Assembly (NCBI RefSeq): GCF_037055355.1
Contig: NZ_CP146350.1
Coordinates: 3,743,001 to 3,807,000 of the forward strand
DNA: 64,000 bases
Reading direction: 5' to 3'
Source: Streptomyces sp. DG1A-41
GTDB lineage: Bacteria; Actinomycetota; Actinomycetes; Streptomycetales; Streptomycetaceae
Shown: one piece after another, positions 1-64,000 of the stretch
Layout of the letters: the number at the start of each line of letters is the position of its first letter
How positions within the stretch are numbered: the stretch's first letter is position 1
Translations under genes and position numbers: made by a program
Notes under the pieces: model-generated
What the model was told of the DNA's origin: nothing
Databases searched by the model: none
Seen by the model: the letters and a program-made list of their open reading frames with translations, nothing else

Positions 1-1033
1 CATCTGCGGCTCGGACCTGCACATGTACGAGGGCCGTACCGCCGCGGAACCGGGGATCGTGTTCGGCCACGAGAATCTCGGCGTCGTCGAGGAGGCAGGA
101 GAGGGGGTCACCTCGCTCAGCCGCGGCGACCGGGTGGTCATGCCCTTCAACGTGGCATGCGGCTTCTGCAAGAACTGTACGGCCGGCTTCACGGGCTTCT
201 GCCTGACCGTGAACCCGGGCTTCGCCGGGGGCGCCTACGGCTATGTCGCGATGGGGCCCTATGTGGGAGGCCAGGCGGAGTACGTACGCGTGCCGTACGC
301 CGACTTCAACTGCCTCAAGCTCCCCGAGGGCACCGAGAAGGAGACCGACTTCGTCCTTCTCGCCGACATCTTCCCGACCGGCTACCACGGCAACGAACTG
401 GCCGACGTACGTCCCGGTGACAGCGTCGCGGTCTACGGCGGCGGCCCGGTCGGGCTCATGGCCGCCTACTCCGCGATGCTGCGCGGCGCGAGCAAGGTGT
501 TCGTGGTCGACCGGGTGGCGGAGCGGCTGGAGAAGGCGCGGGAGATCGGTGCCGTGCCGATCGACTTCACCCAGGGCAGTCCGGCGGAGCAGATCAAGGA
601 GCAGACCGACGGCCAGGGCACTGACAAGGGGATCGACGCCGTCGGCTACCAGGCGCAGGCGCAGGGCGCGGACCGCGAGGAACCGGCGACCGTACTGAAC
701 TCGCTCGTGGAGACGGTCCGGCCGACGGGCGCGCTCGGCGTGCCCGGACTGTACGTCCCGCGCGACCCCGGCGGACCGGACGAGCAGGCGAAGCAGGGCA
801 TGCTGATGGTCTCCATCGGGCGCCTCTTCGAGAAGGGGCTCCGCATGGGCACCGGCCAGTGCAACGTCAAGCGGTACAACCGCCACCTGCGTGACCTGAT
901 CATCGAGGACCGTGCCAAGCCTAGCTTCGTCGTCTCGCACGAACTTCCTCTCGACCAGGCGCCGACGGCGTACGAGAAGTTCGACAAGCGCGTCGAGGGC
1001 TACACCAAGGTCGTCCTCCACCCGCACGCCTGA
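1..1033 (+). CDS. Zinc-dependent alcohol/formaldehyde dehydrogenase, 5' end outside window
   Basis: Medium-chain dehydrogenase/reductase. The frame is already open at base 2 and reads ICGSDLHMYEGR, the catalytic-zinc cysteine region, so the first ~35-40 residues lie upstream of the window. The structural-zinc Cys cluster follows (CGFCKNCTAGFTGFC), then the catalytic GHE motif neighbourhood (FGHENLG) and a Rossmann NAD-binding motif (VYGGGPVGLMAA). The length and the DxxPTGYHG region resemble glutathione-independent formaldehyde dehydrogenases, so an aldehyde or alcohol substrate oxidised with NAD is likely; the exact substrate cannot be read from sequence. It converges on the MMPL gene and ends 11 bases before a strong hairpin. 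Confidence 0.9.
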   Translation, partial: ICGSDLHMYEGRTAAEPGIVFGHENLGVVEEAGEGVTSLSRGDRVVMPFNVACGFCKNCTAGFTGFCLTVNPGFAGGAYGYVAMGPYVGGQAEYVRVPYADFNCLKLPEGTEKETDFVLLADIFPTGYHGNELADVRPGDSVAVYGGGPVGLMAAYSAMLRGASKVFVVDRVAERLEKAREIGAVPIDFTQGSPAEQIKEQTDGQGTDKGIDAVGYQAQAQGADREEPATVLNSLVETVRPTGALGVPGLYVPRDPGGPDEQAKQGMLMVSIGRLFEKGLRMGTGQCNVKRYNRHLRDLIIEDRAKPSFVVSHELPLDQAPTAYEKFDKRVEGYTKVVLHPHA

Positions 1034-1043
1034 CATGAGAAGA

Positions 1044-1084
1044 GCCGGTGAGGGCTCCCCGTCCCCACGGGGGCCCTCACCGGC
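1044..1084. terminator. Bidirectional hairpin terminator
   Basis: Perfect 12-bp arms GCCGGTGAGGGC and GCCCTCACCGGC (1044-1055 and 1073-1084) enclose a GC-rich loop. It sits between the convergent dehydrogenase and MMPL genes, so it can serve both. There is no U tract, as is usual in Streptomyces. Confidence 0.75.
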
Positions 1085-1102
1085 CGCTCTCTCAGGGCGC
1101 TG

Positions 1103-3328
1103 TCAGGCGCGTACCAGAGCCCTGTCCTGATCCCCGCGGTCGGTGTCCGTGCGCAGACCCTCGCCCTCGACGTCCACGTTGGGCAGCGCCCGGTCCAGCC
1201 ACTTGGGCAGCCACCAGGCCCTGCGGCCGAGGAGGGCCAGGACGGCCGGGACGATGGCCATGCGGACGACGAACGCGTCGAAGAAGACCGCGATCGCGAG
1301 ACCGAAGCCGATCATCTTGACCATCGACTCGGACGAGCCGATGAAGCCGGCGAAGACCGCCATCATGATGACCGCCGCGGCCGTGACCACCCGGGCGCCG
1401 TGACGGAAGCCCGTCACGACCGCCTGCCCGGCCTTCTCACCGTGGACGTAGGCCTCCCGCATCCGGGTCACCAGGAAGACCTCGTAGTCCATGGCCAGGC
1501 CGAAGACCACGCCCACCATGAAGATCGGCATCATCGACATGACCGGGCCGGTCTGCTCGACGCCCATCACGTCCGCCAGCCAGCCCCACTGGAAGACCGC
1601 GACCACCGCGCCGAGGGCCGCCATCACCGACAGGAGGAAACCGAGGGCCGCCTTCAGGGGGACCAGGATCGAGCGGAACACCACGATCAGGAGGAGGAAG
1701 GCCAGGCCGACCACCAGGACCAGATAGGGGACCAAGGCGTCGTTGAGCTTCTCGCTGACGTCGATGTTCATCGCCGTCTGGCCGGTGACCAGCACGTTCG
1801 CGTCCGAGTCGGCCTTGATTCCGGCGCCCTTGCCGCGGATGGAGTGGACCAGGTCCTCGGTCGCGACCGACGACGGCTTGGAGTCCGGGATGACGGTGAT
1901 CGTCGCCGTGTCTCCGGCCTTGTTGGGCGCCGGCGGTGTCACCGTGACGACGCCCTCGAGACCCTTGATCTCGTCGCCGACCTTCGTGAAGGCCGCCTTC
2001 GGGTCGTCGCTGTCCTTCGCGTCGACCACGACCATCAGCGGGCCGTTGAAGCCCGGCCCGAAGCCTTCGGAGAGGAGGTCGTAGGCGCGGCGCTGCGTGG
2101 TGGACGTGGGCTGGGAGCCGTCGTCCGGCAGGCCCAGTTCCAGGCTCGCCGCCGGGACGGCCGCCGCGCCGAGGCCGATGACACCGAGCAGCAGGATTGC
2201 GATCGGGCGACGGACGACGAAGCTCGCCCAGCGCGTACCCAGGTTCGGCTTCGCCGGCTCCTCCTGTTTCTCCTGCTTCTCCTGCGTCTTGGCCCGGCCG
2301 AGCAGCTTGCCCTTCTCGCCCGCCGGCTTCACCCTCCGGCCCGCGTACCCGAGCAGCGCCGGGATCATGGTCAGCGCGATCAGTACGGCGATGGCCACCG
2401 TGCCCGCCGCCGCGACGCCCATCTTCGTCAGCATCGGGATGTTGACGACGGACAGGCCCACCAGGGCGATCACAACCGTGAGGCCCGCGAAGACCACCGC
2501 GGAGCCCGCCGTGCCGGTGGCCCGGCCCGCCGCGTCCTCTCGGTCGCGGCCCTCGGCGAGTTCGGCCCGGTAGCGGGAGACGATGAACAGCGCGTAGTCG
2601 ATGCCGACCGCGAGGCCGATCATCATCGCGAGGGTGGAGGTCGTCGAGCCCAGGTTCAGCGCGCCGGCCAGCGCCGTGATCGAGGAGACACCGATGCCCA
2701 CGCCGATGAGCGCCGTCAGCAGCGGCAGACCGGCCGAGACCAGCGAGCCGAAGGTGATGACGAGGACGACCGCGGCGACCGCGATGCCGATGATCTCGCC
2801 GGTGCCGGTGTGGGGGACCGTCTGGAGCGCGTCACCGCCGATCTCGACGGTCAGCCCGGCCTTCCGCGCGTCCCGCGCGCTGTCCTCCAGGGCGTCGCGG
2901 GAGGAGTCCTCCAGCTCCATGCCGGAGACCTTGTACGACACCTGCGCGTACGCGATCGTGCCGTCCTTGCTGACGGCCTTCGCCTGGTACGGGTCGGTGA
3001 CGCGGACGACCTCGGAGCCGTCGGCGAGTTCCTTGACGGTCTCCTGGACCGTCGCCTTGTTGCCGGGGTCGGTCATCTTCTCGCCGCCGGGCGCCTTGAA
3101 GACGACCCGTGCGGTGGCTCCGTCGGCGCTCGTGCCGGGGAAGCGCTGTTCCAGCAGGTCGAAGGCTTTCTGCGCCTCGGTGCCGGGGATGGAGAACGAG
3201 CTGTTGCCCGCGGCGGGGGCGCTGGCCGCGCCGACACCGGCGAGGGTCAGCAGGGCCACCCATATCAGGGCGACGAGGTGCCGCCGCCGGAAGGACATCC
3301 GGCCGAGTTTGTAGAGGAATGTGGCCAC
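1103..3328 (-). CDS. MMPL/RND-family membrane transporter
   Basis: A 741-residue inner-membrane exporter of the MMPL (RND) superfamily, which move lipids, siderophores or hydrophobic drugs. Two similar halves are visible. Each has an N-terminal helix, a large extracytoplasmic loop and a block of about five helices. The family's charged intramembrane motif occurs twice (GLAVGIDYALFIVSRYR and VFGLAMDYEVFLVTRMRE). A charged Lys/Glu-rich linker (KTQEKQEKQEEPAK) joins the halves. The start is GTG with GGGAG nine bases upstream. The TetR gene lies 134 bases upstream on the same strand, so the pair is probably a regulated efflux module. The substrate is not inferable. Confidence 0.92.
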   Translation of the reverse strand: MATFLYKLGRMSFRRRHLVALIWVALLTLAGVGAASAPAAGNSSFSIPGTEAQKAFDLLEQRFPGTSADGATARVVFKAPGGEKMTDPGNKATVQETVKELADGSEVVRVTDPYQAKAVSKDGTIAYAQVSYKVSGMELEDSSRDALEDSARDARKAGLTVEIGGDALQTVPHTGTGEIIGIAVAAVVLVITFGSLVSAGLPLLTALIGVGIGVSSITALAGALNLGSTTSTLAMMIGLAVGIDYALFIVSRYRAELAEGRDREDAAGRATGTAGSAVVFAGLTVVIALVGLSVVNIPMLTKMGVAAAGTVAIAVLIALTMIPALLGYAGRRVKPAGEKGKLLGRAKTQEKQEKQEEPAKPNLGTRWASFVVRRPIAILLLGVIGLGAAAVPAASLELGLPDDGSQPTSTTQRRAYDLLSEGFGPGFNGPLMVVVDAKDSDDPKAAFTKVGDEIKGLEGVVTVTPPAPNKAGDTATITVIPDSKPSSVATEDLVHSIRGKGAGIKADSDANVLVTGQTAMNIDVSEKLNDALVPYLVLVVGLAFLLLIVVFRSILVPLKAALGFLLSVMAALGAVVAVFQWGWLADVMGVEQTGPVMSMMPIFMVGVVFGLAMDYEVFLVTRMREAYVHGEKAGQAVVTGFRHGARVVTAAAVIMMAVFAGFIGSSESMVKMIGFGLAIAVFFDAFVVRMAIVPAVLALLGRRAWWLPKWLDRALPNVDVEGEGLRTDTDRGDQDRALVRA

Positions 3329-3462
3329 GAGGGCGTACTCCCGGTCAGGTCGTGGGGGTGGTTCTGGGCAGGGCTGATCAGCCCGACGACGATGGGGGCG
3401 CCCCCATGCCCTTCAGGCAATGGGGGAGGTGACGTCAGGTGGAGGGCTAGCTCAGGGAATCG

Positions 3463-4062
3463 TCAGTTGACGGGAACGCCGAGGGCGGGGAGGACCACGG
3501 CGTCGATGTACGAGGTGAGGAACGCCTGTGTCGGCGGCTGGTCGTCGATCAGCGTGCGCGTGGCGAAGGCGCCGACGAACATGTGCACGATGTAGTCCAG
3601 CGCCGGTCGGCCGGCCTGGACCTCGCCGCGGTCGACGGCCCTTTGCACCACCCGGTGGAACTCCTCCATCTCCGGCTCGATGAGCAGTTCCTTGAACGCC
3701 TGGAGGAGGTCCGGGTTGCCGTGCACCGCCATGAACAGACCCCGCATCAGCGCGGCGTTCTGCTGCATGGTGCAGTCGTCCTCACGGGAGATGAGGGCGT
3801 GAAGGTCGCCCCGCAGGGATCCCGTGTCGACGTCGGCGATGTTGCCCGGCTTGTTGTGCCGGATCGCCTTCGCCACCAGCTCCGGCTTGCCGCCCCACTG
3901 GCGGTAGAGCGTCGCCTTGCTGGACCGCGTGCGGGCGGCCACGGCGTCCATGGTGAGGGCGTCGTAGCCGACCTCGCGGAGCAGGTCGAGCACGGCCGCG
4001 TACAGCTCGGCCTCACGCTCGGGGGTGATCCGACTGCGACGCACGGTGGCGGCCTCAGCCAT
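3463..4062 (-). CDS. TetR/AcrR-family regulator of the MMPL exporter
   Basis: A 199-residue TetR repressor. The N-terminal helix-turn-helix reads LTMDAVAARTRSSKATLYRQ, followed by the divergent ligand-binding helices usual for the family. The start at 4062 (MAEAATVRR) is preferred because AGGAAGGTGAG lies just upstream; an upstream in-frame ATG at 4119 would run across the operator. Two palindromes matching each other stand before the gene, suggesting autoregulation. The MMPL gene downstream on the same strand is the likely target. The signal sensed is unknown. Confidence 0.9.
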   Translation of the reverse strand: MAEAATVRRSRITPEREAELYAAVLDLLREVGYDALTMDAVAARTRSSKATLYRQWGGKPELVAKAIRHNKPGNIADVDTGSLRGDLHALISREDDCTMQQNAALMRGLFMAVHGNPDLLQAFKELLIEPEMEEFHRVVQRAVDRGEVQAGRPALDYIVHMFVGAFATRTLIDDQPPTQAFLTSYIDAVVLPALGVPVN

Positions 4063-4084
4063 CTCGCTCACCTTCCTGCTCCGA

Positions 4085-4145
4085 ACGACACGGTTTCGTA
4101 CGTCACGAATGTAGCGCACCTTCTATGAGAACGAAACCGTTTCGT
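4085..4145. promoter_or_regulatory. Paired TetR operator candidates
   Basis: ACGAAAC-C-GTTTCGT at 4131-4145 is a perfect 7-1-7 palindrome. ACGACAC-G-GTTTCGT at 4085-4099 is the same site with one mismatch. Their centres are 46 bases apart and both continue as GTTTCGTACG. They lie between the tetR start and the divergent protease gene, so occupancy could affect both promoters. That the TetR binds here is inference from position and symmetry. Confidence 0.65.
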
Positions 4146-4226
4146 ACGTGTTCCGGGTCACGAGGCGGCTCGCCCGGCAGCTTGTCAAGACTTGCCCTGG
4201 TATGCCCCGAGGCAAAGCATGGGGAG

Positions 4227-7200
4227 GTGAGCTATCTGCGTCTGCCACATCTCCATGACGACCTGCTGTGCTTCGTGTCCGAGGACGACCTCTGGCTCGC
4301 CCCGGTCGACGGCCCCGGCCGCGCCTGGCGGCTCACCGTCGACCGCACCAAGGTGGGCCACCCCCGCTTCTCACCCGACGGCCGCCACCTCGCGTACACG
4401 AGCTGGCGCAGCCTGGTGCCCGAGGTCCATCTCGCCCCGGTCGACGGCGGCCAGGGCCGGCAGGTGAGCCACTGGGGCAGCGCCGACACCCGGGTCTGCG
4501 GCTGGACCCCGGACGGCGAGATCCTGGCCGTGGCCTCGCACGGCGAGCCCTTCTCGTACTTCACCTGGGCCTACAAGGTGTCCCTCGACGGCGACCCGGG
4601 GCGCAAGCTGCCCTGGGGGCCGGTAGCCGACATCCAGGTCGCCGATCTGGACGGGGAGCGGAAGTCTCTCCTCCTCACCGGCACCCCGCCGCACGAACCG
4701 GCCGCCTGGAAGCGCTACCGGGGCGGGGCCATGGGGCGGCTGTGGCTGCACGGCGAACGGCTGCTAGCCGGTCTCGGCGGCCATCTGCACTCCCCCATGT
4801 TCGTCGGCGGCCGGATCGCCTTCCTCTCCGACCACGAGGGCGTCGGCAACCTCTACTCGTGCGCCTACGACGGCTCCGACCTGCGCCGGCACACCGACCA
4901 CGACGCCTTCTACGCCCGGCACGCCTCGAGCGACGGCACCCGGGTGGTGTACCAGTGCGCGGGCGACCTGTGGCTGGTCGACGACCTGTCACCGCACTCC
5001 GAGCCGCGCCTGGCTGGACGTACGGCTGAGCGGGCCGCGCGCGGGGCGGCGCCCGTACCAGGTGGCGGCCTCCCAGCACGTCGACGGGATCTCGGTCGAC
5101 GAGACCGGGCGGGCCAGCGCGGTCGTCGTACGCGGCAGTCTGTACTGGCTCACCCACCGGGACGGGCCGGCCCGCACCCTCACCGACACCCCCGGCGTCC
5201 GGGTGCGGATGCCGGAGATGCTCGGCGCGAGCGGGCGGGTGGCGTATGTGACGGACGCGGAGGGCGAGGACGCGATCGAGATCGCCTCCCTGCCCCGGGC
5301 GAGCGGCGACCGCGGCCCGCGACGGCTGGCCTCGGGCGCGCTGGGCCGGGTGCGCGAGCTGGTGTCGGACCCGGAGGGCGAACGCCTGGCGGTCGCCTCA
5401 CACGACGGGCGACTGCTGCTCGTCGACGTCACGGAGGACGCCGGCCTGGAGGGTGCCGGCCTGGAGGGTGCCGGCCTGGAGGGCGGCAGCGCGGAGGGCG
5501 GCAGCGCGGAGGGCGGCAGCGCGGAGGGCGGCAGCGCGGAGAGTAGCGACACGGCCGGTGACGGCACGGAGGACAGCGGCACCGGGGGTGGAGACACGCC
5601 GAGCGGTGAAACGGCGGGCAGCGGCACGGAGGGCACCGGCACGCCAAACGGCGGCCCGTCGAGCCGCGGCACGCCGAGCAGTGACACGGCGGACAGTGGC
5701 ACGGCGGGTGGCGACCCGGCGGGCAGCGGCACGGCGGGTGGCGGCCCGGCGAGCAGCGGCACGGCGGATTCCGGCGGTGTGGTCACCGAGTTGATCCGGT
5801 CGATCAACGGGCCCGTGCGCGACCTCGCGTTCTCCCCGGACGGGGCGTGGCTGACCTGGTCGCATCCGGGCATCGGGCGGACGCTGCGGCAGATCAAGAT
5901 GGCCCGACTCGCCGGAACGACCGAAGGGGACAGGTTCGTCGTCGACGTCACCAACGGCCGTTTCGAGGACGAGAACCCGGTCTTCACGAGCGACGGCCGC
6001 TACCTCGCCTTCCTCTCCTGGCGCGGCTTCGACCCGGTCTACGACGTGCACACCGGCGACCTGTCCTTCCCGCTGGGCTGCCGCCCGTATCTCGTCCCGC
6101 TGTCCTCCGCGACGCCCTCCCCGTTCGCGCTGAGTCCGGAGGGCCGCCCGGCCGCCGGGGGCCTAGACCCGGTGGAGGACGACGAGAACGGGGAGAGCGG
6201 CGCCGTGACCGTCGAGGTGGAGGGGCTGGAGAGCCGGGTCACGCCCTTCCCGGTGGCCGCCTCCAAGTACTCGGCGCTGCACCCGGTGGCGGGCGGCGGG
6301 CTGGTGTGGCTGCGCTGGCCGATCTCGGGTGCGCTGGGCGAGACGTTCGCGAACCCGGACGACACCAGCGGCCGGCCGACCCTGGAGCACTTCGGCATCA
6401 CCAAGGCCAAGAAGTCCGAACTCGCCGTCCACCTGGACTTCTTCGCGGTCAGCGGCGACGGCACGCGGCTGGTGATCGTCGACGAGGGAGAACTGCGCGC
6501 GACGCCCGCCACCGAGCCCGGCGACGTTGACACGACGGTGTGGATCGACGCGCGCCGCATCCTGCACGTGGTCGACCCGGCGGCGGAGTGGCGGCAGGCG
6601 TACGAGGAGGCCGGGCGGCTGATCCGGGCGTACTTCTGGGAGCCGGGCATGTGCGGCATCGACTGGGACGGGGTGCTGGACCAGTACCGCCCGCTGGTCG
6701 AACGGGTCGCCTCCCCCGACGAGTTCGCCGACCTGCTGCGCGAGGTGCTGGGCGAGCTGGGCACGTCCCACGCGTACGTCGCCGCCGCCCGGCGCAACGA
6801 GGGCCCGCCGCACTACCAGCGCAGGCAGGGCCTGCTGGGCGCCAACTTCGTACGCCGGGACGGCGGCTGGATGGTCAAGCGGATCCTGCCCGGCGACTCC
6901 TCCGACTCCAAGGCCCGCTCCCCGCTGGCCGGCACGGGCATCCGCGAGGGGGCGATCCTGACGCATGTCGACGGCCGCCCGGTGGATCCGGACGCGGGCC
7001 CGCATCCGCTGCTGGCCGGTGCGGGCGGTACGACGGTGGAGCTGACCTTCTCCCCGGCGGAGGGCACGGGCCCGCCCCGGCGGGTCGCCATCGTCCCGCT
7101 CGTCGACGAGCGGCCGTTGCGCTACCAGGACTGGGTGGCCAAACGCAGGGCGGTGGTACGGGAGTTGAGCGGCGGACGGTGCGGCTATCTGCACATCCCG

Positions 7201-7803
7201 GACATGGGCGGGTCGGGCTGGGCGCAGTTCAACCGCGATCTGCGCATGGAGGTGTCCCGGCCCGCGCTGATCGTGGACGTGCGCGGCAACGCCGGCGGTC
7301 ACATCAGCGAGCTGGTCATCGAAACGCTGAGCCGCACGATCCTGGGCTGGGACCTGACCCGCGACGCCCAGCCCGTGTCGTACACCTCGAACGCGCCGCG
7401 GGGCCCGGTGGTGGCCCTGGCGGACGAGGCGACCTCCTCCGACGGTGACATGATCACCGCCGCGTTCAAGCTGCTGAAGCTGGGCCCGGTGGTGGGGCAG
7501 CGCACCTGGGGCGGTGTCGTCGGCATGACCGGCCGCCACGAGCTCGGGGACGGCACGGTGATCACGGTGCCGATGAACGCGGCCTGGTTCGACGCCTACG
7601 GCTGGTCGGTGGAGAACAAGGGCGTCGCCCCCGACATCGACGTCCTGCGCACCCCGCTGGACTGGGCGGAAGGCCGTCATGCCCAGCTGACCGACGCGGT
7701 GGAGCTGGCGCTCGGGCTGCTGGAGATCGATCCGCCGGCGACGCCGCCGACCTACAGCGACGTACCGGACCGCTCCCGCCCGAAGCTGCCGCCCAGGACC
7801 TGA
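4227..7803 (+). pseudogene. Tricorn-like S41 protease homolog (one frameshift)
   Basis: Homolog of tricorn protease, a large cytoplasmic peptidase that processes oligopeptides. It begins with a WD40-like beta-propeller (VSYLRLPHLHDDLLCFVSED, GTG start after GGGGAGG). The C-terminal half has a tricorn C1 region, a PDZ-like segment and the S41 catalytic core: His in GTSHAYV and nucleophile Ser in TSSDGD. The reading frame breaks near 5006-5012: the N-terminal part is in one frame, and the rest continues in the +1 frame as AWLDVRLSGPRAGRRPYQV. One base more or two fewer restores a protein of about 1190 residues. A long Gly/Ser/Ala/Thr repeat sits inside the propeller region. It may be intact in the cell if the indel is a sequencing error. 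Confidence 0.85.
5440..5785 (+). repeat. In-frame Gly/Ser/Ala/Glu/Thr tandem repeat inside the tricorn homolog
   Basis: A tandem 15-base unit codes GAGLE three times, then EGGSA about four times, then decays into GSGTAGG-like units for about 70 more residues. All units keep frame. It inserts an unstructured linker into the propeller part of the protease. Such repeats expand and contract by slippage, so copy number may vary between strains. Confidence 0.85.
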
Positions 7804-7837
7804 GGAAGCCCAGGACGTGAGGAGTTGCAGGACATGA

Positions 7838-7869
7838 GGAAGGGGTGCCCCGCGCGAGGCACCCCTTCC
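7838..7869. terminator. Hairpin terminator between convergent genes
   Basis: Arms GGAAGGGGTGCC (7838-7849) and GGCACCCCTTCC (7858-7869) are perfect 12-bp complements around an 8-base loop. It lies 34 bases after the protease stop and just before the end of the small gene on the other strand. Confidence 0.8.
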
Positions 7870-7884
7870 CTTCAGCACGCAACG

Positions 7885-8100
7885 TCAGGCGTCGTAGTCC
7901 TGGTCGAAGCGGTCCTCCTGCTCGCGCTCACGGTCGCGGTCGCGGTCGCGGTCGCGGTCACGCTGCGGCTGCGACGGGTCCATGTCCTCGTCACGCCGGC
8001 GGCCGCGGCCCTGCATCTGCTCACGAGCCTGGTCCGCCTTCTGCCGGGCCTGGTTCTGCCACTGCTCGGACTTCTCCTGGAACTGGTCCTTCATACCCAT
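7885..8100 (-). CDS. Small highly charged protein with Arg-Asp repeats
   Basis: 71 residues, no membrane segment. The N-terminal half is a Gln/Lys/Glu/Arg-rich helix of heptad-like character (FQEKSEQWQNQARQKADQAR). The C-terminal half is an RD repeat (RDRDRDRDREREQED) coded by tandem CGGTCG units, ending FDQDYDA. GGGAG precedes the ATG. I do not recognise a defined family; similar small hydrophilic, CsbD-like or disordered proteins are common in Streptomyces. It stands alone between convergent and same-strand neighbours, and no function can be assigned. Confidence 0.75.
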   Translation of the reverse strand: MGMKDQFQEKSEQWQNQARQKADQAREQMQGRGRRRDEDMDPSQPQRDRDRDRDRDREREQEDRFDQDYDA

Positions 8101-8176
8101 GTGGGTTCACTCCCGTTGGGGGTGAGGGGATCTGGCTCGACCAGATTCACACGAGCCGTGACGCTGCGCATGTCGA

Positions 8177-9061
8177 TCATTTACGGAGCGTGTCCCTCTG
8201 CCGCTCATCGGCGGCTCCGCCCGCCCCGACGAGGCCCGTGCGCATGCCGTTCAGCCGGTCCGCGAACCGCCGCATCTCGCGCTGGCCCACCGTCCCGATC
8301 ACCCCGGGCAGATATCCGCGCACGCCCTGCATCCCACGCAGCCACCACTGCCCGTAGACATGGCTCGACCGGCGCTCGATCCCGGCCACGAGCCGGTCCA
8401 CCGCCGGGCCCAGCGGGTACGTCTTGTTGGACGGCCAGGGCAGCCGCTGCCTCAACTCCCGCATGACGTCGTCCTGGTCGGCCCCGCGCACCATGTCGGT
8501 GTCGGTCCACGACAGGTATCCGACGCCGACCTTCACGCCCCGGTACCCGACCTCGGCGCGCAGGCTGTGCGCGTACGCCTCCACGCCGGACTTGGACGCG
8601 CAGTACGCGGTCATCATCGGCGCCGGGGTGATCGCCGCGAGGGACGCGATCTGGAGCAGGTAGCCACGGCTCTCCAGCAGCAGCGGCAGGAAGGCGCGGG
8701 CCGTCACCGCGGAGCCGACCAGGTTGACCTCGATCACCCGCCGCCAGGACTCCGGGTCGGAGTCGGCGAACGGACCGCCCGTGGCCACACCGGCGTTGGC
8801 GACGACGATGTCGACCCTGCCGAAGCGCTCCTTGACCTCCTGCGCGACCCGGGCCATCGCCTCGTGGTCGGTGACGTCGGCGTGCCAGTGGTCGCTGTCG
8901 CTGTGCAGCCGCCCGGAGACCTCCTTGAGCGCGTCCGGTTCGAGCCCGACCAGCGCCACCTTCACACCGCGCGCGGAGAGCTTGCGGGCCAGCAACTCCC
9001 CGACGCCGCGCGCCGCCCCGGTCACCACGGCGACCCTGCCTTCGAGGCTCACCCTGCTCAT
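8177..9061 (-). CDS. Short-chain dehydrogenase/reductase
   Basis: A 294-residue SDR enzyme using NAD(P). The N-terminal dinucleotide motif is TGAARGVG, the NAG motif is VANAGVA, the catalytic Ser lies in LLQIASLAA and the Tyr/Lys pair is YCASKSG. It is the third gene of a tight operon. Its ATG overlaps the hydrolase stop (ATGA at 9058-9061), so translation is probably coupled. With the upstream monooxygenase and alpha/beta hydrolase this looks like a degradation cassette: alcohol to ketone by SDR, ketone to ester by Baeyer-Villiger oxidation, ester cleavage by the hydrolase. That pathway is inference; the substrate is unknown. Confidence 0.92.
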   Translation of the reverse strand: MSRVSLEGRVAVVTGAARGVGELLARKLSARGVKVALVGLEPDALKEVSGRLHSDSDHWHADVTDHEAMARVAQEVKERFGRVDIVVANAGVATGGPFADSDPESWRRVIEVNLVGSAVTARAFLPLLLESRGYLLQIASLAAITPAPMMTAYCASKSGVEAYAHSLRAEVGYRGVKVGVGYLSWTDTDMVRGADQDDVMRELRQRLPWPSNKTYPLGPAVDRLVAGIERRSSHVYGQWWLRGMQGVRGYLPGVIGTVGQREMRRFADRLNGMRTGLVGAGGAADERQRDTLRK

Positions 9062-9981
9062 GCGCTCTCCTCGGATACGACCTGGATGTGGGCCTGGACG
9101 AGTTCACGTATCTTCCCGGTGACCAGCTCGGGCGCCTCGATGGGCGTCATGTGGCCGATGCCGGGCAGCTCGGTGATCCCGATGCAGTGCGGCAACGCGG
9201 CGGCCAGGGCCCGGGCCTGCGCCGGCGGCGTCAGCCGGTCCGCCGTACCGACGACCACGGCCGTGGGCACGTCCAGCTCCCGTACGCCGTGGTCGAGGTC
9301 GAGCAGGTCCAGCACGTGCGACCAGGCGTGACGGACCTCGCGGGGGCAGGCGTGCACGATGCGGGCGCACGCCTCGACCATGTGCGGAGCCGAACCCGGG
9401 CCCATCGTTCCGTACTTGAGGATCCGGCGGGCCGGCGGCGTGACCGGGCCGAGCGGTGCCCGGGAGCCGAGGATCCGCCGGGTCAGCCAGGTCCGCAGCC
9501 GCCCGGGCCGCATGGGGACGACGGTGGAGGCCGCGACCAGCTGCGAACTGCCCGTGCTGCACAGCAGGACGGCGGCGGTGTGCTCGCGGAAGGCGGTTCT
9601 CCCGGAGGCCGCCATCACGGTCATGCCGCCCATGGAGTGCCCGGCGATCACGGCCTGTTCGCCGGGCGCGAGGCTGGCTTCGAGTACGGCTTCCAGGTCG
9701 TCGGCGAGGGCGTCGGTGCTGCACGCGGGGTTCGCGGGGCTGCGTCCGTGGCCGCGCTGGTCGTAGGCGATGACCCGGTGGCCGGCGGCCAGGTCGCGTA
9801 TCTGGGCCGCCCAGAAGGCGGTGGAGCAGGTCCAGCCGTGGGCGAGGACGACGGCGGGGGCACCCTCGGGCCCGTGGATCTCGACGTGCAGCCGGGCGCC
9901 GTCGGCGGAGACGGCGGTCAGTTCGCGCGCGAGGGCGGGCGGGGCGTAGGGGCCGGAGTCGACGCGCAGGAGACGGCTCAT
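9058..9981 (-). CDS. Alpha/beta-fold hydrolase (esterase-like)
   Basis: A 307-residue alpha/beta hydrolase. The oxyanion region is LAHGWTCSTAFW, the nucleophile elbow is GHSMGG, the acid is in VVGTADRLTPP, and the catalytic His is in GIGHMTPIEAP. The ATG at 9981 overlaps the stop of the monooxygenase gene by four bases, and the stop overlaps the SDR start in the same way. Placement between a Baeyer-Villiger-type monooxygenase and an SDR suggests hydrolysis of the ester or lactone made by the monooxygenase. It has no signal peptide, so it acts in the cytoplasm. Confidence 0.92.
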   Translation of the reverse strand: MSRLLRVDSGPYAPPALARELTAVSADGARLHVEIHGPEGAPAVVLAHGWTCSTAFWAAQIRDLAAGHRVIAYDQRGHGRSPANPACSTDALADDLEAVLEASLAPGEQAVIAGHSMGGMTVMAASGRTAFREHTAAVLLCSTGSSQLVAASTVVPMRPGRLRTWLTRRILGSRAPLGPVTPPARRILKYGTMGPGSAPHMVEACARIVHACPREVRHAWSHVLDLLDLDHGVRELDVPTAVVVGTADRLTPPAQARALAAALPHCIGITELPGIGHMTPIEAPELVTGKIRELVQAHIQVVSEESA

Positions 9982-11495
9982 GCGTCCACCCCGGCCTTCT
10001 GCTCGGCCGTCTTCGTGGCGGGGACCCGCAGGACGTCGTACTCCGCGAGGTCCACCCGCCGCGTCGCCCGCCGGAACTCGGCTGTCGTACCGGGCCAGAT
10101 GGTGGTGTTGCGGCCGCTCGCGTCGAGGTACCAGCTGGTGCAGCCGCCGGTGTTCCACACGGTCCGCTTCATGCGCTCCTGCACCCGGTGGTTCCAGGCG
10201 CGTACGGCGCTCGGCCGGGCGTCGAGGGCGACCCGGCCGCCGAGGACGTCGAGTTGGCGGACGAAGTCGGCCAGGTAGTTCAGCTGGGACTCGATCATGA
10301 GGATCATCGAGGAGTTCCCGAGGCCGGTGTTGGGCCCGATGATCGTCATCCAGTTGGGGAAGCCGGCAGCGGAAGCGCCTCGCAGGGCCTCCATGCCGCC
10401 CTTCCAGGTCTCGGCGAGGGTCCGTCCGTCGGCGCCCACGACCCGCTCGGCGATGGGCATGTCGGTGACGTGGAACCCGGTGCCGAAGACGATCGCGTCC
10501 ACCTCGGCCTCGCTGCCGTCGGCGGCGACGAGGGTCGATCCGCGGACCTCGCTCAGCCCGCTCGCGACCACGTCCACGTTGGGCTGCGCGAGCGCCGGGT
10601 AGTAGTCGCTGGACAGCAGGATCCGCTTGCAGCCGATGCGGTAGTCCGGGGTGAGCTTCGCCCGCAGGGCCGGGTCCTTGATGGCGCGTGCCATGTTGCG
10701 CCGGGCCAGCTGCTCGACGAAGCCGAGCTGGTTCGGGCGCTTGGTGAACGCCTGGACCTGCAACTCCCGGATGCCCCACAGCAGTCCGCGCCGTAGCTGC
10801 GAGGTGAGGGGCAGCCGCCGGTGGAGCCATCGCTCGGCGTCGCTGGTGGCCCGGTCGACGCGGGGCATCACCCACGGCGGAGTGCGCTGGAAGAGCGTGA
10901 GCCGCGACACCTCGGGCTGGACGGCCGGCACGATCTGGATGGCCGAGGCCCCGGTCCCCACCATCGCCACGCGCTTGCCGCGCAGGTCGTAGTCGTGGTC
11001 CCAGCGGGCCGAGTGGAAGACCTTGCCCGGGAAGGAGTCCAGCCCGGGGATGTCCGGGACCTTCGGGTCGGACAGCGGCCCGGTGGCGGAGACGACGATG
11101 TCCGCCGACAGATTCCCGCTGGTCGTCTCGATGTCCCAGCACAGCCGCTCGGCGTTCCACGTCATCCGCTTCACCTCCGAGTCGAAGCGGATGTGCGGCC
11201 GCAGCCGGAACGTGTCCGTCACATGCTCCAGGTAGGCGCGGATGTGCTCCTGGCCCGAGAAGGTGCGCGGCCAGTCGGGGTGGGGCGCGAAGGAGAACGA
11301 GTACAGATGCGACGGCACGTCACACGCGCAGCCCGGGTAGCTGTTGTCGCGCCAGGTGCCGCCGACACTGCTCGCCCGCTCCAGGACGACGAAGTCGGTG
11401 ACGCCCTCGCGGCGCAGCCGAACGGCGGCCCCCAGCCCGCCGAACCCGGACCCGACCACCGCGACCCGCACATGCTCGCGTTCGCGTTCGCCCAT
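9978..11495 (-). CDS. Flavin-containing monooxygenase, Baeyer-Villiger type
   Basis: A 505-residue FAD/NADPH monooxygenase. The first Rossmann motif is VVGSGFGGLGAA, followed by GGTWRDNSYPGCACD. The Baeyer-Villiger fingerprint is FPGKVFHSARWDHD and the second Rossmann motif is VGTGASAIQIVP. The start at 11495 (MGEREREHV) is chosen for the GGAGGTG ribosome site just upstream. It is the first gene of an ATGA-coupled operon with a hydrolase and an SDR. A MerR gene is divergent, with a 16-bp palindrome in the shared promoter. Ketone-to-ester oxygenation is the family's reaction; the natural substrate is not evident. Confidence 0.93.
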   Translation of the reverse strand: MGEREREHVRVAVVGSGFGGLGAAVRLRREGVTDFVVLERASSVGGTWRDNSYPGCACDVPSHLYSFSFAPHPDWPRTFSGQEHIRAYLEHVTDTFRLRPHIRFDSEVKRMTWNAERLCWDIETTSGNLSADIVVSATGPLSDPKVPDIPGLDSFPGKVFHSARWDHDYDLRGKRVAMVGTGASAIQIVPAVQPEVSRLTLFQRTPPWVMPRVDRATSDAERWLHRRLPLTSQLRRGLLWGIRELQVQAFTKRPNQLGFVEQLARRNMARAIKDPALRAKLTPDYRIGCKRILLSSDYYPALAQPNVDVVASGLSEVRGSTLVAADGSEAEVDAIVFGTGFHVTDMPIAERVVGADGRTLAETWKGGMEALRGASAAGFPNWMTIIGPNTGLGNSSMILMIESQLNYLADFVRQLDVLGGRVALDARPSAVRAWNHRVQERMKRTVWNTGGCTSWYLDASGRNTTIWPGTTAEFRRATRRVDLAEYDVLRVPATKTAEQKAGVDA

Positions 11496-11525
11496 GCCGA
11501 CACCTCCACACACCACGAGAACCAT

Positions 11526-11541
11526 GCCAGTGAACACTGGC
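11526..11541. promoter_or_regulatory. Palindromic operator candidate between monooxygenase and MerR genes
   Basis: GCCAGTG-AA-CACTGGC is a perfect 7-2-7 palindrome 31 bases before the monooxygenase start and 85 bases before the MerR start. Position suggests control of the catabolic operon. MerR proteins usually bind longer spaced dyads, so the binder could be another regulator. Confidence 0.5.
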
Positions 11542-11625
11542 GCAATGGGAGAGTAGGACGGCGGCGTACTGATGGGTAGGGGGCGGTCGAGGAAAGTTAC
11601 CCTTGGTACGTCTTAAGGTGCCCAG

Positions 11626-12276
11626 GTGGCCGAGAAGCGTGAATACCGCATGGAAGAGCTGGCCCGCCTGGCCGGCATCACGGTGCGCACCCTGCGCTTC
11701 TACCGCGAACGCAAGCTGATCCCGCCGCCCCGCCGGGAAGGCCGTATCGCCTGGTACGACGACCACCACCTGAACCGGCTGCGCACGATCACGGCCCTGC
11801 TGGAACGCGGCCACACCCTCAGCGGCATCGCGGAGCTGGCGGAGGCCTTCGACCACGGCCGGGACGTCGGCGACCTGCTCGGCGTCGGCGCCCCCACCGA
11901 GGAGGAGCCGGTCCACCTCACCCCCGAGGAGCTCGCCGACCACTTCGCGGGCGAGGCCACCCCCGAGAACCTCGCCGCCGCGATGGAGCTCGGCTATCTC
12001 GGCACCGACGGCGACGAGATCGTCCACATCAGCCGCCGCCTCCTGGACGTCTCCTCGGCCCTGGTCCGCGAGGGCATCCCCCTCGCGGAGGTCCTCGGCG
12101 CGGCCAAGCAGGTCCGCACCCACGCCGACGCCCTGGCCGAACTCTTCACCGGCCTGGTCCTGCGCCACGCCTCCGAGGACGACCTGCCCCGGCTGCGCCC
12201 ACTGGCGCGCAGTGTGGTGGAGGCGGAACTGTCCCTGGCCCTGGACCGCAGAATGCGCAAGCCCTATCGGTCGTAG
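11626..12276 (+). CDS. MerR-family transcriptional regulator
   Basis: 216 residues, GTG start with AAGGTG upstream. The N-terminal winged helix-turn-helix reads YRMEELARLAGITVRTLRFY, followed by the second basic wing (KLIPPPRREGRIAWYDDHH) and a dimerisation helix. The C-terminal domain of ~130 residues has no Cys cluster, so a metal sensor is unlikely; a small hydrophobic ligand is more plausible. It is divergent from the monooxygenase-hydrolase-SDR operon and probably controls it. Its 3' end overlaps the convergent exonuclease gene by 13 bases. Confidence 0.9.
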   Translation: MAEKREYRMEELARLAGITVRTLRFYRERKLIPPPRREGRIAWYDDHHLNRLRTITALLERGHTLSGIAELAEAFDHGRDVGDLLGVGAPTEEEPVHLTPEELADHFAGEATPENLAAAMELGYLGTDGDEIVHISRRLLDVSSALVREGIPLAEVLGAAKQVRTHADALAELFTGLVLRHASEDDLPRLRPLARSVVEAELSLALDRRMRKPYRS

Positions 12277-13067
12277 ACGACGGTCACCGGCGCATGGTCG
12301 GACCACCGCTCCGCATGCGTGGCGGCCCGCTCCACGAACCCCTTGACCGCCCGCCCGGCGAGCCCCGGGGTGGCCACGTGATAGTCGATCCGCCAGCCCG
12401 TGTCGTTGTCGAAGGCCCGCCCGCGGTACGACCACCAGGAGTACGGCCCCTCGGTGTCCGGGTGCAGGGCGCGTACGACGTCGACGTAGCCGCCGTCGGC
12501 CGGGTCGAACACGCGCCCGAGCCACTCCCGCTCCTCGGGCAGGAACCCGGAGTTCTTGGTGTTGCCGCGCCAGTTCTTCAGGTCGGCCTGCTGGTGGGCG
12601 ATGTTCCAGTCGCCGCAGACGAGCACCTCGCGCCCCTCGGCGGCGGCCCGCTCCCGAAGCCCCTTCAGATAGGCGAGGAACTCGCCCATGAAGCGCTCCT
12701 TCTCGTCCTGCCGCTCGGTCCCGACCTCACCCGAGGGCAGATACAGGGAAGCGACGGTGACCCCCGGCAGATCCGCCTCGACATACCGCCCGCTGCCATC
12801 GAACTCGGCCGACCCGAACCCGACCTGGACCCGGTCGGGCTCACGCCGGCTGTACAGCGAGACCCCGGCCCGCCCCTTGGCGGCGGCCGGCGCGTGCACG
12901 ACATGCCAGCCCTCGGGGTCGCGGACGTGCGCTGGCAGCTGCTCCGGCTCGGCCCGCACCTCCTGGAGACACAGCACGTCGGCGTCGGTCTGCGCGAGCC
13001 ACTCGACGAAGCCCTTCTTCGCGGCGGCACGCAGCCCATTCACATTCACAGAGGTCACAGTGAGCAC
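12264..13067 (-). CDS. xth: Exodeoxyribonuclease III / AP endonuclease
   Basis: 267 residues, GTG start (VLTVTSVNVNGLRAA). Endonuclease/exonuclease/phosphatase fold with family motifs in order: NVNGLRAA, LCLQEV, a Tyr/Arg region GVSLYSRREP, the GDWNIAHQ catalytic Asp/Asn, GWRIDYH, and the final SDHAPV His. It removes 3' blocking groups and cuts at abasic sites in base excision repair. Its stop lies inside the end of the convergent merR gene. It is a core housekeeping gene and the frame is intact. Confidence 0.93.
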   Translation of the reverse strand: MLTVTSVNVNGLRAAAKKGFVEWLAQTDADVLCLQEVRAEPEQLPAHVRDPEGWHVVHAPAAAKGRAGVSLYSRREPDRVQVGFGSAEFDGSGRYVEADLPGVTVASLYLPSGEVGTERQDEKERFMGEFLAYLKGLRERAAAEGREVLVCGDWNIAHQQADLKNWRGNTKNSGFLPEEREWLGRVFDPADGGYVDVVRALHPDTEGPYSWWSYRGRAFDNDTGWRIDYHVATPGLAGRAVKGFVERAATHAERWSDHAPVTVVYDR

Positions 13068-13127
13068 CCCGGCACGATACCGGCACACTGGACGAAGTCC
13101 AGTTCCGGATCGAATACGGTAGCCGGC

Positions 13128-13604
13128 ATGCATATACGCCGGGTCTCCTTCGACCACCCCGACGCCGTGAAGCTGAACGACCAGGTCCAGGCCGAGTACG
13201 CCGTCCGCTACGGGGACGACGGCGATGCCACGCCCATGGCCGCCACGGACTTCGACCCGCCGAACGGCATCTACCTGATCGCGTACGACGAGCTCGGCAC
13301 GCCCGTCGCCTCGGGCGGCTGGCGCGCTCAGGACGCGAACGACGAGGGCAACCTGGACGGCGACGCCGAGCTCAAGCGCATGTACGTGATCGAGCAGATG
13401 CGCGGCCGGGGCCTCGCCCGCCGCATCCTGGCCGCCCTGGAGGAGGACGCCCGCGCGGCCGGCCGCATCCGCATGGTCTTGGAGACAGGCACCAAGCAGC
13501 CGGAGGCCATAGCCCTGTACACGTCCAGCGGCTACGAGCCGTGCGCAAAGTTCGGCTACTACCGGCACCACGAGTCGAGCCGCTGCTTCGCGAAGCAGCT
13601 GTAG
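13128..13604 (+). CDS. GNAT-family N-acetyltransferase
   Basis: A 158-residue single GNAT domain. The acetyl-CoA pyrophosphate loop is MYVIEQMRGRGLARRIL, preceded by the LKR strand and followed by the EAIALYTSSGYEP motif near the C terminus. ATG at 13128, 60 bases from the divergent exonuclease start. The acceptor substrate (amine, protein N-terminus, antibiotic) cannot be told from sequence. Confidence 0.9.
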   Translation: MHIRRVSFDHPDAVKLNDQVQAEYAVRYGDDGDATPMAATDFDPPNGIYLIAYDELGTPVASGGWRAQDANDEGNLDGDAELKRMYVIEQMRGRGLARRILAALEEDARAAGRIRMVLETGTKQPEAIALYTSSGYEPCAKFGYYRHHESSRCFAKQL

Positions 13605-13686
13605 GTCACTTCCCCCGGGTCGCCGGTCCCCCTCCCGCCGGATCGCTGACCTGGTCCGGGTTGTCGATGCGCGTGAGGGCAGAGCC

Positions 13687-14063
13687 GTGGCCGACGAGGT
13701 TGTCGAGTACGCCGTGGAGGGCCGCGCCGAGTGGAGCGCGGCCATGGCGGCTTCCGCGACCGTGCGGGTCGAGCCCGACGAGACGGCCCCCGAGCTCATC
13801 CTCGTCGCCGGGACCTGCCCCCGCTGCCGCCGCTCCCTCGCCCACGCCGAACCCCTCGTCAGCTACCGCGCGATCAACCGCGACGACCCGCTGCGCCCCG
13901 GGATCGGCGCCCTGCTCCGGGACGCCACCCGCCGCGCGGCCGGGGCGAACCGCTCGCCCGACGTCTCGCATCGTGCAACTGCCGCGTTCCGCACCCGGGC
14001 TCGCCCGAGGGAGTGACCGGCTACGGCGCGTCCTGGTCGCTGCACGTCGAGCGGGGCAGCTGA
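13687..14063 (+). pseudogene. Hypothetical protein with CxxC pair, frameshifted
   Basis: GTG start after GAGGG. It codes MADEVVEYAVEGRAEWSAAM, then a single zinc-knuckle-like CPRC (GTCPRCRRSLAHAEPL). Near 13970-13985 the frame breaks. The alternative frame continues SCNCRVPHPGSPEGVTGYG and ends SLHVERGS at 14063, which looks like the real C terminus. I recognise it only as a conserved Streptomyces-type hypothetical protein. It is followed at once by a second broken gene, so the whole patch appears to be decaying. Confidence 0.6.
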
Positions 14064-14072
14064 CCGAGGGGT

Positions 14073-14521
14073 GTGCGCGTCACCCCCGGTCCGTCCGAGG
14101 ACCACGCGCTGTCCGAGGCCGTTCGCGCCCGTACCGCCGAGGAGTTGCGTGCGGTGCGGGAGGTGACGTCCAACTGGCGTACGGCGCTGGCCGCCGTGCT
14201 CAACCGACGATCGAGTCCCGGCCTCGGGCGACCGAGACCGCGGTGACGAGGGTCTCGCCCAGGGGGCCCGCGTGCTCGTCGGCGTTCTTCTTCTGCTGGC
14301 GATCATCACGGCGTGCGTGGGCGCCTTCCTGTCCTCCCGCTCGGCGTTCGGCATCCCGAAGCGGGAGCCGGCCGTCCAGCGGCTCCCCGACCTGGTCACC
14401 GCCGAACGCGCCCGTGCCCACCGCGCGGTCCGCGACCTGCGGACGCGATCGTCCCGACCTTCGTCACCTCGCGCTCATCGTCGCCGCGGTGGGCGTAGTC
14501 TGGTATGGGCCCACCGCGTGA
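14073..14521 (+). pseudogene. Decayed small membrane protein gene
   Basis: Three frames in turn give pieces of one membrane protein. The first is a soluble start from GTG 14073 (SEDHALSEAVRARTAEELRA). The second is a hydrophobic segment in another frame (VLVGVLLLLAIITACVGAFL). The third is a C-terminal segment in a third frame (LALIVAAVGVVWYGP). The first frame stops at about 14255. More than one indel is needed to rejoin them, so this is more likely a true pseudogene than a single sequencing error. Confidence 0.5.
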
Positions 14522-14528
14522 CGCGTGG

Positions 14529-15235
14529 TCAGTCCTGCCGGCGCTGGAGCGGCCGCACTCCGGCCCGGCGCGCGTCGAGAAAGCGGGGCCGCAGGTCGCG
14601 CCAGATCATCTCCACGACCTCCTCCATGTTCTCGCCGAGCCCGATCGCGGCTTCGGTCTGCGGTGTGTTGTGACGACTCAGCACATGGCGCGGGATCATG
14701 CGCCGCAGCACCGGGGGCGGATGGGTGGTGGCATCGGCGCTGTCGTTCTCGTGGCCATGCCGCAGCACACTGATGGCGCGCTCCACGACGTGCGTCATCG
14801 TGAAGGAGAAGCCGGGACTGCCCCGCGGCCACGGACAGCGTCAGCACGTTCACCCGGCCGGTGGGCAGAGTGCCGGGCAACGGACGATCCGGAACCGGGA
14901 AGCGAAGGCTCGGCCGGCTCGCTCGATGCTGGGCCATCTTGTGCAGGCCCTGCATCGTGCGCGCGTTCTCGTACTTGCTCACGGTCATCGCGCGCAGTTG
15001 TTTCTCGTTCTCGTGGGGACCGGCGCGCAGCTTCTCGATCTGCTCGTGGCCGGCCAGCCCGGTCCGCATCCGCAGTAACTCGTCGATGAGCCGCGCGGCC
15101 TCCGCGTCGTCCTCGGCCGAGCGCGGTCTCGGCATCAGGCCCATGCCCTGCCAGACGCTCTCGTGCATACGGTCCAGGAACTGCCGGGCGTGTTGAGAAG
15201 CAACGCCTTCTCCACTCCCTCTCGAGCCGGGGCCT
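14529..15235 (-). pseudogene. Unrecognised gene remnant with frameshifts
   Basis: On the minus strand a protein-like stretch runs EGVEKALLLNTP (near 15210), then in the next frame RQFLDRMHESVWQGMGL, EDDAEAARLIDELLRMRTGL and ENARTMQGLHKMAQH. After another shift near 14800 it continues MTHVVERAISVLRHGHEND and MEEVVEMIWRDLRPRFLDA to a stop at 14529. The helical, charged composition looks coding, but at least two shifts are needed. I do not recognise the family. Confidence 0.45.
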
Positions 15236-15282
15236 TACGCTCGCACAGACGGCGGCCGACTCAAGAAGTAGTGCGCATACGT

Positions 15283-15317
15283 CAGAGCCCCGGTCGGGGA
15301 TCCCGACCGGGGCTCTG
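15283..15317. terminator. Hairpin terminator after tRNA-Ala
   Basis: Perfect 16-bp arms (15283-15298 and 15302-15317, CAGAGCCCCGGTCGGG and its complement) close a three-base loop. It lies 8 bases past the 3' end of the minus-strand tRNA gene. Confidence 0.85.
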
Positions 15318-15324
15318 AGCTGCG

Positions 15325-15398
15325 TGGACCTGAGGGGATTTGAACCCCTGGCCCCCTCGATGCGAACGAGGTGCGCTACCGGACTGCGCCACAGGCCC
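15325..15398 (-). tRNA. tRNA-Ala (anticodon CGC)
   Basis: A 74-nt cloverleaf on the minus strand. The acceptor is GGGCCTG/CAGGTCC, the D stem GCGC/GCGC, the anticodon stem CCTCG/CGAGG with loop TTCGCAT (CGC), and the T stem AGGGG/CCCCT with loop TTCAAAT. CCA is not encoded. A strong hairpin follows. Confidence 0.95.
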
Positions 15399-15481
15399 TT
15401 GCAACGAGTGAAACTTTAGCACCCCGATCGGCCTGCTCGGAAATCCGTTGCCGAGGGCCGGTCACCTGCGGCTTCGCGGGG

Positions 15482-16681
15482 CTACTCGTTGGCGGCCCGG
15501 GGCCGGTCCCCGTCCTCGTACTGGTCGAACAGCGGCGTACGGCCGCGCTCCCGTGCCCGCCGTGCGGAGGCTGCGCGGCGGGCGTCACTGCGCCCGTCGT
15601 CGTCCACCCTCTCCTGCGTGCGCGGCTCCGCCTCGGGGTCCGCGTCATCGGCGGGGGCCGTCGCGTCCTCGTGGTCCGGGGTGACGGAGCTCGACCGCGC
15701 GGAGCTCCAGGTGTCGGGGGCTCCGAGGTCCACGTCGCTGGTGGCCCGGGGCGCGACGGGCGCGGTCACATAGGTCGGCAGGGGCACCGGCACCGGCTCC
15801 CAGCTGTCGCCCTGGCCCGGCCGCCGCTGCCGCTCGCGCTGCTGGTCGACCCACTCGGCGTGGTCGGTCTGCTCGACGAGTGCGCGCCGGTCCGCCGCGA
15901 GGGCCGACAGGCCGGGGTCGGTCACCGGCCCCGGTCCTTCCTCCGGTTCGTCGGCCTCTTCGGCGGCGCAGGCGCGCCGGCGGGGCTGGCGCTGGCGCTC
16001 CCGCAGCCGCTGGGCCGCGACCTCGGCCCGGCGGCGGTCCATCTGGTAGGCGAACCGGCGGCGCTCCTGGGAGCGCAGGTACGCGATGTACACGCTGAGC
16101 ATGACGGCGGGCACACCGGGCGCCCACAGGAACGCGAGGCCCCCGACCGCGGCGACGATCGCGCCGAGGGTGAAGGCGAGGAACAGCATGGTGGTGGTGC
16201 GCCGACGGCGCGCGAGCACCTTCGAGCGCCGGGCCCGCGCTGCGGCCGCCTCGTTCGCCTTGCTCGCCTTGCTCGCCTGGGGCGTCGCGCCGCGCCGGGC
16301 GGCGGGCATCTGGCCCCGTCCGCGCTCGGCACTCGCCGGTCCGGCTGCCGGGCGGGCCGGCTGCTCGGGGGCGGGCGACGGTACGGGCACCTGGGTCTGC
16401 GGACGCGTCTTGGACACGGCGAAGGCCCGGACGTCCACCGAGTCGGTGACGGCGTCCAGGTCGTCGGCGTCCTGCTCCCCCTCCTCGGCGGAGCGCGCCC
16501 GCAGGTCCCTGGCGTACCGGCGCTCCATGGCCGCCTTTCCGGACAGAAGCCGGATGGCGGTGCTGAAGCGTTCCGTCGGACGGGCCTCGTTCAGCTCGTC
16601 CTGCCTACGGAGCCACATCGGCACCAAGTAGGCGGCCCAGGCCCCGACAATGACTGCGTAGATGAGGCCGCTGCTGCTCAC
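15482..16681 (-). CDS. sepX: SepX/GlpR-type divisome membrane protein
   Basis: A 399-residue actinobacterial membrane protein. The N terminus starts with a transmembrane helix (LIYAVIVGAWAAYLVPMW) followed by a charged RRQDELNEARPTERFS segment. A Pro/Ala-rich region leads to two further hydrophobic helices near residues 170-215 (TTMLFLAFTLGAIVAAVGGL). A long acidic, disordered C-terminal tail of Arg/Glu/Asp repeats follows. This architecture, and the location beside a moeA gene, match SepX of Streptomyces and GlpR of corynebacteria. Those proteins act in septum formation and bind a gephyrin-like MoeA (Glp). The identification rests on architecture and context. Confidence 0.75.
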   Translation of the reverse strand: MSSSGLIYAVIVGAWAAYLVPMWLRRQDELNEARPTERFSTAIRLLSGKAAMERRYARDLRARSAEEGEQDADDLDAVTDSVDVRAFAVSKTRPQTQVPVPSPAPEQPARPAAGPASAERGRGQMPAARRGATPQASKASKANEAAAARARRSKVLARRRRTTTMLFLAFTLGAIVAAVGGLAFLWAPGVPAVMLSVYIAYLRSQERRRFAYQMDRRRAEVAAQRLRERQRQPRRRACAAEEADEPEEGPGPVTDPGLSALAADRRALVEQTDHAEWVDQQRERQRRPGQGDSWEPVPVPLPTYVTAPVAPRATSDVDLGAPDTWSSARSSSVTPDHEDATAPADDADPEAEPRTQERVDDDGRSDARRAASARRARERGRTPLFDQYEDGDRPRAANE

Positions 16682-16853
16682 GCCTCACACGGTAGAGGGG
16701 TTTGCGTGAGGCCATCTGCCAATTGAGCCGGTGTGTCGCACGATCTGGCTGATATTTCGAGCTTTTTTTGCGATCGATGCGATCAACAGACCGCCGAGGC
16801 CGGGAATTCAACGACCCGAGACGGTCACCGACCGATCAATTTCGAACATATAT
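16682..16853. other. AT-rich intergenic island upstream of sepX
   Basis: 172 bases between sepX and the acetyltransferase gene have far more A/T than any neighbour, with a run of seven T at 16764-16770 and an ATATATT tract near 16850. No gene is visible. It must hold the sepX promoter. Confidence 0.6.
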
Positions 16854-17471
16854 TCAATTTCGGGGGTGGTGCCGGATTCCCGGATTACTCTCCGTTCGTG
16901 CCCGGTGCCAGCGTCTCAGCAACCCGTCCGGCACCTCTTCCGCCGTGAGCGCGAAGACGAGGTGGTCGCGCCAGGCCCCGTCGATGTGGAGATAACGCGG
17001 CCTGAGCCCCTCCTCACGGAATCCGAGTTTCTGCACGACCCGGCGGCTCGGCCCGTTCTCGGGGCGAATGCAGATCTCGATGCGGTGCAGCCCGACCGTG
17101 CGGAAACAGTGGTCCACGACGAGCGCCACCGCCGTCGGCATCACCCCGCGGCCGGCCACCGCCTCGTCCACCCAGTAGCCGACATGCCCCGAGCACATCG
17201 AGCCCCAGGCGATTCCGGCCACGGTCAACTGCCCCACGAGCCGCCCCTGGTACTCGATGACGAAGGGCAGCATCCGGCCCGCGTTCGCCTCCGACCTGAG
17301 GTGGCGGACCATCTGGCGGAAGGTCGGGCGGTGCGCGAGCGGCCCGCCGGGTCCGGGCGGCGGAATGGTCGCCTCCCAGGGGCGCAGCCAGTCGCGGTTG
17401 CGCCGGTTGACCTCGCGCCACGCCCGCTGGTCGCGCAGCTTTATCGGCCGGAGGACGATGTCGCCGTCCAC
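16854..17471 (-). CDS. RimJ/RimL-type GNAT acetyltransferase
   Basis: 205 residues from GTG 17471. GNAT domain of the RimJ/RimL group, which acetylate N-terminal amines of proteins or small amines: IVLRPIKLRDQRAWREVNRR, the acetyl-CoA site YWVDEAVAGRGVMPTA, and the ENGPSRRVVQKLGFREEG motif. The coding frame stays protein-like upstream of this GTG (SPSWPVELVDGDIVL), so a CTG start near 17492 or coupling to the overlapping mogA end is possible. It is last in the galU-moeA-moaC-mogA operon. Confidence 0.88.
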   Translation of the reverse strand: MDGDIVLRPIKLRDQRAWREVNRRNRDWLRPWEATIPPPGPGGPLAHRPTFRQMVRHLRSEANAGRMLPFVIEYQGRLVGQLTVAGIAWGSMCSGHVGYWVDEAVAGRGVMPTAVALVVDHCFRTVGLHRIEICIRPENGPSRRVVQKLGFREEGLRPRYLHIDGAWRDHLVFALTAEEVPDGLLRRWHRARTESNPGIRHHPRN

Positions 17472-17497
17472 CAGCTCGACGGGCCAGGATGGGCTGT

Positions 17498-17998
17498 TCA
17501 GCTCGCACCCCCACTGCCGGGTCTGGGGTGGTCACCGCCGCGGAGCTGCTCGACGGCGTGGACCAGCAGCGGCTCCAGCACCGCCAGTCCGTCCTTCACG
17601 CCGCCGGTGGAGCCGGGCAGGTTGACGATCAGCGTCCCGCCGGCCACTCCGGCCAGGCCCCGGGAGAGTGCCGCGGTCGGCACCTTCTCCCGGCCGAACG
17701 CCCTGATGGCCTCGGCGATGCCCGGGACCTCGTGGTCGATCACGCGGCGGGTCGCCTCGGGGGTGCGGTCGGTGGGCGAGATGCCCGTACCGCCGGTGGT
17801 GACGATGACGTCGTAGCCGGTCTCGGCACCGGCGCGCAGGGCCGCCTCCACCGGGTCGCCGTCGGGGACGACCTGGGGGCCGTCGACCTGGAAGCCGAAG
17901 CCCTTCAGGCCGTGGGCGATCAGCGGGCCGCCCTTGTCCTCGTAGATCCCGGCGGCGGCCCGGTTGGAGGCGGTGACGACGAGAGCGCGGTAGGTCAT
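17498..17998 (-). CDS. mogA: MogA/MoaB-type molybdopterin adenylyltransferase
   Basis: A 166-residue protein that adenylates molybdopterin before molybdenum insertion. Family motifs are [19 protein letters not shown], the [16 protein letters not shown] nucleotide loop, and [14 protein letters not shown] at the C-terminal end. The start overlaps the moaC stop (ATGA at 17995-17998), so the two are coupled. The preceding genes moaC and moeA act in the same cofactor pathway. Confidence 0.93.
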
Positions 17999-18489
17999 GC
18001 CCGGCTCCAGTCGCCCGACTTGCCGCCCGTCTTCTCCTCCACCCGTACGTCCGTGATGACCGCTCCCTTGTCGACCGCCTTGACCATGTCGATCACGGTG
18101 AGCGCGGCGACGGAGACCGCGGTGAGGGCCTCCATCTCGACGCCCGTGCGGTCGGTCGTCTTCACGGTGGCCGTGATCTCCACCGCGTCGTCCGCGACCG
18201 ACAGGTCCAGTTTCACACCGGAGACCGACAAGGGGTGACAGAGCGGGATCAGGTCCGGGGTGCGTTTGGCGCCCATGATCCCGGCGATCCGCGCGGTCGC
18301 GAGGGCGTCGCCCTTGGGGACGCCCTCGCCGCGCAGCAGTTCGATCACGCGGGGCGAGACGAGGACGCGTCCGCTGGCGCGGGCGGTGCGCGCGGTCACG
18401 TCCTTCTCCGACACATCGACCATGCGGGCGGCACCCGCCTCGTCGATGTGGGTCAGGTGGTCCTGCGTAGGGGGGTCCTGCGTGCTCAT
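17995..18489 (-). CDS. moaC: Cyclic pyranopterin monophosphate synthase accessory protein MoaC
   Basis: A 164-residue MoaC, which works with MoaA to convert GTP into cyclic pyranopterin monophosphate. Signatures are [20 protein letters not shown], the active-site stretch LIPLCHPLS, and [17 protein letters not shown]. Full family length. It sits 62 bases after moeA and overlaps mogA. No moaA is in this window, so that gene must be elsewhere. Confidence 0.96.
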
Positions 18490-18551
18490 GCTGTGTGGCG
18501 CTCCCGGTCCGGGCCTGCTGTGCGCGACACGGTACCCCCAACCAGCGCCTG

Positions 18552-19889
18552 TCAGCCGAGCAGGACCACCTCGACCTCGGCGCCGGGCTCCACGGACTCG
18601 GTGTCCTCGGGGACGACGATCAGCGCGTCGGCGTGGGCGAGGGCCGCGACCAGGTGGGATCCGGCGCCGCCGACCGGGGTCACCCGCCCGTCGGCGTACG
18701 TGCCGCGCAGGAACTGGCGGCGGCCCTTCGGGGAGGTCAGCGCCTTGTCCGCAATCAGGGTCGCCCGGGTCGTCGGCCGGTGGACGTCCTCCAAGCCCAT
18801 GAGGGCGCGGATCGCGGGGCGGACGAACAGCTCGAAGGACACGTACGACGACACCGGGTTGCCGGGCAGGGCCAGCAGCGGCGTGTGGTCGGGGCCGATG
18901 GAGCCAAAGCCCTGGGGTTTGCCGGGCTGCATGGCGAGCTTGCGGAACTCGATGCCGCTGCCGGCCTCATCCTCGTCGGCGACGTGGGACAGGGCCTCCT
19001 TGACGACGTCGTACGCCCCGACGCTCACACCGCCGGTGGTGACCATCAGGTCGGCGCGGACCAGCTGGTCCTCGATGGTGGAGCGCAGGGTCTCGGCGTC
19101 GTCGGCTACGGCGCCCACCCGGTAGGCGATGGCGCCGGCGTCGCGGGCGGCGGCGGTGAGGGCGAAGCTGTTGGAGTCGTAGATCTGACCCGTGCCCAGT
19201 TCCGCGCCGGGCTGGACGAGTTCGCTGCCGGTGGAGAGCACCACCACGCGCGGGCGCGGGCGCACGCGGACCGTGCCGCGGCCGATCGCGGCCAGCAGAC
19301 CGATCTGGGGCGGGCCGAGGACCGTGCCGGCCTCCAGGGCGCGGTCGCCGGCCTTCACGTCACTGCCCTTCGCGCGCACATGCGCGCGGGCCTCGGCCGG
19401 GCGGTACACGTGCACGTGCCCGGTGGCGCCCTCGAGGCCGAGGCTGCGGGCGCGCATCCCGGCCACCGGGCCCTCGCCGAGCCCGCCGTCGGTCCACTCG
19501 ACGGGCACGACCGTCTCGGCGCCGGGCGGCAGCGGGGCGCCGGTCATGATGCGGGCGGCCTGCCCGGGGCCCACGTGGAGCGGCTCGGACTGGCCCGCGG
19601 CGACGTCCCCGACGACCTCCAGGGCCGCCGGGAACTCCTCGCTCGCGCCCGCGACGTCCGCGACCCGTACCGCGTAGCCGTCCATCGAGCTGTTGTCGAA
19701 GGGCGGCAGGGACACCGGCACCGTGATGTCCTCGACGAGGACGCAGCCCTGGGCGTCGAGCAGATGCAGCTCGATGGGGTCCAGGGGGCGCACGGTGGCG
19801 AGGATGTCCTCCAGGTGCTCCTCCACCGACCAGAGGTGGTCGGGGCCGAAGTGGTCCTGGCCGGTGACGCGGGGCGCGGCGCTGCTCAA
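18552..19889 (-). CDS. moeA: MoeA-family molybdenum transferase / gephyrin-like Glp candidate
   Basis: 445 residues, TTG start ([10 protein letters not shown]). Domain order is the MoeA one: N-terminal domain with [15 protein letters not shown] segment, central MogA-like domain with [11 protein letters not shown] and [11 protein letters not shown], and C-terminal domain with [16 protein letters not shown]. It inserts molybdate into molybdopterin. Gene context (galU upstream, sepX/glpR nearby) matches the actinobacterial Glp, a MoeA paralog that doubles as a divisome part, so a cell-division role is possible. The start lies 4 bases after the galU stop, so it is coupled. Confidence 0.92.
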
Positions 19890-19893
19890 CGTG

Positions 19894-20796
19894 TTACATC
19901 TCCTCGGCTACGTAACTGCGAAGCCAGGTCCGGAAGTCCGGGCCCAGGTCTTCACGTTCGCACGCGAGTCGGACAATGGCACGCAGGTAGTCGCCGCGGT
20001 CGCCGGTGTCATAACGGCGGCCCTTGAAGACGACGCCGTGCACGGGGCCGCCGATCTTCTCGTCGGCGGCGAGCTGCTGGAGGGCGTCCGTGAGCTGGAT
20101 CTCACCGCCGCGGCCGGGCTCGGTCCGGCGCAGTATGTCGAAGATGTGCGGGTCGAGGACGTAGCGACCGATGATCGCGTAGTTGGACGGGGCGTCGGCC
20201 GGGTCGGGCTTCTCGACGAGGCCGCTGACCTGGACGACATCGCTGTCCTCGGTGGTCTCGACGGCCGCGCAGCCGTAGAGGTGGATCTGCTCCGGGGCGA
20301 CCTCCATGAGCGCGATGACGCTGCCGCCGCGCTGCTCCTGGACCTCGACCATGCGCTGGAGCAGCGGGTCGCGGGGGTCGATCAGGTCGTCGCCGAGGAG
20401 GACGGCGAAGGGCTCGTCACCCACGTGCGGGGCGGCGCACAGGACGGCGTGGCCGAGGCCCTTGGGGTCGCCCTGGCGGACGTAGTGCATGGTCGCGAGG
20501 TCGCTTGACTCCTGCACCTTGGCGAGGCGGCCGGCGTCGCCCTTCTTCTGAAGCGCCGACTCCAGCTCGTAGTTGCGGTCGAAGTGGTCCTCCAGGGGGC
20601 GCTTGTTGCGGCCCGTCACCATGAGGACGTCGTCGAGACCCGCGGCGACGGCCTCCTCGACCACGTACTGGATCGCCGGCTTGTCGACGACCGGCAGCAT
20701 CTCCTTGGGAGTGGCTTTGGTGGCCGGCAGGAACCGGGTGCCGAGGCCTGCTGCGGGAATGACAGCCTTGCTGATCCGAGGGTGCGACTGAGTCAT
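19894..20796 (-). CDS. galU: UTP-glucose-1-phosphate uridylyltransferase
   Basis: A 300-residue enzyme making UDP-glucose from UTP and glucose-1-phosphate for cell-envelope glycans. The nucleotide-binding N terminus is GLGTRFLPATKATPKEMLP. Later motifs are GLGHAVLCAAP and the substrate loop GLVEKPDPADAPSNYA. The ATG at 20796 is chosen because the family starts close before the KAVIPAAG strand. First gene of the operon running through moeA, moaC, mogA and an acetyltransferase. Divergent from the folate gene. Confidence 0.95.
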   Translation of the reverse strand: MTQSHPRISKAVIPAAGLGTRFLPATKATPKEMLPVVDKPAIQYVVEEAVAAGLDDVLMVTGRNKRPLEDHFDRNYELESALQKKGDAGRLAKVQESSDLATMHYVRQGDPKGLGHAVLCAAPHVGDEPFAVLLGDDLIDPRDPLLQRMVEVQEQRGGSVIALMEVAPEQIHLYGCAAVETTEDSDVVQVSGLVEKPDPADAPSNYAIIGRYVLDPHIFDILRRTEPGRGGEIQLTDALQQLAADEKIGGPVHGVVFKGRRYDTGDRGDYLRAIVRLACEREDLGPDFRTWLRSYVAEEM

Positions 20797-20889
20797 GCCC
20801 GCCACCATATCCGGTGCCTTTGCATGGAATCTGCGGCTCCGGTTCATAGGCGCTCATATGAGCGTATTGCAACGGTACGGGAGCAACCT

Positions 20890-21513
20890 TTGAGTCACAT
20901 CGGACGTCCGGGCGAGCCTGACAAGCGGAGTTTGCGGCGCGAGATCCTCGCGGTGAGGAACAGATTGACGGCGGATGACCTGCGGGAAACCTCGTCCGCG
21001 CTGGCCCGGCGGGCGCTGGAGCTGCCCGAGTTGGCGCGGGCCGGCACGGTGGCGGCATACGTCTCCGTGGGGAGCGAACCGGGGACGCTCGCGCTCCTGG
21101 ACGCGTTGCGCGCCCGGGGCGTACGCGTCCTGCTGCCGGCCCTGCTGCCCGACAACGACCTGGACTGGGGCGTCTACGAGGGCGAGGGCTCGCTCGCGCG
21201 CGTCCAACACGGCGGCAGGATGGCCCTCTACGAGCCCGCGGGCGAGCGCCTCGGGCCGGACGCCGTGACCACCGCCGACGCCGTGCTGCTGCCGGGGCTG
21301 GCGGTCGACACGCGCGGGATGCGGCTGGGACGCGGCGGAGGCTCGTACGACCGTGTGCTGGCGCGGCTGGAACGGGCGGGCGCGCGTCCTGCGCTGGTGG
21401 TGCTGTTGTACGACACCGAGGTCGTCGGGTTCGTGCCCGCCGAGCCCCACGACCGGCCGGTGCGGGCGGTGGTGACGCCGTCGGGGGTACGCCGGTTCGG
21501 GCACCACACCTGA
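20890..21513 (+). CDS. 5-formyltetrahydrofolate cyclo-ligase
   Basis: About 207 residues from a TTG at 20890 (LSHIGRPGEPDKRSLRREIL). It converts 5-formyl-THF to 5,10-methenyl-THF with ATP. Family features are the basic N terminus KRSLRREILAVRN, VLLPGLAVDTRGMRLGRGGG with the SYDR motif, and a C-terminal PAEPHDRPVRAVVTP. There is no in-frame ATG near the family start; GGGAG lies seven bases before the TTG. It is divergent from galU and ends 3 bases before a 17-bp perfect hairpin. Confidence 0.92.
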   Translation: MSHIGRPGEPDKRSLRREILAVRNRLTADDLRETSSALARRALELPELARAGTVAAYVSVGSEPGTLALLDALRARGVRVLLPALLPDNDLDWGVYEGEGSLARVQHGGRMALYEPAGERLGPDAVTTADAVLLPGLAVDTRGMRLGRGGGSYDRVLARLERAGARPALVVLLYDTEVVGFVPAEPHDRPVRAVVTPSGVRRFGHHT

Positions 21514-21516
21514 CGC

Positions 21517-21552
21517 GAAGCGGCCCTCCACGCCTGCGTGGAGGGCCGCTTC
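21517..21552. terminator. Strong bidirectional hairpin
   Basis: 17-bp perfect arms (21517-21533 and 21536-21552) with a 2-base loop, followed by GGTTTCC. It separates the convergent folate and acylase genes. Confidence 0.85.
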
Positions 21553-21571
21553 GGTTTCCGGTGTCAGTGGC

Positions 21572-24394
21572 TCACGGTTTGAGCACCAGCTTGTCGGCCG
21601 TGCCGTCCTCGACCGCCTGGTCCGAGAAGGACCACGGGAGCAGTTCGCCGTCGGCCCACTTGTCCGTCTGGTCGACGTAGTGGGCGCTGTAGGCGTGCCC
21701 GGAGGCGCCGCTGAGGTTGATCCAGCGGGACTTGTCGAGGTCGCCGAGGTTCACGACCATCCGCATGGACGGCACCCACACCACGCCGTAGCCGCCGGCC
21801 GCGTTCCAGCCGGTCGCGTTGACGGTCGCCTCGCCACCGCTGAGCTCCCAGGGGCCGCGGTTGAGGGCGTACTGGAGGAAACCGGGGCCCTCGGTGCCGA
21901 GGGTCTCGTTCTTCAGGAACAGGCGGTGCAGCCGGCCCAGGTCCAGGTGTCGATGTCCTTGCCGAGCTTGGCGGTCAGCTCCCAGCGGGCGTCGATCATC
22001 GCGCGCCTGAACAGCTGGTCGCGGTTGACGGCGGCGGGGCGGGTGCCCGCCTTGGGCGTCTTCCACCAGTCGCTGTCCGGCTGGTCCATCAGTTTGCGGA
22101 CCACCTCGAACCAGCGGTCGCCGCCGTCGGGCTGCGCCTGGTCGGGGTCGCGCTCGCCGCACTCGCGCACCTTCTCCGCCTCGTCGGCGGGCCCGGTGGT
22201 GTTGACCGGCTCCACCCACAGGCACTGGCCCTTGACCCGCAGCTCCTTGGGCAGCTTGTTGCCGAAGGCGAGCTTGAGGATGTTGCGCCAGACGGCGTTG
22301 AAGTAGGCGGCCGCCGCCGAGTCGGTGTCCTGGGTGTAGTCCCAGCCCTCCAGCAGCTTCTGCGCCTCGCGCACGTCCTTGTCACCGGTGTCGATCTTCA
22401 GCAGCGTGGGCACCAGCAGCCGGGCGATCTCGCTGCTGTTGTCCAGCTGCATCTGGCGCATGTCGTCGGTCGAGATCTTGCCCCCGTCCTTGATCTTCGA
22501 CTGGATCAGGTCGGTGATCCGCTGGCTGCGCGTGCCGTAGCCCCAGTCCTTGGTGAGGGTGTAGGGGTACTTGTCCGGGTCGATCACGGCCTGGTTGGCG
22601 GTGACGATGTAGCCGCGATCCGGGTTGTACTCGTACGGCAGCGCGTCCTGCTCGATGTAGCCGGTCCAGCGGTACTTGGGGTCCCAGCCGGGCGCCGGGA
22701 CGGAGCCGTCGTCGTCCTGGGAGCGCTTGGGGATCCTGCCCGGCAGGGTGTAGCCGATGTTGTCCTCGGTGTCCGCGTAGATCAGGTTCTGGGAGGGCAC
22801 GTCGAACAGCGCGGCGGCCTTGCGGAAGTCGGTCCAGTTCTTCGCCCTGTCCATGGCGAAGACGGCGTCCATGGTGGTGCCCGGCTGAAGCGCGGTCCAG
22901 CGCAGCGCGACGCCGTAGCCGTCGCCTCTGTCGGGTGCGGCGGTGTCGACGGTGGCCTTCTTGCCGACCTTCACGAGCTCCTTGGCGCGGTCGGACAGCA
23001 GGGGCCCGTTGTTGGTCTCGCGGACGACGATCTTCCTGGGCGATTCGCCGGCGACCTTGATGGTCTCCTCGCGCGTCTCGAAGGGCTTGACCTTGCCGTC
23101 GTAGAGGTAGCCGTCGCCGGTGATCTTCTCCAGGTAGAGGTCCGTGACGTCGACGCCGGAGTTGGTCATGCCCCAGGCGATGTCCTGGTTGTGACCGATT
23201 ATCACGCCGGGCATGCCGGCGAAGGTGTAGCCGCTGACGTCGTACTGGCACGCGCTGGAGACGCTGCGGCAGTGCAGGCCCATCTGGTACCAGACGGACG
23301 GCAGCGAGGGCGACAGGTGCGGGTCGTTGGCCAGCAGCGGCTTGCCGGTGATGGTGTGCTGCCCGCCCACGACCCAGGAGTTGGAGCCGATGCCGTCGCC
23401 GTTCACGCCGACGGCCGGTGGGAGGTCGCTCAGGACGTCGCTGAGGCCGGTGAGCTGGCTGTCCAGGCCCGAGGTGCCGGAGGCCGTGCCGGAAGCCGCG
23501 CCCGAGGTGCCGGAGGCCGTGCCGGAAGCCGCGCCCGAGGTGCCGGAGGCGGTGCCCGCCGTGCCGGCGGTTCCGCTCGTGCCCCCTGTGCCCGTGCCGC
23601 TGGTGCCGCCCTGCTCGAACGCGCCCGTCAGCTCGTCGTACTGGCCCTCCTGGACGATCGCCTGGTTCCGGCTGTACGGGTACTGCGGGTACAGCTCGGC
23701 GATCTGCTGCGGGCCGAGGCGGCTGGTCAGCAGGGCGCGGTCGATCTCGTCCTGCATGTTGCTGCGCAGGTCCCAGGCCATCGCCTTCAGCCAGGAGACC
23801 GAGTCGACCGGGGTCCACTTCTGCGGCTTGTAGTCGTTGGTGAACCCGAGCGCCGCGTACTCCAGGGAGATGTCCTTGCCGTCCTTGCCCTGGAGGTAGG
23901 CGTTGACCCCCTCGGCGTAGGCCTGGAGGTACTTCTTCGTGGCGGCCGACAGCTTGGTGTCGTACTCCTCCTTGGCGACCCGCTCCCAGCCGAGCGTGCG
24001 CAGGAACTCGTCGTTGTCGACCTGGCTCTTGCCGAACATCTCCGACAGGCCAGGCGGCCATGTGACGGCGTACGTCCATCTCGTAGAACCGGTCCTGCGC
24101 CTGGACGTAGCCCTGCGCCATGAACAGGTCCGCGTCGGAGGAGGCGTAGATCTGCGGAATGCCGTAGTTGTCCCGTTTGACCTCGACGGGTCCCGAGAGG
24201 CCCTTGAGCGTGAGGGAGCCCTTGGTCTGCGGGAAGGAGGCGCGGACGGTGCTGATGGACCAGTACGCCCCGAAGGCGACGCCTCCGATCAGTGCCAGCA
24301 CCAGGACGAGCACGATCAGACGTGCTTTGCGCCCCTTTCTCCTGCCGGACTTGCCGGGCTGCTGACCCGTGGAGGCGGTGGTGTCGGTGGGCAT
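21572..24394 (-). pseudogene. Penicillin acylase-family N-terminal-nucleophile hydrolase (two frameshifts)
   Basis: Extracytoplasmic penicillin/AHL acylase family, which cleaves amide-linked acyl groups. A membrane anchor or signal helix lies near the N terminus (LIVLVLVLALIGGVAFGAYW). The alpha chain follows, then a Gly/Ser/Thr/Ala linker, then the autoproteolysis site DGIGSNSWVVGG, where Ser becomes the beta-chain nucleophile. The frame shifts near 24050 (between RRHMAA and LSEMFGKSQVDNDEF) and near 21937 (one G missing between IDTWTW and GRLHRLFLKNETLG). Repairing both gives about 940 residues ending KLVLKP. Both breaks look like G/C-run indels, so the gene may be intact in the cell. Divergent from the antiporter. 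Confidence 0.85.
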
Positions 24395-24662
24395 CGCTGT
24401 CCTTGCTGTCCTAAGTCGAGCGGCAGGTTCGGCTGTGCTTTTAACTGAGCGCTGGAGCAACGATAGGCGCAGGGCCTTGCGCCCCTTGACGCGGAGTCGG
24501 GAACCGGCATTGACGGACGTTCGATCTCGCCCTCGGAAGCGTCAAGAAATCGTCAAGAGTTAGGTAAGGTAACGAAGTAGTTGGCGCGATGCGCCGCAGC
24601 TTCGTGTGCGATGTACGTGAGCCCACGCGCGCGTGCGTGTGAGCCAGGGAAGGATTCGGCCG

Positions 24663-26162
24663 CTGACTGTTCACCACCTCAACCAGCTCCTGCTCGTCTG
24701 CTCGCTCGTCCTGCTCGTCGCCGTCGCAGCGGTACGGATCTCCTCGCGCAGCGGGCTCCCCAGCCTGCTCGTCTACCTGGGGATAGGCGTCGCCATGGGC
24801 CAGGACGGCATCGGCGACATCCACTTCGACAACGCCGAACTGACCCAGGTCATCGGATACGCGGCCCTGGTCGTGATCCTGGCCGAGGGCGGTCTGGGCA
24901 CGAAGTGGAAGGAGATCAAGCCGGCCCTGCCGGCCGCCACGGCACTGGCGCTGGCCGGTGTCGCGGTGAGCGTCGGGGTGACGGCCTCGGCCGCGCACTA
25001 CCTGATCGGGCTGGAGTGGCGGCAGGCGCTGATCATCGGGGCGGTCGTCTCCTCGACCGACGCGGCGGCCGTGTTCTCCGTGCTGCGGAAAATCCCCCTC
25101 CCCGCGCGCGTGACGGGCACACTGGAGGCGGAGTCCGGCTTCAACGACGCCCCGGTGGTCATCCTCGTGGTCTCGCTGTCCACGGCGGGTCCGGCCGAAC
25201 ACTGGTACGTGCTGCTGGGCGTGATCCTGCTGGAGCTGGCCATCGGCGCCGCCATCGGACTCGCGGTGGGCTGGCTGGGCTCCTGGGGGCTGAGGCACGT
25301 GGCACTGCCGGCCTCCGGCCTGTACCCGATCGCCGTCATGGCCATCGCCGTGGTGGCGTACGCGGCCGGCGCGCTGGCCCACGGCAGCGGGTTCCTCGCG
25401 GTGTACCTCGCCGCGATGGTGATGGGCAACGCGCGGCTGCCGCACTGGCCGGCCACGCGCGGCTTCGCCGACGGGCTCGGCTGGATGGCCCAGATCGGCA
25501 TGTTCGTCCTGCTCGGCCTGCTGGTCACCCCGCACGAGCTGGGCGACGACATCGTGCCCGCGCTCGTCATCGGGCTGGTGCTGACCATGGTGGCGCGTCC
25601 GCTGAGCGTGGTGGTCTCCCTGTGGCCCTTCCGGGTCCCGTGGCAGGAACAGGCCCTCATGTCCTGGGCGGGGCTGCGCGGGGCGGTGCCCATCATCCTG
25701 GCGACCATCCCCATGGTGGAGGGCGTGGAGGCGAGCCGCCGGATCTTCAACATCGTCTTCATCCTGGTCGTCGTCTACACCCTGGTCCAGGGCCCGACGC
25801 TGCCGTGGCTGGCCCGCACCCTGCGCCTGGGCGACGGTTCGGAGGCCGCCGACCTCGGCATCGAGTCGGCCCCGCTGGAGCGGCTGCGCGGGCATCTGCT
25901 GTCGGTGGCGATCCCCGAGGGGTCGAAGATGCACGGCGTGGAGGTGGGCGAGCTGCGGCTGCCGTCCGGTGCCGCCGTGACGCTCGTCGTACGCGCGTCG
26001 GAATCGTTCGTTCCGCTGCCCACGACGGTGCTGCAACGCGGGGACGAGCTCCTCGTCGTGGCCACGGACCCCGTCCGGGACGCGACCGAGCGCCGGCTGC
26101 GCGCGGTGGGCCGCGGCGGCAAGCTGGCCGGATGGCTGGGGACGGACGGGGCGAGTCGTTGA
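24663..26162 (+). CDS. Monovalent cation/proton antiporter (CvrA/NhaP2 type)
   Basis: About 499 residues with some 12 membrane helices forming an Na_H_Exchanger domain. Ion-path motifs are GAVVSSTDAAAVFSVLR and ESGFNDAPVVI. A cytoplasmic TrkA-C domain at the C terminus (MHGVEVGELRLPSGAAVTL) is as in K+/H+ antiporters. Translation probably begins at CTG 24663 (LTVHHLNQLLLV), eight bases after GGAAGG. An in-frame GTG at 24633 is the next option. It likely exports K+ or Na+ under alkaline or osmotic stress. The 268-base gap to the divergent acylase gene carries both promoters. Confidence 0.88.
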   Translation: MTVHHLNQLLLVCSLVLLVAVAAVRISSRSGLPSLLVYLGIGVAMGQDGIGDIHFDNAELTQVIGYAALVVILAEGGLGTKWKEIKPALPAATALALAGVAVSVGVTASAAHYLIGLEWRQALIIGAVVSSTDAAAVFSVLRKIPLPARVTGTLEAESGFNDAPVVILVVSLSTAGPAEHWYVLLGVILLELAIGAAIGLAVGWLGSWGLRHVALPASGLYPIAVMAIAVVAYAAGALAHGSGFLAVYLAAMVMGNARLPHWPATRGFADGLGWMAQIGMFVLLGLLVTPHELGDDIVPALVIGLVLTMVARPLSVVVSLWPFRVPWQEQALMSWAGLRGAVPIILATIPMVEGVEASRRIFNIVFILVVVYTLVQGPTLPWLARTLRLGDGSEAADLGIESAPLERLRGHLLSVAIPEGSKMHGVEVGELRLPSGAAVTLVVRASESFVPLPTTVLQRGDELLVVATDPVRDATERRLRAVGRGGKLAGWLGTDGASR

Positions 26163-26257
26163 GGGCGGTTTTACGCGCTTCGCAGCGCCCTGGTTTCGCA
26201 GGTGGGCGTCCCCGGCGTGCTGTTTTTCACAGGCAGGCCGCGCGAGGCGCCTGTACG

Positions 26258-26401
26258 ATGAAGGCGTTACCCAAGATCGAACCAACTCTGCCTGACGCAG
26301 AGCTGGCGCGACCGTATGGCGGTCGGGTCGCCCCTCCTCACCGGGCCCCGGCATCTACCGCAGTTCCGCGCAAGAGGACAGCTCTCGGCGCCGCCCGCTG
26401 A
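26258..26401 (+). CDS. Possible 47-residue leader ORF before the MFS gene
   Basis: ATG at 26258 opens MKALPKIEPTLPDAELARPY and continues Pro/Arg/Ala-rich to TGA at 26401, 37 bases before the MFS start. A TACGAT hexamer overlaps its start region, so it could instead be the promoter. There is no clear ribosome site. The codons are less GC3-biased at its start than in the neighbours. It may be chance. Confidence 0.25.
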   Translation: MKALPKIEPTLPDAELARPYGGRVAPPHRAPASTAVPRKRTALGAAR

Positions 26402-26438
26402 CGGGCCCGCGCTACCAGGTGGCAGAAAGGCACGGGCC

Positions 26439-27758
26439 GTGGCATCCACGGTCACCTCGAAGAAGTCGATGACCTCGAAGAACTCGACGACCTCGAAGAA
26501 GTCGACGGCTTCCGCCCGCCCGGGATACGGCCGGTTGCTGCGCACCCGCGGCGCCTGGACGTTCCTGCTCCCCGGCTTCGCGGCGCGCCAGCCGTTCGCG
26601 ATGCTGACGATCTCCATCGTGCTGCTGGTGCAGCACACCACCGGCTCGTACGGAGCGGCGGGCGCCGCCGCGGCCGTCACCGGTGTCTCCATGGCACTGT
26701 TCGCGCCCTACAGCGGACGCCTCGCCGACCGCTACGGGCAGCGTGCCGTGCTGATCCCCGGCGTGCTGCTGCACGCGCTGTCCGGGCTGACGCTGACGGC
26801 GCTGGCGCTCATGGACGCCCCCTTGTGGGCGTTGTTCGTGGCGGCCGTCCCGACCGGTGCCTCGGTGCCGCAGGTCGGGCCCATGGTGCGGGCCCGCTGG
26901 GGCGTGAAGCTCAAGGACTCGCCGCTGATGACCACCGCGGCGGCCTTCGAGTCCGTCACGGACGAACTGACCTTCGTCGTCGGCCCGCTGCTGGCCACCG
27001 CCCTGTGCACGGCCGTCGACCCGGCCGCCGGCTTGCTGACGGAGGCCTCGCTGACCCTGATCGGCGGATTGCTGTTCGCCGCGCAGAAGAGCACTCAGCC
27101 CTCGGTCGGAGGCGACGGCCACGCGCGCGTGGAGCACGCTTCCGCACTGCGGGTCCCCGGGGTGCGCGTACTGATCGTGACCTTCCTGGGCATCGGCACC
27201 GTCTTCGGCGGCATGCAGGTCTCGCTGGCCGCGTTCACCGAGTCGATCGGCGAGCCGGGCCTGAACGGCGTCCTCTACGGGATCTTCGCCGCGGGCAACA
27301 TGCTCTCCGGCGTCGTCTGCGGCGCGATCGCCTGGAAGGTGGCCCCGCAGCGGCGCCTCGTCGTCGGCTACACGGCGCTCGCACTCACCGCGTCGGGCCT
27401 GTGGGCCGCCCACTCGGTGCCGGTCCTCGCCGGGCTCGGCCTGCTGGTCGGCATGTGTATCGCGCCCGCCCTGATCACCGGTTACACCCTGGTCGAGAGC
27501 CTGGTCCCGGCCGGTGCCCGTACCGAGGCCTTCACCTGGCTGACGGGCGCGGTGGCGCTCGGCCAGGCGGCCGCCGTCACGGTCTCCGGGCAACTGGAGG
27601 ACCGCTTCTGGGACGGCGCCGGTTTCCTGGTGCCGATGGGCGGCACCGTGCTCGCCCTGGTGACCCTCCTGGCCCTGCGTTCCCGGCTGGCGGGCCGTGC
27701 CCAGGGCCGCACCGTCGCACGTGGCGTGGATCACCGCGTGCCGGTGGCAGTGGACTGA
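26439..27758 (+). CDS. Major facilitator superfamily transporter
   Basis: 439 residues, GTG start with GAAAGG upstream. A Lys/Ser/Thr-rich repeat leads the protein (SKKSMTSKNSTTSKKST). Twelve hydrophobic segments follow, with the MFS loop motif GRLADRYGQRAVL between helices 2 and 3. This resembles the sugar/drug-efflux type MFS carriers of actinobacteria; the substrate is unknown. It ends 30 bases before a CIRCE-like element belonging to the next gene. Confidence 0.9.
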   Translation: MASTVTSKKSMTSKNSTTSKKSTASARPGYGRLLRTRGAWTFLLPGFAARQPFAMLTISIVLLVQHTTGSYGAAGAAAAVTGVSMALFAPYSGRLADRYGQRAVLIPGVLLHALSGLTLTALALMDAPLWALFVAAVPTGASVPQVGPMVRARWGVKLKDSPLMTTAAAFESVTDELTFVVGPLLATALCTAVDPAAGLLTEASLTLIGGLLFAAQKSTQPSVGGDGHARVEHASALRVPGVRVLIVTFLGIGTVFGGMQVSLAAFTESIGEPGLNGVLYGIFAAGNMLSGVVCGAIAWKVAPQRRLVVGYTALALTASGLWAAHSVPVLAGLGLLVGMCIAPALITGYTLVESLVPAGARTEAFTWLTGAVALGQAAAVTVSGQLEDRFWDGAGFLVPMGGTVLALVTLLALRSRLAGRAQGRTVARGVDHRVPVAVD

Positions 27759-27788
27759 ACGGCCGGAATACGTCAAGATGGATCGTCG

Positions 27789-27815
27789 TTAGCACTCATC
27801 GAGTGAGAGTGCCAG
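27789..27815 (+). promoter_or_regulatory. CIRCE-like HrcA operator
   Basis: TTAGCACTC, nine bases, then GAGTGCCAG. CIRCE is TTAGCACTC-N9-GAGTGCTAA; the left arm is perfect and the right arm matches 7 of 9 with exact spacing. It ends 10 bases before the GTG of the FmdB gene, where a repressor would block initiation. Confidence 0.6.
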
Positions 27816-27825
27816 GAGGAAGACA

Positions 27826-28152
27826 GTGCCCACCTACCAGTACCAGTGCACCGAGTGCGGCGAGGGCCTCGAGGCGGTGCAGAAGTTCACCGACGACGCC
27901 CTCACCGAGTGCCCCAGCTGCAAGGGCCGCCTGAAGAAGGTCTTCTCGGCGGTCGGCATTGTTTTCAAGGGCTCCGGCTTCTACCGGAACGACAGCCGCG
28001 GCTCCTCGTCGAGCAGCGCCCCGGCGTCGAAGTCGTCGAGCACCTCCTCGTCGTCCTCCGACTCCGGCTCCAGCGCCGGCTCCGGCTCCGGCTCCGGTTC
28101 GAGCACGTCGTCGAGCACCGGCAGCTCCACCAGCAGCAGCACCGCCGCGTAA
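27826..28152 (+). CDS. FmdB-family zinc-ribbon protein
   Basis: A 108-residue protein. The first ~70 residues form the FmdB zinc ribbon with two CxxC pairs (YQCTECGEGLEAVQKF and TECPSCKGRLKKVFSAVG), then FKGSGFYRND. The last ~45 residues are a Ser/Gly/Thr low-complexity tail coded by slippage-prone repeats. GTG start with AGGAGGA upstream. The family is linked to regulation of formamidase/acetamidase in some species, but its role in actinobacteria is unclear. A CIRCE-like site upstream hints at heat-shock control. Confidence 0.9.
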   Translation: MPTYQYQCTECGEGLEAVQKFTDDALTECPSCKGRLKKVFSAVGIVFKGSGFYRNDSRGSSSSSAPASKSSSTSSSSSDSGSSAGSGSGSGSSTSSSTGSSTSSSTAA

Positions 28153-28167
28153 GGCCTGCTTCTTACG

Positions 28168-28199
28168 GGACCCTGTCGCCTTGCGGCGACGGGGTCCTC
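28168..28199 (+). terminator. Hairpin terminator after the FmdB gene
   Basis: GACCCTGTCGCC and GGCGACGGGGTC pair (one G-T) around TTGC, 17 bases past the stop. Confidence 0.7.
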
Positions 28200-28229
28200 G
28201 GCATTTCCGCGTGCGGTTAGGGTGCGGGC

Positions 28230-29108
28230 ATGGCGAACAAGGCGAACGTGGCGAACGCGCGCGGCGGGGCGAACGTGGAGGGCGCCGGGATCGGCGTCAT
28301 CGGCGGCTCGGGGTTCTACTCCTTCCTCGACGACGTGACCGAGGTCCAGGTCGACACCCCGTACGGGCCGCCCAGCGACTCCCTCTTCCTCGGCGAGGTC
28401 GCCGGCCGGCGCGTCGCTTTCCTGCCCCGGCACGGACGGGGCCACCATCTGCCGCCGCACCGGATCAACTACCGGGCGAACCTGTGGGCGCTGCGGTCGG
28501 TCGGCGTGCGCCAGGTGCTCGCCCCGTGCGCCGTCGGCGGTCTGCGTCCCGAGTACGGGCCGGGCACGCTGCTGGTGCCGGACCAGTTGGTCGACCGCAC
28601 GAAGTCCCGCGCGAACACGTTCTTCGACGGGCTGCCGCTGCCCGACGGGACCGTGCCGAACGTGGTGCATGTGTCGCTGGCCGATCCCTACTGCCCCGCC
28701 GGGCGGGCCGTCGCGCTGAAGGCTGCGCGCGGCCGGGACTGGGAGCCGGTGGACGGGGGCACGCTGGTCGTCGTCGAGGGGCCGCGCTTCTCGACCCGTG
28801 CCGAATCGTTGTGGCACCAGGCGCAGGGCTGGTCGGTGGTGGGCATGACCGGCCACCCCGAGGCGGCGCTCGCCCGCGAGCTGGAGCTCTGCTACACGTC
28901 CCTGACCCTGGTCACCGATCTCGACGCCGGCGCCGAGACCGGGGAGGGCGTCTCGCACGACGAGGTACTGCGGGTGTTCGCGGCGAACGTGGACCGGTTG
29001 CGGGGCGTGCTGTTCGACGCGGTGGCGGGGCTGCCGGGGGAGGACGAGCGGGGCTGTCTGTGCGTGAATGCGTTGGGTGGGATGGATCCGGGGTTTGCGT
29101 TGCCGTAG
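28230..29108 (+). CDS. mtnP: S-methyl-5'-thioadenosine phosphorylase
   Basis: A 292-residue purine nucleoside phosphorylase-family enzyme. Phosphate-loop GVIGGSGFYSFL, RHGRGHHLPPHRINYRANLW, and the substrate motif VEGPRFSTRAESLW followed by VVGMTGHPEAALARE are those of MTA phosphorylase. It phosphorolyses methylthioadenosine to adenine and methylthioribose-1-phosphate in methionine salvage. The ~20-residue Asn/Ala-rich N-terminal extension (MANKANVANARGGANVEG) is unusual; an internal start near GIGVIGG is possible. Confidence 0.93.
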   Translation: MANKANVANARGGANVEGAGIGVIGGSGFYSFLDDVTEVQVDTPYGPPSDSLFLGEVAGRRVAFLPRHGRGHHLPPHRINYRANLWALRSVGVRQVLAPCAVGGLRPEYGPGTLLVPDQLVDRTKSRANTFFDGLPLPDGTVPNVVHVSLADPYCPAGRAVALKAARGRDWEPVDGGTLVVVEGPRFSTRAESLWHQAQGWSVVGMTGHPEAALARELELCYTSLTLVTDLDAGAETGEGVSHDEVLRVFAANVDRLRGVLFDAVAGLPGEDERGCLCVNALGGMDPGFALP

Positions 29109-29148
29109 GCGGTGGGTGCCGGGTGTCGGGCGACGCCCGGAGGACCCG

Positions 29149-29191
29149 GGTGGCCTGGATGGCCTGGATGGCCCGGATGGCCCGGATGGCC
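29149..29191 (+). repeat. Tandem 9-bp repeat in intergenic region
   Basis: About four and a half copies of GGCCTGGAT / GGCCCGGAT stand in line after mtnP. The rest of the 29109-29430 gap holds no gene I can support, apart from a DnaA-box-like nonamer listed separately. Confidence 0.8.
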
Positions 29192-29252
29192 GACGGGTGA
29201 TGGTTGATGACCGATGGGCGACGGGGCGGAACTCGCCGTTCGGGTGAGGGAG

Positions 29253-29261
29253 TTGTCCACA
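29253..29261 (+). promoter_or_regulatory. Single DnaA-box-like nonamer
   Basis: TTGTCCACA matches the Streptomyces DnaA box consensus exactly. A second GTCCACA lies 18 bases on. An isolated box can be chance or a DnaA titration or regulatory site. Confidence 0.35.
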
Positions 29262-29430
29262 GGGCGGCGGTAGGTCCACAGGCCTGAGCACGCGTTGGCC
29301 GGAAGCCTCATCGTGGGGAGCGCAAGCCGATCGCTCGTCACAGGTGGTGGTCCCTCATGTCCCATGCTCCGTCCCCCTCTTCCTCACCCCGCCGTCTTGG
29401 TCGGCTGCCGCATGCCCGCCCGGCCCCGAG

Positions 29431-29943
29431 GTGCCGGCGGTGCGTGAGGTGCCGCGCTTCGACCCCGTACGGGTACGCGGCGGCCGGTCGGGCCGGCTCG
29501 TGCGGCACCGGCGGCGGGCCCTGGCCGTGGGGCTCGCGGTCACCGCGACCGCGCTGGTGGCGGCGGGACCGCGGGGCTCCGACGGGGCCCGCGGGCATCC
29601 CCGGGCTCAGCCTCCCGCGCACGCGACCCCGGTGTCCGGGGAGCAGCCCGTGCGGACGCGTCGTGCCGTGGGGGCGGTGTCGGCCCCGGTCCGGATCGCC
29701 GACGCGGCCACCGTGCGCCTGCTGCGGCCCGGCGACCGGGTCGACGTCATCGCCGCCGAGGAGACGGTGTCGGGCGGCGATGCCCGGGTGGTCGCCCGCG
29801 GGGCCAGGGTGACGAAGGTGCCGGAACCGCTGGAGGGCGCGAACGACGGAGGAGCGCTCGTCGTGCTGTCGGTGCCGCGGGGCACGGCCGCCCGGCTGGC
29901 CGGTGCGAGCGCCACCGCGCGGTTGGCGGTGACGCTGTGGTGA
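29431..29943 (+). CDS. SAF-domain protein (CpaB/RcpC-like)
   Basis: About 170 residues. An Arg-rich N terminus (RSGRLVRHRRRALAVG) runs into a short membrane anchor (VGLAVTATALVAAG). The exported part has a SAF fold: VSAPVRIADAATVRLLRPGD then VDVIAAEETVSGGDARVVA. SAF proteins include CpaB/RcpC, which assemble Flp-type pili. No other pilus gene is nearby, so the role is open. GTG 29431, GTG 29440 and GTG 29344 are all in frame; the first two give the better length. Confidence 0.75.
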   Translation: MPAVREVPRFDPVRVRGGRSGRLVRHRRRALAVGLAVTATALVAAGPRGSDGARGHPRAQPPAHATPVSGEQPVRTRRAVGAVSAPVRIADAATVRLLRPGDRVDVIAAEETVSGGDARVVARGARVTKVPEPLEGANDGGALVVLSVPRGTAARLAGASATARLAVTLW

Positions 29944-30099
29944 CGGGCGCCGCGACGATGACGGGCGACGCCATGGTGACGTGCACGGTCCCGTCAAGTC
30001 CCTCGTTCGAGGGACCCGGGTGCTCCGTTCGGAGCAACGTTGACGTAGGTTGCGGAGCGTTTTGTTCCGCAAGCTGCTCGTGCGAGGAGAGACCCCGAG

Positions 30100-30558
30100 G
30101 TGAGCGAGAAGAAGGAACCGAGCGTCTGGGAGGGCTTCAAGGCCTTCCTGATGCGCGGCAACGTCGTCGATCTGGCCGTGGCGGTGGTGATCGGCGCCGC
30201 CTTCACCAACATCGTCAACGCCGTGGTGAAGGGGATCATCAACCCCGTCGTCGGGGCCATCGGGACCAAGAACCTCGACCACTACAGCTCGTGTCTGAGC
30301 TCGACGTGCGAGGGCGAGCAGGGCATCCGGATCCTGTGGGGTTCCGTCCTGGGCGCCACGCTGAGCTTCGTGATCACGGCGGCGGTCGTGTACTTCCTGA
30401 TGGTCCTGCCCATGGCGAAGTACCTGGCCCGGATGGAGGCCCGCCGCAAGGCGAAGGAGGGCGCACAAGAGGTCATGGAGGTGACCGAGCTGGAGGTGCT
30501 GAAGGACATCCGGGACGCGCTGGTCGCGCAGCGCGGCTCCGGGCACGACCGGCAGTAG
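30100..30558 (+). CDS. mscL: Large-conductance mechanosensitive channel
   Basis: 152 residues, GTG start. MscL opens under membrane tension to release solutes on osmotic downshock. TM1 reads GNVVDLAVAVVIGAAFTNIV; TM2 lies in LGATLSFVITAAVVYFLMVL. The C-terminal charged helix ends LKDIRDALVAQR. The periplasmic loop has two cysteines (SSCLSSTCEGE), common in actinobacterial MscL. It is intact. Confidence 0.96.
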   Translation: MSEKKEPSVWEGFKAFLMRGNVVDLAVAVVIGAAFTNIVNAVVKGIINPVVGAIGTKNLDHYSSCLSSTCEGEQGIRILWGSVLGATLSFVITAAVVYFLMVLPMAKYLARMEARRKAKEGAQEVMEVTELEVLKDIRDALVAQRGSGHDRQ

Positions 30559-30583
30559 CGCTACGGGCCGCCGTCCGACTGGC

Positions 30584-30763
30584 TCAGAGGTGGTGGGGCG
30601 GCTTCTCGTCGAGGAAGCGCTTGAGGTCGGCCGCTCCGCCGCCGGCGTCGGAGCGCTCGCCCCAGCCGCGGTCGGTGTCGTCGGAGGACTGCTGGTCGAG
30701 CGGGTCGTCGAAGACCAGCGCGGGCTTCGGCGCGCGCGGCTCGGGCTCGGGGGCGGTGCTCAT
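30584..30763 (-). CDS. Small conserved acidic protein
   Basis: A 59-residue soluble protein beginning MSTAPEPEPRAPKPALVFDD and ending FLDEKPPHHL. Pro/Glu-rich start, then DDTDRGWGERSDAGG. I recall similar short proteins at this place in other Streptomyces, but no function is known to me. Divergent from the LtrA-like gene; its start lies 57 bases from that gene. Confidence 0.7.
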   Translation of the reverse strand: MSTAPEPEPRAPKPALVFDDPLDQQSSDDTDRGWGERSDAGGGAADLKRFLDEKPPHHL

Positions 30764-30819
30764 GCGTCCAGGGTACGGTCGCGGAGGAAATCCCCGCGCC
30801 CTCCGTCGTGCTAGGAATC

Positions 30820-32052
30820 ATGATGTCCAGCCCCATTCCCCCGCCCGTTCCCTCCGGCGCGTCCGGCGGCCGGGGGCCGCTGCGCAAACTCAGGGCCCGC
30901 GGACGCGACGAGGAGCACCGGGCGGCCTCGCCGCTGGAGCTCTTCTTCGACCTGTGCTTCGTCGTGGCGGTGGCCCAGGCGGGCATCCAGCTGGTGCACG
31001 CCGTCGCCGAGGGGCATGCGGGCGAGGGGGTCCTCGACTACGCGATGGTGTTCTTCGCCCTGTGGTGGGCGTGGATGAACTTCACATGGTTCGCCTCGGC
31101 GTACGACAACGACGACGTGCTCTACCGGGTCGTCACGCTGGTGCAGATCGCCGGTGTGCTGGTCCTCGCGGCGGGAGTCTCCCGGGCGTTCGGGGAGCAC
31201 GAGTTCTTCGTGGTCTGGCTGGGCTACCTGATCATGCGGATCGCCCTGGCGGCGCAATGGCTGCGGGCGGCCCGCTCCAGCGAGGGCCCGGAGCGTACGA
31301 CGGCCCTGCGCTACGCCGGTGGCGTGCTGCTGTGCCAGGCCGGCTGGCTGGGGCTGCTGTTCCTGCCCGAGGGGGCCCGACCCTGGTGGTTCCTGGTGAT
31401 GGCACTGCTGGAGATGTGCGTGCCGCCGTGGGCGGAGAAGGACCATCCCACGTCCTGGCATCCCCGCCATATCGCGGAGCGGTACGGGCTGTTCACCATC
31501 ATCGTCCTCGGCGAGACGATCGCCGCGGCCACGGTCGCCGTGAAGTCCGCCATCGACGAGAACGACGCCCTGGGCGAGCTCCTCCCCATCGCGGCGGGCG
31601 GGCTGCTGGTCATCTTCGCCGCGTGGTGGGTCTACTTCGTGGTGCCCATCCACGAGCATCTGCGGTCCAACCGCCAGGCGTTCCTGTGGGGCTACGGCCA
31701 CTATCTGGTCTTCGCCTCGGCGGCCGCGATCGGGGCCGGGCTGGAGCTGGCGGTGGAGCAGACGGTCGGCAAGGCGCACATCTCCACGCTGTCGGCGTCG
31801 GCCGCGGTGACCCTGCCGACGGCCCTGTACCTGCTGACTCTGTGGGCCCTGCACTCGCGGCACTTCAAGGCGGGCATCGCCCAGCAGCTGGTGCTGCCGA
31901 CGACGGCACTGCTGGTGATCTGCTGCACGTTCCTAGGCGACTGGGCGGTGCTCGCGGCGGGCGTGGGCTGCGCGCTGTCTGTGGTGGCGGGAGAGACGCT
32001 GGCCCTGCGCAGGGCCGCCCGGGTGGGCGGGCCCGCGGCACCGGCCGGGTGA
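30820..32052 (+). CDS. Low temperature requirement protein A family membrane protein
   Basis: About 410 residues with roughly ten hydrophobic helices. The LtrA signature ASPLELFFDLCFVVAVAQAG follows a short basic N terminus, and ERYGLFTIIVLGETIAAATV lies in the middle. LtrA was named for growth of Listeria at low temperature; the biochemical role is unknown. Start at ATG 30820 or the adjoining ATG 30823. Confidence 0.9.
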   Translation: MMSSPIPPPVPSGASGGRGPLRKLRARGRDEEHRAASPLELFFDLCFVVAVAQAGIQLVHAVAEGHAGEGVLDYAMVFFALWWAWMNFTWFASAYDNDDVLYRVVTLVQIAGVLVLAAGVSRAFGEHEFFVVWLGYLIMRIALAAQWLRAARSSEGPERTTALRYAGGVLLCQAGWLGLLFLPEGARPWWFLVMALLEMCVPPWAEKDHPTSWHPRHIAERYGLFTIIVLGETIAAATVAVKSAIDENDALGELLPIAAGGLLVIFAAWWVYFVVPIHEHLRSNRQAFLWGYGHYLVFASAAAIGAGLELAVEQTVGKAHISTLSASAAVTLPTALYLLTLWALHSRHFKAGIAQQLVLPTTALLVICCTFLGDWAVLAAGVGCALSVVAGETLALRRAARVGGPAAPAG

Positions 32053-32198
32053 CGGCGCCCGCGAGGTCCCGCGTCCCTGTGAGCCGGGCGGGCTGACGGC
32101 GCCGACCGGTACGCCCGACGGGGTCGAACCAGCTGGGTTGCCCCGCGCGGCTCACCGTACGCCCGACGGGGGCCGGTGTCTGGACGAGACTGGGCGCC

Positions 32199-33239
32199 AT
32201 GACAGTTGACGCTCTGGTGGACGCTCTGACGGATGTCCCCGGCCTGCGGGTGGGGCACGCTACACGCGACGGCGACGGTTGGCTCACCGGCACCACGGTG
32301 GTGCTGGCCCCGGAGGGCGGGGCGGTGGCCGCCGTGGATGTGCGGGGCGGTGGTCCCGGCACCAAGGAGACGGACGCGCTCGACCCGCGCAACGTGGTGC
32401 GGAAGGTCGAGGCGATCGTGCTGACCGGCGGCAGCGCGTACGGGCTCGACGCGGCTTCGGGGGTGATGGCCTGGCTGGAGGAACGGGGGCGCGGAATCCG
32501 GGTCGGGGCGGACCCGGCGCATGTCGTGCCGGTGGTGCCGGCCGCCTGTGTCTTCGATCTGGGGCGGGGCGGCGACTTCCGGGCCCGGCCGGACGCGGCG
32601 ACCGGCCGGGCGGCGGTCGAGGCGGCCGCGGCGAGCGAGCCCGGCGCACCGGTGCCCGAGGGATGTGTGGGCGCCGGTACGGGGGCGGTGGTCGGGGTGG
32701 TGAAGGGTGGCGTCGGCGGCGCGAGCACCGTGCTCGGCTCGGGGATCACGGTGGCCGCGCTGGTGGTGGCCAACGCGGCGGGATCGGTGCTGGATCCGGA
32801 GACGGGGGTGCTGTACGGGGAGTTGTTCCAGGGGCGCGTGGAGTACCCGGAGGCGCGGATGCACGAGGCCGCGCAGCGGCGCCTCGCCGAGACGGCGGCG
32901 AGGAGCGCGCCTCCGCCGCTCAACACCACGCTCGCGGTGGTCGCCACGGACGCGGACCTGTCGAAGGCGCAGGCGCAGAAGCTGGCCGGCACGGCACACG
33001 ACGGCATCGCCCGCGCGGTGCGGCCGGTGCACCTCCTCAACGACGGGGACACGGTGTTCGCGCTGGCGACCGGAGACCGCGCTCTGGACGCCGCGAACCC
33101 GCTCGCCCTCAACGAGATCCTCGCGGCGGGCGCGGACGTCGTGACCCGGGCGATCGTGCGGGCCGTGCGCGCCGCGGTGCCGGTCGAGGGTCCGGGCGGG
33201 GCGTGGCCGTCGTACGGGGAGTTGTACGCGGGCCGCTGA
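32199..33239 (+). CDS. P1 family peptidase (S58, DmpA-like)
   Basis: A 346-residue self-processing aminopeptidase fold. N-terminal DVPGLRVGHATRDGDGWLTG, TGGSAYGLDAASGVM, and the autocleavage/nucleophile region PPPLNTTLAVVATDADLS are those of the S58 family, where a Ser or Thr at the start of the beta chain is the nucleophile. Substrates are N-terminal amino acids or D-/beta-peptides in characterised members. Cytoplasmic, single gene. Confidence 0.92.
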   Translation: MTVDALVDALTDVPGLRVGHATRDGDGWLTGTTVVLAPEGGAVAAVDVRGGGPGTKETDALDPRNVVRKVEAIVLTGGSAYGLDAASGVMAWLEERGRGIRVGADPAHVVPVVPAACVFDLGRGGDFRARPDAATGRAAVEAAAASEPGAPVPEGCVGAGTGAVVGVVKGGVGGASTVLGSGITVAALVVANAAGSVLDPETGVLYGELFQGRVEYPEARMHEAAQRRLAETAARSAPPPLNTTLAVVATDADLSKAQAQKLAGTAHDGIARAVRPVHLLNDGDTVFALATGDRALDAANPLALNEILAAGADVVTRAIVRAVRAAVPVEGPGGAWPSYGELYAGR

Positions 33240-33404
33240 ACAGGCCTGCGGCGCACAGCGCATCCACAGCGGGGCCGGACTTTGTCGCGGTTCTGTCACG
33301 TGACGGCGTTCACCGCGCACGGACGGAACCCGACCGGCCGTCCGGCCCCTCTTCCCTCACGTACTGGAGCGGACCACGCACATCACTCGAACTGGGAGCA
33401 GCCC

Positions 33405-34622
33405 GTGACAACGCCGGACATTGCAGCGCGGCGCAAACTGGGGGCCTGTGCCGCCCTGATGGTCGGCGCCCTGACGCTCACCGCCTGCGGTGGCAGCGCC
33501 AACGCCAAGGACGAGGCCAAGGGTGGCGACGGCTCGGCGAAGACGTCCGTCGCGAAGATCGCGATCTCGGCGAAGGACGGTTCGACCGACGCCTCCATCA
33601 ACTCGACCGGCGTGAAGGTCAGCGACGGGAAGCTGACCGACGTGAAGATGACGGTGGCGGGCAGCGATCAGGCCGTACCGGGCTCGATCTCCTCCGATGG
33701 CAAGGCCTGGAAGCCGAAGGAGCAGCTGGAGCGCGGCACGAAGTACCAGATATCGGCGACCGCGAAGGACGCGAACGGCCGTACGGCCGCCGCGAACTCC
33801 ATCTTCACAACGGTCACCTCGGCGAACAGCTTCATCGGCACGTACACGCCGGACAACGGCACCACGGTGGGTGTGGGCATGCCGGTGTCGTTCACCTTCG
33901 ACAAGGCCATCACGAACCGCAAGGACGTGCAGTCGCACATCACGGTCACGTCCAGCAGCGGGCAGAAGGTCGTCGGGCACTGGTTCGGCTCGCAGCGGCT
34001 CGACTTCCGGCCCGAGGAGTACTGGAAGGCCGGTTCCAAGGTCACGATGAAGATCGACCTGGACAGGGTCGAGGGCGCGAACGGCGTCTACGGCGTGCAG
34101 AAGAAGACGGTCACCTTCACGGTCGGGCGCTCGCAGGTCTCCACGGTCGACGTCAACACGCAGACCATGACGGTCGTGCGGGACGGCAAGACCCTCAAGA
34201 CGATCCCGATCTCGGCGGGCAGCCCGGAACACACCACGTACAACGGGCAGATGGTGATCTCCGAGAAGTTCGTGCAGACCCGGATGAACAGCCGGACGGT
34301 CGGGCTGGGCGGTGAGTACGACATCCCGGACGTGCCGCACGCGATGCGCCTGACGACGTCCGGCACGTTCATCCACGGCAACTACTGGTACAACAAGGGC
34401 AATCCGCCCTTCGGTCGCCAGGGCACCAGCCACGGCTGCGTCGGCCTCGCGGACGTCCAGGGCGCCGGCGGCAGCACACCCGCCAAGTGGTTCTACGACA
34501 ACTCGCTCATCGGGGACGTGGTGGTCGTCAAGAACTCCCCCGACCAGACGGTGGCGCCGGACAACGGGCTCAACGGCTGGAACATGGCGTGGAGCCAGTG
34601 GGTCGCGGGCAGCGCCGCGTAA
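33405..34622 (+). CDS. Lipoprotein L,D-transpeptidase (YkuD)
   Basis: 405 residues, GTG start (VTTPDIAARRK) with GGGAGCAG upstream. A lipobox LTLTACGG ends a signal peptide, so it is a membrane-anchored lipoprotein. Two bacterial Ig-like domains follow, then the YkuD catalytic domain with FIHGNYW and SHGCVGLAD, whose Cys is the nucleophile. It makes 3-3 cross-links in peptidoglycan. Intact and full length for the class. Confidence 0.95.
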   Translation: MTTPDIAARRKLGACAALMVGALTLTACGGSANAKDEAKGGDGSAKTSVAKIAISAKDGSTDASINSTGVKVSDGKLTDVKMTVAGSDQAVPGSISSDGKAWKPKEQLERGTKYQISATAKDANGRTAAANSIFTTVTSANSFIGTYTPDNGTTVGVGMPVSFTFDKAITNRKDVQSHITVTSSSGQKVVGHWFGSQRLDFRPEEYWKAGSKVTMKIDLDRVEGANGVYGVQKKTVTFTVGRSQVSTVDVNTQTMTVVRDGKTLKTIPISAGSPEHTTYNGQMVISEKFVQTRMNSRTVGLGGEYDIPDVPHAMRLTTSGTFIHGNYWYNKGNPPFGRQGTSHGCVGLADVQGAGGSTPAKWFYDNSLIGDVVVVKNSPDQTVAPDNGLNGWNMAWSQWVAGSAA

Positions 34623-34666
34623 GCGGATGAACGACTCCCCCATCTGGGGTTCTTGACGGATCGGCC

Positions 34667-34695
34667 GGGCCGCGCGGGAACATTTCGCGCGGCCC
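34667..34695 (+). terminator. Hairpin terminator after L,D-transpeptidase
   Basis: GGGCCGCGCG and CGCGCGGCCC pair perfectly around a 9-base loop, 44 bases past the stop. Confidence 0.75.
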
Positions 34696-34801
34696 CTGCG
34701 TTTTCCTGGACGTACGTTTTCTCGGTTCCCGGACATGATGTCCGACCGAGGGACTACCGTATGCACCCACAAGGTGACATGCAGCAACGCCGGGAGAAAC
34801 C

Positions 34802-35548
34802 TTGAGCGTTCCGTACGAGACGGCAGCGTACGAACCCCACGACTCGCCCGAGTCTCCGGAGGAGCATCTCGCGCGACTCCTCGGCCGCGCCCTGAACTCC
34901 TTCGAGCTGCCGGACGAGACGATAAGACGGCTCGACTGCGCGCTGGCGCACGACAGTTCGCTGCACTCCGCGCACCACAGCGCGGGCCTGCACCGGGAGA
35001 CGTACCGGCACACGTGGCTGCTCGCCGACGGTTCGGCGCTCACGCTCTGGGAGCTCGTCCACAACACCGCGCCGGGCAGCGAGCCGCAGCACGAGGTGCA
35101 TGTCGACGAGGAGGAGCTGCGCGCCGCCACCACGCGCCTGCCGCTGCCGCCGGACACGCCCGACTTCGAGCTGCCGGTGACGGTGCAGCTGTCCCCGATC
35201 CCCGCGCCCCGGCACGCCTACGCCGGGGACGACTCGGCGGACCACGCGCGGCGTTTACTGCGCCGCGCGGAGAACGCGGACCGGCCGGGCGACGACACGG
35301 CGGCCCTGCTGGCCACGGCGTCCGGTCACCAGATCACCCAGGCCTTCGGCCGGCCGTGCCGCGCGGGCCGGGCGGGGCTGGGCTACTCGCTCTACGAGCA
35401 CGCGTTCCTGCTGCGCGACGGCGCGGAGGTCTCCCTCTGGGAGGTGGAGCACACGGCGACGCCGGACGGGCGGCACATGTGCGAGGTGTACGCCAGCGAG
35501 GACGCGGCGCGGGAGGCGATGGAGCGGCGCGCGGCGCAGCTGTCCTAG
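34802..35548 (+). CDS. DUF6227-type Streptomyces protein
   Basis: 248 residues, TTG start (LSVPYETAAYEPHD) with GGGAGAAAC upstream. Two related halves are visible: SAGLHRETYRHTWLLADGSALTLWELVHNT and GLGYSLYEHAFLLRDGAEVSLWEVEHTA (shown in part), each an (H/Y)xxxLLxDGxxxxLWE repeat. This suggests an internal duplication. The family is conserved in Streptomyces and has no known function. Its stop overlaps the end of the small gene that the IS982 element has split on the other strand. Confidence 0.85.
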   Translation: MSVPYETAAYEPHDSPESPEEHLARLLGRALNSFELPDETIRRLDCALAHDSSLHSAHHSAGLHRETYRHTWLLADGSALTLWELVHNTAPGSEPQHEVHVDEEELRAATTRLPLPPDTPDFELPVTVQLSPIPAPRHAYAGDDSADHARRLLRRAENADRPGDDTAALLATASGHQITQAFGRPCRAGRAGLGYSLYEHAFLLRDGAEVSLWEVEHTATPDGRHMCEVYASEDAAREAMERRAAQLS

Positions 35549-35608
35549 ATCCAACGCCGGTCTGAGTCACCGGCATCGGGCCTGGATCTCCAGCTGTCCG
35601 AGAGCCCT

Positions 35609-36586
35609 AGACGAGTAGTTCCGATGTGGCTCAGTGGTCGTAGGCGATGAGTGACCTGGTGACGGGTGCGCCGATGGTGCGGTTGTGCCAGATCGCGCAG
35701 GTCATCGCGAGGATCCGCTGGGCCACCCGGACGCCGACGCCTTCGATGGTGCGGCCGCCGTGCTGTTCGAGGTCGAGTTGGCCTTTGAGGGTGTCGTTGA
35801 CCGACTCGATCAGCTGCCGCACCGTCTTGAGCAGGGCTTCTGCGGGCTGTGGGGTGCCGCGGTTGCGGTAGGAGGGCCGCAGCAGGCTGATACCGCGGGC
35901 GGCGAGGAAGCGGTCGAGGTCGGCGGCGATGTAGCCCTTGTCGGCCAGGATCAGCAGGCCCGGCCGGGTGGCTGCCAGATGAGGTTCGTCATCGATCAGG
36001 GCGGCCAGGACCTGCCGCTCGTCGATCTTCGGGTCGGCCAGGGCCCAGGTCACGGGCAGGCCGGCCGGGGTGCACACCAGGTGCAGCTTCAGGCCCCAGT
36101 AGAAGCGGGAGTGGGAGCGGCAGTAGCCGTAGTTGGCCCAGCCGGCGAGGTCGGAGCGTTTGACGGTCTCGCGGGAGCGGGCGCACTCGACGGGCGTGGA
36201 GTCCACGATCCACACGTCGTCCAGCCATAGGTCGGTGTCCGCGGCCAGTGACCGGATGGCCCGCTTGACCAGGGGCAGAGCGGCTCGCAGCCGCTTGTTG
36301 TAGGCGGGCCGCTGCGGCAGGTACGGGAACATCCCGTGCAGGTGCGCGTGGGCAAAGCGCAGCCATCGGGCCTCGCAGTGGAAACCCAGCACGGCCTGGG
36401 CCACCGCCAGGGTCACCAGCTCGGCATCGGTCAGCCGCGGCGGACGCCCCCGCCACCGCAGGGTCTTCAAACGGTCATCGACATGCACGTACAGTGCCGT
36501 CAAGAGGGTGTCTAAATCGGTCGTCACAACCCGATGTTGGACACCCTCCCTCCGTCTGAGAACCCCGCATTCGGAACTACTCGTCT
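35609..36586. mobile_element. IS982-family insertion sequence
   Basis: 978 bases bounded by 16-bp perfect inverted repeats, AGACGAGTAGTTCCGA at 35609-35624 and its complement at 36571-36586. A 17-bp near-perfect direct repeat flanks it (35592-35608 and 36587-36603, one mismatch). The palindrome CTAG at each end leaves the exact boundary ambiguous by 2 bases. It carries one intact transposase. Confidence 0.85.
35631..36527 (-). CDS. IS982-family transposase
   Basis: A 298-residue DDE transposase. The N terminus has the family's LRWRGRPPRLTDAELVTLAV and YLPQRPAYNKRLRAAL motifs. Catalytic acids are in WIVDSTPVECARS and LLILADKGYIAADLDR, and a Glu near ESVNDTLKGQ. The frame is intact, starts 44 bases inside the right end and stops 22 bases inside the left end, so the element may still be active. 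Confidence 0.93.
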   Translation of the reverse strand: MTTDLDTLLTALYVHVDDRLKTLRWRGRPPRLTDAELVTLAVAQAVLGFHCEARWLRFAHAHLHGMFPYLPQRPAYNKRLRAALPLVKRAIRSLAADTDLWLDDVWIVDSTPVECARSRETVKRSDLAGWANYGYCRSHSRFYWGLKLHLVCTPAGLPVTWALADPKIDERQVLAALIDDEPHLAATRPGLLILADKGYIAADLDRFLAARGISLLRPSYRNRGTPQPAEALLKTVRQLIESVNDTLKGQLDLEQHGGRTIEGVGVRVAQRILAMTCAIWHNRTIGAPVTRSLIAYDH

Positions 36587-36768
36587 AGCTGTCGGAGAGC
36601 CCTCTGTCGCCGAGTTGGCGCACCAGCTCGGCGAAGGCGTGTCTCTCCTCCGGGGTCAGTTCCACGGACTCCGACCGGGAGCCCGTCTGCCGCTGCTGCG
36701 GGAGGGCGGGGAGAGGGTGACCTTCGGGCCATCGGGAGACGTGCTCGGGCATGCGACCCAGTAGACAC

Positions 36769-36799
36769 CACGGCCCGGGACTTCGGTCCCGGGCCGTGA
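36769..36799. terminator. Perfect hairpin terminator of the fru operon
   Basis: CACGGCCCGGGAC and its complement pair around TTC-G just upstream of the split small gene, about 70 bases past the fruA stop, followed by ATTTTC on the plus side. Confidence 0.8.
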
Positions 36800-36869
36800 T
36801 TTTCGTGATCTATCTCGCAGGTGGCATGAACGGTTCACACACCCTGAAAGGGGGCGAACGGCAGCGGGC

Positions 36870-38920
36870 TCACGCGGCCACCGGCTGCGGCTTCTCCGCC
36901 GCCGGGGCGGTGTCCCCGCCGCGGGCCGTGGTGACGCCCGGGCCGGCTTGCGCAGGCCCTTGAGGACGACCACCAGGGCCGTGGTGACACAGACACCCGC
37001 GGCGATGGCGACCAGGTAGAGCAGCGGGCTGCCGATGAGCGGGACCACGAAGATGCCGCCGTGCGGGGCGCGCAGGGTGGCGCCGAAGGCCATCGACAGG
37101 GCGCCGGTGATCGCGCCGCCCGCCATCGAGGCCGGGATGACGCGCAGCGGGTCGGCCGCGGCGAACGGGATCGCGCCTTCGGAGATGAAGGAGGCGCCGA
37201 GCACCCAGGCGGCCTTGCCGTTCTCGCGCTCGGTCTGCGTGAAGAGCTTGCCGCGCACGGTCGTGGCGAGGGCCATCGCCAGCGGTGGGACCATGCCGGC
37301 CGCCATGACCGCCGCCATGATCTTCATCGCGGAGTCGCTGGGGCTGGACACCGCGATACCGGCGGTGGCGAAGGTGTAGGCGACCTTGTTGACGGGGCCG
37401 CCGAGGTCGAAGCACATCATCAGGCCGAGGAGGGCGCCGAGCAGGATGGCGTTGCTTCCGGACAGGCCGTTCAGCCAGTCGGTCATGCCCTTCTGCGCCT
37501 CGGCGATGGGCTTGCCGATGACGACGAACATCAGGAACCCGACGATCGCCGAGGAGATCAGCGGGATCACCACCACGGGCATGATGCCGCGCAGCGCGGC
37601 CGGGATGTTCACCTTCTGGATCGCCATCACCACGCCACCGGCGATCAGACCGGCCGCGAGACCGCCGAGGAAGCCCGCGTTGATGTTGAACGCGATCATG
37701 CCGCCGACGAACCCGGGGACGATACCGGGCCGGTCCGCCATGCCGTAGGCGATGTAGCCGGCCAGGACCGGGACGAGGAAGCCGAAGGCGACGCCGCCGA
37801 TCTGGAAGAGCAGAGCCGCCCAGCTGTCGGCCTGCGCCCACATGAAGTGGTCCATCACCGACGGGGCCTTGTCGACCTTGTAGCCGCCGATCGCGAAGCC
37901 GAGGGCGATCAGCAGACCTCCCGCCGCGACGAACGGCACCATGTAACTGACGCCGGACATCAGCCACTTGCGCAGCTTGGTGCCGTAGCCCTCGCCGGAG
38001 TCGCCCGAGCGCTCCACCGGAGAGGCCGGGGCGGAGCCGGAGGTGACCTCGCCGCGGGCGGCCTTCTCCCGGACCTCGGCGATGAGTTCCGCGGGACGGT
38101 TGATACCCGCCTTCACACCGACGTCGACGGTCGGCTTGCCGGCGAACCGCTCCTTCTCCCGTACGGGCACGTCGTGGGCGAAGATCACGGCGTCCGCCGC
38201 CGCGATGACCGCCGGGTCGAGCCGGGTGAAGCCGGCCGAGCCCTGGGGCTCGACGGTGACCTCGACGCCCGCCTCGCGGCCGGCGTTCTCCAGCGACTCG
38301 GCCGCCATGTAGGTGTGGGCGATGCCGGTGGGGCAGGAGGTGACGGCGACGATGCGGAACGGGCGCTCCTCCGCGTCAGCGGTGTCGTCGACGTTGTCGG
38401 TGACCGTGGCGGCGGCGGGAGAGGCCGCTCCCGCCGACGCCACGGGGTCTTCGGAGCCTGCCTCGGCGGGCTCGCCGGGCGCGTCGCCGCGGATCAGCGC
38501 CGCCGCGGCCGCCGCGTCGCCCACCGCGCGCAGGGCGTCGGTGAACTCCGTGTTCATCAGCTGCCGGGCCAGCGACGACAGGATCGTCAAGTGGGCGTCG
38601 TCGGCGCCGGCCGGCGCGGCGATCAGGAAGATCAGGTCGGCGGGGCCGTCCGCCGCGCCGAAGTCGATGCCGTCGACGCTGCGCCCGAAGGCGAGCGTCG
38701 GCTCGGTGACGTGCTCGCTGCGGCAGTGCGGGATGCCGATGCCGCCGTCGAGGCCGGTCGGCATCTGGGCCTCGCGGGCGGCCACGTCGGCGAGGAAGCC
38801 CTCCAGGTCGGTCACCCGGCCCAGGGCCACCATGCGCTCGGCGAGGGCACGCGCCGCCGCTTCCTTGGTGTCGGCGGACAGGTCGAGATCGACCAGGTCC
38901 GCGGTGATCATGTCGCTCAT
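36870..38920 (-). CDS. fruA: PTS fructose transporter subunit IIABC (C-terminal frameshift)
   Basis: A ~683-residue PTS permease that imports and phosphorylates fructose to fructose-1-phosphate. Order: EIIA (residues ~1-145, phospho-His in GGIGIPHCRSEH), EIIB (~195-290, phospho-Cys in VTSCPTGIAHTYMAAESL), EIIC with about ten helices from ~310 (YMVPFVAAGGLLIALGFAIG). A missing C near 36947 sends the frame past its stop. Restoring it gives KPAPGVTTARGGDTAPAAEK and a stop at 36870; without it the protein would gain ~70 unrelated residues. AAGGAG precedes the ATG. Third gene of deoR-fruK-fruA. Confidence 0.92.
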
Positions 38921-39065
38921 CGCGGGCTCCTTAGCGCGCGTATCGCCCGGTCAGTCGGATGGGCGGGGGAAGGGACGGGGATGCGGTGGGGGGTGACGGG
39001 GGTGGGAGCGGGGAGTAACGGGGAGACTCCCCGCTCCTGGACCGGTTCGGGCGGCTCGAGGTACG

Positions 39066-40013
39066 TCATGACACCGGCTCCTTCAGCATCCGGTCCGCCG
39101 GGACGTCCGCCGTGACCGTCACCGCGGCCGGGTCCAGGTCGCCGGGCTCGGGCATGACGCTGCCGGGCAGCTGGACGGCCGCCGCGCCATGGGCGACCGC
39201 GGAGGCGAGGGCCTCGGGGCCGCTGCCGCCGGCGATCAGGAAACCGGCGAGGGAGGAGTCGCCGGCGCCCACGTTGCTGCGTACGGCGTCCACGCGGGCG
39301 CTGCCGAACCAGGCGCCCTCGTCGGACACCAGCAGCTGCCCGTCGGCGCCGAGGCTGGCGAGCACGGCCCGGGCGCCCATCTCGCGCAGCTCCTCGGCCG
39401 CCTTCACGGCGTCGCCGACGGTGGCGAGGGGGCGACCGACGGCCTGCGCGAGCTCCTCGGCGTTGGGCTTGACCACGTCGGGCCGCTCGCGCAGGGCCGC
39501 CAGGAGGGCGGGACCGGAGGTGTCCAGGGCGATCCGGGCACCGGCGGCATGCGTGCGGGCGACCAGCTCGGCGTACCAGGAGGGGGCGAGGCCGCGCGGG
39601 AGACTGCCGCAGCAGGCGATCCAGGAGGCGTCGCGGGACTGCTGCCGCACGGTCTCCAGGAGCAGTTCCCGCTCGGCATCGGACAGTTCGGGGCCCGGCG
39701 CGTTGATCTTCGTCAGGACGCCGTCGGCTTCCGCGAGGGCGATGTTGGAGCGGGTGGCCCCGGCGACCGGGACCGGGGCGACCTCGATGCCCTGCGCGTC
39801 GAGCAGGTCGGCGACGAGCGCGCCCGGGGCACCGCCCAGGGGCAGGACCGCCACCGTGCGCTGCCCGGCGGCGGCGACCGCGCGGGAGACGTTCACACCC
39901 TTGCCGCCCGGGTCCATCCGCTCGCCGGTGGCGCGGATGACCTCGCCGCGGTCGAGGGACGGCACCTCGTAGGTGCGGTCCAGGGACGGGTTGGGGGTGA
40001 CGGTGAGGATCAT
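39066..40013 (-). CDS. fruK: 1-phosphofructokinase
   Basis: A 315-residue PfkB-family kinase turning fructose-1-phosphate into fructose-1,6-bisphosphate with ATP. N-terminal ILTVTPNPSLDRTYEV, sugar-site DPGGKGVNVSRA, and the PfkB C-terminal signature SNVGAGDSSLAGFL with catalytic Asp. The ATG overlaps the regulator's stop (ATGA at 40010-40013). fruA follows 145 bases downstream. It completes the fructose pathway started by the PTS. Confidence 0.96.
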   Translation of the reverse strand: MILTVTPNPSLDRTYEVPSLDRGEVIRATGERMDPGGKGVNVSRAVAAAGQRTVAVLPLGGAPGALVADLLDAQGIEVAPVPVAGATRSNIALAEADGVLTKINAPGPELSDAERELLLETVRQQSRDASWIACCGSLPRGLAPSWYAELVARTHAAGARIALDTSGPALLAALRERPDVVKPNAEELAQAVGRPLATVGDAVKAAEELREMGARAVLASLGADGQLLVSDEGAWFGSARVDAVRSNVGAGDSSLAGFLIAGGSGPEALASAVAHGAAAVQLPGSVMPEPGDLDPAAVTVTADVPADRMLKEPVS

Positions 40014-40771
40014 GCGCGCACTACTTCCGTGCCGCCGCGCTCGATGGCGACGGTGTCTTCGGGGCTCAGCCCGCTGTCGGTGATCAGCAGGTCCACGTCG
40101 CTCAGGTCGCCGAAGCGGGCGAAGTGCTCCTGGCCATGCTTGGAGGAGTCGGCGAGCAGCACCACGCGGCGGGCGGCGGCCACGGCCGCGCGCTTCACTG
40201 CGGCCTCGGCGAGGTCGGGGGTGGTCAGGCCGTGCTCGGCGGAGAAGCCGTTGGCGGCCACGAACAGCACGTCGGCGCGGATCTCGCCGTACGCGCGCAG
40301 CGCCCAGGCGTCCACGGCGGCGCGCGTACGGTGCCGTACGCGCCCCCCGATGAGGTGGAGCTGGATGCCGGGATGGTCGGCGAGGCGGGCCGCGATGGGC
40401 AGGCTGTGCGTGACGACGGTGAGCGACGCCTCCAGCGGGAGGACCGCGGCCATTTTGGCCACCGTCGTCCCGGCGTCGAGGATCATCGTGCCCTCGGTCG
40501 GCAGTTCCGCCAGGGCCGCCTTGGCGATGCGGTCCTTCTCGTCGGGGGCCGTCGTCTCGCGCTCGGCGAGGTCCGGCTCGAAGTCGAGGCGCCCGGCCGG
40601 GATGGCCCCACCGTGCACCCGGCGGACCAGTCCGGCGCGGTCGAGGGCCTTCAGGTCCCGGCGGATCGTCTCCGCCGTCACCTGGAACTCCTCGGCCAGC
40701 GACACGACATCCACTCGGCCGCCGTCACGGGCGAGCCGGAGGATCTCCTGCTGCCGCTCCGGTGCGTACAT
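40010..40771 (-). CDS. DeoR/GlpR-family repressor of the fru operon
   Basis: 253 residues. N-terminal DeoR helix-turn-helix VDVVSLAEEFQVTAETIRRD. The C-terminal sensor domain resembles ISOCOT-fold sugar-phosphate binders (DAGTTVAKMA, LVTPDLAEAAVKRA region). It heads the operon and its stop overlaps the fruK start. By family and context the inducer is probably fructose-1-phosphate. Confidence 0.93.
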   Translation of the reverse strand: MYAPERQQEILRLARDGGRVDVVSLAEEFQVTAETIRRDLKALDRAGLVRRVHGGAIPAGRLDFEPDLAERETTAPDEKDRIAKAALAELPTEGTMILDAGTTVAKMAAVLPLEASLTVVTHSLPIAARLADHPGIQLHLIGGRVRHRTRAAVDAWALRAYGEIRADVLFVAANGFSAEHGLTTPDLAEAAVKRAAVAAARRVVLLADSSKHGQEHFARFGDLSDVDLLITDSGLSPEDTVAIERGGTEVVRA

Positions 40772-40884
40772 GTCTGTTCGCCTCCGCCTCGTGCCCGAAC
40801 GTGTGGTTTCAGCGGGAGGCTACGCCGACATTTCCACGAAGTAAACAGGTTCGGACCCAATCGGGCATGATCAGAAACAGAAAT

Positions 40885-40910
40885 GGGCTCGGCACTCATG
40901 TGCCGAGCCC
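40885..40910. terminator. Hairpin terminator between fru and pix operons
   Basis: GGGCTCGGCAC-TCAT-GTGCCGAGCCC, perfect 11-bp arms. It lies 164 bases past the last gene of the pix operon. A second imperfect GC-rich hairpin (about 40986-41020) lies closer to the stop. The rest of 40772-41073 shows only the deoR promoter region. Confidence 0.75.
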
Positions 40911-41073
40911 GTCCTGCGACGATTGCCGGACGATGGTCAGGGGACCGACGCCGGGGGGCCGTGATGGTTGAGCGCGCGAGGGTGGGCCCCCTCGGCGGCG
41001 GGCCGGCGAGGGGCCGGGGGGCCGCCTCGGGAATCTCATCCTCAGCCGGATCAGTCGTCGGCCACGGCTGCCG

Positions 41074-41625
41074 TCATACCGCCACCACACGAAGAGCGGG
41101 GTGCTCCTCGGTGTTGAGGTACACCCGTTCCTTCTTGCCCTCCTGCTCCAGCTCAACCACCAGGCGGTACCGGTACAGTCCGGGCTTCGCGGTGCTCAGT
41201 ACGGTGCCGGCCCAGTAGTAGTAGACCGGGGTCATCGGGGAGCGCATGCGGTCCGGGCCGCCGTAGATCTTGAGTTCGGTGAGCAGCTTGTTCTCGGCGA
41301 CGTCCTCTTCGTCGCCCTTCTCGGTGTCCAGGACGACGATGTTGTTGATCTTGGGCATGGGTGGCCAGGTGCCGTCCAGCCGCTTTTCCATGTCGACGGG
41401 GCGGATGATCCAGTTCAGAACCTGGCCCTGCTTGCAGACGGTCTCCAGCTTGTGTGTGCCCTGACCCTCGCCTCCGATGCTGTTGTCCATCATGTACATC
41501 GCGTCGCGCAGGGCCCCCGTCGCGACGGCCTTCTCCATGTCGACGAGCGTGACGATGTTGAGCTGGACCGAGTTCAGCTGGCCGGGGTTCTGCTTCTGCT
41601 CCGCGGGGTTGAGCGTGGTGCTCAT
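41074..41625 (-). CDS. PixA/AidA-family protein 1
   Basis: 183 residues, ATG after GAAGGAGAAACG. Matches the PixA/AidA inclusion-body protein family: NIVTLVDMEKAVATGALRDA, then MYMMDNSIGGEGQGTHKLET, then GQVLNWIIRPVDME, and a C-terminal strand block YYYWAGTVLSTAKPGLYRYR. No signal peptide or membrane helix. Rich in Met near the N terminus, as is PixA of Xenorhabdus. A ~20-residue acidic segment (DTEKGDEEDVAENK) is inserted before the second sheet. Last gene of the operon, 47 bases after its neighbour. Function in Streptomyces is unknown. Confidence 0.75.
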   Translation of the reverse strand: MSTTLNPAEQKQNPGQLNSVQLNIVTLVDMEKAVATGALRDAMYMMDNSIGGEGQGTHKLETVCKQGQVLNWIIRPVDMEKRLDGTWPPMPKINNIVVLDTEKGDEEDVAENKLLTELKIYGGPDRMRSPMTPVYYYWAGTVLSTAKPGLYRYRLVVELEQEGKKERVYLNTEEHPALRVVAV

Positions 41626-41672
41626 CAGCGTTTCTCCTTCGGATGCACCGTTGAACGGGCCGCGCGGCCTGG

Positions 41673-42104
41673 CTAACCGACCAGGGCGGGCGAGAGGGCG
41701 GTGGTGATGGGGTCGTTCCTCGTCCCCACCTGGAAGCTGATCCGGTAGGGGACGGCACCGTCGATGTCCTTCTTCACCGTGCCCGTCCAGTAGGCGACGT
41801 CGGTGTTCGGATACACCTTGCGCTCCGGTTCGCAGACGGTCTTGTCGATGTCGATTCCGTGGATCGCGACGTGTGCCTCGCACTCCAGGGCGATCGTGGT
41901 CCACAGCAGATGGTCCCCGCGCTTGACCTTGGTCTTCAGCTCCTGCGTGCCGAAGCCCGTCGAGCCGCCGGACTTGTTGGTGTCGTACAAATAGACCTCA
42001 CCGCTGGTGCTGTCGCTCGCCAGTACGCCAACGGCGTCCACCACAGCCGTGATGGTGATCGGTCGTGAGGTCGTCGTCTGCTTCTGCTTGGTGGACGTGG
42101 TCAT
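41673..42104 (-). CDS. PixA/AidA-family protein 2
   Basis: 143 residues, ATG after GAGGAGCAGCAG. Diverged member of the same family: ITITAVVDAVGVLASDSTSG, then VYLYDTNKSGGSTGFGTQEL, then RGDHLLWTTIALECEAHVAI, and DVAYWTGTVKKDIDGAVPYR. The N-terminal Lys/Thr/Gln tail (TKQKQTTTSRP) is likely flexible. No transport signal. Ten bases after member 3. Confidence 0.72.
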   Translation of the reverse strand: MTTSTKQKQTTTSRPITITAVVDAVGVLASDSTSGEVYLYDTNKSGGSTGFGTQELKTKVKRGDHLLWTTIALECEAHVAIHGIDIDKTVCEPERKVYPNTDVAYWTGTVKKDIDGAVPYRISFQVGTRNDPITTALSPALVG

Positions 42105-42114
42105 CTGCTGCTCC

Positions 42115-42963
42115 TCAGTGTTGGGATGCTGTGGGTTCTGTCGTTGCCGCGGGTGCCGCGGGTGCCGCGGGTGCGGTGCTGGGTTGGGACGGCAGGGAGG
42201 GGATGGGGAGATAGCCCATGCCCGCCTTGGTGAAGGCGTTGCGCTTGGGCTCGGTGGTGATCTTCAGGCTGGATCGGCACGTGAAGTTCACCGGCTCCCA
42301 GAGGATTTCGCCGTCGCGCTGCACCAGGTCGTGAAGCTGGATCCGCATCTCGTACGTGTAGGTGCCGGGCCGGGAGGTATCGACGGAGGCCGCCCAGTAC
42401 CAGCCGCCGGTCACCAGGTCCGGGGAGCCGTACTCGGCGGGATAGATGACCTTCTCGTCGACGGCCTGGCCGAAGACGTCGGTGATGGTCGGCGGCGGGT
42501 AGCTGTGCGCCTCGCTGCCCACTTCGGTGACGACGTGTCCGGTGACATCCAGCACCTTCTGGCCCCGGCTGCCGCGCCCGTGGGCATTGGCCCGCTTACC
42601 GAGCGCCTTGCGGAGGCGCTCCAACTCGGCGGCTTCAGGGGCGCTGGAGCCGTTGGCGATGGATTCCAGTTCGGTCAGCACCTCCTCGTCGCTGCACTGG
42701 GAGCGCTCGGCCACGTAGCCGCGTGGCACGCTCGGAGGGAGGGAACCGAGGCTGTACGGCAGCCAGTTGAGGACCTGCTCCGCCGCCTGCGAGCCGTCCC
42801 GCCAGTAGGAGCCGTGAATCGCGGTGACCAGGTTCTCGGTGCCCTGGTTCCGGGAACCGTACAGTTTCGCGTTGTCGAACCAGTAGGTGTTGCCGCTCAG
42901 TGTCCGCTCCGCCAGCGCGTTGGCGGTGTCCACGAGCACGATGATGCCTAGCTGCTGAGGCAT
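42115..42963 (-). CDS. PixA/AidA-family protein 3 with helical insertion
   Basis: 282 residues, about twice the family length. The start keeps the family pattern (LGIIVLVDTANALAERTLSG, YWFDNAKLYGSRNQGTENL). A helical, Glu/Arg-rich insertion follows at residues ~85-150 (EEVLTELESIANGSSAPEAA, ELERLRKALGKRANAHG). The second half returns to the fold (YWAASVDTSRPGTYTYEMRI). The tail is Pro/Ala-rich (APAAPAAPAATTEP), coded by a tandem 9-base repeat. ATG after GGAGAAAGG. Neighbour genes are its paralogs. Confidence 0.72.
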   Translation of the reverse strand: MPQQLGIIVLVDTANALAERTLSGNTYWFDNAKLYGSRNQGTENLVTAIHGSYWRDGSQAAEQVLNWLPYSLGSLPPSVPRGYVAERSQCSDEEVLTELESIANGSSAPEAAELERLRKALGKRANAHGRGSRGQKVLDVTGHVVTEVGSEAHSYPPPTITDVFGQAVDEKVIYPAEYGSPDLVTGGWYWAASVDTSRPGTYTYEMRIQLHDLVQRDGEILWEPVNFTCRSSLKITTEPKRNAFTKAGMGYLPIPSLPSQPSTAPAAPAAPAATTEPTASQH

Positions 42964-42991
42964 GAACCTGCCTTTCTCCTCGAGTGGTCGG

Positions 42992-43420
42992 TCACGCGCA
43001 CATCAATGCGGGCGAATCGATGAACATGACGCTGTTCTTGCCCTCGTACATCTGGAGTTCCAGGCGGTACTTGTAGGGCACGCCGATGCCCATGGAGGGC
43101 GGAACGATCCCGGCCCAGACGTCGAGGTCGAGCTTTTCTCCTTCCTCGGACCAGTCGGACGGCCGGTACCCGACGTGCCCGTTCGGCGAGTCGAGGAAGG
43201 TGATGCTCTTGATCTCCACCGGTGTCTGGAGGTCGACAGCGAGGGCCTGCCACTGCACGATCTGCCCCGGCCGTACGACGGTGCACAGGTCCGGAGTTCC
43301 CTGGCCCGCGCTGTGGAAGGAACCGTCGTCGATGAGCGACAGATTCCCGTTGTGCAGGGTGCGGTCGGATAGTGCCCCGATACTGTCCACCAGGGCGATG
43401 ATGTTGACTTGCGATTTCAT
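42992..43420 (-). CDS. PixA/AidA-family protein 4
   Basis: 142 residues, ATG after AGGAGTGTGAA. Closest to the compact family form: VNIIALVDSIGALSDRTLHN, DDGSFHSAGQGTPDLCTVVR, PGQIVQWQALAVDLQTPVEI and YKYRLELQMYEGKNSVMFID. First of the four paralogs in transcription order, 43 bases after the ligase-like gene. Soluble, without a signal. Function unknown; the family founder forms crystalline inclusion bodies. Confidence 0.75.
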   Translation of the reverse strand: MKSQVNIIALVDSIGALSDRTLHNGNLSLIDDGSFHSAGQGTPDLCTVVRPGQIVQWQALAVDLQTPVEIKSITFLDSPNGHVGYRPSDWSEEGEKLDLDVWAGIVPPSMGIGVPYKYRLELQMYEGKNSVMFIDSPALMCA

Positions 43421-43463
43421 TTCACACTCCTGTTCTGACAGGCATTCAGCTTTTTACCCAGGG

Positions 43464-45035
43464 CTATTGCCCACGGTCGCGGACCAGAGGCACCTTTCCC
43501 ACGTCGGTACGTTCGATCTCGGATGCCCCCTTAAACACGAACTGCAGACGGAAGTCGTATCCGGTCTTCTCGATGGACTCCGGATTCGCCTCGCCTTCGT
43601 TGAACAGGGACAGGGCCTGGGGCAGCGCGTTCAGGAAGACGCGCCGCAGGCCGTACGGACCGAGCGCGGTGTCCATGTGGTACGTCACGGCCTGCGGGTC
43701 GTCGACGGACACGAGAAGCGTGAGGATCTTCGCCTCGCGGTGATTGACGAACTGGATCTCGTGCGCCACGGCGTCGAGGTCCACGGCACCGGCCGCCCGC
43801 AGGTCCTCGCCCAGCGCTGTCAGGGCCCGTGGGGCCAAGTACTGGCTGTCGTTCAGGTGCAGCACGTCGCCGGTGCGGCCGGCGAACTCGAACTGCTGCG
43901 CCTTCAGCCCCGGGCCGTCCCGCCGCGGCCTGCGGATCATCCGGTCGCCCAGTTTGAGCCGCAGCAGCGGAGCCTCGTGGGCGTGCAGCCGCGTGACGAC
44001 CAGCTCGCCCTCGGCGCCCTCGGCGACCCAGCGCCCTTGTTCGTCGACGATCTCCACCAGGTGCAGGCCGGGCACGGCGGACAGTTCGGCTGCGGCGGGG
44101 TCCAGCTGGAGCCCGATGGTCTCCGCCTGGGTGGCCGCGAAGTAACTGAGGACTTCGACGTTCGGGTAGACGGCCCGCAGGTCGGCGCGCTTGCGCTGCG
44201 GCAGCACCCCACTGCCGTACAGGGCGAGACGGAAACTCTCCCGCGCCGCCTGGTTCATGCCCGCGCCGAGATCGCTGAGAATGGCGACACCGGCGGTGAT
44301 CCCCATCAGGGCCTTGGGCCCCGGGTAGGAGAACATGTGCTCCAGCACCGGCGCGGTGACGGGCCCCGCGCCGACGTAGTTGACGCCGGGCACGTTCTGC
44401 AGCACCCCGCCGACCATGGTGCCGCTGCTCCACATCTGGTAGTCGGCCAGCGTGGTGTACAGCCACTTCGGTCCGGCACCGGTGAGCCGGGGAGTGAGCT
44501 GGTACGTGCCCATGAACTGACCGGCGACCTGGTACGTGTCCCACAGCTCCCGTAGCGAGTACACCGTCTCCAGCGGGCACCCGCTGGAGGTGCCGCCGCT
44601 CGCCACGATCTCGAAGCCGCCATGGTCGAGCGGCACGACCATGCCCTCTCGGCCGCCCATGAAGAAGTCGCGCTGGACATCCTTGTCCGCGAGCGGAATC
44701 GCCTGCCATTCCTCGAAACTTTGCGGCGCTCCCGTGATTCCGGCGCCGTGCAGCCTGCTGCGCCAGAGCGGATTGAGCTGGACGGTGTGGACCATTTGCT
44801 GAAGCCGACGCAGGACCAGGGCGTCCTGCACCTCGTGTGCTAGTTCGCTGTACGGCGTCCCGAGGACGCGCGCACACTCCCGCATTTTGCTCGCGAAGGG
44901 TGGGAGGTTCGCCACGAGGGCGACGGATTCGGGTTTCCATTCCCAGTCCGGGATGAGCCAGTTGATCAATTCAGCCGGGTTCTCCGGGTTCCCGGGAGCC
45001 GTGACGGTCTGCGGGACGGCGGTCGTGGTCATCAT
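43464..45035 (-). CDS. PaaK-like (phenylacetate-CoA ligase family) adenylating enzyme
   Basis: 523 residues. Middle and C-terminal parts match the PaaK branch of ANL adenylating enzymes: phosphate loop IVASGGTSSGCPLETVY, an AATQAETIG region where AMP is held, GELVVTRLHAHEAPLLRLKL and GDR, then FAGRTGDVL. The N-terminal ~90 residues are less typical. Such enzymes activate carboxylates as acyl-AMP and pass them to CoA or an amine. The first ATG overlaps the decarboxylase stop (ATGA at 45032-45035), so it is coupled. No carrier protein is present, so an acyl-CoA or amide product is more likely than NRPS loading. Substrate unknown. Confidence 0.8.
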   Translation of the reverse strand: MMTTTAVPQTVTAPGNPENPAELINWLIPDWEWKPESVALVANLPPFASKMRECARVLGTPYSELAHEVQDALVLRRLQQMVHTVQLNPLWRSRLHGAGITGAPQSFEEWQAIPLADKDVQRDFFMGGREGMVVPLDHGGFEIVASGGTSSGCPLETVYSLRELWDTYQVAGQFMGTYQLTPRLTGAGPKWLYTTLADYQMWSSGTMVGGVLQNVPGVNYVGAGPVTAPVLEHMFSYPGPKALMGITAGVAILSDLGAGMNQAARESFRLALYGSGVLPQRKRADLRAVYPNVEVLSYFAATQAETIGLQLDPAAAELSAVPGLHLVEIVDEQGRWVAEGAEGELVVTRLHAHEAPLLRLKLGDRMIRRPRRDGPGLKAQQFEFAGRTGDVLHLNDSQYLAPRALTALGEDLRAAGAVDLDAVAHEIQFVNHREAKILTLLVSVDDPQAVTYHMDTALGPYGLRRVFLNALPQALSLFNEGEANPESIEKTGYDFRLQFVFKGASEIERTDVGKVPLVRDRGQ

Positions 45036-46605
45036 TCATTTCCTGTTCGTTGGTGCGGCGTCCGTTCGGCGCCGAGCAGTTCCTGCCCGGTACGGCGGAT
45101 CTCGTCGAGCAGCATGCGGAAATGCGCGGTGGTGATCTGGTGGTTCATCATGACGACGCGCAAGGCGGCGACATCGTCCACGTCGACCTTGGAGACGAAG
45201 AAGGTGCCACGCTGTTTGACACGGTCCCGGATCTCCACCTGGAACCGGTGCAGGTCCTTCTCGTCCAGTTCGGCCGGATGATGGCGAAAGCAGAGGATGT
45301 TGGCTTCGGGGGCATGGAGCGTACGGAAATCCGGCTCGCCCTCGAGAATGCGGTGGGCTTCCTGGGTCAGTCGACACAGATAGTCGGTCTTCTGCGCGAA
45401 GAGGGCCGGGCCGAACACTGCCCAGAGGGTCCAGAGCGTCATGATCATCGGGCGCTTGGTGCACTCGAAGTTCTTGTCGCCGCTGTCGAGTTCGGTGTAG
45501 ATGTCGGGTTTCTCGTCGAACACGTAGCTCGCCTTCTGGCGGAACGCGCCGAGGCTGTGCTGCCGGTCCCGGTAGAAGAGCATGGTGCACGGGGCGGGCA
45601 CGTACATCATCTTGTGCGCGTCCCAGGTCAGGGAGTCGGCCAGCTCGATTCCGCGCAGCCGGTCCCGAAGCCGGTCCGACACCAGCAGGCTCGCCCCGTG
45701 CGCCCCGTCCACATGCAGCCACAGGTTCCGCTCCCGGGCGAGAGCGGCGAGTTCGTCGAGCGGGTCGAAGGCGCCGACGGTCGTGGTACCCGCGGAGGCC
45801 ACCAGACAGAACACCTTGAGCTGCCGTGCCTCGGCCTCGTCGAGAGTGGCTCGGGCGCCCTCCACGCAGATCTGACGCCGGGCGTTGAGCGGCAGCCGGA
45901 CGATCTGCCCGGCGCCGATGCCCATCACCCCGGCCGCCCGCTCCACGCTGTAGTGCACCTCCGCACCGACTGCGATCGCGGGCCGGCCCCGGCACCCTGC
46001 GCCGCGGCTCCCCTGGCCCAGTACGAGGGGAAGTGCTGGTTGCGTGCCGCGAGCAGGGCGGTGAGGTTGGCCAGTGACCCGCCCGAGGTGGTCACCATGC
46101 CGAAGGTGCCGGGTTCCCAGCCGATGAAGCGGTTCAGCTCCTCGGCCATGATCCGCTCCGCGACGTTGGGCAGCTGGCCGGCCTCGTAGAAGGAGGAAGG
46201 CTGGTTGACGACCGAGCTGACCAGGTCGACGATCGCGGCGAGGGGCACGACCCCGGAGAACTGGCGTCCCATGTACCCCGGCGAGTGCACCGGGAGGCCG
46301 GTTCTGATGTACAGGTCGAGGATGGCGCCGAGCCGCTTCGCGTCGAACTTCGCGACGTGCCGGGACTCGGTCGTCATCAGTGCACGAGCGGCCCGCAGGA
46401 GCACGGCCGGGTCGGTGAGGTTCAGCCCGCGCACGGAGTGGTCGGCCAGATGCTCTTCCAGCAGGGCGAGGGCGGTTTCGGAACTTTCGCGGAACAGTCG
46501 CGGATCGAATGTCGCGACGAAGTCACCGTCCGGGCACGGCGGCAACGGTGGGGCCACGTCCGCTGTGGCCAGAGGGACGGGCGGGGGATACCGGGAATCC
46601 GTCAA
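45032..46605 (-). pseudogene. PLP-dependent group II decarboxylase (one frameshift)
   Basis: About 524 residues once repaired. TTG start (LTDSRYPPPVP) with GGAG upstream. Group II amino-acid decarboxylase fold: TTSGGSLANLTALLAARNQH, VASAGTTTVGAFDPLDELAA, LHVDGAHGAS with the PLP-pairing Asp, and LTWDAHKMMYVPAP with the PLP lysine. Nearest groups are diaminobutyrate, glutamate or aromatic amino-acid decarboxylases. One C is missing near 45984: GAGP should continue AIAVGAEVHYSVERA. The rest is intact, so a sequencing error is plausible. It heads the pix operon and likely supplies an amine. Confidence 0.82.
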
Positions 46606-46624
46606 GAAGGTCTCCGAGATCAGA

Positions 46625-46641
46625 GGAACGTTCGCTGTTCC
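46625..46641. promoter_or_regulatory. Operator candidate before the pix operon
   Basis: GGAAC-GTTCGCT-GTTCC, 20 bases upstream of the decarboxylase start. Its 12-base core GGAACGTTCGCT recurs with one change in both arms of the inverted repeat before the metallo-hydrolase gene. The 46606-46994 gap holds no gene, and the region around 46650-46740 is AT-richer, as expected of a promoter. Confidence 0.45.
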
Positions 46642-46994
46642 GAATGATCGACAGCCGCCCTAGGGTTGCCGCATGAATATGCCTCTGTCCAGGCGCCTCC
46701 CTGCTACGGGCTCTAAAATCCTTCTCAGGTAGGAAGCGGAAGTGCGGCGTGATCTGCAATGGGCCCGGGTGCTTCCCCGAAGTGCCCGCGTGACCAGCTC
46801 TTTTGCATGAGGGAGGGGCGTCGGGGGCATATATGGCTATACGGCAAGCTGATTCGCACATGCGGGCAGCGATTGCGTAGGCGCGAGCGGTTCTTGCCTC
46901 GGCAGTCCGCGAAAGTGAAATCCCATCACCGGATCATTTCACTAAAGCAAATGACGTGGGAATTCCTGTGGCGGTGCCCGGAATGGTCCGGCGT

Positions 46995-47738
46995 TCAGTC
47001 CAGCTGTACGCGATCCATCAGCCCCGCCGCCGTGAACGCCGCCACCAGATCCTGACGGCCCTCCGTGAAGTGGGCCCAGCCGTCATAGTGGACGGGGACG
47101 ATGTGGCGGGCGCCGAGGATACGGGCGGCTTCCGCCGCCTGGGCGCTGTCGAGGGTGAGGAGCCGGTGGCCCAGGAGAGGCGTGCGGACCGCCCCGGCGA
47201 AAAGGACGGCCGTGTCGACCGGGGCGAAGCGGTCGGCGATCTCCCTGACCAGCTCCAGCTGGGCGTTGTCCCCGCTGACGTAGACGGTGGGCAGGCCCTC
47301 GCCGGTCAGCACGAAGCCCACCACCTGGCCGACGATCGGCTCCAGCTCCTCCCTCTTGCCGGGGCCGTGCAGCGCCGGTACGCCCGTCACCGCCAGCTTG
47401 CCGCCGTAGGGGCGCTCCAGTTCCATCGACTCCCAGTCCCGCAGACCCCGCGCGGTGCCGCCCAGGCGAACCGCACCGCTCGGGGTCGTGAGCGTGAGGG
47501 GGACGGACGCCAGCAGCGCCCGGCCGGAGTCGTCCAGGTTGTCGACGTGCTCGTCGTGCGAGAGCAGTACCACATCGATCCGGCCCAGGTCGGCCGGGGC
47601 GGCCGTGGCATGGGCTGTCTTCACCAGCCCCTGGTCGTAGGAGCGGGGGGAGTCGAATGTCGGGTCGGTGAGGAATCGCAGGCCGCCGTACTCGATCAGC
47701 GCGGTCGGCCCACCGTACACAGAGACGGATGTGTTCAT
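46995..47738 (-). CDS. Metallo-beta-lactamase-fold hydrolase
   Basis: A 247-residue MBL-fold protein of the UlaG-like type. N-terminal strand FLTDPTFDSPRSYDQG gives the Asp, LLSHDEHVDNLD is the HxxxHxDxx-like metal motif (first position His-Asp-Glu-His), ALHGPGKREELEP and YVSGDNAQLEL follow, and VPVHYDGWAHFTEGRQ supplies the last His. ATG at 47738. Substrate unknown; some relatives act on lactones or phosphodiesters. It lies upstream of the pix operon on the same strand and shares a promoter motif with it. Confidence 0.88.
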   Translation of the reverse strand: MNTSVSVYGGPTALIEYGGLRFLTDPTFDSPRSYDQGLVKTAHATAAPADLGRIDVVLLSHDEHVDNLDDSGRALLASVPLTLTTPSGAVRLGGTARGLRDWESMELERPYGGKLAVTGVPALHGPGKREELEPIVGQVVGFVLTGEGLPTVYVSGDNAQLELVREIADRFAPVDTAVLFAGAVRTPLLGHRLLTLDSAQAAEAARILGARHIVPVHYDGWAHFTEGRQDLVAAFTAAGLMDRVQLD

Positions 47739-47768
47739 TCCTCGCTCCTCGCCGTGCTGTCCGGGGTG

Positions 47769-47844
47769 ATCGGAGCGAATGTTCCACTGGTGGGGAGGCC
47801 TCACCCCGCCCGTTGCCTCCTTCGGGTGGAACATTCGCTCCGAT
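47769..47844. promoter_or_regulatory. 19-bp perfect inverted repeat upstream of the metallo-hydrolase
   Basis: Arms at 47769-47787 (ATCGGAGCGAATGTTCCAC) and 47826-47844 are exact complements across a 38-base spacer that is itself partly symmetric (GGGGAGGCCTCACCCC). The near arm ends 31 bases from the start codon. It could be a paired operator or form a long RNA stem. Confidence 0.6.
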
Positions 47845-47956
47845 TGCTTCTCGCACCCCGCCCGCACGGCCCGCCAAGGCGTTGTCACGTTGTCGGGTAC
47901 GTGACGGTCTGACGGCGCGGCGGGGCATGGTGGGCCTGGCGTCCGGGCGTGTGCTC

Positions 47957-48600
47957 AGGCCGTGGTGGGCTGGCCGGCAGTGCCGGTGATCCGGTCCCAG
48001 ATCACGAAGCGGATGGTCATTTCGGCGCGGTGGTCGGAGGCTGTCCTGAGGTGGCGGCGGGCCGGAAGTGGGGTGAGATGCCGCTGTGCGGACAGGAACC
48101 GCTGGGCGCCACCGGTACCGCGGAGCCCTTCATCGCGCGTTCGCGCTGCCGGGTGGGCTGGTGGCTGTTCTCGGCCCGGTTGTTCAGGCCCTTGTGGGAG
48201 CGGTGCTCGACCGAGGGCATGACCTCACGGTGAGCGGCGCCGTATGAGCGCGGCTTGTCGGTGACGACCACCCGGGGCACCCTGTGGGTCTTCTTCATCA
48301 GTCTGCGGAACCGCCTGGCCGCGGCGGTGTCCCGCCGGTTCTGCACGAGGACGTCCAGGATGTTGCCGGCGGCCTCCACGGCCGCCGCAGGTACCGCTGC
48401 TCGCCGTTGACCTTGGTGAAGACTCCGTCCAGGTACCACTTGTCCCCCGGGACGGGGCCGACGGCGACGCGGTCCGTTGGCGTAGGCCTGGCCGAGCTTG
48501 GCGCACCGGCGGCGGACGGTCTCGCAGGAGACGACGACAGCGCGTTGGCACGTCCCACCTCGCCGATCACTCCAGTTGATTCTTGGCGGTCATCAGCGTG
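47957..48600 (-). pseudogene. Decayed IS6-family transposase
   Basis: Minus-strand pieces of an IS6/IS26-like DDE transposase in changing frames: DVLVQNRRDTAAARRFRRLM, VPRVVVTDKPRSYGAAHREV, MPSVEHRSHKGLNNRAENSH, QPTRQRERAMKG, and after another shift GISPHFRP and MTIRFVIWDRITG. Upstream parts (GDKWYLDGVFTKVNGEQRYL) are in yet another frame. Several indels and no clear terminal repeats, so it is a dead remnant. Confidence 0.8.
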
Positions 48601-48738
48601 ATCGCGCTGAAGGACGCGCCCGTCTCGGCGGCCGGTCCCGCCCGCGGTGCTGAGAGAGGTCTCGGTGGAGGTCATGCCCCGGAAGCAAGAGGGCCATCAG
48701 GTCAGATCGTGTCCTAATGGTGCTGCATCCTCGTCGGT

Positions 48739-49710
48739 ATGACGACGGACACTCCGGCCCGGCTGCTGACGCTCCTCTCCCTCCTCCAGACGCCCCAGGA
48801 ATGGCCCGGCGGCGAGCTCGCCGACCGGCTGGGGGTCTCCCGCCGCACGGTCCGGCGGGACATCGACCGGCTGCGCGAGCTGGGCTATCCCGTGCAGGCG
48901 ACCAAGGGCGCCGACGGCGGCTACCGGCTGGTCGCCGGCAAGGCCATGCCGCCGCTCGTACTCGACGACGAGGAGGCCGTGGCCATCGCGGTCGGGCTGC
49001 GCGCCGGGGCGGGGCACGCGGTGGAGGGCCTGGACGAGGCGTCGGTGCGGGCGCTGGCCAAGCTGGAGCAGGTGCTGCCGGGCCGGCTGCGCCACCGCGT
49101 GACCACGCTCCAGGGCGCGACCACGCCGCTGACCTGCGGAGACGGGCCGAGCATCGCGCCCGAGACACTGACCGTCATGGCCTCCACGGTGGCCGGGCGC
49201 GAGCGGCTGCGGTTCGCCTACCGGGCCGCGGACGGCACCGAGTCGAGGCGCCTGACGGAACCGTACCGGCTGGTGTCCACGGGCCACCGCTGGTACCTGG
49301 TGGCGTACGACATCCACCGGGACGACTGGCGTACGTTCCGCGTCGACCGGGTGAGCGAACCGTTCGCCACGGGGGCGCGGTTCATGCCGCGCGAGCTGCC
49401 GACGGGGAGTGCGGAGGAGTACCTGCGGCATTCGATGCAACGGCACCAGGAGTCGTACGACTTCGAGGTCACGTTCGCCGCACCGGCCGGCTTCGTCGCC
49501 GCCCGGCTGCCGAAATGGCTCGGCACGCCCGAGCCGTTGGACTACGACAGCTGCCGGCTGCGCGGGTCCGTCGGCGACGCGGTGCAGTGGGTGGCGTTCC
49601 GGCTGGCGATGCTGGAGTGCGACTTCGTCGTCCGAGAGCCGGAGGAACTCGTGTGTGCGGTAAAGGAGTTGGGGGCGCGGCTGAGCAGGGCGGCCGCAGG
49701 TGCCGAGTAA
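48739..49710 (+). CDS. HTH-WYL transcriptional regulator (YafY type)
   Basis: 323 residues. N-terminal HTH_11 winged helix (ADRLGVSRRTVRRDIDRLRE), then a WYL domain (ESRRLTEPYRLVSTGHRWYL) and the C-terminal extension ending EELVCAVKELGARLS. WYL proteins sense small molecules or nucleic acids. No partner gene is adjacent: it stands between two transposase remnants, so its target is unclear. The ribosome site is weak. Confidence 0.9.
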   Translation: MTTDTPARLLTLLSLLQTPQEWPGGELADRLGVSRRTVRRDIDRLRELGYPVQATKGADGGYRLVAGKAMPPLVLDDEEAVAIAVGLRAGAGHAVEGLDEASVRALAKLEQVLPGRLRHRVTTLQGATTPLTCGDGPSIAPETLTVMASTVAGRERLRFAYRAADGTESRRLTEPYRLVSTGHRWYLVAYDIHRDDWRTFRVDRVSEPFATGARFMPRELPTGSAEEYLRHSMQRHQESYDFEVTFAAPAGFVAARLPKWLGTPEPLDYDSCRLRGSVGDAVQWVAFRLAMLECDFVVREPEELVCAVKELGARLSRAAAGAE

Positions 49711-49717
49711 GGTCGTT

Positions 49718-49841
49718 TCAGTTGGTGAGGCGGCGGTAGCCAATGAGGGCTGGGCGATGCCGACGAAGGCCAGGATGTGCTCGGCCTTTCGCTCGGAGCG
49801 GCGGTGCAGGCGGCGGCAGCCGGCCAGCCAGGACACGGTCT
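49718..49841 (-). pseudogene. C-terminal fragment of an IS5-type transposase
   Basis: The minus strand reads WLAGCRRLHRRSERKAEHIL and AFVGIAQ, then after a one-base shift LIGYRRLTN and a stop. This matches the C terminus of IS5-type transposases common in Streptomyces. Nothing of the rest of the gene is left. Confidence 0.7.
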
Positions 49842-49874
49842 AAGTACCCTGCGCTCAACTGCCGTTAGGCTCCG

Positions 49875-50537
49875 TCAGCCCTCCCACGGAAAGTCCCGCA
49901 ACGCCCCCAGATTCCGCAGCGCGAGTTCCGCCGGGCCCCCCGGGCCCTCCACCGGCCCGTCCCCCTCCGCCCAGCCCTCCAGGGCCGTTCGTACGGCGGC
50001 GCTCGCGACGGCGGCGGCGAAGCGCGGCTCAGGGGTGGCGGCAACGTTGTCGTCACCCTCCGAAGCCGCCGTCCGAGTCCGCCGATGCGCCAGCACCTCC
50101 CCCAGCGTCCGTTCCGACGCCTGGCACACCTCCGCCCACACCCTGCGCAGGGGCGGGTTCGCCTGGGCGAGGCGCAGGAGCGTGCGGACCCACTCCCAGG
50201 AGGACGCCGAGACGCCGACGCCCGGGGTGAGGGTGTGGCGCACCCCGTGTTCCAGGGCCCGGAGCGCGCTCGCGTCGGCGGGTGCCGCGCGTACCGCCTC
50301 CACCCAGTGCTGGGCGCCGGCCGCGTAGAGCGGGGCGACGGCCTCCTCCTTGGTGGCGAAGTACCGGTAGAAGGTGCGCGGGGCGATGCCGGCGGCCTGG
50401 GCGATGTCCTCCGCGCGGGTGGCGCGCAGGCCGTGCCGTACGAAGAGGCCGGCCGCGGCCCGGGCGATCTCCGTACGCGTCTCGGCCTTGCGCCGCTCGG
50501 TCAGCGAGGCCGGAGGAGGGGTCGGGGTGGTGCTCAC
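49875..50537 (-). CDS. TetR-family regulator
   Basis: About 220 residues from GTG 50537 (VSTTPTPPPASLTERRKA). A GTG at 50564 would add nine residues but overlaps the palindrome upstream. The HTH is TRAEDIAQAAGIAPRTFYRYF, and the TetR_C-like C-terminal helices end NLGALRDFPWEG. No partner transporter or enzyme gene is adjacent. A TGTGT-G-ACACA palindrome directly before it suggests autoregulation. Confidence 0.88.
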   Translation of the reverse strand: MSTTPTPPPASLTERRKAETRTEIARAAAGLFVRHGLRATRAEDIAQAAGIAPRTFYRYFATKEEAVAPLYAAGAQHWVEAVRAAPADASALRALEHGVRHTLTPGVGVSASSWEWVRTLLRLAQANPPLRRVWAEVCQASERTLGEVLAHRRTRTAASEGDDNVAATPEPRFAAAVASAAVRTALEGWAEGDGPVEGPGGPAELALRNLGALRDFPWEG

Positions 50538-50554
50538 ACCCGGCAGGCTATGCC

Positions 50555-50565
50555 TGTGTGACACA
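50555..50565. promoter_or_regulatory. Short palindrome before tetR
   Basis: TGTGT-G-ACACA, a perfect 5-1-5 palindrome 18 bases upstream of the GTG. Likely the TetR's own operator. Confidence 0.4.
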
Positions 50566-50576
50566 ATCTGCCATCT

Positions 50577-50615
50577 GGCGGGCCGCCCCGTGGTTCAGGT
50601 ACGGGGCGGCCCGCC
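50577..50615. terminator. Perfect 15-bp hairpin
   Basis: GGCGGGCCGCCCCGT (50577-50591) and its complement (50601-50615) with a 9-base loop. Its place directly behind the tetR promoter is odd for a terminator; it may end readthrough from hrdD or insulate the two. Confidence 0.65.
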
Positions 50616-51041
50616 CTCCTTTCCCCGGTCTCCGCTTCCCGGTCGCCATTTCCCGGTCCCCGCTGCCAGGCCCTGTTACCCCGTCTCCGCTGCCCGGCCT
50701 CCGTTACCCCGGTCATGCAGAGAGCCGGGCCCCGGCGCCCGGGGGGAGGGACGCCGAAGCCCGGCTTTGGGAGAGTCCCGGCGCCGGGGGGAGTGCGACG
50801 GGACTTGGCTCTGGGGGGCCGGGAGCGTGGCCCCGGCCCGAACTGGTGGGCCCGGAAGTCTTGTTCCCGGTGCCCCGCGGGTTGAAGCGGCGTTACATCG
50901 CCATGTTTGCGCGGTCTTTCGCCACCCGGCGTACGCGGCGACTCCCGGGCGCACGCTGTCCGTCCTCCACAGGCCGTGGGACGACACCCACAGGCCCCGG
51001 GACGACTCGTACGCCCGGGCGTCCACCGGCGGACACCGGCG
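50616..51041. other. Gene-free GC-rich spacer
   Basis: No coding frame with protein-like content. The first 100 bases repeat a loose TCTCCGCTTCCCGGTC-like unit. Two further GC-rich stems are possible around 50725-50790. This is the 3' side of hrdD. Confidence 0.5.
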
Positions 51042-52040
51042 TCACGCCGCCGCGTCGAACCCGGTGCTGCGCGCCAGCTTCTTCAGCTCCAGCAGCGCGT
51101 GCTTCTCGATCTGCCGGATGCGCTCGCGGGTCAGGCCGTGCTCCTTGCCGACCTCGGTCAGCGTGCGCTCCCTGCCGTCCTCGATGCCGTAGCGCATCTT
51201 GATGATCGAGGCCGTGCGCTGGTCGAGGCGGCCGATGAGGTCGTCGAGTTCCTCGCTGCGCAGCAGTGTGAGCACCGACTGCTCGGGCGACACCGCCGAG
51301 GTGTCCTCCAGGAGGTCGCCGAACTGGGTCTCGCCCTCGTCGTCCACCGACATGTTCAGCGAGACCGGGTCGCGGGCCCAGTCGAGCACGTCGATGACGC
51401 GCTCCGGCGTCGAGCCGAGCTCGGCGGCGATCTCCGCGGGCTCCGGGTCCCGCCCGTGCTCGCGGTTGAACTCGCGCTGCACCCGCCGGATCCGGCCGAG
51501 CTCCTCCACGAGGTGGACGGGCAGGCGGATCGTACGGGACTGGTCGGCTATGGAGCGGGTGATGGCCTGGCGGATCCACCACGTCGCATACGTGGAGAAC
51601 TTGAAGCCCTTGCGGTAGTCGAACTTCTCGACCGCGCGCACCAGGCCGGCGTTGCCCTCCTGAATCAGGTCCAGCAGCGGCAGACCGCTGCGGGGGTAGC
51701 GGCGGGCTACGGCGACGACCAGGCGCAGGTTGGAGCGGATGAAGACGTCCTTGGCCCGCTCCGCGTCGGCGACCAGGGCTTCGAGCTCCTCACGGGTGGC
51801 GTCCGCCTTGGTCTCCTCGAACCCGTCGAGGACCTGCTTCGCGAACACACCCGCTTCGATGACCTGGGACAGCTCGACTTCCTTGGCGGCGTCGAGCAGC
51901 GGTGTACGCGCGATCTCGTCGAGGTACATGCCGACCAGGTCGCGATCGGCGATCTCGCCGCCATGGGCGCGAACACTGCTTGCCGCGTCGGCCGTCTCGC
52001 CGGTGGCGGACTGACGACGGGCGACGGCACGGGTTGCCAT
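51042..52040 (-). CDS. hrdD: RNA polymerase principal-like sigma factor HrdD
   Basis: A 332-residue group 2 sigma-70 factor. Region 1.2 DRDLVGMYLDEIARTPLL, region 2 FIRSNLRLVVAVARRYPRSG with the -10 binding WWIRQAITRSIADQSRTIR, region 3, and region 4.2 TLTEVGKEHGLTRERIRQIE. The length and lack of a long acidic N-terminal extension fit HrdD rather than HrdB. Non-essential in characterised Streptomyces. Divergent from the Pat-like acetyltransferase gene across 194 bases. Confidence 0.92.
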   Translation of the reverse strand: MATRAVARRQSATGETADAASSVRAHGGEIADRDLVGMYLDEIARTPLLDAAKEVELSQVIEAGVFAKQVLDGFEETKADATREELEALVADAERAKDVFIRSNLRLVVAVARRYPRSGLPLLDLIQEGNAGLVRAVEKFDYRKGFKFSTYATWWIRQAITRSIADQSRTIRLPVHLVEELGRIRRVQREFNREHGRDPEPAEIAAELGSTPERVIDVLDWARDPVSLNMSVDDEGETQFGDLLEDTSAVSPEQSVLTLLRSEELDDLIGRLDQRTASIIKMRYGIEDGRERTLTEVGKEHGLTRERIRQIEKHALLELKKLARSTGFDAAA

Positions 52041-52234
52041 GCGTGCTCCCTTGCGATGGTGAGGTCAGCGGGTGGTCCTTCGGACGCTGGACTCCGTCTC
52101 CGGGACTTTCCGGGACTCTCCTCGGGTGCCCTGCATCCGATGGAAACAACGACTGGAATCAGGACAGAATTCCCAACCCACCCGTCGATTTTTCTGATCA
52201 TGCAGTACCCTGTCCGGCCACGCGAGGAGGCGAG

Positions 52235-52756
52235 ATGTCGTCGGAACCTACAGAGGTGCAGGTCAGGCCGGGAGTCGAGGGTGACCTCGATGCCCTCACA
52301 GCCCTCTACAACCACTATGTACGTGAGACGGCGATCACATTCGATACCGCGATCTTCACTCCGGAAGAGCGCCGCCCTTGGCTGCTCTCCCACCCTGAAG
52401 ACGGCCCCTACCGTCTGCTGGTTGCCGCGGACCCGGACTCACAGGAGATTCTGGGGTACGCCACGTCCAGCCCCTTCCGGGCGAAGCCCGCCTACGCGAC
52501 CTCCGTGGAGACGACGGTGTACGTCGCCCCGCACGCCGGCCGCCGCGGCGTCGGCACCCTCCTGTACAAGGCCCTCTTCGAGGCCCTGTCCGGCGAGGAC
52601 CTGCACCGCGCCTACGCGGGCATCGCGCAGCCGAACGAGGCGTCCACCCGGCTGCACGACAACTTCGGCTTCCGGCATGTCGGCACCTACCGGGAGGTCG
52701 GCCGCAAGTTCGGCCGCTACTGGGACGTGGCCTGGTACGAGAAGGACCTCACGTAG
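52235..52756 (+). CDS. GNAT acetyltransferase of the phosphinothricin acetyltransferase type
   Basis: 173 residues. ATG after GAGGAGGCGAG. Pat/Bar-like GNAT: VRPGVEGDLDALTALYNHYV, ETAITFDTAIFTPEER, acetyl-CoA site VAPHAGRRGVGTLLYKAL, and C-terminal NFGFRHVGTYREVGRKFGRY followed by WDVAWYEKDL. Members acetylate phosphinothricin or methionine sulfone and sulfoximine; which applies here is not evident. The dioxygenase gene converges 29 bases later. Confidence 0.9.
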   Translation: MSSEPTEVQVRPGVEGDLDALTALYNHYVRETAITFDTAIFTPEERRPWLLSHPEDGPYRLLVAADPDSQEILGYATSSPFRAKPAYATSVETTVYVAPHAGRRGVGTLLYKALFEALSGEDLHRAYAGIAQPNEASTRLHDNFGFRHVGTYREVGRKFGRYWDVAWYEKDLT

Positions 52757-52785
52757 GAACCCGGGGCCACGGGGCACGGGCACGC

Positions 52786-53570
52786 TCAGCCGAACTGCAC
52801 CGACCGCTTCGCCAGCCCCATCCAGAAGCCGTCGATCACCGACTTCTGCGCGTCCAGCTCACCGGCCGCGTCGGCCGCGCCCATGGTCACGAACAGCGGG
52901 GCGAAGTGCTCCGTGCGCGGGTGGGCGAGCTGCCCCGCGGGCGACTTGCGGGTGAAGTCGAGCAGGGCGTCCACGTCACGCGCCTCCAGCGCCCGCCGGC
53001 CCAGTCGTCGAACTCCGCCGACCAGGCGGGGATGCCGCCCTGCCGGAGCGCGGCGAGGTTGTGGGTGAAGAAGCCGGAGCCGACGATGAGCACGCCCTCG
53101 TCCCGCAAGGGGGCGAGCTTGCGGCCGATCTCCATGAGCCGGACCGGGTCGAGTGTCGGCATGGAGACCTGGAGGACCGGGATGTCGGCCTCCGGGTACA
53201 TCTCGACCAGTGGAACGTACGCGCCGTGGTCGAGGCCGCGGTCGGGGACGTCCTGGACGGGTATGCCGGGGGCGCGCAGCAGCTTCCGTACCGACTCGGC
53301 GAGCTCCGGTGCGCCGGGAGCCTCGTAGGTCACCCGGTAGTAGTGCTCCGGGAAGCCCCAGAAGTCGTAGACGAGCGGGACGGCCTCGGTGGCACCGATG
53401 GCGAGCGGGGCCTCCTCCCAGTGGGCGGAGACCATCAGGATCGCCCGGGGGCGCGGCAGGCCGGCCGACCAGGCGGCCAGTTCGCCGGGCCAGACCGGGT
53501 CGTCCGCCAGCGGCGGGGCGCCGTGGCTCAGGTACAGAGCGGGCATGCGCTCCTGGGTGGCGGCGGACAT
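52786..53570 (-). pseudogene. Class III extradiol dioxygenase, DODA/LigB type (one frameshift)
   Basis: About 261 residues when repaired. Metal ligands and fold markers in order: ALYLSHGAPPLADDP (first His), ILMVSAHWEEAPLAIGA (second His), DHGAYVPLVEMYPEAD, and GSGFFTHNLAAL. The frame breaks near 52996, where one C is missing. With it, DDWAG continues RALEARDVDALLDFTRKSPA and TEHFAPLFVTMGAADAAGEL to the stop at 52786. It is divergent from a MarR gene, the usual partner of aromatic-degradation or quinone-detox enzymes. Confidence 0.85.
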
Positions 53571-53660
53571 GCTGCGACTCCTTCCAAAACATGGTTCCCT
53601 GACAAAACTGTACGGGCCATTTGTTTAAAGTTCAAGGAGGGGCCACGTAGAGTGGAAGAC

Positions 53661-54194
53661 ATGAAGGCACCCGCATCCGCACCGACATCGGGCTCCGTGG
53701 CAGAGCCTCCGGAACCGCGCTGGCTCACCGACGAGGAGCAGCGCGTATGGCGCTCGTTCATGGAGGGCGTCACCCTCCTCGACGACCATCTCGACCGTCA
53801 GCTCCAGCGTGACGCGAGCATGCCGCACGTCTACTACGGCCTTCTGGTCAAGCTCGCCGAGGCGCCGCGGCGGCGGCTGCGGATGACGGAGCTCGCCATG
53901 CTGGCGAAGATCACCCGTTCCCGCCTCTCGCACGCCATCGCGCGCCTGGAGAAGAACGGCTGGGTGCGCCGCGAGGACTGCCCCGACGACAAGCGGGGCC
54001 AGTTCGCCGTGCTGACGGACGAGGGCTACGAGGTGCTGCGGCAGACCGCGCCGGGCCATGTCGAGGCCGTACGCCAGGCGGTCTTCGACCGGCTCACCCC
54101 GGAACAGCAGAAGTCCCTCGGCGAGATCATGCGGATCATCGCCGAGGGACTCCAGCCGGCCGAAGCGGGTGCGGACCTGCCCTGGCTCCGCTGA
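53661..54194 (+). CDS. MarR-family regulator
   Basis: 177 residues, ATG at 53661. Winged helix: LRMTELAMLAKITRSRLSHA with the DDKRGQFAVLTDEG wing. An N-terminal ~30-residue extension precedes the dimerisation helices. Divergent from the dioxygenase; the 90-base gap holds an AT-rich TTGTTTAAAGTTCAA, a likely MarR site. It probably represses the dioxygenase and itself. Confidence 0.92.
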   Translation: MKAPASAPTSGSVAEPPEPRWLTDEEQRVWRSFMEGVTLLDDHLDRQLQRDASMPHVYYGLLVKLAEAPRRRLRMTELAMLAKITRSRLSHAIARLEKNGWVRREDCPDDKRGQFAVLTDEGYEVLRQTAPGHVEAVRQAVFDRLTPEQQKSLGEIMRIIAEGLQPAEAGADLPWLR

Positions 54195-54213
54195 GCCAGG
54201 GCAGGTCCTGGAA

Positions 54214-54251
54214 TCCGTAGGTACGAGGCGTCCCCTCCTCGTACCTACGGA
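54214..54251. terminator. Strong bidirectional hairpin
   Basis: Perfect 15-bp arms TCCGTAGGTACGAGG (54214-54228) and complement (54237-54251), 8-base loop. It separates convergent marR and the exporter gene. Confidence 0.85.
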
Positions 54252-54282
54252 GGGCCCGAAGGGGTGCTTTTGGGTACGGCCG

Positions 54283-55836
54283 TCAGTGGGCGACGACCGG
54301 GATCGGCACCTCGTCCGCCACGCCCTCGCCGGAACCGGAACCGGAGCCGGTCACGGGCGCGCTGCCGGGGCGGCCGGCGTTGACGAAGGTCAGGGCGATC
54401 GCGGCGGCCACGACGAGGATGCCGACGGCGAACCAGATGGCGCTCGTGTACCCCTCGACCATGCCCTCCAGCCGGACCAGCTGCTGCTGGGACCGGCTGC
54501 CGGCCCCGGCGATGTGGTCCGCGATGTAGGACGTGGTGGCCGAGGCGGCGATCGTGTTCAGCAGGGCCGTACCGATCGCGCCGCCCACCTGCTGCGAGGT
54601 GTTGACCATCGCGGAGGCGACACCGGCGTCCCGCGGCTCCACACCCTGTGTGGACAGCGACATGGCCGGCATGAACGCCGTACCCATACCCAGGCCGAGG
54701 AGCAGCATCGCCGGCAGCAGCAGGGCGGCGTACGAGGAGCCGATCTCCAACCGGGTCAGCAGCAGCATGCCGAGCGCGGCGACCAGGAAGCCGGGGCCCA
54801 TCAGCAGGCGCGGCGCGACCCGGGTCATCAGGCGGGTGCCGATCTGGGTGGAACCCGTGATCATGCCCACGATCATCGGCAGGAACGCGAACCCTGTCTT
54901 GACCGGCGAGTACCCCTTCACGATCTGGAGGTAGTAGGTCAGGAAGAGGAACAGGCCGAACATCGCGATGATCGCGAGCCCGAGGGAGAGGTAGACGCCG
55001 CCGCGGTTGCGCTCGGTGATCACGCGCAGCGGCAGCAGCGGGGCCTTCACCTTGGACTCGACGATCACGAAGGTCGCGAGCAGGACGGCGGATGCCACGA
55101 ACATGCCGACGGTCACGGAGTCGCTCCAGCCCTCGGACTCGGCGCGGGTGAAGCCGTAGACCAGGGCGACCAGGCCGAGCGTGGACAGGACGACGCCCGG
55201 GATGTCGAGCGGGGAGCGGTTGCGGCCGCCCTCCGGCTCACGGATGACGAAGTACGCACCGGCCGCGGCGACGATGGCGAACGGGATGTTCACGAAGAAC
55301 GTCCAGCGCCAGTCCAGGTACTCGGTGAGGAATCCGCCCAGGATCAGACCGACGGCACCGCCGCCACCGGCGATCGCGCCGTAGATGCCGAAGGCCTTGG
55401 CGCGCTCCTTGGCGTCGGTGAACATCACGGCGAGCAGGGAGAGCGCGGCGGGCGCGAGCAGGGCTCCGAAGGCGCCCTGGAGGGCACGGGCGCCGAACAT
55501 CATCGCCTCGTTGATGGCCGCGCCGCCGAGCGCGGAGGCCACGGCGAAGCCGCCCAGGCCCACGACGAAGGCCTTCTTGCGGCCCCACAGGTCGGCTATC
55601 CGGCCGCCGAACAGGAGCAGACCGCCGAAGGCGAGGGCGTAGGCCGTCACGACCCACTGCCGGTTGCCGTCGGAGATGCCCAGGTCCTGCTGGGCGGAGG
55701 GCAGGGCGATGTTCACGATGGTGGCGTCCAGGACGACCATCAGCTGGGCCAGCGCGATGAAGACGAGCGCTTTCCAGCGGCCGGCGTCCGGCGAGGTTGC
55801 CGGAGCGCCGAGTGCCTTTGAGGCTGTTTCAGACAT
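54283..55836 (-). CDS. DHA2-family (EmrB/QacA) multidrug MFS exporter
   Basis: About 517 residues, 14 hydrophobic helices. MFS motifs: LDATIVNIALPSAQQDLGIS (motif D1), GGRIADLWGRKKAF (motif A) and GGFLTEYLDWRWTFFVNIPF (motif C-like). A Gly/Ser-rich C-terminal tail ends IPVVAH. ATG 55836 is used; a GTG four codons upstream is the alternative. The TetR gene lies upstream on the same strand, so this is a regulated efflux pair. Confidence 0.93.
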   Translation of the reverse strand: MSETASKALGAPATSPDAGRWKALVFIALAQLMVVLDATIVNIALPSAQQDLGISDGNRQWVVTAYALAFGGLLLFGGRIADLWGRKKAFVVGLGGFAVASALGGAAINEAMMFGARALQGAFGALLAPAALSLLAVMFTDAKERAKAFGIYGAIAGGGGAVGLILGGFLTEYLDWRWTFFVNIPFAIVAAAGAYFVIREPEGGRNRSPLDIPGVVLSTLGLVALVYGFTRAESEGWSDSVTVGMFVASAVLLATFVIVESKVKAPLLPLRVITERNRGGVYLSLGLAIIAMFGLFLFLTYYLQIVKGYSPVKTGFAFLPMIVGMITGSTQIGTRLMTRVAPRLLMGPGFLVAALGMLLLTRLEIGSSYAALLLPAMLLLGLGMGTAFMPAMSLSTQGVEPRDAGVASAMVNTSQQVGGAIGTALLNTIAASATTSYIADHIAGAGSRSQQQLVRLEGMVEGYTSAIWFAVGILVVAAAIALTFVNAGRPGSAPVTGSGSGSGEGVADEVPIPVVAH

Positions 55837-55975
55837 GGAGGTACCCACTTCGGGACAAAGGTGACGGAAAAAGGTGTCGTTGAGGGACGACTCGACGACC
55901 GGCGTGGCCGTGAGCTGCAGGTGGCGTGAGCCTGTGCGGTGAGTGGTGACTCGGGTGGCGCCCGGAACTGATCGG

Positions 55976-56619
55976 TCAGGCTTGGCGGAGGTCCTCCATG
56001 GTCACTGCCGTGCCCGGCAGGGCGGAACGGCCCGGGGCCCGCAGCCCGTCCAGGAACAGCTGAAGATGACGGTGTACGAAGCGGTCGGCGCTGAAGCATG
56101 CGGTACCGGCCGGGGCCGGCTGAGCTGGGCCACGGCGACCATCAGGTCACCGACGCCGACGTCGGGGCGGAGCTGGCCGGCCGCCTTGGCGCGGTCCATG
56201 ACCATCTGGAGAATCCGCTCCACGCGCTCGCGCGCCGCTTCCAGGTCGGGGTGGTTCTGGTCGAAGGTGCTCGAGACCATCGGGCACAGCGCGCTGATCC
56301 GCTCGTCGGCGGAGGTGTGCACGAAGCGCTCCAGGGCCTCGAACGCGTCCCCGGTCTCCGCGAGCGCGCGCTCGCCCGCCGCGCCCGTACGGTCAAGTAC
56401 GGAGCAGACGACCTCGCGCACGAGTGCGTCGCGGTCCGGGAAGTGGCGGTACACCGTGGCGTTGCCCACGCCGGCCCGGCGGGCGATCTCGTCGAGCGGC
56501 ACCTCGGGGCCGTGCTCGACGAACATCTCCCGGGCGGCGGTGACGATCCGCTCCCGGTTGCGCAGGGCGTCGGCACGGGGCCGGGGCGCCTTGCGCGCTG
56601 CGGGGGTGGCGGTCTGCAC
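55976..56619 (-). CDS. TetR regulator of the exporter (C-terminal frameshift)
   Basis: About 214 residues if repaired. HTH: VPLDEIARRAGVGNATVYRH. Near 56108 one base is missing: the family-like frame continues GTACFSADRFVHRHLQLFLD and ends MEDLRQA with a stop at 55976, while the uncorrected frame ends at 56002 with unrelated residues. Either product keeps the DNA-binding domain. It lies upstream of the DHA2 exporter on the same strand. Confidence 0.88.
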
Positions 56620-56658
56620 GGCGTACTCCTGGGTGGTCTGAGTGTGCGGTGATGCGAT

Positions 56659-56717
56659 CCGGGGAGCGTGTCCCCGTTTCAGTCGGACACCTGGCTAAAC
56701 GGGGACACGCTCCCCGG
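56659..56717. promoter_or_regulatory. 21-bp perfect inverted repeat between tetR and the M6 protease
   Basis: Arms 56659-56679 (starts CCGGGGAGCGTGTCCCCG) and 56697-56717 are exact complements across 17 bases. It lies 40 bases from the tetR start and about 190 from the protease start. Either a pair of TetR half-sites or a strong stem that separates the two units. Confidence 0.6.
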
Positions 56718-56904
56718 TATTTCCCGCACCAGGGACTTTCGCTTGTGACCTGGCTCACAAACCGTGGATCCGCTCCCGATATTCCGGCTACCGGCCGGAA
56801 ACCCACGATCGGTCTCCTCCAACGCGCGCCCCCACACCCCGCGACGCAGGGTGATCGCAAGGGCGCAGCCGGAGACCGGAGGCTGCCGTGGCGCGGGAGG
56901 TCCC

Positions 56905-58236
56905 TTGCAGGTCCCTTGCATACAGCCGCAGCCTCAGCGACCCCGGTCAGACGCCTCGGGGCCGCCCGGCCGCCGGATACCCCGGCGGCGCCTGGCCGCC
57001 CTCGCCTGCGTGACCGCCCTGACCTTCACGGTCAGCGCCTCGGCCGGCACGGGCCACCTCGCCCCGGGCGACACCACGGCCGGAGCGGGCCCGACCTCCT
57101 TGTCCCGCACCTCCGCGCACGGCCCCTGCATGATCCGCGGGGCCCGCGAGGTCCAGATGTCCGAGGGCATCCCCACCACCGACGGCTACGCCCGCTCCAC
57201 GGGCACCGTCCGCGCCCTCACCCTGATGATCGACTTCTCCGACGCACCCGGCGAGGGCAAGGCCTTGGACCGCTTCCGGGAGTTCTTCCCGCAGACCCGG
57301 CACTGGTTCCGCACCAGTTCCTACGGCCGCCTGGACTACCGCCCCGAGACCCCGATCCGGGAGTGGCTGCGGATGCCGAAGTCCTTCCGCGAGTACGGCA
57401 TAGAGCGCGGCGCCCCCTTCGATCCCGGCTACCGCGAACTGGTCCAGGACCTCGTGGCCGCGGCCGACCCGAGGGTGGACTTCCGCGCGTACGACCTGCT
57501 GAACGTACTGGTCACCCCGAACGCCGGCCCCTCCGCCCTCGACACCGTCCTCTCGGTCACCTTCGCCGGCAACCCCGATGCCCCGACAGCCGACGGCATA
57601 CCCGTGGCCAACGCCTCCTTCGTCTACTCCCGCCAGGACGACGGTTCCGGCTCCTACGGCCGCACCGGCTACCGCGTCCTCCCCCACGAGAACGGCCACG
57701 TCTTCGGCCTGCCCGACCTGTACACCGCTCAGGGCGGGGGCGCGGTCGGCCACTGGGACATCATGAGCGAGGACTGGGGCGCCAACAACGACCTCCTCGG
57801 CTGGCACAAGTGGAAGCTGGGCTGGCTGGACGCCGAGCAGGTGCACTGCGTATCGACCCTCGGCACCACGGAGTACACCCTGACGCCGCTGGCCCGCGCG
57901 GGCGGCTCCAAGTTGGTCGTCGTCCCCCTGGACAGCAGAACCGGCTACGCCGTGGAACTGCGCACCCGCGCCGGCAACGACGAGTCGGTGTGCCGCCCGG
58001 GCGTCCTGGTCTACAAGGTCGACGCAGAGGTGGACACGGGCATGGGCCCGGTCACGGTCTACGACTCCCGCCGCGACAGCGGCGGCTGCACACGCGCGCC
58101 GAACGTCCACGCGGAACTGTCCGACGCGCCGCTCGCTCCCGGGGAGACGTTCATGGATCCGCGGAGGGGGGTCCTGATCAGGGTGGTGGGGGCGGACCCG
58201 GCGGGGGACTACCGGGTGCGGGTGACGCGGGGGTAG
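56905..58236 (+). CDS. Secreted M6-family metalloprotease
   Basis: About 443 residues from TTG 56905, set 4 bases after GGGAGG. A GTG at 56764 is also in frame but puts the signal helix too far inside. Signal peptide: RRIPRRRLAALACVTALTFT then VSASAGTG. Zinc site HENGHVFGLPDLY (HExxHxxGxxD) in the immune-inhibitor-A/M6 class, followed by the met-turn-like DIMSEDWG. C-terminal beta-rich region. It degrades extracellular protein. An 11-base tandem duplication (56899-56920) covers the proposed start. Confidence 0.85.
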   Translation: MQVPCIQPQPQRPRSDASGPPGRRIPRRRLAALACVTALTFTVSASAGTGHLAPGDTTAGAGPTSLSRTSAHGPCMIRGAREVQMSEGIPTTDGYARSTGTVRALTLMIDFSDAPGEGKALDRFREFFPQTRHWFRTSSYGRLDYRPETPIREWLRMPKSFREYGIERGAPFDPGYRELVQDLVAAADPRVDFRAYDLLNVLVTPNAGPSALDTVLSVTFAGNPDAPTADGIPVANASFVYSRQDDGSGSYGRTGYRVLPHENGHVFGLPDLYTAQGGGAVGHWDIMSEDWGANNDLLGWHKWKLGWLDAEQVHCVSTLGTTEYTLTPLARAGGSKLVVVPLDSRTGYAVELRTRAGNDESVCRPGVLVYKVDAEVDTGMGPVTVYDSRRDSGGCTRAPNVHAELSDAPLAPGETFMDPRRGVLIRVVGADPAGDYRVRVTRG

Positions 58237-58373
58237 GCAGCGGCTGACGCGCGGAGGGAGGTAGCAGCCGCCGGCACCAGTGCGATCAGCGCACAGGTCC
58301 AGGGCAGATTCCGGATTACGGTAGGCCTGCCGCCTTACGGTAGGCGTACCGCGACCGCCGTACCGGAGAGCCG

Positions 58374-60040
58374 ATGCCAGAGAAGCCCATGAACGACGCC
58401 CAGGAGGCGGCGACGCCACGGGCCGACGGGACGGGGGCCGCCCCACCGCCTGCCGGGGGCGGGGCACCCGCCGAGGCGGTCACGCCGCTGATCCGCGGCA
58501 TCGCGGTCCTGCGGGAGCTGACCGAGGCGGACGGCACTCTGAGCCTCAGCGCCCTGGAACGCGCCACCGGCCTGGCCCGCTCCACGGTCGACCGCATCAC
58601 GGCCACACTCGCCCGCATGGACTACGTCCGCGTGGACGGCAGGGACGTACACCTGTCCCCCGCCTGATGGAACTGGGCAACGCCTACCTCTCCGCCCTGC
58701 GCCTCCCCGCCCTCCTCGCCGCCCGAGCGGACGCCCTGGCCGACGAACTTGACGAGTCGGTCTCCCTCGCGGTCGCCGACCGCGACGGCATCCGCTTCAT
58801 CCACCAGGCGACCCGCCGCCGCGCGATGTCCCTGAGCTTCCGCATCGGCGACCTGCTCCCCGCCGAACGCACCGCGCCGGGCCCGCTGTTCGCGACGGAG
58901 TGGACGGACACCGACTGGCAGCACTGGCGGGACCGCAGGGCGTCGGACCCGAGGGACCTGTCCTTCACGGCCGTACCGCCGCGCACGTACGGAGGGCACG
59001 AACGAGACGACGAGGCCTTCGTCGCCCGCACGGAAGAGGCGGCCGCGGACGGCTGGGCCCTGGACGACCAGCTGATCGAACCGGGCCTGGTGGCGGTCTC
59101 GGTCCCGGTCCGGTCCCCACACACAGACGGCCGCCGGAAGATCGCATGCGTGGCGAGCGTGGTCAGCCACACCAGCCGGCACACAGCACAAGACCTACGG
59201 ACCACCCTGCTGCCGAGGTTGCGGTCGGCGGTGACGGAGATGGAACGCGAACTGCACCGTACGCCGCCCCCGGAGCCCGGCCCGCCCCCCTCCAACCTGG
59301 CGCTCTGGACGGGCGCGTCCAAGCAGCAGTTGGGCCGCGACTTCATCGAATCCCTGGCACGAGGCCTGACGGTCCTCACGGCCTTCGGCGAGGGCAGGAG
59401 GGAGCTGACCCTCACGGAGGTGGCCCAGGCAACGGGCCTGGCCCGGGCCACGGCCCGCCGAGCCCTGATCACCTACGAACACCTGGACCTGGTCACCACC
59501 CCGAGCCCCCGCACCTTCACCCTGACCCCCCGGGTCCTCTCCCTGGGCTTCCCACCCCTCTCCCGCACGTCCCTCCCCGAGATCGCCCAGCCCCATCTGT
59601 CCGACCTGACGTCCCGCATCCACGAGTCGACGTCGATGGCGGTGCTCTCGGACTCGGGCGAGGAGATCCAGTACACGGCCAGGGTGGCGACGGGCCGGGT
59701 GATGAGCGTGAACGTCACGGTGGGCACACGCCTGCCGGCGTACGCGACGGCACTGGGCCGAGTCCTGCTGGCGGACACGCACAGGGACCTGACCTCGATC
59801 CACTCCCAGGGATACGCCCTGGTCGACGAGGAACTGGAAGAGGGCCTCCGCTCCCTCGCGGTCCCGGTCCGCGACCGGTCCGGAAGGGTCGTGGCCGCCC
59901 TGAACACGGCGATGCACGCGAGCCGCCACACCCTCCGCGAATGCGTGACGGACCTCCTCCCCGAACTGACCTCAACAGCCACCCGCATCGAGTCCGACCT
60001 CCACACCGCCAGCCGCTTCACCCACGTCCCCCTGGCCTGA
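58374..60040 (+). pseudogene. Two-module IclR-family regulator (one frameshift)
   Basis: About 555 residues when repaired. Two complete IclR units stand in tandem. Unit 1 has HTH LSLSALERATGLARSTVDRI and an effector domain ending SRHTAQDLRTTLLPRL. Unit 2 has HTH LTLTEVAQATGLARATARRA and an effector domain with VNVTVGTRLPAYATALGRVL. One C is missing in a run near 58660: VHLSP should read on as RLMELGNAYLSALRLP. Relatives (PcaR/PobR type) control aromatic-acid catabolism. No catabolic genes are adjacent. Confidence 0.85.
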
Positions 60041-60130
60041 CCCCCACACCCACCCGACCCGTATCCGGTACGCTGACGCCTGTGGTCCTCCCAGACCACA
60101 GGCACGCCGCTGCTTGCGTCCGATGCCACT

Positions 60131-60203
60131 GCCTTCGTAGCTCAGGGGATAGAGCACCGCTCTCCTAAAGCGGGTGTCGCAGGTTCGAATCCTGCCGGGG
60201 GCA
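60131..60203 (+). tRNA. tRNA-Arg (anticodon CCT), integration site
   Basis: A 73-nt cloverleaf: acceptor GCCTTCG/CGGGGGC, D stem GCTC/GAGC, anticodon stem CCGCT/AGCGG with loop CTCCTAA, T stem GCAGG/CCTGC with loop TTCGAAT. CCA is not encoded. The integrase gene sits just past the 3' end, so this half of the tRNA gene is the likely attachment site (attL). Confidence 0.95.
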
Positions 60204-60209
60204 CAGAGA

Positions 60210-60252
60210 TAAGGGCCAGCTCAGGAGGGGTTTCCTCCCAGGCTGGCCCTTA
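60210..60252. terminator. Terminator between tRNA-Arg and int
   Basis: TAAGGGCCAGC (60210-60220) and GCTGGCCCTTA (60242-60252) pair, with an inner AGGAGG/CCTCC stem around GGTTT. It can end both the tRNA and the integrase transcript. Confidence 0.8.
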
Positions 60253-60284
60253 GCCGTTTCAGGTGCCGTGCCACACGCGTGCCA

Positions 60285-61442
60285 CTACGTCCGCTCGGCG
60301 TCCTCTCCGGGGGAGCCTGGAGCCACTCCCCCACCGCCCCGGATCATGGCCCCGAGCCGGTCAGCGATGGCCCGGTCGCGGTCACTGGTCATGTGCTGGT
60401 AGATCAGCGCGGCCCGGGAGCTGCTGTGCCCCATCCGCGTCATCAATTCCCGCGTGCTGGCCCCGGCCGTCGAGGCCAGTGTGTTGCCGGTGTGGCGTAG
60501 GTCGTGAAAGTGCAGCTCGGCCGTGACGCCAGCCGCCTTCCGGGCCTTGACCCAGTCGTCGCGGAAGTTGCTGCGTCGCAACTGCCCACCCTGCGGCCCG
60601 ACGAAGACGTGACCCTCACGGCCAGGAGCGGCGAAGTGCTCCAGGTGGTGCCTGACCGCGTCGAGCAGTTCGGCCGGGAAGGAGACGGAGCGCACCCCTG
60701 CGGCGGACTTCGGTGCCTTGTCGAAGAGTCGGCCGTCCTGCAACTCGGCTTGAGCACGACGCACGGTGACGGTCAGCGCCTCCAAGTCGATGTCTCTACG
60801 CCGCAGGGCCGCCAGCTCGCCGAACCGCAGGGTGGTGAAGGCCGCCATGAGCACGAGCAGTCGGTAGCGCGGCGTGATGGAGTCGGCGACGGCGAAGACC
60901 TCCGCCACCGTGAGGACAGGCCGTTCGGGCACGTCGTAGCGGTCCGCGCCTTTGATGCGGCACGGATTGCGCCGGATCAGCTCGTCATCCACGGCCGTGT
61001 TCATCAGGGCCCGCAGCAGTTGGTACGCCTTGACCACCGTCGGCTCACCGAGGCCGGCCGCGAGGAGCTTCCCGCGCCAGCTGCGCACCCGGGCCGTTGT
61101 CACATCGGCAACGCTCCCGGCTCCGAAGGTGGGCAGGATATGCATCCGCATCACCGACTCGTTCCGCTCGCGGGTGCGGTCAGCAAGCTTTCGGTCCCGC
61201 AGCCACGCGGTGGCGTACTCCTCGAAGTTCACCGCCCCGGCGTCCGGGTCCGACCACTGCCCGCGCGTGATGTCCGACTCGATGTGGGTCAGCGCGACTT
61301 GGGCGTCTGTCTTGGTTGGGTAGGTCTTCTCCGCCGGGCGCAGTTGCCCCGTCTCCGGGTCTCGGTAGCGGACCTGCCAACGGCCGGACGAAAGCTGCCG
61401 GACCGAGCCGAAGTCCCTTCGCCTCCCCTTCTTGTTGGCCAT
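60285..61442 (-). CDS. int: Tyrosine site-specific integrase
   Basis: A 385-residue phage/ICE integrase. N-terminal arm-binding SAM-like domain (FEEYATAWLRDRKLADRTRE) and a C-terminal catalytic domain with Arg in TTLRFGELAALRRRDID, HDLRHTGNTLAS (His-x-x-Arg) and the nucleophile Tyr in SRAALIYQHMT. It integrates the element at the adjacent tRNA-Arg. The ATG shares one base with the xis stop (TGATG). Complete. Confidence 0.95.
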   Translation of the reverse strand: MANKKGRRRDFGSVRQLSSGRWQVRYRDPETGQLRPAEKTYPTKTDAQVALTHIESDITRGQWSDPDAGAVNFEEYATAWLRDRKLADRTRERNESVMRMHILPTFGAGSVADVTTARVRSWRGKLLAAGLGEPTVVKAYQLLRALMNTAVDDELIRRNPCRIKGADRYDVPERPVLTVAEVFAVADSITPRYRLLVLMAAFTTLRFGELAALRRRDIDLEALTVTVRRAQAELQDGRLFDKAPKSAAGVRSVSFPAELLDAVRHHLEHFAAPGREGHVFVGPQGGQLRRSNFRDDWVKARKAAGVTAELHFHDLRHTGNTLASTAGASTRELMTRMGHSSSRAALIYQHMTSDRDRAIADRLGAMIRGGGGVAPGSPGEDAERT

Positions 61443-61654
61443 CAGGCAGCCCTCCGCAGGGAGCTGTGCCGGTGGCCGATGGGCCGCACCGTGTTGGCGT
61501 CGATGAAGGCGTTCAGTGCGCTCTCCGGGATACGGACGTGTCGGCCGACCTTGACGAACACGATGCGACGCTCGGCGATCAGGCGGCGCGGGAAGCGTTC
61601 GGTGGTGCCGAGGAGTTCGGCCACCTGCGCCACGGTCAGGTAGCGGTCAGCCAT
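61442..61654 (-). CDS. xis: Excisionase-like helix-turn-helix protein
   Basis: A 70-residue MerR-like wHTH protein of the excisionase type (YLTVAQVAELLGTTERFPRR, VKVGRHVRIPESALNAFIDA). ATG at 61654 after AAGGAGAAC. It overlaps the repSA end by 8 bases and the int start by 1, so all three are probably co-translated. Needed for excision with Int in related elements. Confidence 0.88.
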   Translation of the reverse strand: MADRYLTVAQVAELLGTTERFPRRLIAERRIVFVKVGRHVRIPESALNAFIDANTVRPIGHRHSSLRRAA

Positions 61655-62939
61655 GGGTGGGTTCTCCTTCCGTTCCGGGGGCGGGTTCGAGACTTTCGGC
61701 GAGCCAGGCTTCGGCGTCGGTGAGGCCGGTCCCGGCGTAGACCCAGTGAGCGAGGACGAGGGTCGTGTCCGGGTCGTGCTCGGTTGTTGCTGCGGCTTGT
61801 GCGCGGCGCCATTCGGCGCGGGCGTCACGGAGGGCGCCGAGGGTGGTGGAGTAGCGGCGGGACTTGGTGGAGAAGTGGCCGCGGAAGCCGAGCATGTGGG
61901 CCCAGGCCCGCAGGCGAAGGTGTTCGAGGTCCTTGCGGGCGCCGAGAGTCCAGGCGGTACGGATGAGCCGGCGGGCGTGGTCGCTGATGTCGAGCTGGGC
62001 GAGTTCGGCGAGGAACTTCAGCGGCCGGTCCAGAGCTCCCGTCGCTGTCTCGGCACCCTTGGTGGCGTACTTCGCGATGTACGCGGCGACGGCCCGTTCG
62101 GTCAGCTCCTGGCCGCCGTCGAAGTCGGCCGAGCGGATGGTGCGCACGTCGAGCTGACGGCCGAAGGCGAAGGCATGCGCCCGCCCGTCGATGACCGGGC
62201 CGTCCACGCGGGCGGCGGCGGTGGCGGCCTGGATGGCGTCGGTCAGCAGATCGGCGGTGGCCCAGGCAGGTGCCGGGGTGTCGCCCCCCTCGGGGCCGTC
62301 GATGCGGATTACGGCATGGAAGTGGACGGCTCCGCGCTTCTGGTACTCGGCGACCTTGGCAAAGGACACCCGGGCGTACTCGCGGAAGGCCCGCTGAGTC
62401 AGTCCGGCGCGCTTGGCGACCTCTCGGCGCAGGTAGGTCGAGAAGCGCCGCCACAGCGGACCGGCGTGCGCGTTCCAGAGCACGGCCGCTTCGTAGTCGT
62501 AGCTGTCCGGGTCGAGGGGGGTACCGAGTGCGGGGTCGTCCTGGTCGTGGCGGGCTCCGCAGCGGCAGCGGCGTACCGAACCGGTCGGGCCGGTGGGGCG
62601 GTTGTGGACCGGGCCGAAGCTCGGTGCGGTGAAGGTGGCGAAGACGCGCGGATGTGCGGCAACGCGTTCGGGGACGCCCTTGCCGCCGCGCAGTCCGGAG
62701 GTGATCAGGTGGAAGGTGTCGCGGCGGTAGACCTCGGCGCAGGCCGCGCAGCGGGTGGTGCGGCGGTTGTTGCAGCGGACCAGGAGGTGCCCGGCCGGGA
62801 GGCTGGCGGAGTCGAGGTGGTGGAGGACATTGCCGATCTCGCCGGTGCGGGTGACGTCGCACTCGGTGCGGTGCCCGTCGAGGCGGATCGGGTGCGTGCA
62901 GCCGCCGAGGCCGGCGAGCTGGCGCAGGAGTGCGGGCAT
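61647..62939 (-). CDS. repSA: RepSA-type replication initiator
   Basis: 430 residues from ATG 62939. A zinc-finger-like N-terminal region has paired Cys (RTTRCAACAEVYRRDTFHL, RRCRCGARH). The HUH-type nickase motif is GAVHFHAVIRIDGPEG and the catalytic Tyr is near AAYIAKYATKGAE. It starts rolling-circle replication of excised AICEs. The frame stays protein-like upstream (ATPPPLHELGELAALGT) to an AAGGAG ribosome site at which only ATC codons (63002, 62999) are present, so the true start may be non-canonical. Confidence 0.9.
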   Translation of the reverse strand: MPALLRQLAGLGGCTHPIRLDGHRTECDVTRTGEIGNVLHHLDSASLPAGHLLVRCNNRRTTRCAACAEVYRRDTFHLITSGLRGGKGVPERVAAHPRVFATFTAPSFGPVHNRPTGPTGSVRRCRCGARHDQDDPALGTPLDPDSYDYEAAVLWNAHAGPLWRRFSTYLRREVAKRAGLTQRAFREYARVSFAKVAEYQKRGAVHFHAVIRIDGPEGGDTPAPAWATADLLTDAIQAATAAARVDGPVIDGRAHAFAFGRQLDVRTIRSADFDGGQELTERAVAAYIAKYATKGAETATGALDRPLKFLAELAQLDISDHARRLIRTAWTLGARKDLEHLRLRAWAHMLGFRGHFSTKSRRYSTTLGALRDARAEWRRAQAAATTEHDPDTTLVLAHWVYAGTGLTDAEAWLAESLEPAPGTEGEPTHG

Positions 62940-63092
62940 GGTGCCCAGGGCGGCCAGTTCGCCGAGTTCGTGGAGCGGGGGCGGAGTGGCGCGGGTGATG
63001 ATGGCTTCTCCTTCTGGTTTCGGCTGGAGGGAGAGGGCCCCCGGGGCGGCGGATGCTTGGCGGTATCGAGGCCGCCCCGGGGGTCTGGTGTG

Positions 63093-63338
63093 TCAGCGGC
63101 GGTGCTGGTCGCGGAGCATCGAGCGCAGGACCACGGCGGCGACGGCCACCGAGACGGCCGTGACGGCGACGGCGGCCAGGAGCGCGGTCAGCACGACGCC
63201 ACCGACGAGGACGGCCGCGACCGCTCCCGTGCTGACGGAGATCTGAGCGGCGGGACGCCGCGCGGGTGCCTGGTCGGCCACGGTGTGGGTGTACGCGGGC
63301 GGCGGCGTCGGGCTGTCGGGGTACTTGGGCAGGAACAC
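63093..63338 (-). CDS. spdD: SpdD-type plasmid spread protein
   Basis: 81 residues, GTG after AAGGAGAGC. Pro-rich start (FLPKYPDSPTPPPAYTHTV) and a C-terminal membrane helix pair (VLVGGVVLTALLAAVAVTAV, VAVAAVVLRSML). Spd proteins help spread a conjugative element along the recipient mycelium. Confidence 0.85.
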   Translation of the reverse strand: MFLPKYPDSPTPPPAYTHTVADQAPARRPAAQISVSTGAVAAVLVGGVVLTALLAAVAVTAVSVAVAAVVLRSMLRDQHRR

Positions 63339-63363
63339 AGCGAAGCTCTCCTTACCTACTCGT

Positions 63364-63558
63364 CTAGTCATGTGAGCCGTTGACGATGTCCACGCCAGAG
63401 CGCGTACCGGACTCGATGGCCGGGGCCATGAACGTGTGCGAGAGCCAGAACCCGAAGAGGGCGATCAGGACGACGATCCACGTGCGGACGCCGAGGAACT
63501 TGACCGCTCCCCAGGCGAAGAAGCCGAGGACGACGACGAGCGGCAGGCTGACGGTCAC
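63364..63558 (-). CDS. Small AICE membrane protein
   Basis: 64 residues, GTG start. Two hydrophobic segments (LPLVVVLGFFAWGAVKFL and WIVVLIALFGFWLSHTFM). Found next to spd genes in related elements; probable spread function by context only. Confidence 0.7.
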   Translation of the reverse strand: MTVSLPLVVVLGFFAWGAVKFLGVRTWIVVLIALFGFWLSHTFMAPAIESGTRSGVDIVNGSHD

Positions 63559-63573
63559 GGTGTGCGGGTCCTT

Positions 63574-63765
63574 TCAGCGGACGGGGCAACGGTGGGTACG
63601 GGCCGCCAGCTCGGCGGCAGCGCGGCTGTCGTAGTCGGCGGAGAAGCCGCAGCGCGGGGCCGTGCAGGCGGCGGTGTGCTTCTCCCGGCCGCGACCGTCG
63701 TACGAGGTGCCGACCTGAACTGGGCCGATGCGGGTGACGTCGCGGAAGCGCTTCGGTGCGGACAT
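63574..63765 (-). CDS. Mobile element transfer protein
   Basis: 63 residues: RFRDVTRIGPVQVGTSYDGR, then TAACTAPRCGFSADYDSRAA ending RTHRCPVR. Three cysteines and two histidines could bind zinc. Known as a small conserved transfer-region protein of AICEs; exact role unclear. Confidence 0.75.
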   Translation of the reverse strand: MSAPKRFRDVTRIGPVQVGTSYDGRGREKHTAACTAPRCGFSADYDSRAAAELAARTHRCPVR

Positions 63766-63767
63766 GG

Positions 63768-63950
63768 TCAGTTCTCCTGTCGCAGGCTGGGGCCGTGGAA
63801 TTCGCGCAGGATCCGGGCAGCTTCCTCGGGATCCGGCGTGCGGTCGGCAGCTTCTCCGGCGAGGAGCCGAGCGAGCGTCGACCGGCCGCTCACGGCCATT
63901 TCGCGGGCCGCTTGGAGGTAGTCGGCGGCGGTGTTGAAGCAGAGAGGCAT
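63768..63950 (-). CDS. Hypothetical AICE protein
   Basis: 60 residues, ATG after GGGGAATC. LCFNTAADYLQAAREMAVSG, then RSTLARLLAGEAADRTPDPE. Helical and acidic, without a known domain. Two bases from the transfer protein gene, so co-translated. Confidence 0.65.
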   Translation of the reverse strand: MPLCFNTAADYLQAAREMAVSGRSTLARLLAGEAADRTPDPEEAARILREFHGPSLRQEN

Positions 63951-63966
63951 GATTCCCCTTTGGTGG

Positions 63967-64000
63967 TCAGGTGAGTTGGGCGGCGATGGCGTCGGCCATG
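63967..64000 (-). CDS. Last codons of an AICE gene cut by the window edge
   Basis: The minus strand reads MADAIAAQLT and a stop at 63967. It is the C terminus of the next gene upstream in the element. Confidence 0.4.
   Translation of the reverse strand, partial: MADAIAAQLT

Follow-up and report, generated by a model that had tools for sequence, protein, structure and literature searches.

A six-gene operon conserved across bacterial phyla links a PLP decarboxylase and an adenylate-forming enzyme to four relatives of MakC, MakD and PixA

Introduction

The fold shared by MakC, MakD and PixA has so far been tied to inclusions (PixA), to virulence-linked accessory roles (MakC/MakD and AidA), and to a proposed mimicry of DNA (Bnr1), none of which is biosynthetic. 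MakC and MakD are accessory proteins of the makDCBAE operon in Vibrio cholerae (NF049870; PDB 8rqy, 6tct), and both are described as cytosolic and as dimeric in crystals, with MakC placed in large complexes in cells; the two proteins are reported to influence how their operon partners are produced and secreted (PMC11484084). Inclusion-body proteins of the PixA/AidA family (PF12306; PDB 4lzk, 4pib) are reported to have been first identified in Xenorhabdus (PMC9060813, citing Goetsch 2006), and the same paper carries the proposal that Bnr1, a PixA-type protein, mimics DNA. Structures have been solved in both groups, and function has been established in neither.

Here we compare these systems with an operon in a 64,000-nucleotide stretch (the window) of the 8.99-Mb genome of Streptomyces sp. 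DG1A-41. Where the mak operon has two paralogs of the MakC/MakD type, this one has four, and their partners are a decarboxylase that uses pyridoxal phosphate (PLP) and a ligase of the ANL type. The parts belong to known superfamilies, and no described counterpart of their combination and role was found; in agreement with the original prediction that no described pathway joins these genes, a search of the open-access literature in PubMed Central returned no description of the operon. The fixed six-gene unit ties relatives of MakC and PixA to two directly assayable enzymes, offering a handle on the role of the fold, and suggests that Streptomyces and relatives, rhizobial plasmids and marine Bacteroidota carry a hidden pathway for a small molecule.

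Results

Layout of the operon

The six genes, named DC, LIG and A1 to A4, lie on the minus strand of the window, and the checked ORF coordinates bear out the predicted arrangement: DC and LIG meet in a 4-base ATGA overlap, and the following intergenic gaps are 43, 28, 10 and 47 bases. On the 3' side of A4, a probable intrinsic terminator (40885..40910, minus strand), with an 11-pair stem and a T-rich tail, folds at -31.1 kcal/mol (z -6.0) and probably closes the operon. Since 4 terminator-like sites turned up in this region versus 3.5 expected, the case for this site rests on its own fold. Beyond it lie a DeoR-type regulator and a sugar PTS cluster. Upstream of DC and on the same strand is a candidate accessory gene for an MBL-fold hydrolase (46995..47738; PF12706, 3.2e-17), for which an inner ATG was chosen as the start, the ORF extending to 47888. 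Transposase genes flank the operon stretch (35631-36527, DDE_Tnp_1, and 48017-48439, DDE_Tnp_IS240), and the Streptomyces small RNA Scr3202 of Rfam is found at 50718-50808 (minus strand). At E<=0.001, the six proteins, with DC represented by that of a relative (locus L039), matched 0 families among the PADLOC defence models, and searches of Pfam and NCBIfam matched no carrier-protein family in the operon.

Conservation and distribution

Six profiles, derived from 11 loci, were used to map 80 loci; 74 of the 80 came from a ligase alignment in a GTDB-based collection, and the rest are the window and five shorter loci from the genus Streptomyces. The 80 represent ~77 distinct loci, with L003/L042, L005/L040 and L006/L044 looking like the same contigs twice, and L131 and L058 likewise look like one contig. 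DC, LIG and four small proteins follow each other in this order in 74/80 loci, and the other 6 are cut off, one by a contig end and five at 1.5 kb, all of which contain all six genes when taken longer. The exact order DC-LIG-A1-A2-A3-A4 occurs in 68/80; four Flavobacteriaceae loci carry the DC-LIG pair twice before A1-A4, and two Sphingomonas loci have the six-gene layout with a fourth small protein that is best matched by the A1 model. In those Flavobacteriaceae (L088, L092, L094 and L099), both of the successive DC-LIG copies retain the PLP lysine and the ligase motif residues.

The carriers are soil, root and marine bacteria, with isolates from Actinomycetota, Pseudomonadota, Bacteroidota and Acidobacteriota (Granulicella), and one metagenome bin each from Chloroflexi and Candidatus Aminicenantes, such bins being liable to hold foreign contigs. 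As judged from these mapped loci, at least four phyla share a single order of the six genes. The order is thus not unique to this genome, the outcome on which the original prediction had staked its system, and its recurrence across phyla is more than chance would give; the conserved operon therefore points to a shared, undescribed biochemical system.

Within groups the distribution is patchy. Strong LIG matches (>830 bits; next 39) were found in 6/295 genomes of the genus, including the one studied here, which was also the single carrier of A4 among 396 genomes of the phylum (1/396), and A4 was present in 5/54 genomes of the genus to which locus L055 belongs. A quick LIG tree required 5 changes of phylum label versus a least possible 4; apart from some exceptions, the phyla thus group together. 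LIG was also detected on seven records of a plasmid collection (five Bradyrhizobium, one Sinorhizobium, and one Nonomuraea replicon of 11.9 Mb), and the 3/7 that were mapped contain all six genes. On two of these three, a conjugative Bradyrhizobium elkanii plasmid and a Sinorhizobium plasmid, the operon is followed by a gene annotated as a cysteine hydrolase.

The decarboxylase

The gene had been predicted as a PLP decarboxylase, and its assignment to group II holds, but it is not a single open frame here. DC (46605-45032, minus strand) is broken in this assembly into two overlapping ORFs in different frames: an N-terminal piece with a putative TTG start (45925..46605, minus strand; profile positions 26-200) and a C-terminal piece with the PLP lysine motif DAHK (45032..45958, minus strand; profile positions 189-513). 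The latter matches Pfam PF00282 at 8.6e-42 with 143.6 bits, over the cut-off. Such a split was seen in the window alone among the 80 mapped loci. The frame change reflects either a sequencing error or true decay, and the window's system is therefore either inactive or mis-sequenced.

Elsewhere the active site is preserved. Counting copies that include the relevant site (truncation or the window's split removes the others, for LIG as for DC), the PLP lysine is kept in 84/84, and 83/83 each have the stacking His, the Asp, and a Gln at the alignment position held by the Q in the NQLSTG stretch of glutamate decarboxylase 1; Thr replaces Ser in the TSGG motif of 2/83. DC resembles the group II decarboxylases (GAD, CSAD, GADL1, and the desferrioxamine and diaminobutyrate decarboxylases) in its full-length family profile match and in its invariant PLP lysine, His and Asp. 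Among solved structures, profile comparison places it nearest to glutamate decarboxylases 1 and 2, GADL1 and CSAD, interspersed with bacterial enzymes. It differs in reaching no NCBIfam equivalog, the best being PanP at 166 bits versus a cut-off of 606 (L039 relative used). A remnant operon was noted in locus L133 of genome G737, where fragments of DC and A4 are fused into a single open reading frame (1458-2639); LIG and A1-A3 were not found within the fetched stretch.

The adenylate-forming enzyme

LIG (43464..45035, minus strand; 523 aa) is related to PaaK as predicted, but remotely. Its family profile matches PaaK 4r1l, the best solved relative, at 2.8e-13, and it is like the PaaK-type ANL enzymes, NatL2 and BomJ included, in its motif residues: the P-loop Thr is present in 84/84 copies, and the Glu, the Asp, the Arg and the A10-type Lys in 83/83 each. 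In contrast, it scores 13.8 bits against Pfam AMP-binding, below the cut-off of 29.9, has no Pfam match over cut-off, and is nearly 90 residues longer than 4r1l (436). Its best NCBIfam score is 35.7 bits versus a cut-off of 300, and it lies far from all families in the libraries used. A weak profile match (9.6e-4) was obtained to AjiA1 (6wuq), which we take to be close to NatL2. In the aligned copies, the catalytic residues of both operon enzymes are thus invariant.

The four small proteins

A1 (42992..43420; 142 aa), A2 (42115..42963; 282 aa), A3 (41673..42104; 143 aa) and A4 (41074..41625; 183 aa), all on the minus strand, had been assigned to the PixA/AidA family. What stands of this is the fold: single-chain models of A2 and A4 predict the MakC/MakD/PixA beta-sandwich, the same fold as PixA 4lzk, with an inserted helical hairpin in A2. 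Membership by profile does not stand, since no A protein reaches PF12306; in the window A3 alone matches (E 0.17, 12.5 bits versus a cut-off of 21), and at E<=0.01 the profile was found in 0/28 members of each of the A1, A2, A3 and A4 families. The genome's one true PF12306 gene lies elsewhere (G000:C1:4757987-4758475), directly after the gene of a thiamine-pyrophosphate enzyme (PF02775/PF00205), with an amine oxidase gene close by, and in a search of 120 relatives its own genome alone was positive.

All four match the NCBIfam model MakCD (NF049870), at 2.7e-10 (A1), 7.9e-10 (A2), 2.9e-19 (A3) and 1.4e-14 (A4), as do 28/28 aligned members of the A1 family. The window's proteins score 38.9-69.3 bits, below the 110-bit cut-off, which was exceeded in 0/20 genomes searched. 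A3 is the nearest of the four to MakC/MakD, its family profile matching 8rqy at 5.2e-20. Compared with the A3 profile, A1 matches at 99.6%, A4 at 99.2% and A2 at 98.5% (over 60 columns), so by profile the four proteins are mutually related. In 20 whole genomes, taken from 20 of the 74 loci found by alignment, there were 76 MakCD-type matches, 3-4 per genome, all inside the operon stretch, and the 4 in the window's own genome are likewise all in the operon; no scattered copies outside the operon were found in these genomes. Conservation among the four is highest in A4, with a mean column identity of 47% versus 32-41% in the others. One Actinomadura locus (L101:10122-10872) has A2 in two overlapping frames, a possible further broken member.

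Neighbouring genes

Besides the six genes, no single neighbour occurs in more than 14/80 loci. That number is reached by an isochorismatase-type gene, searched for in ~809 kb of flank by means of a profile made from neighbours of this type: 12 lie within 600 bases, 13 within 1 kb and one at 2.1 kb, downstream on either strand or upstream. PF00857 was present in 6/6 of those tested, one from a plasmid. The hosts are rhizobia, other Pseudomonadota, Nonomuraea, Streptomycetaceae and one Streptosporangium. The MBL-fold gene gave a strong match in 8/80 loci, seven of them within 500 bases and the window included, and 5/8 are from Streptosporangium or Sphaerisporangium. By profile search, 0/80 loci have both hydrolases and 58/80 have neither, flank being shorter than 1 kb on at least one side in 11/80. 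A class I aminotransferase stands between LIG and A1 in 3/80 loci that are close in the LIG tree, an insertion that may represent one gain. Most of the other clusters found within 1.5 kb are limited to close relatives, and a response-regulator-like cluster at this distance has 10 members, chiefly from one Streptomyces group and Flavobacteriaceae. In L055 and L060, a 637-aa gene (cluster F38) that on visual inspection resembles a copper amine oxidase lies 450-564 bases upstream of DC.

Discussion

Our best reading, held tentatively and at rather less than an even chance, is that the operon encodes a co-inherited cytosolic unit, borne on chromosomes and some plasmids, that makes and handles a small molecule. 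From the families of DC, LIG and A1-A4 we infer the following steps. DC would decarboxylate an amino acid that is probably acidic (of the glutamate, aspartate or cysteine sulfinate type) to an amine or omega-amino acid. LIG would turn a carboxylic acid into an acyl-adenylate and hand the acyl group either to the DC-made amine, which would give an amide, or to a different acceptor such as CoA. Like the dimers of MakC and MakD, A1-A4 may use their sheets to assemble, and the resulting hetero-oligomer would hold the two enzymes or bind the product. The neighbouring isochorismatase-type or MBL-fold hydrolase, where present, might cleave the product or a by-product.

The coupling step is suggested by the pairing of a decarboxylase with an adenylating ligase, which is the grammar of acid-amine coupling, and a cleavable product would agree with the amidase-type hydrolase found next to some copies. 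Since LIG is remote from all library families, an amide is one among several possible products; NatL2, a PaaK-type enzyme, makes an ester and so uses a non-CoA acceptor (PMC7204872). Given the dimers of MakC and MakD and the large complexes of MakC, four fixed paralogs suggest a defined hetero-oligomer over an aggregate. Against the small-molecule reading we count the 58/80 loci with neither hydrolase, the remoteness of LIG, which may be a plain CoA ligase, the Thr in TSGG, the broken DC of the window, and the roles so far tied to the fold, which lie outside biosynthesis. A more specific version, which we consider unlikely, is a carrier-free machine in which A1-A4 form a hetero-oligomeric shell or carrier where the DC-made amine and the LIG-activated acid would be joined and held, as a widespread system for a signal or defence metabolite with no described relative.

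Fairly improbable is a degradative route in which LIG would be an ordinary acyl-CoA ligase, DC an amino-acid decarboxylase, and A1-A4 would sense or sequester the substrate. PaaK as the best solved relative of LIG, the aminotransferase in 3/80 loci and the gene resembling an amine oxidase by eye upstream in two Nonomuraea-type loci speak for it, but no extra neighbour exceeds 14/80 loci; a scattered degradative set may still be compatible with this.

It is improbable, too, that the small proteins are themselves modified, with LIG attaching an activated carboxylate to A1-A4, or activating the carboxylate of an A protein for the DC-made amine, so that the A proteins would replace a phosphopantetheine carrier. 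The retention of four small proteins with one LIG, the lack of a carrier-family match in the operon and the higher conservation of A4 would fit such a scheme, but the C-termini of A1-A4 vary in length and sequence, with no conserved tail, and we know of no precedent for protein modification in the MakC/PixA fold.

The original prediction that a product is stored in protein inclusions fares less well than its idea of a conserved system, which stood. That A1-A4 would form crystalline or paracrystalline inclusions holding the product is likewise improbable, in spite of the modelled fold in common with PixA 4lzk and the Xenorhabdus inclusion-body proteins of that family (excerpts of PMC9060813). 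MakC and MakD, to which A1-A4 are more closely related, are described as cytosolic, with no inclusions reported in the available portions of PMC11484084, and four divergent paralogs in fixed order would fit a hetero-complex better than a homopolymer crystal. Least probable is that A1-A4 regulate or chaperone unlinked secreted or DNA-binding partners, roles of the kind proposed for MakC/MakD and Bnr1, while DC and LIG only feed them a signal, for even with the effect of MakC/MakD on the production and secretion of operon partners (portions of PMC11484084) and the DNA mimicry proposed for Bnr1 (excerpts of PMC9060813), the constant partners in 74/80 loci are DC and LIG.
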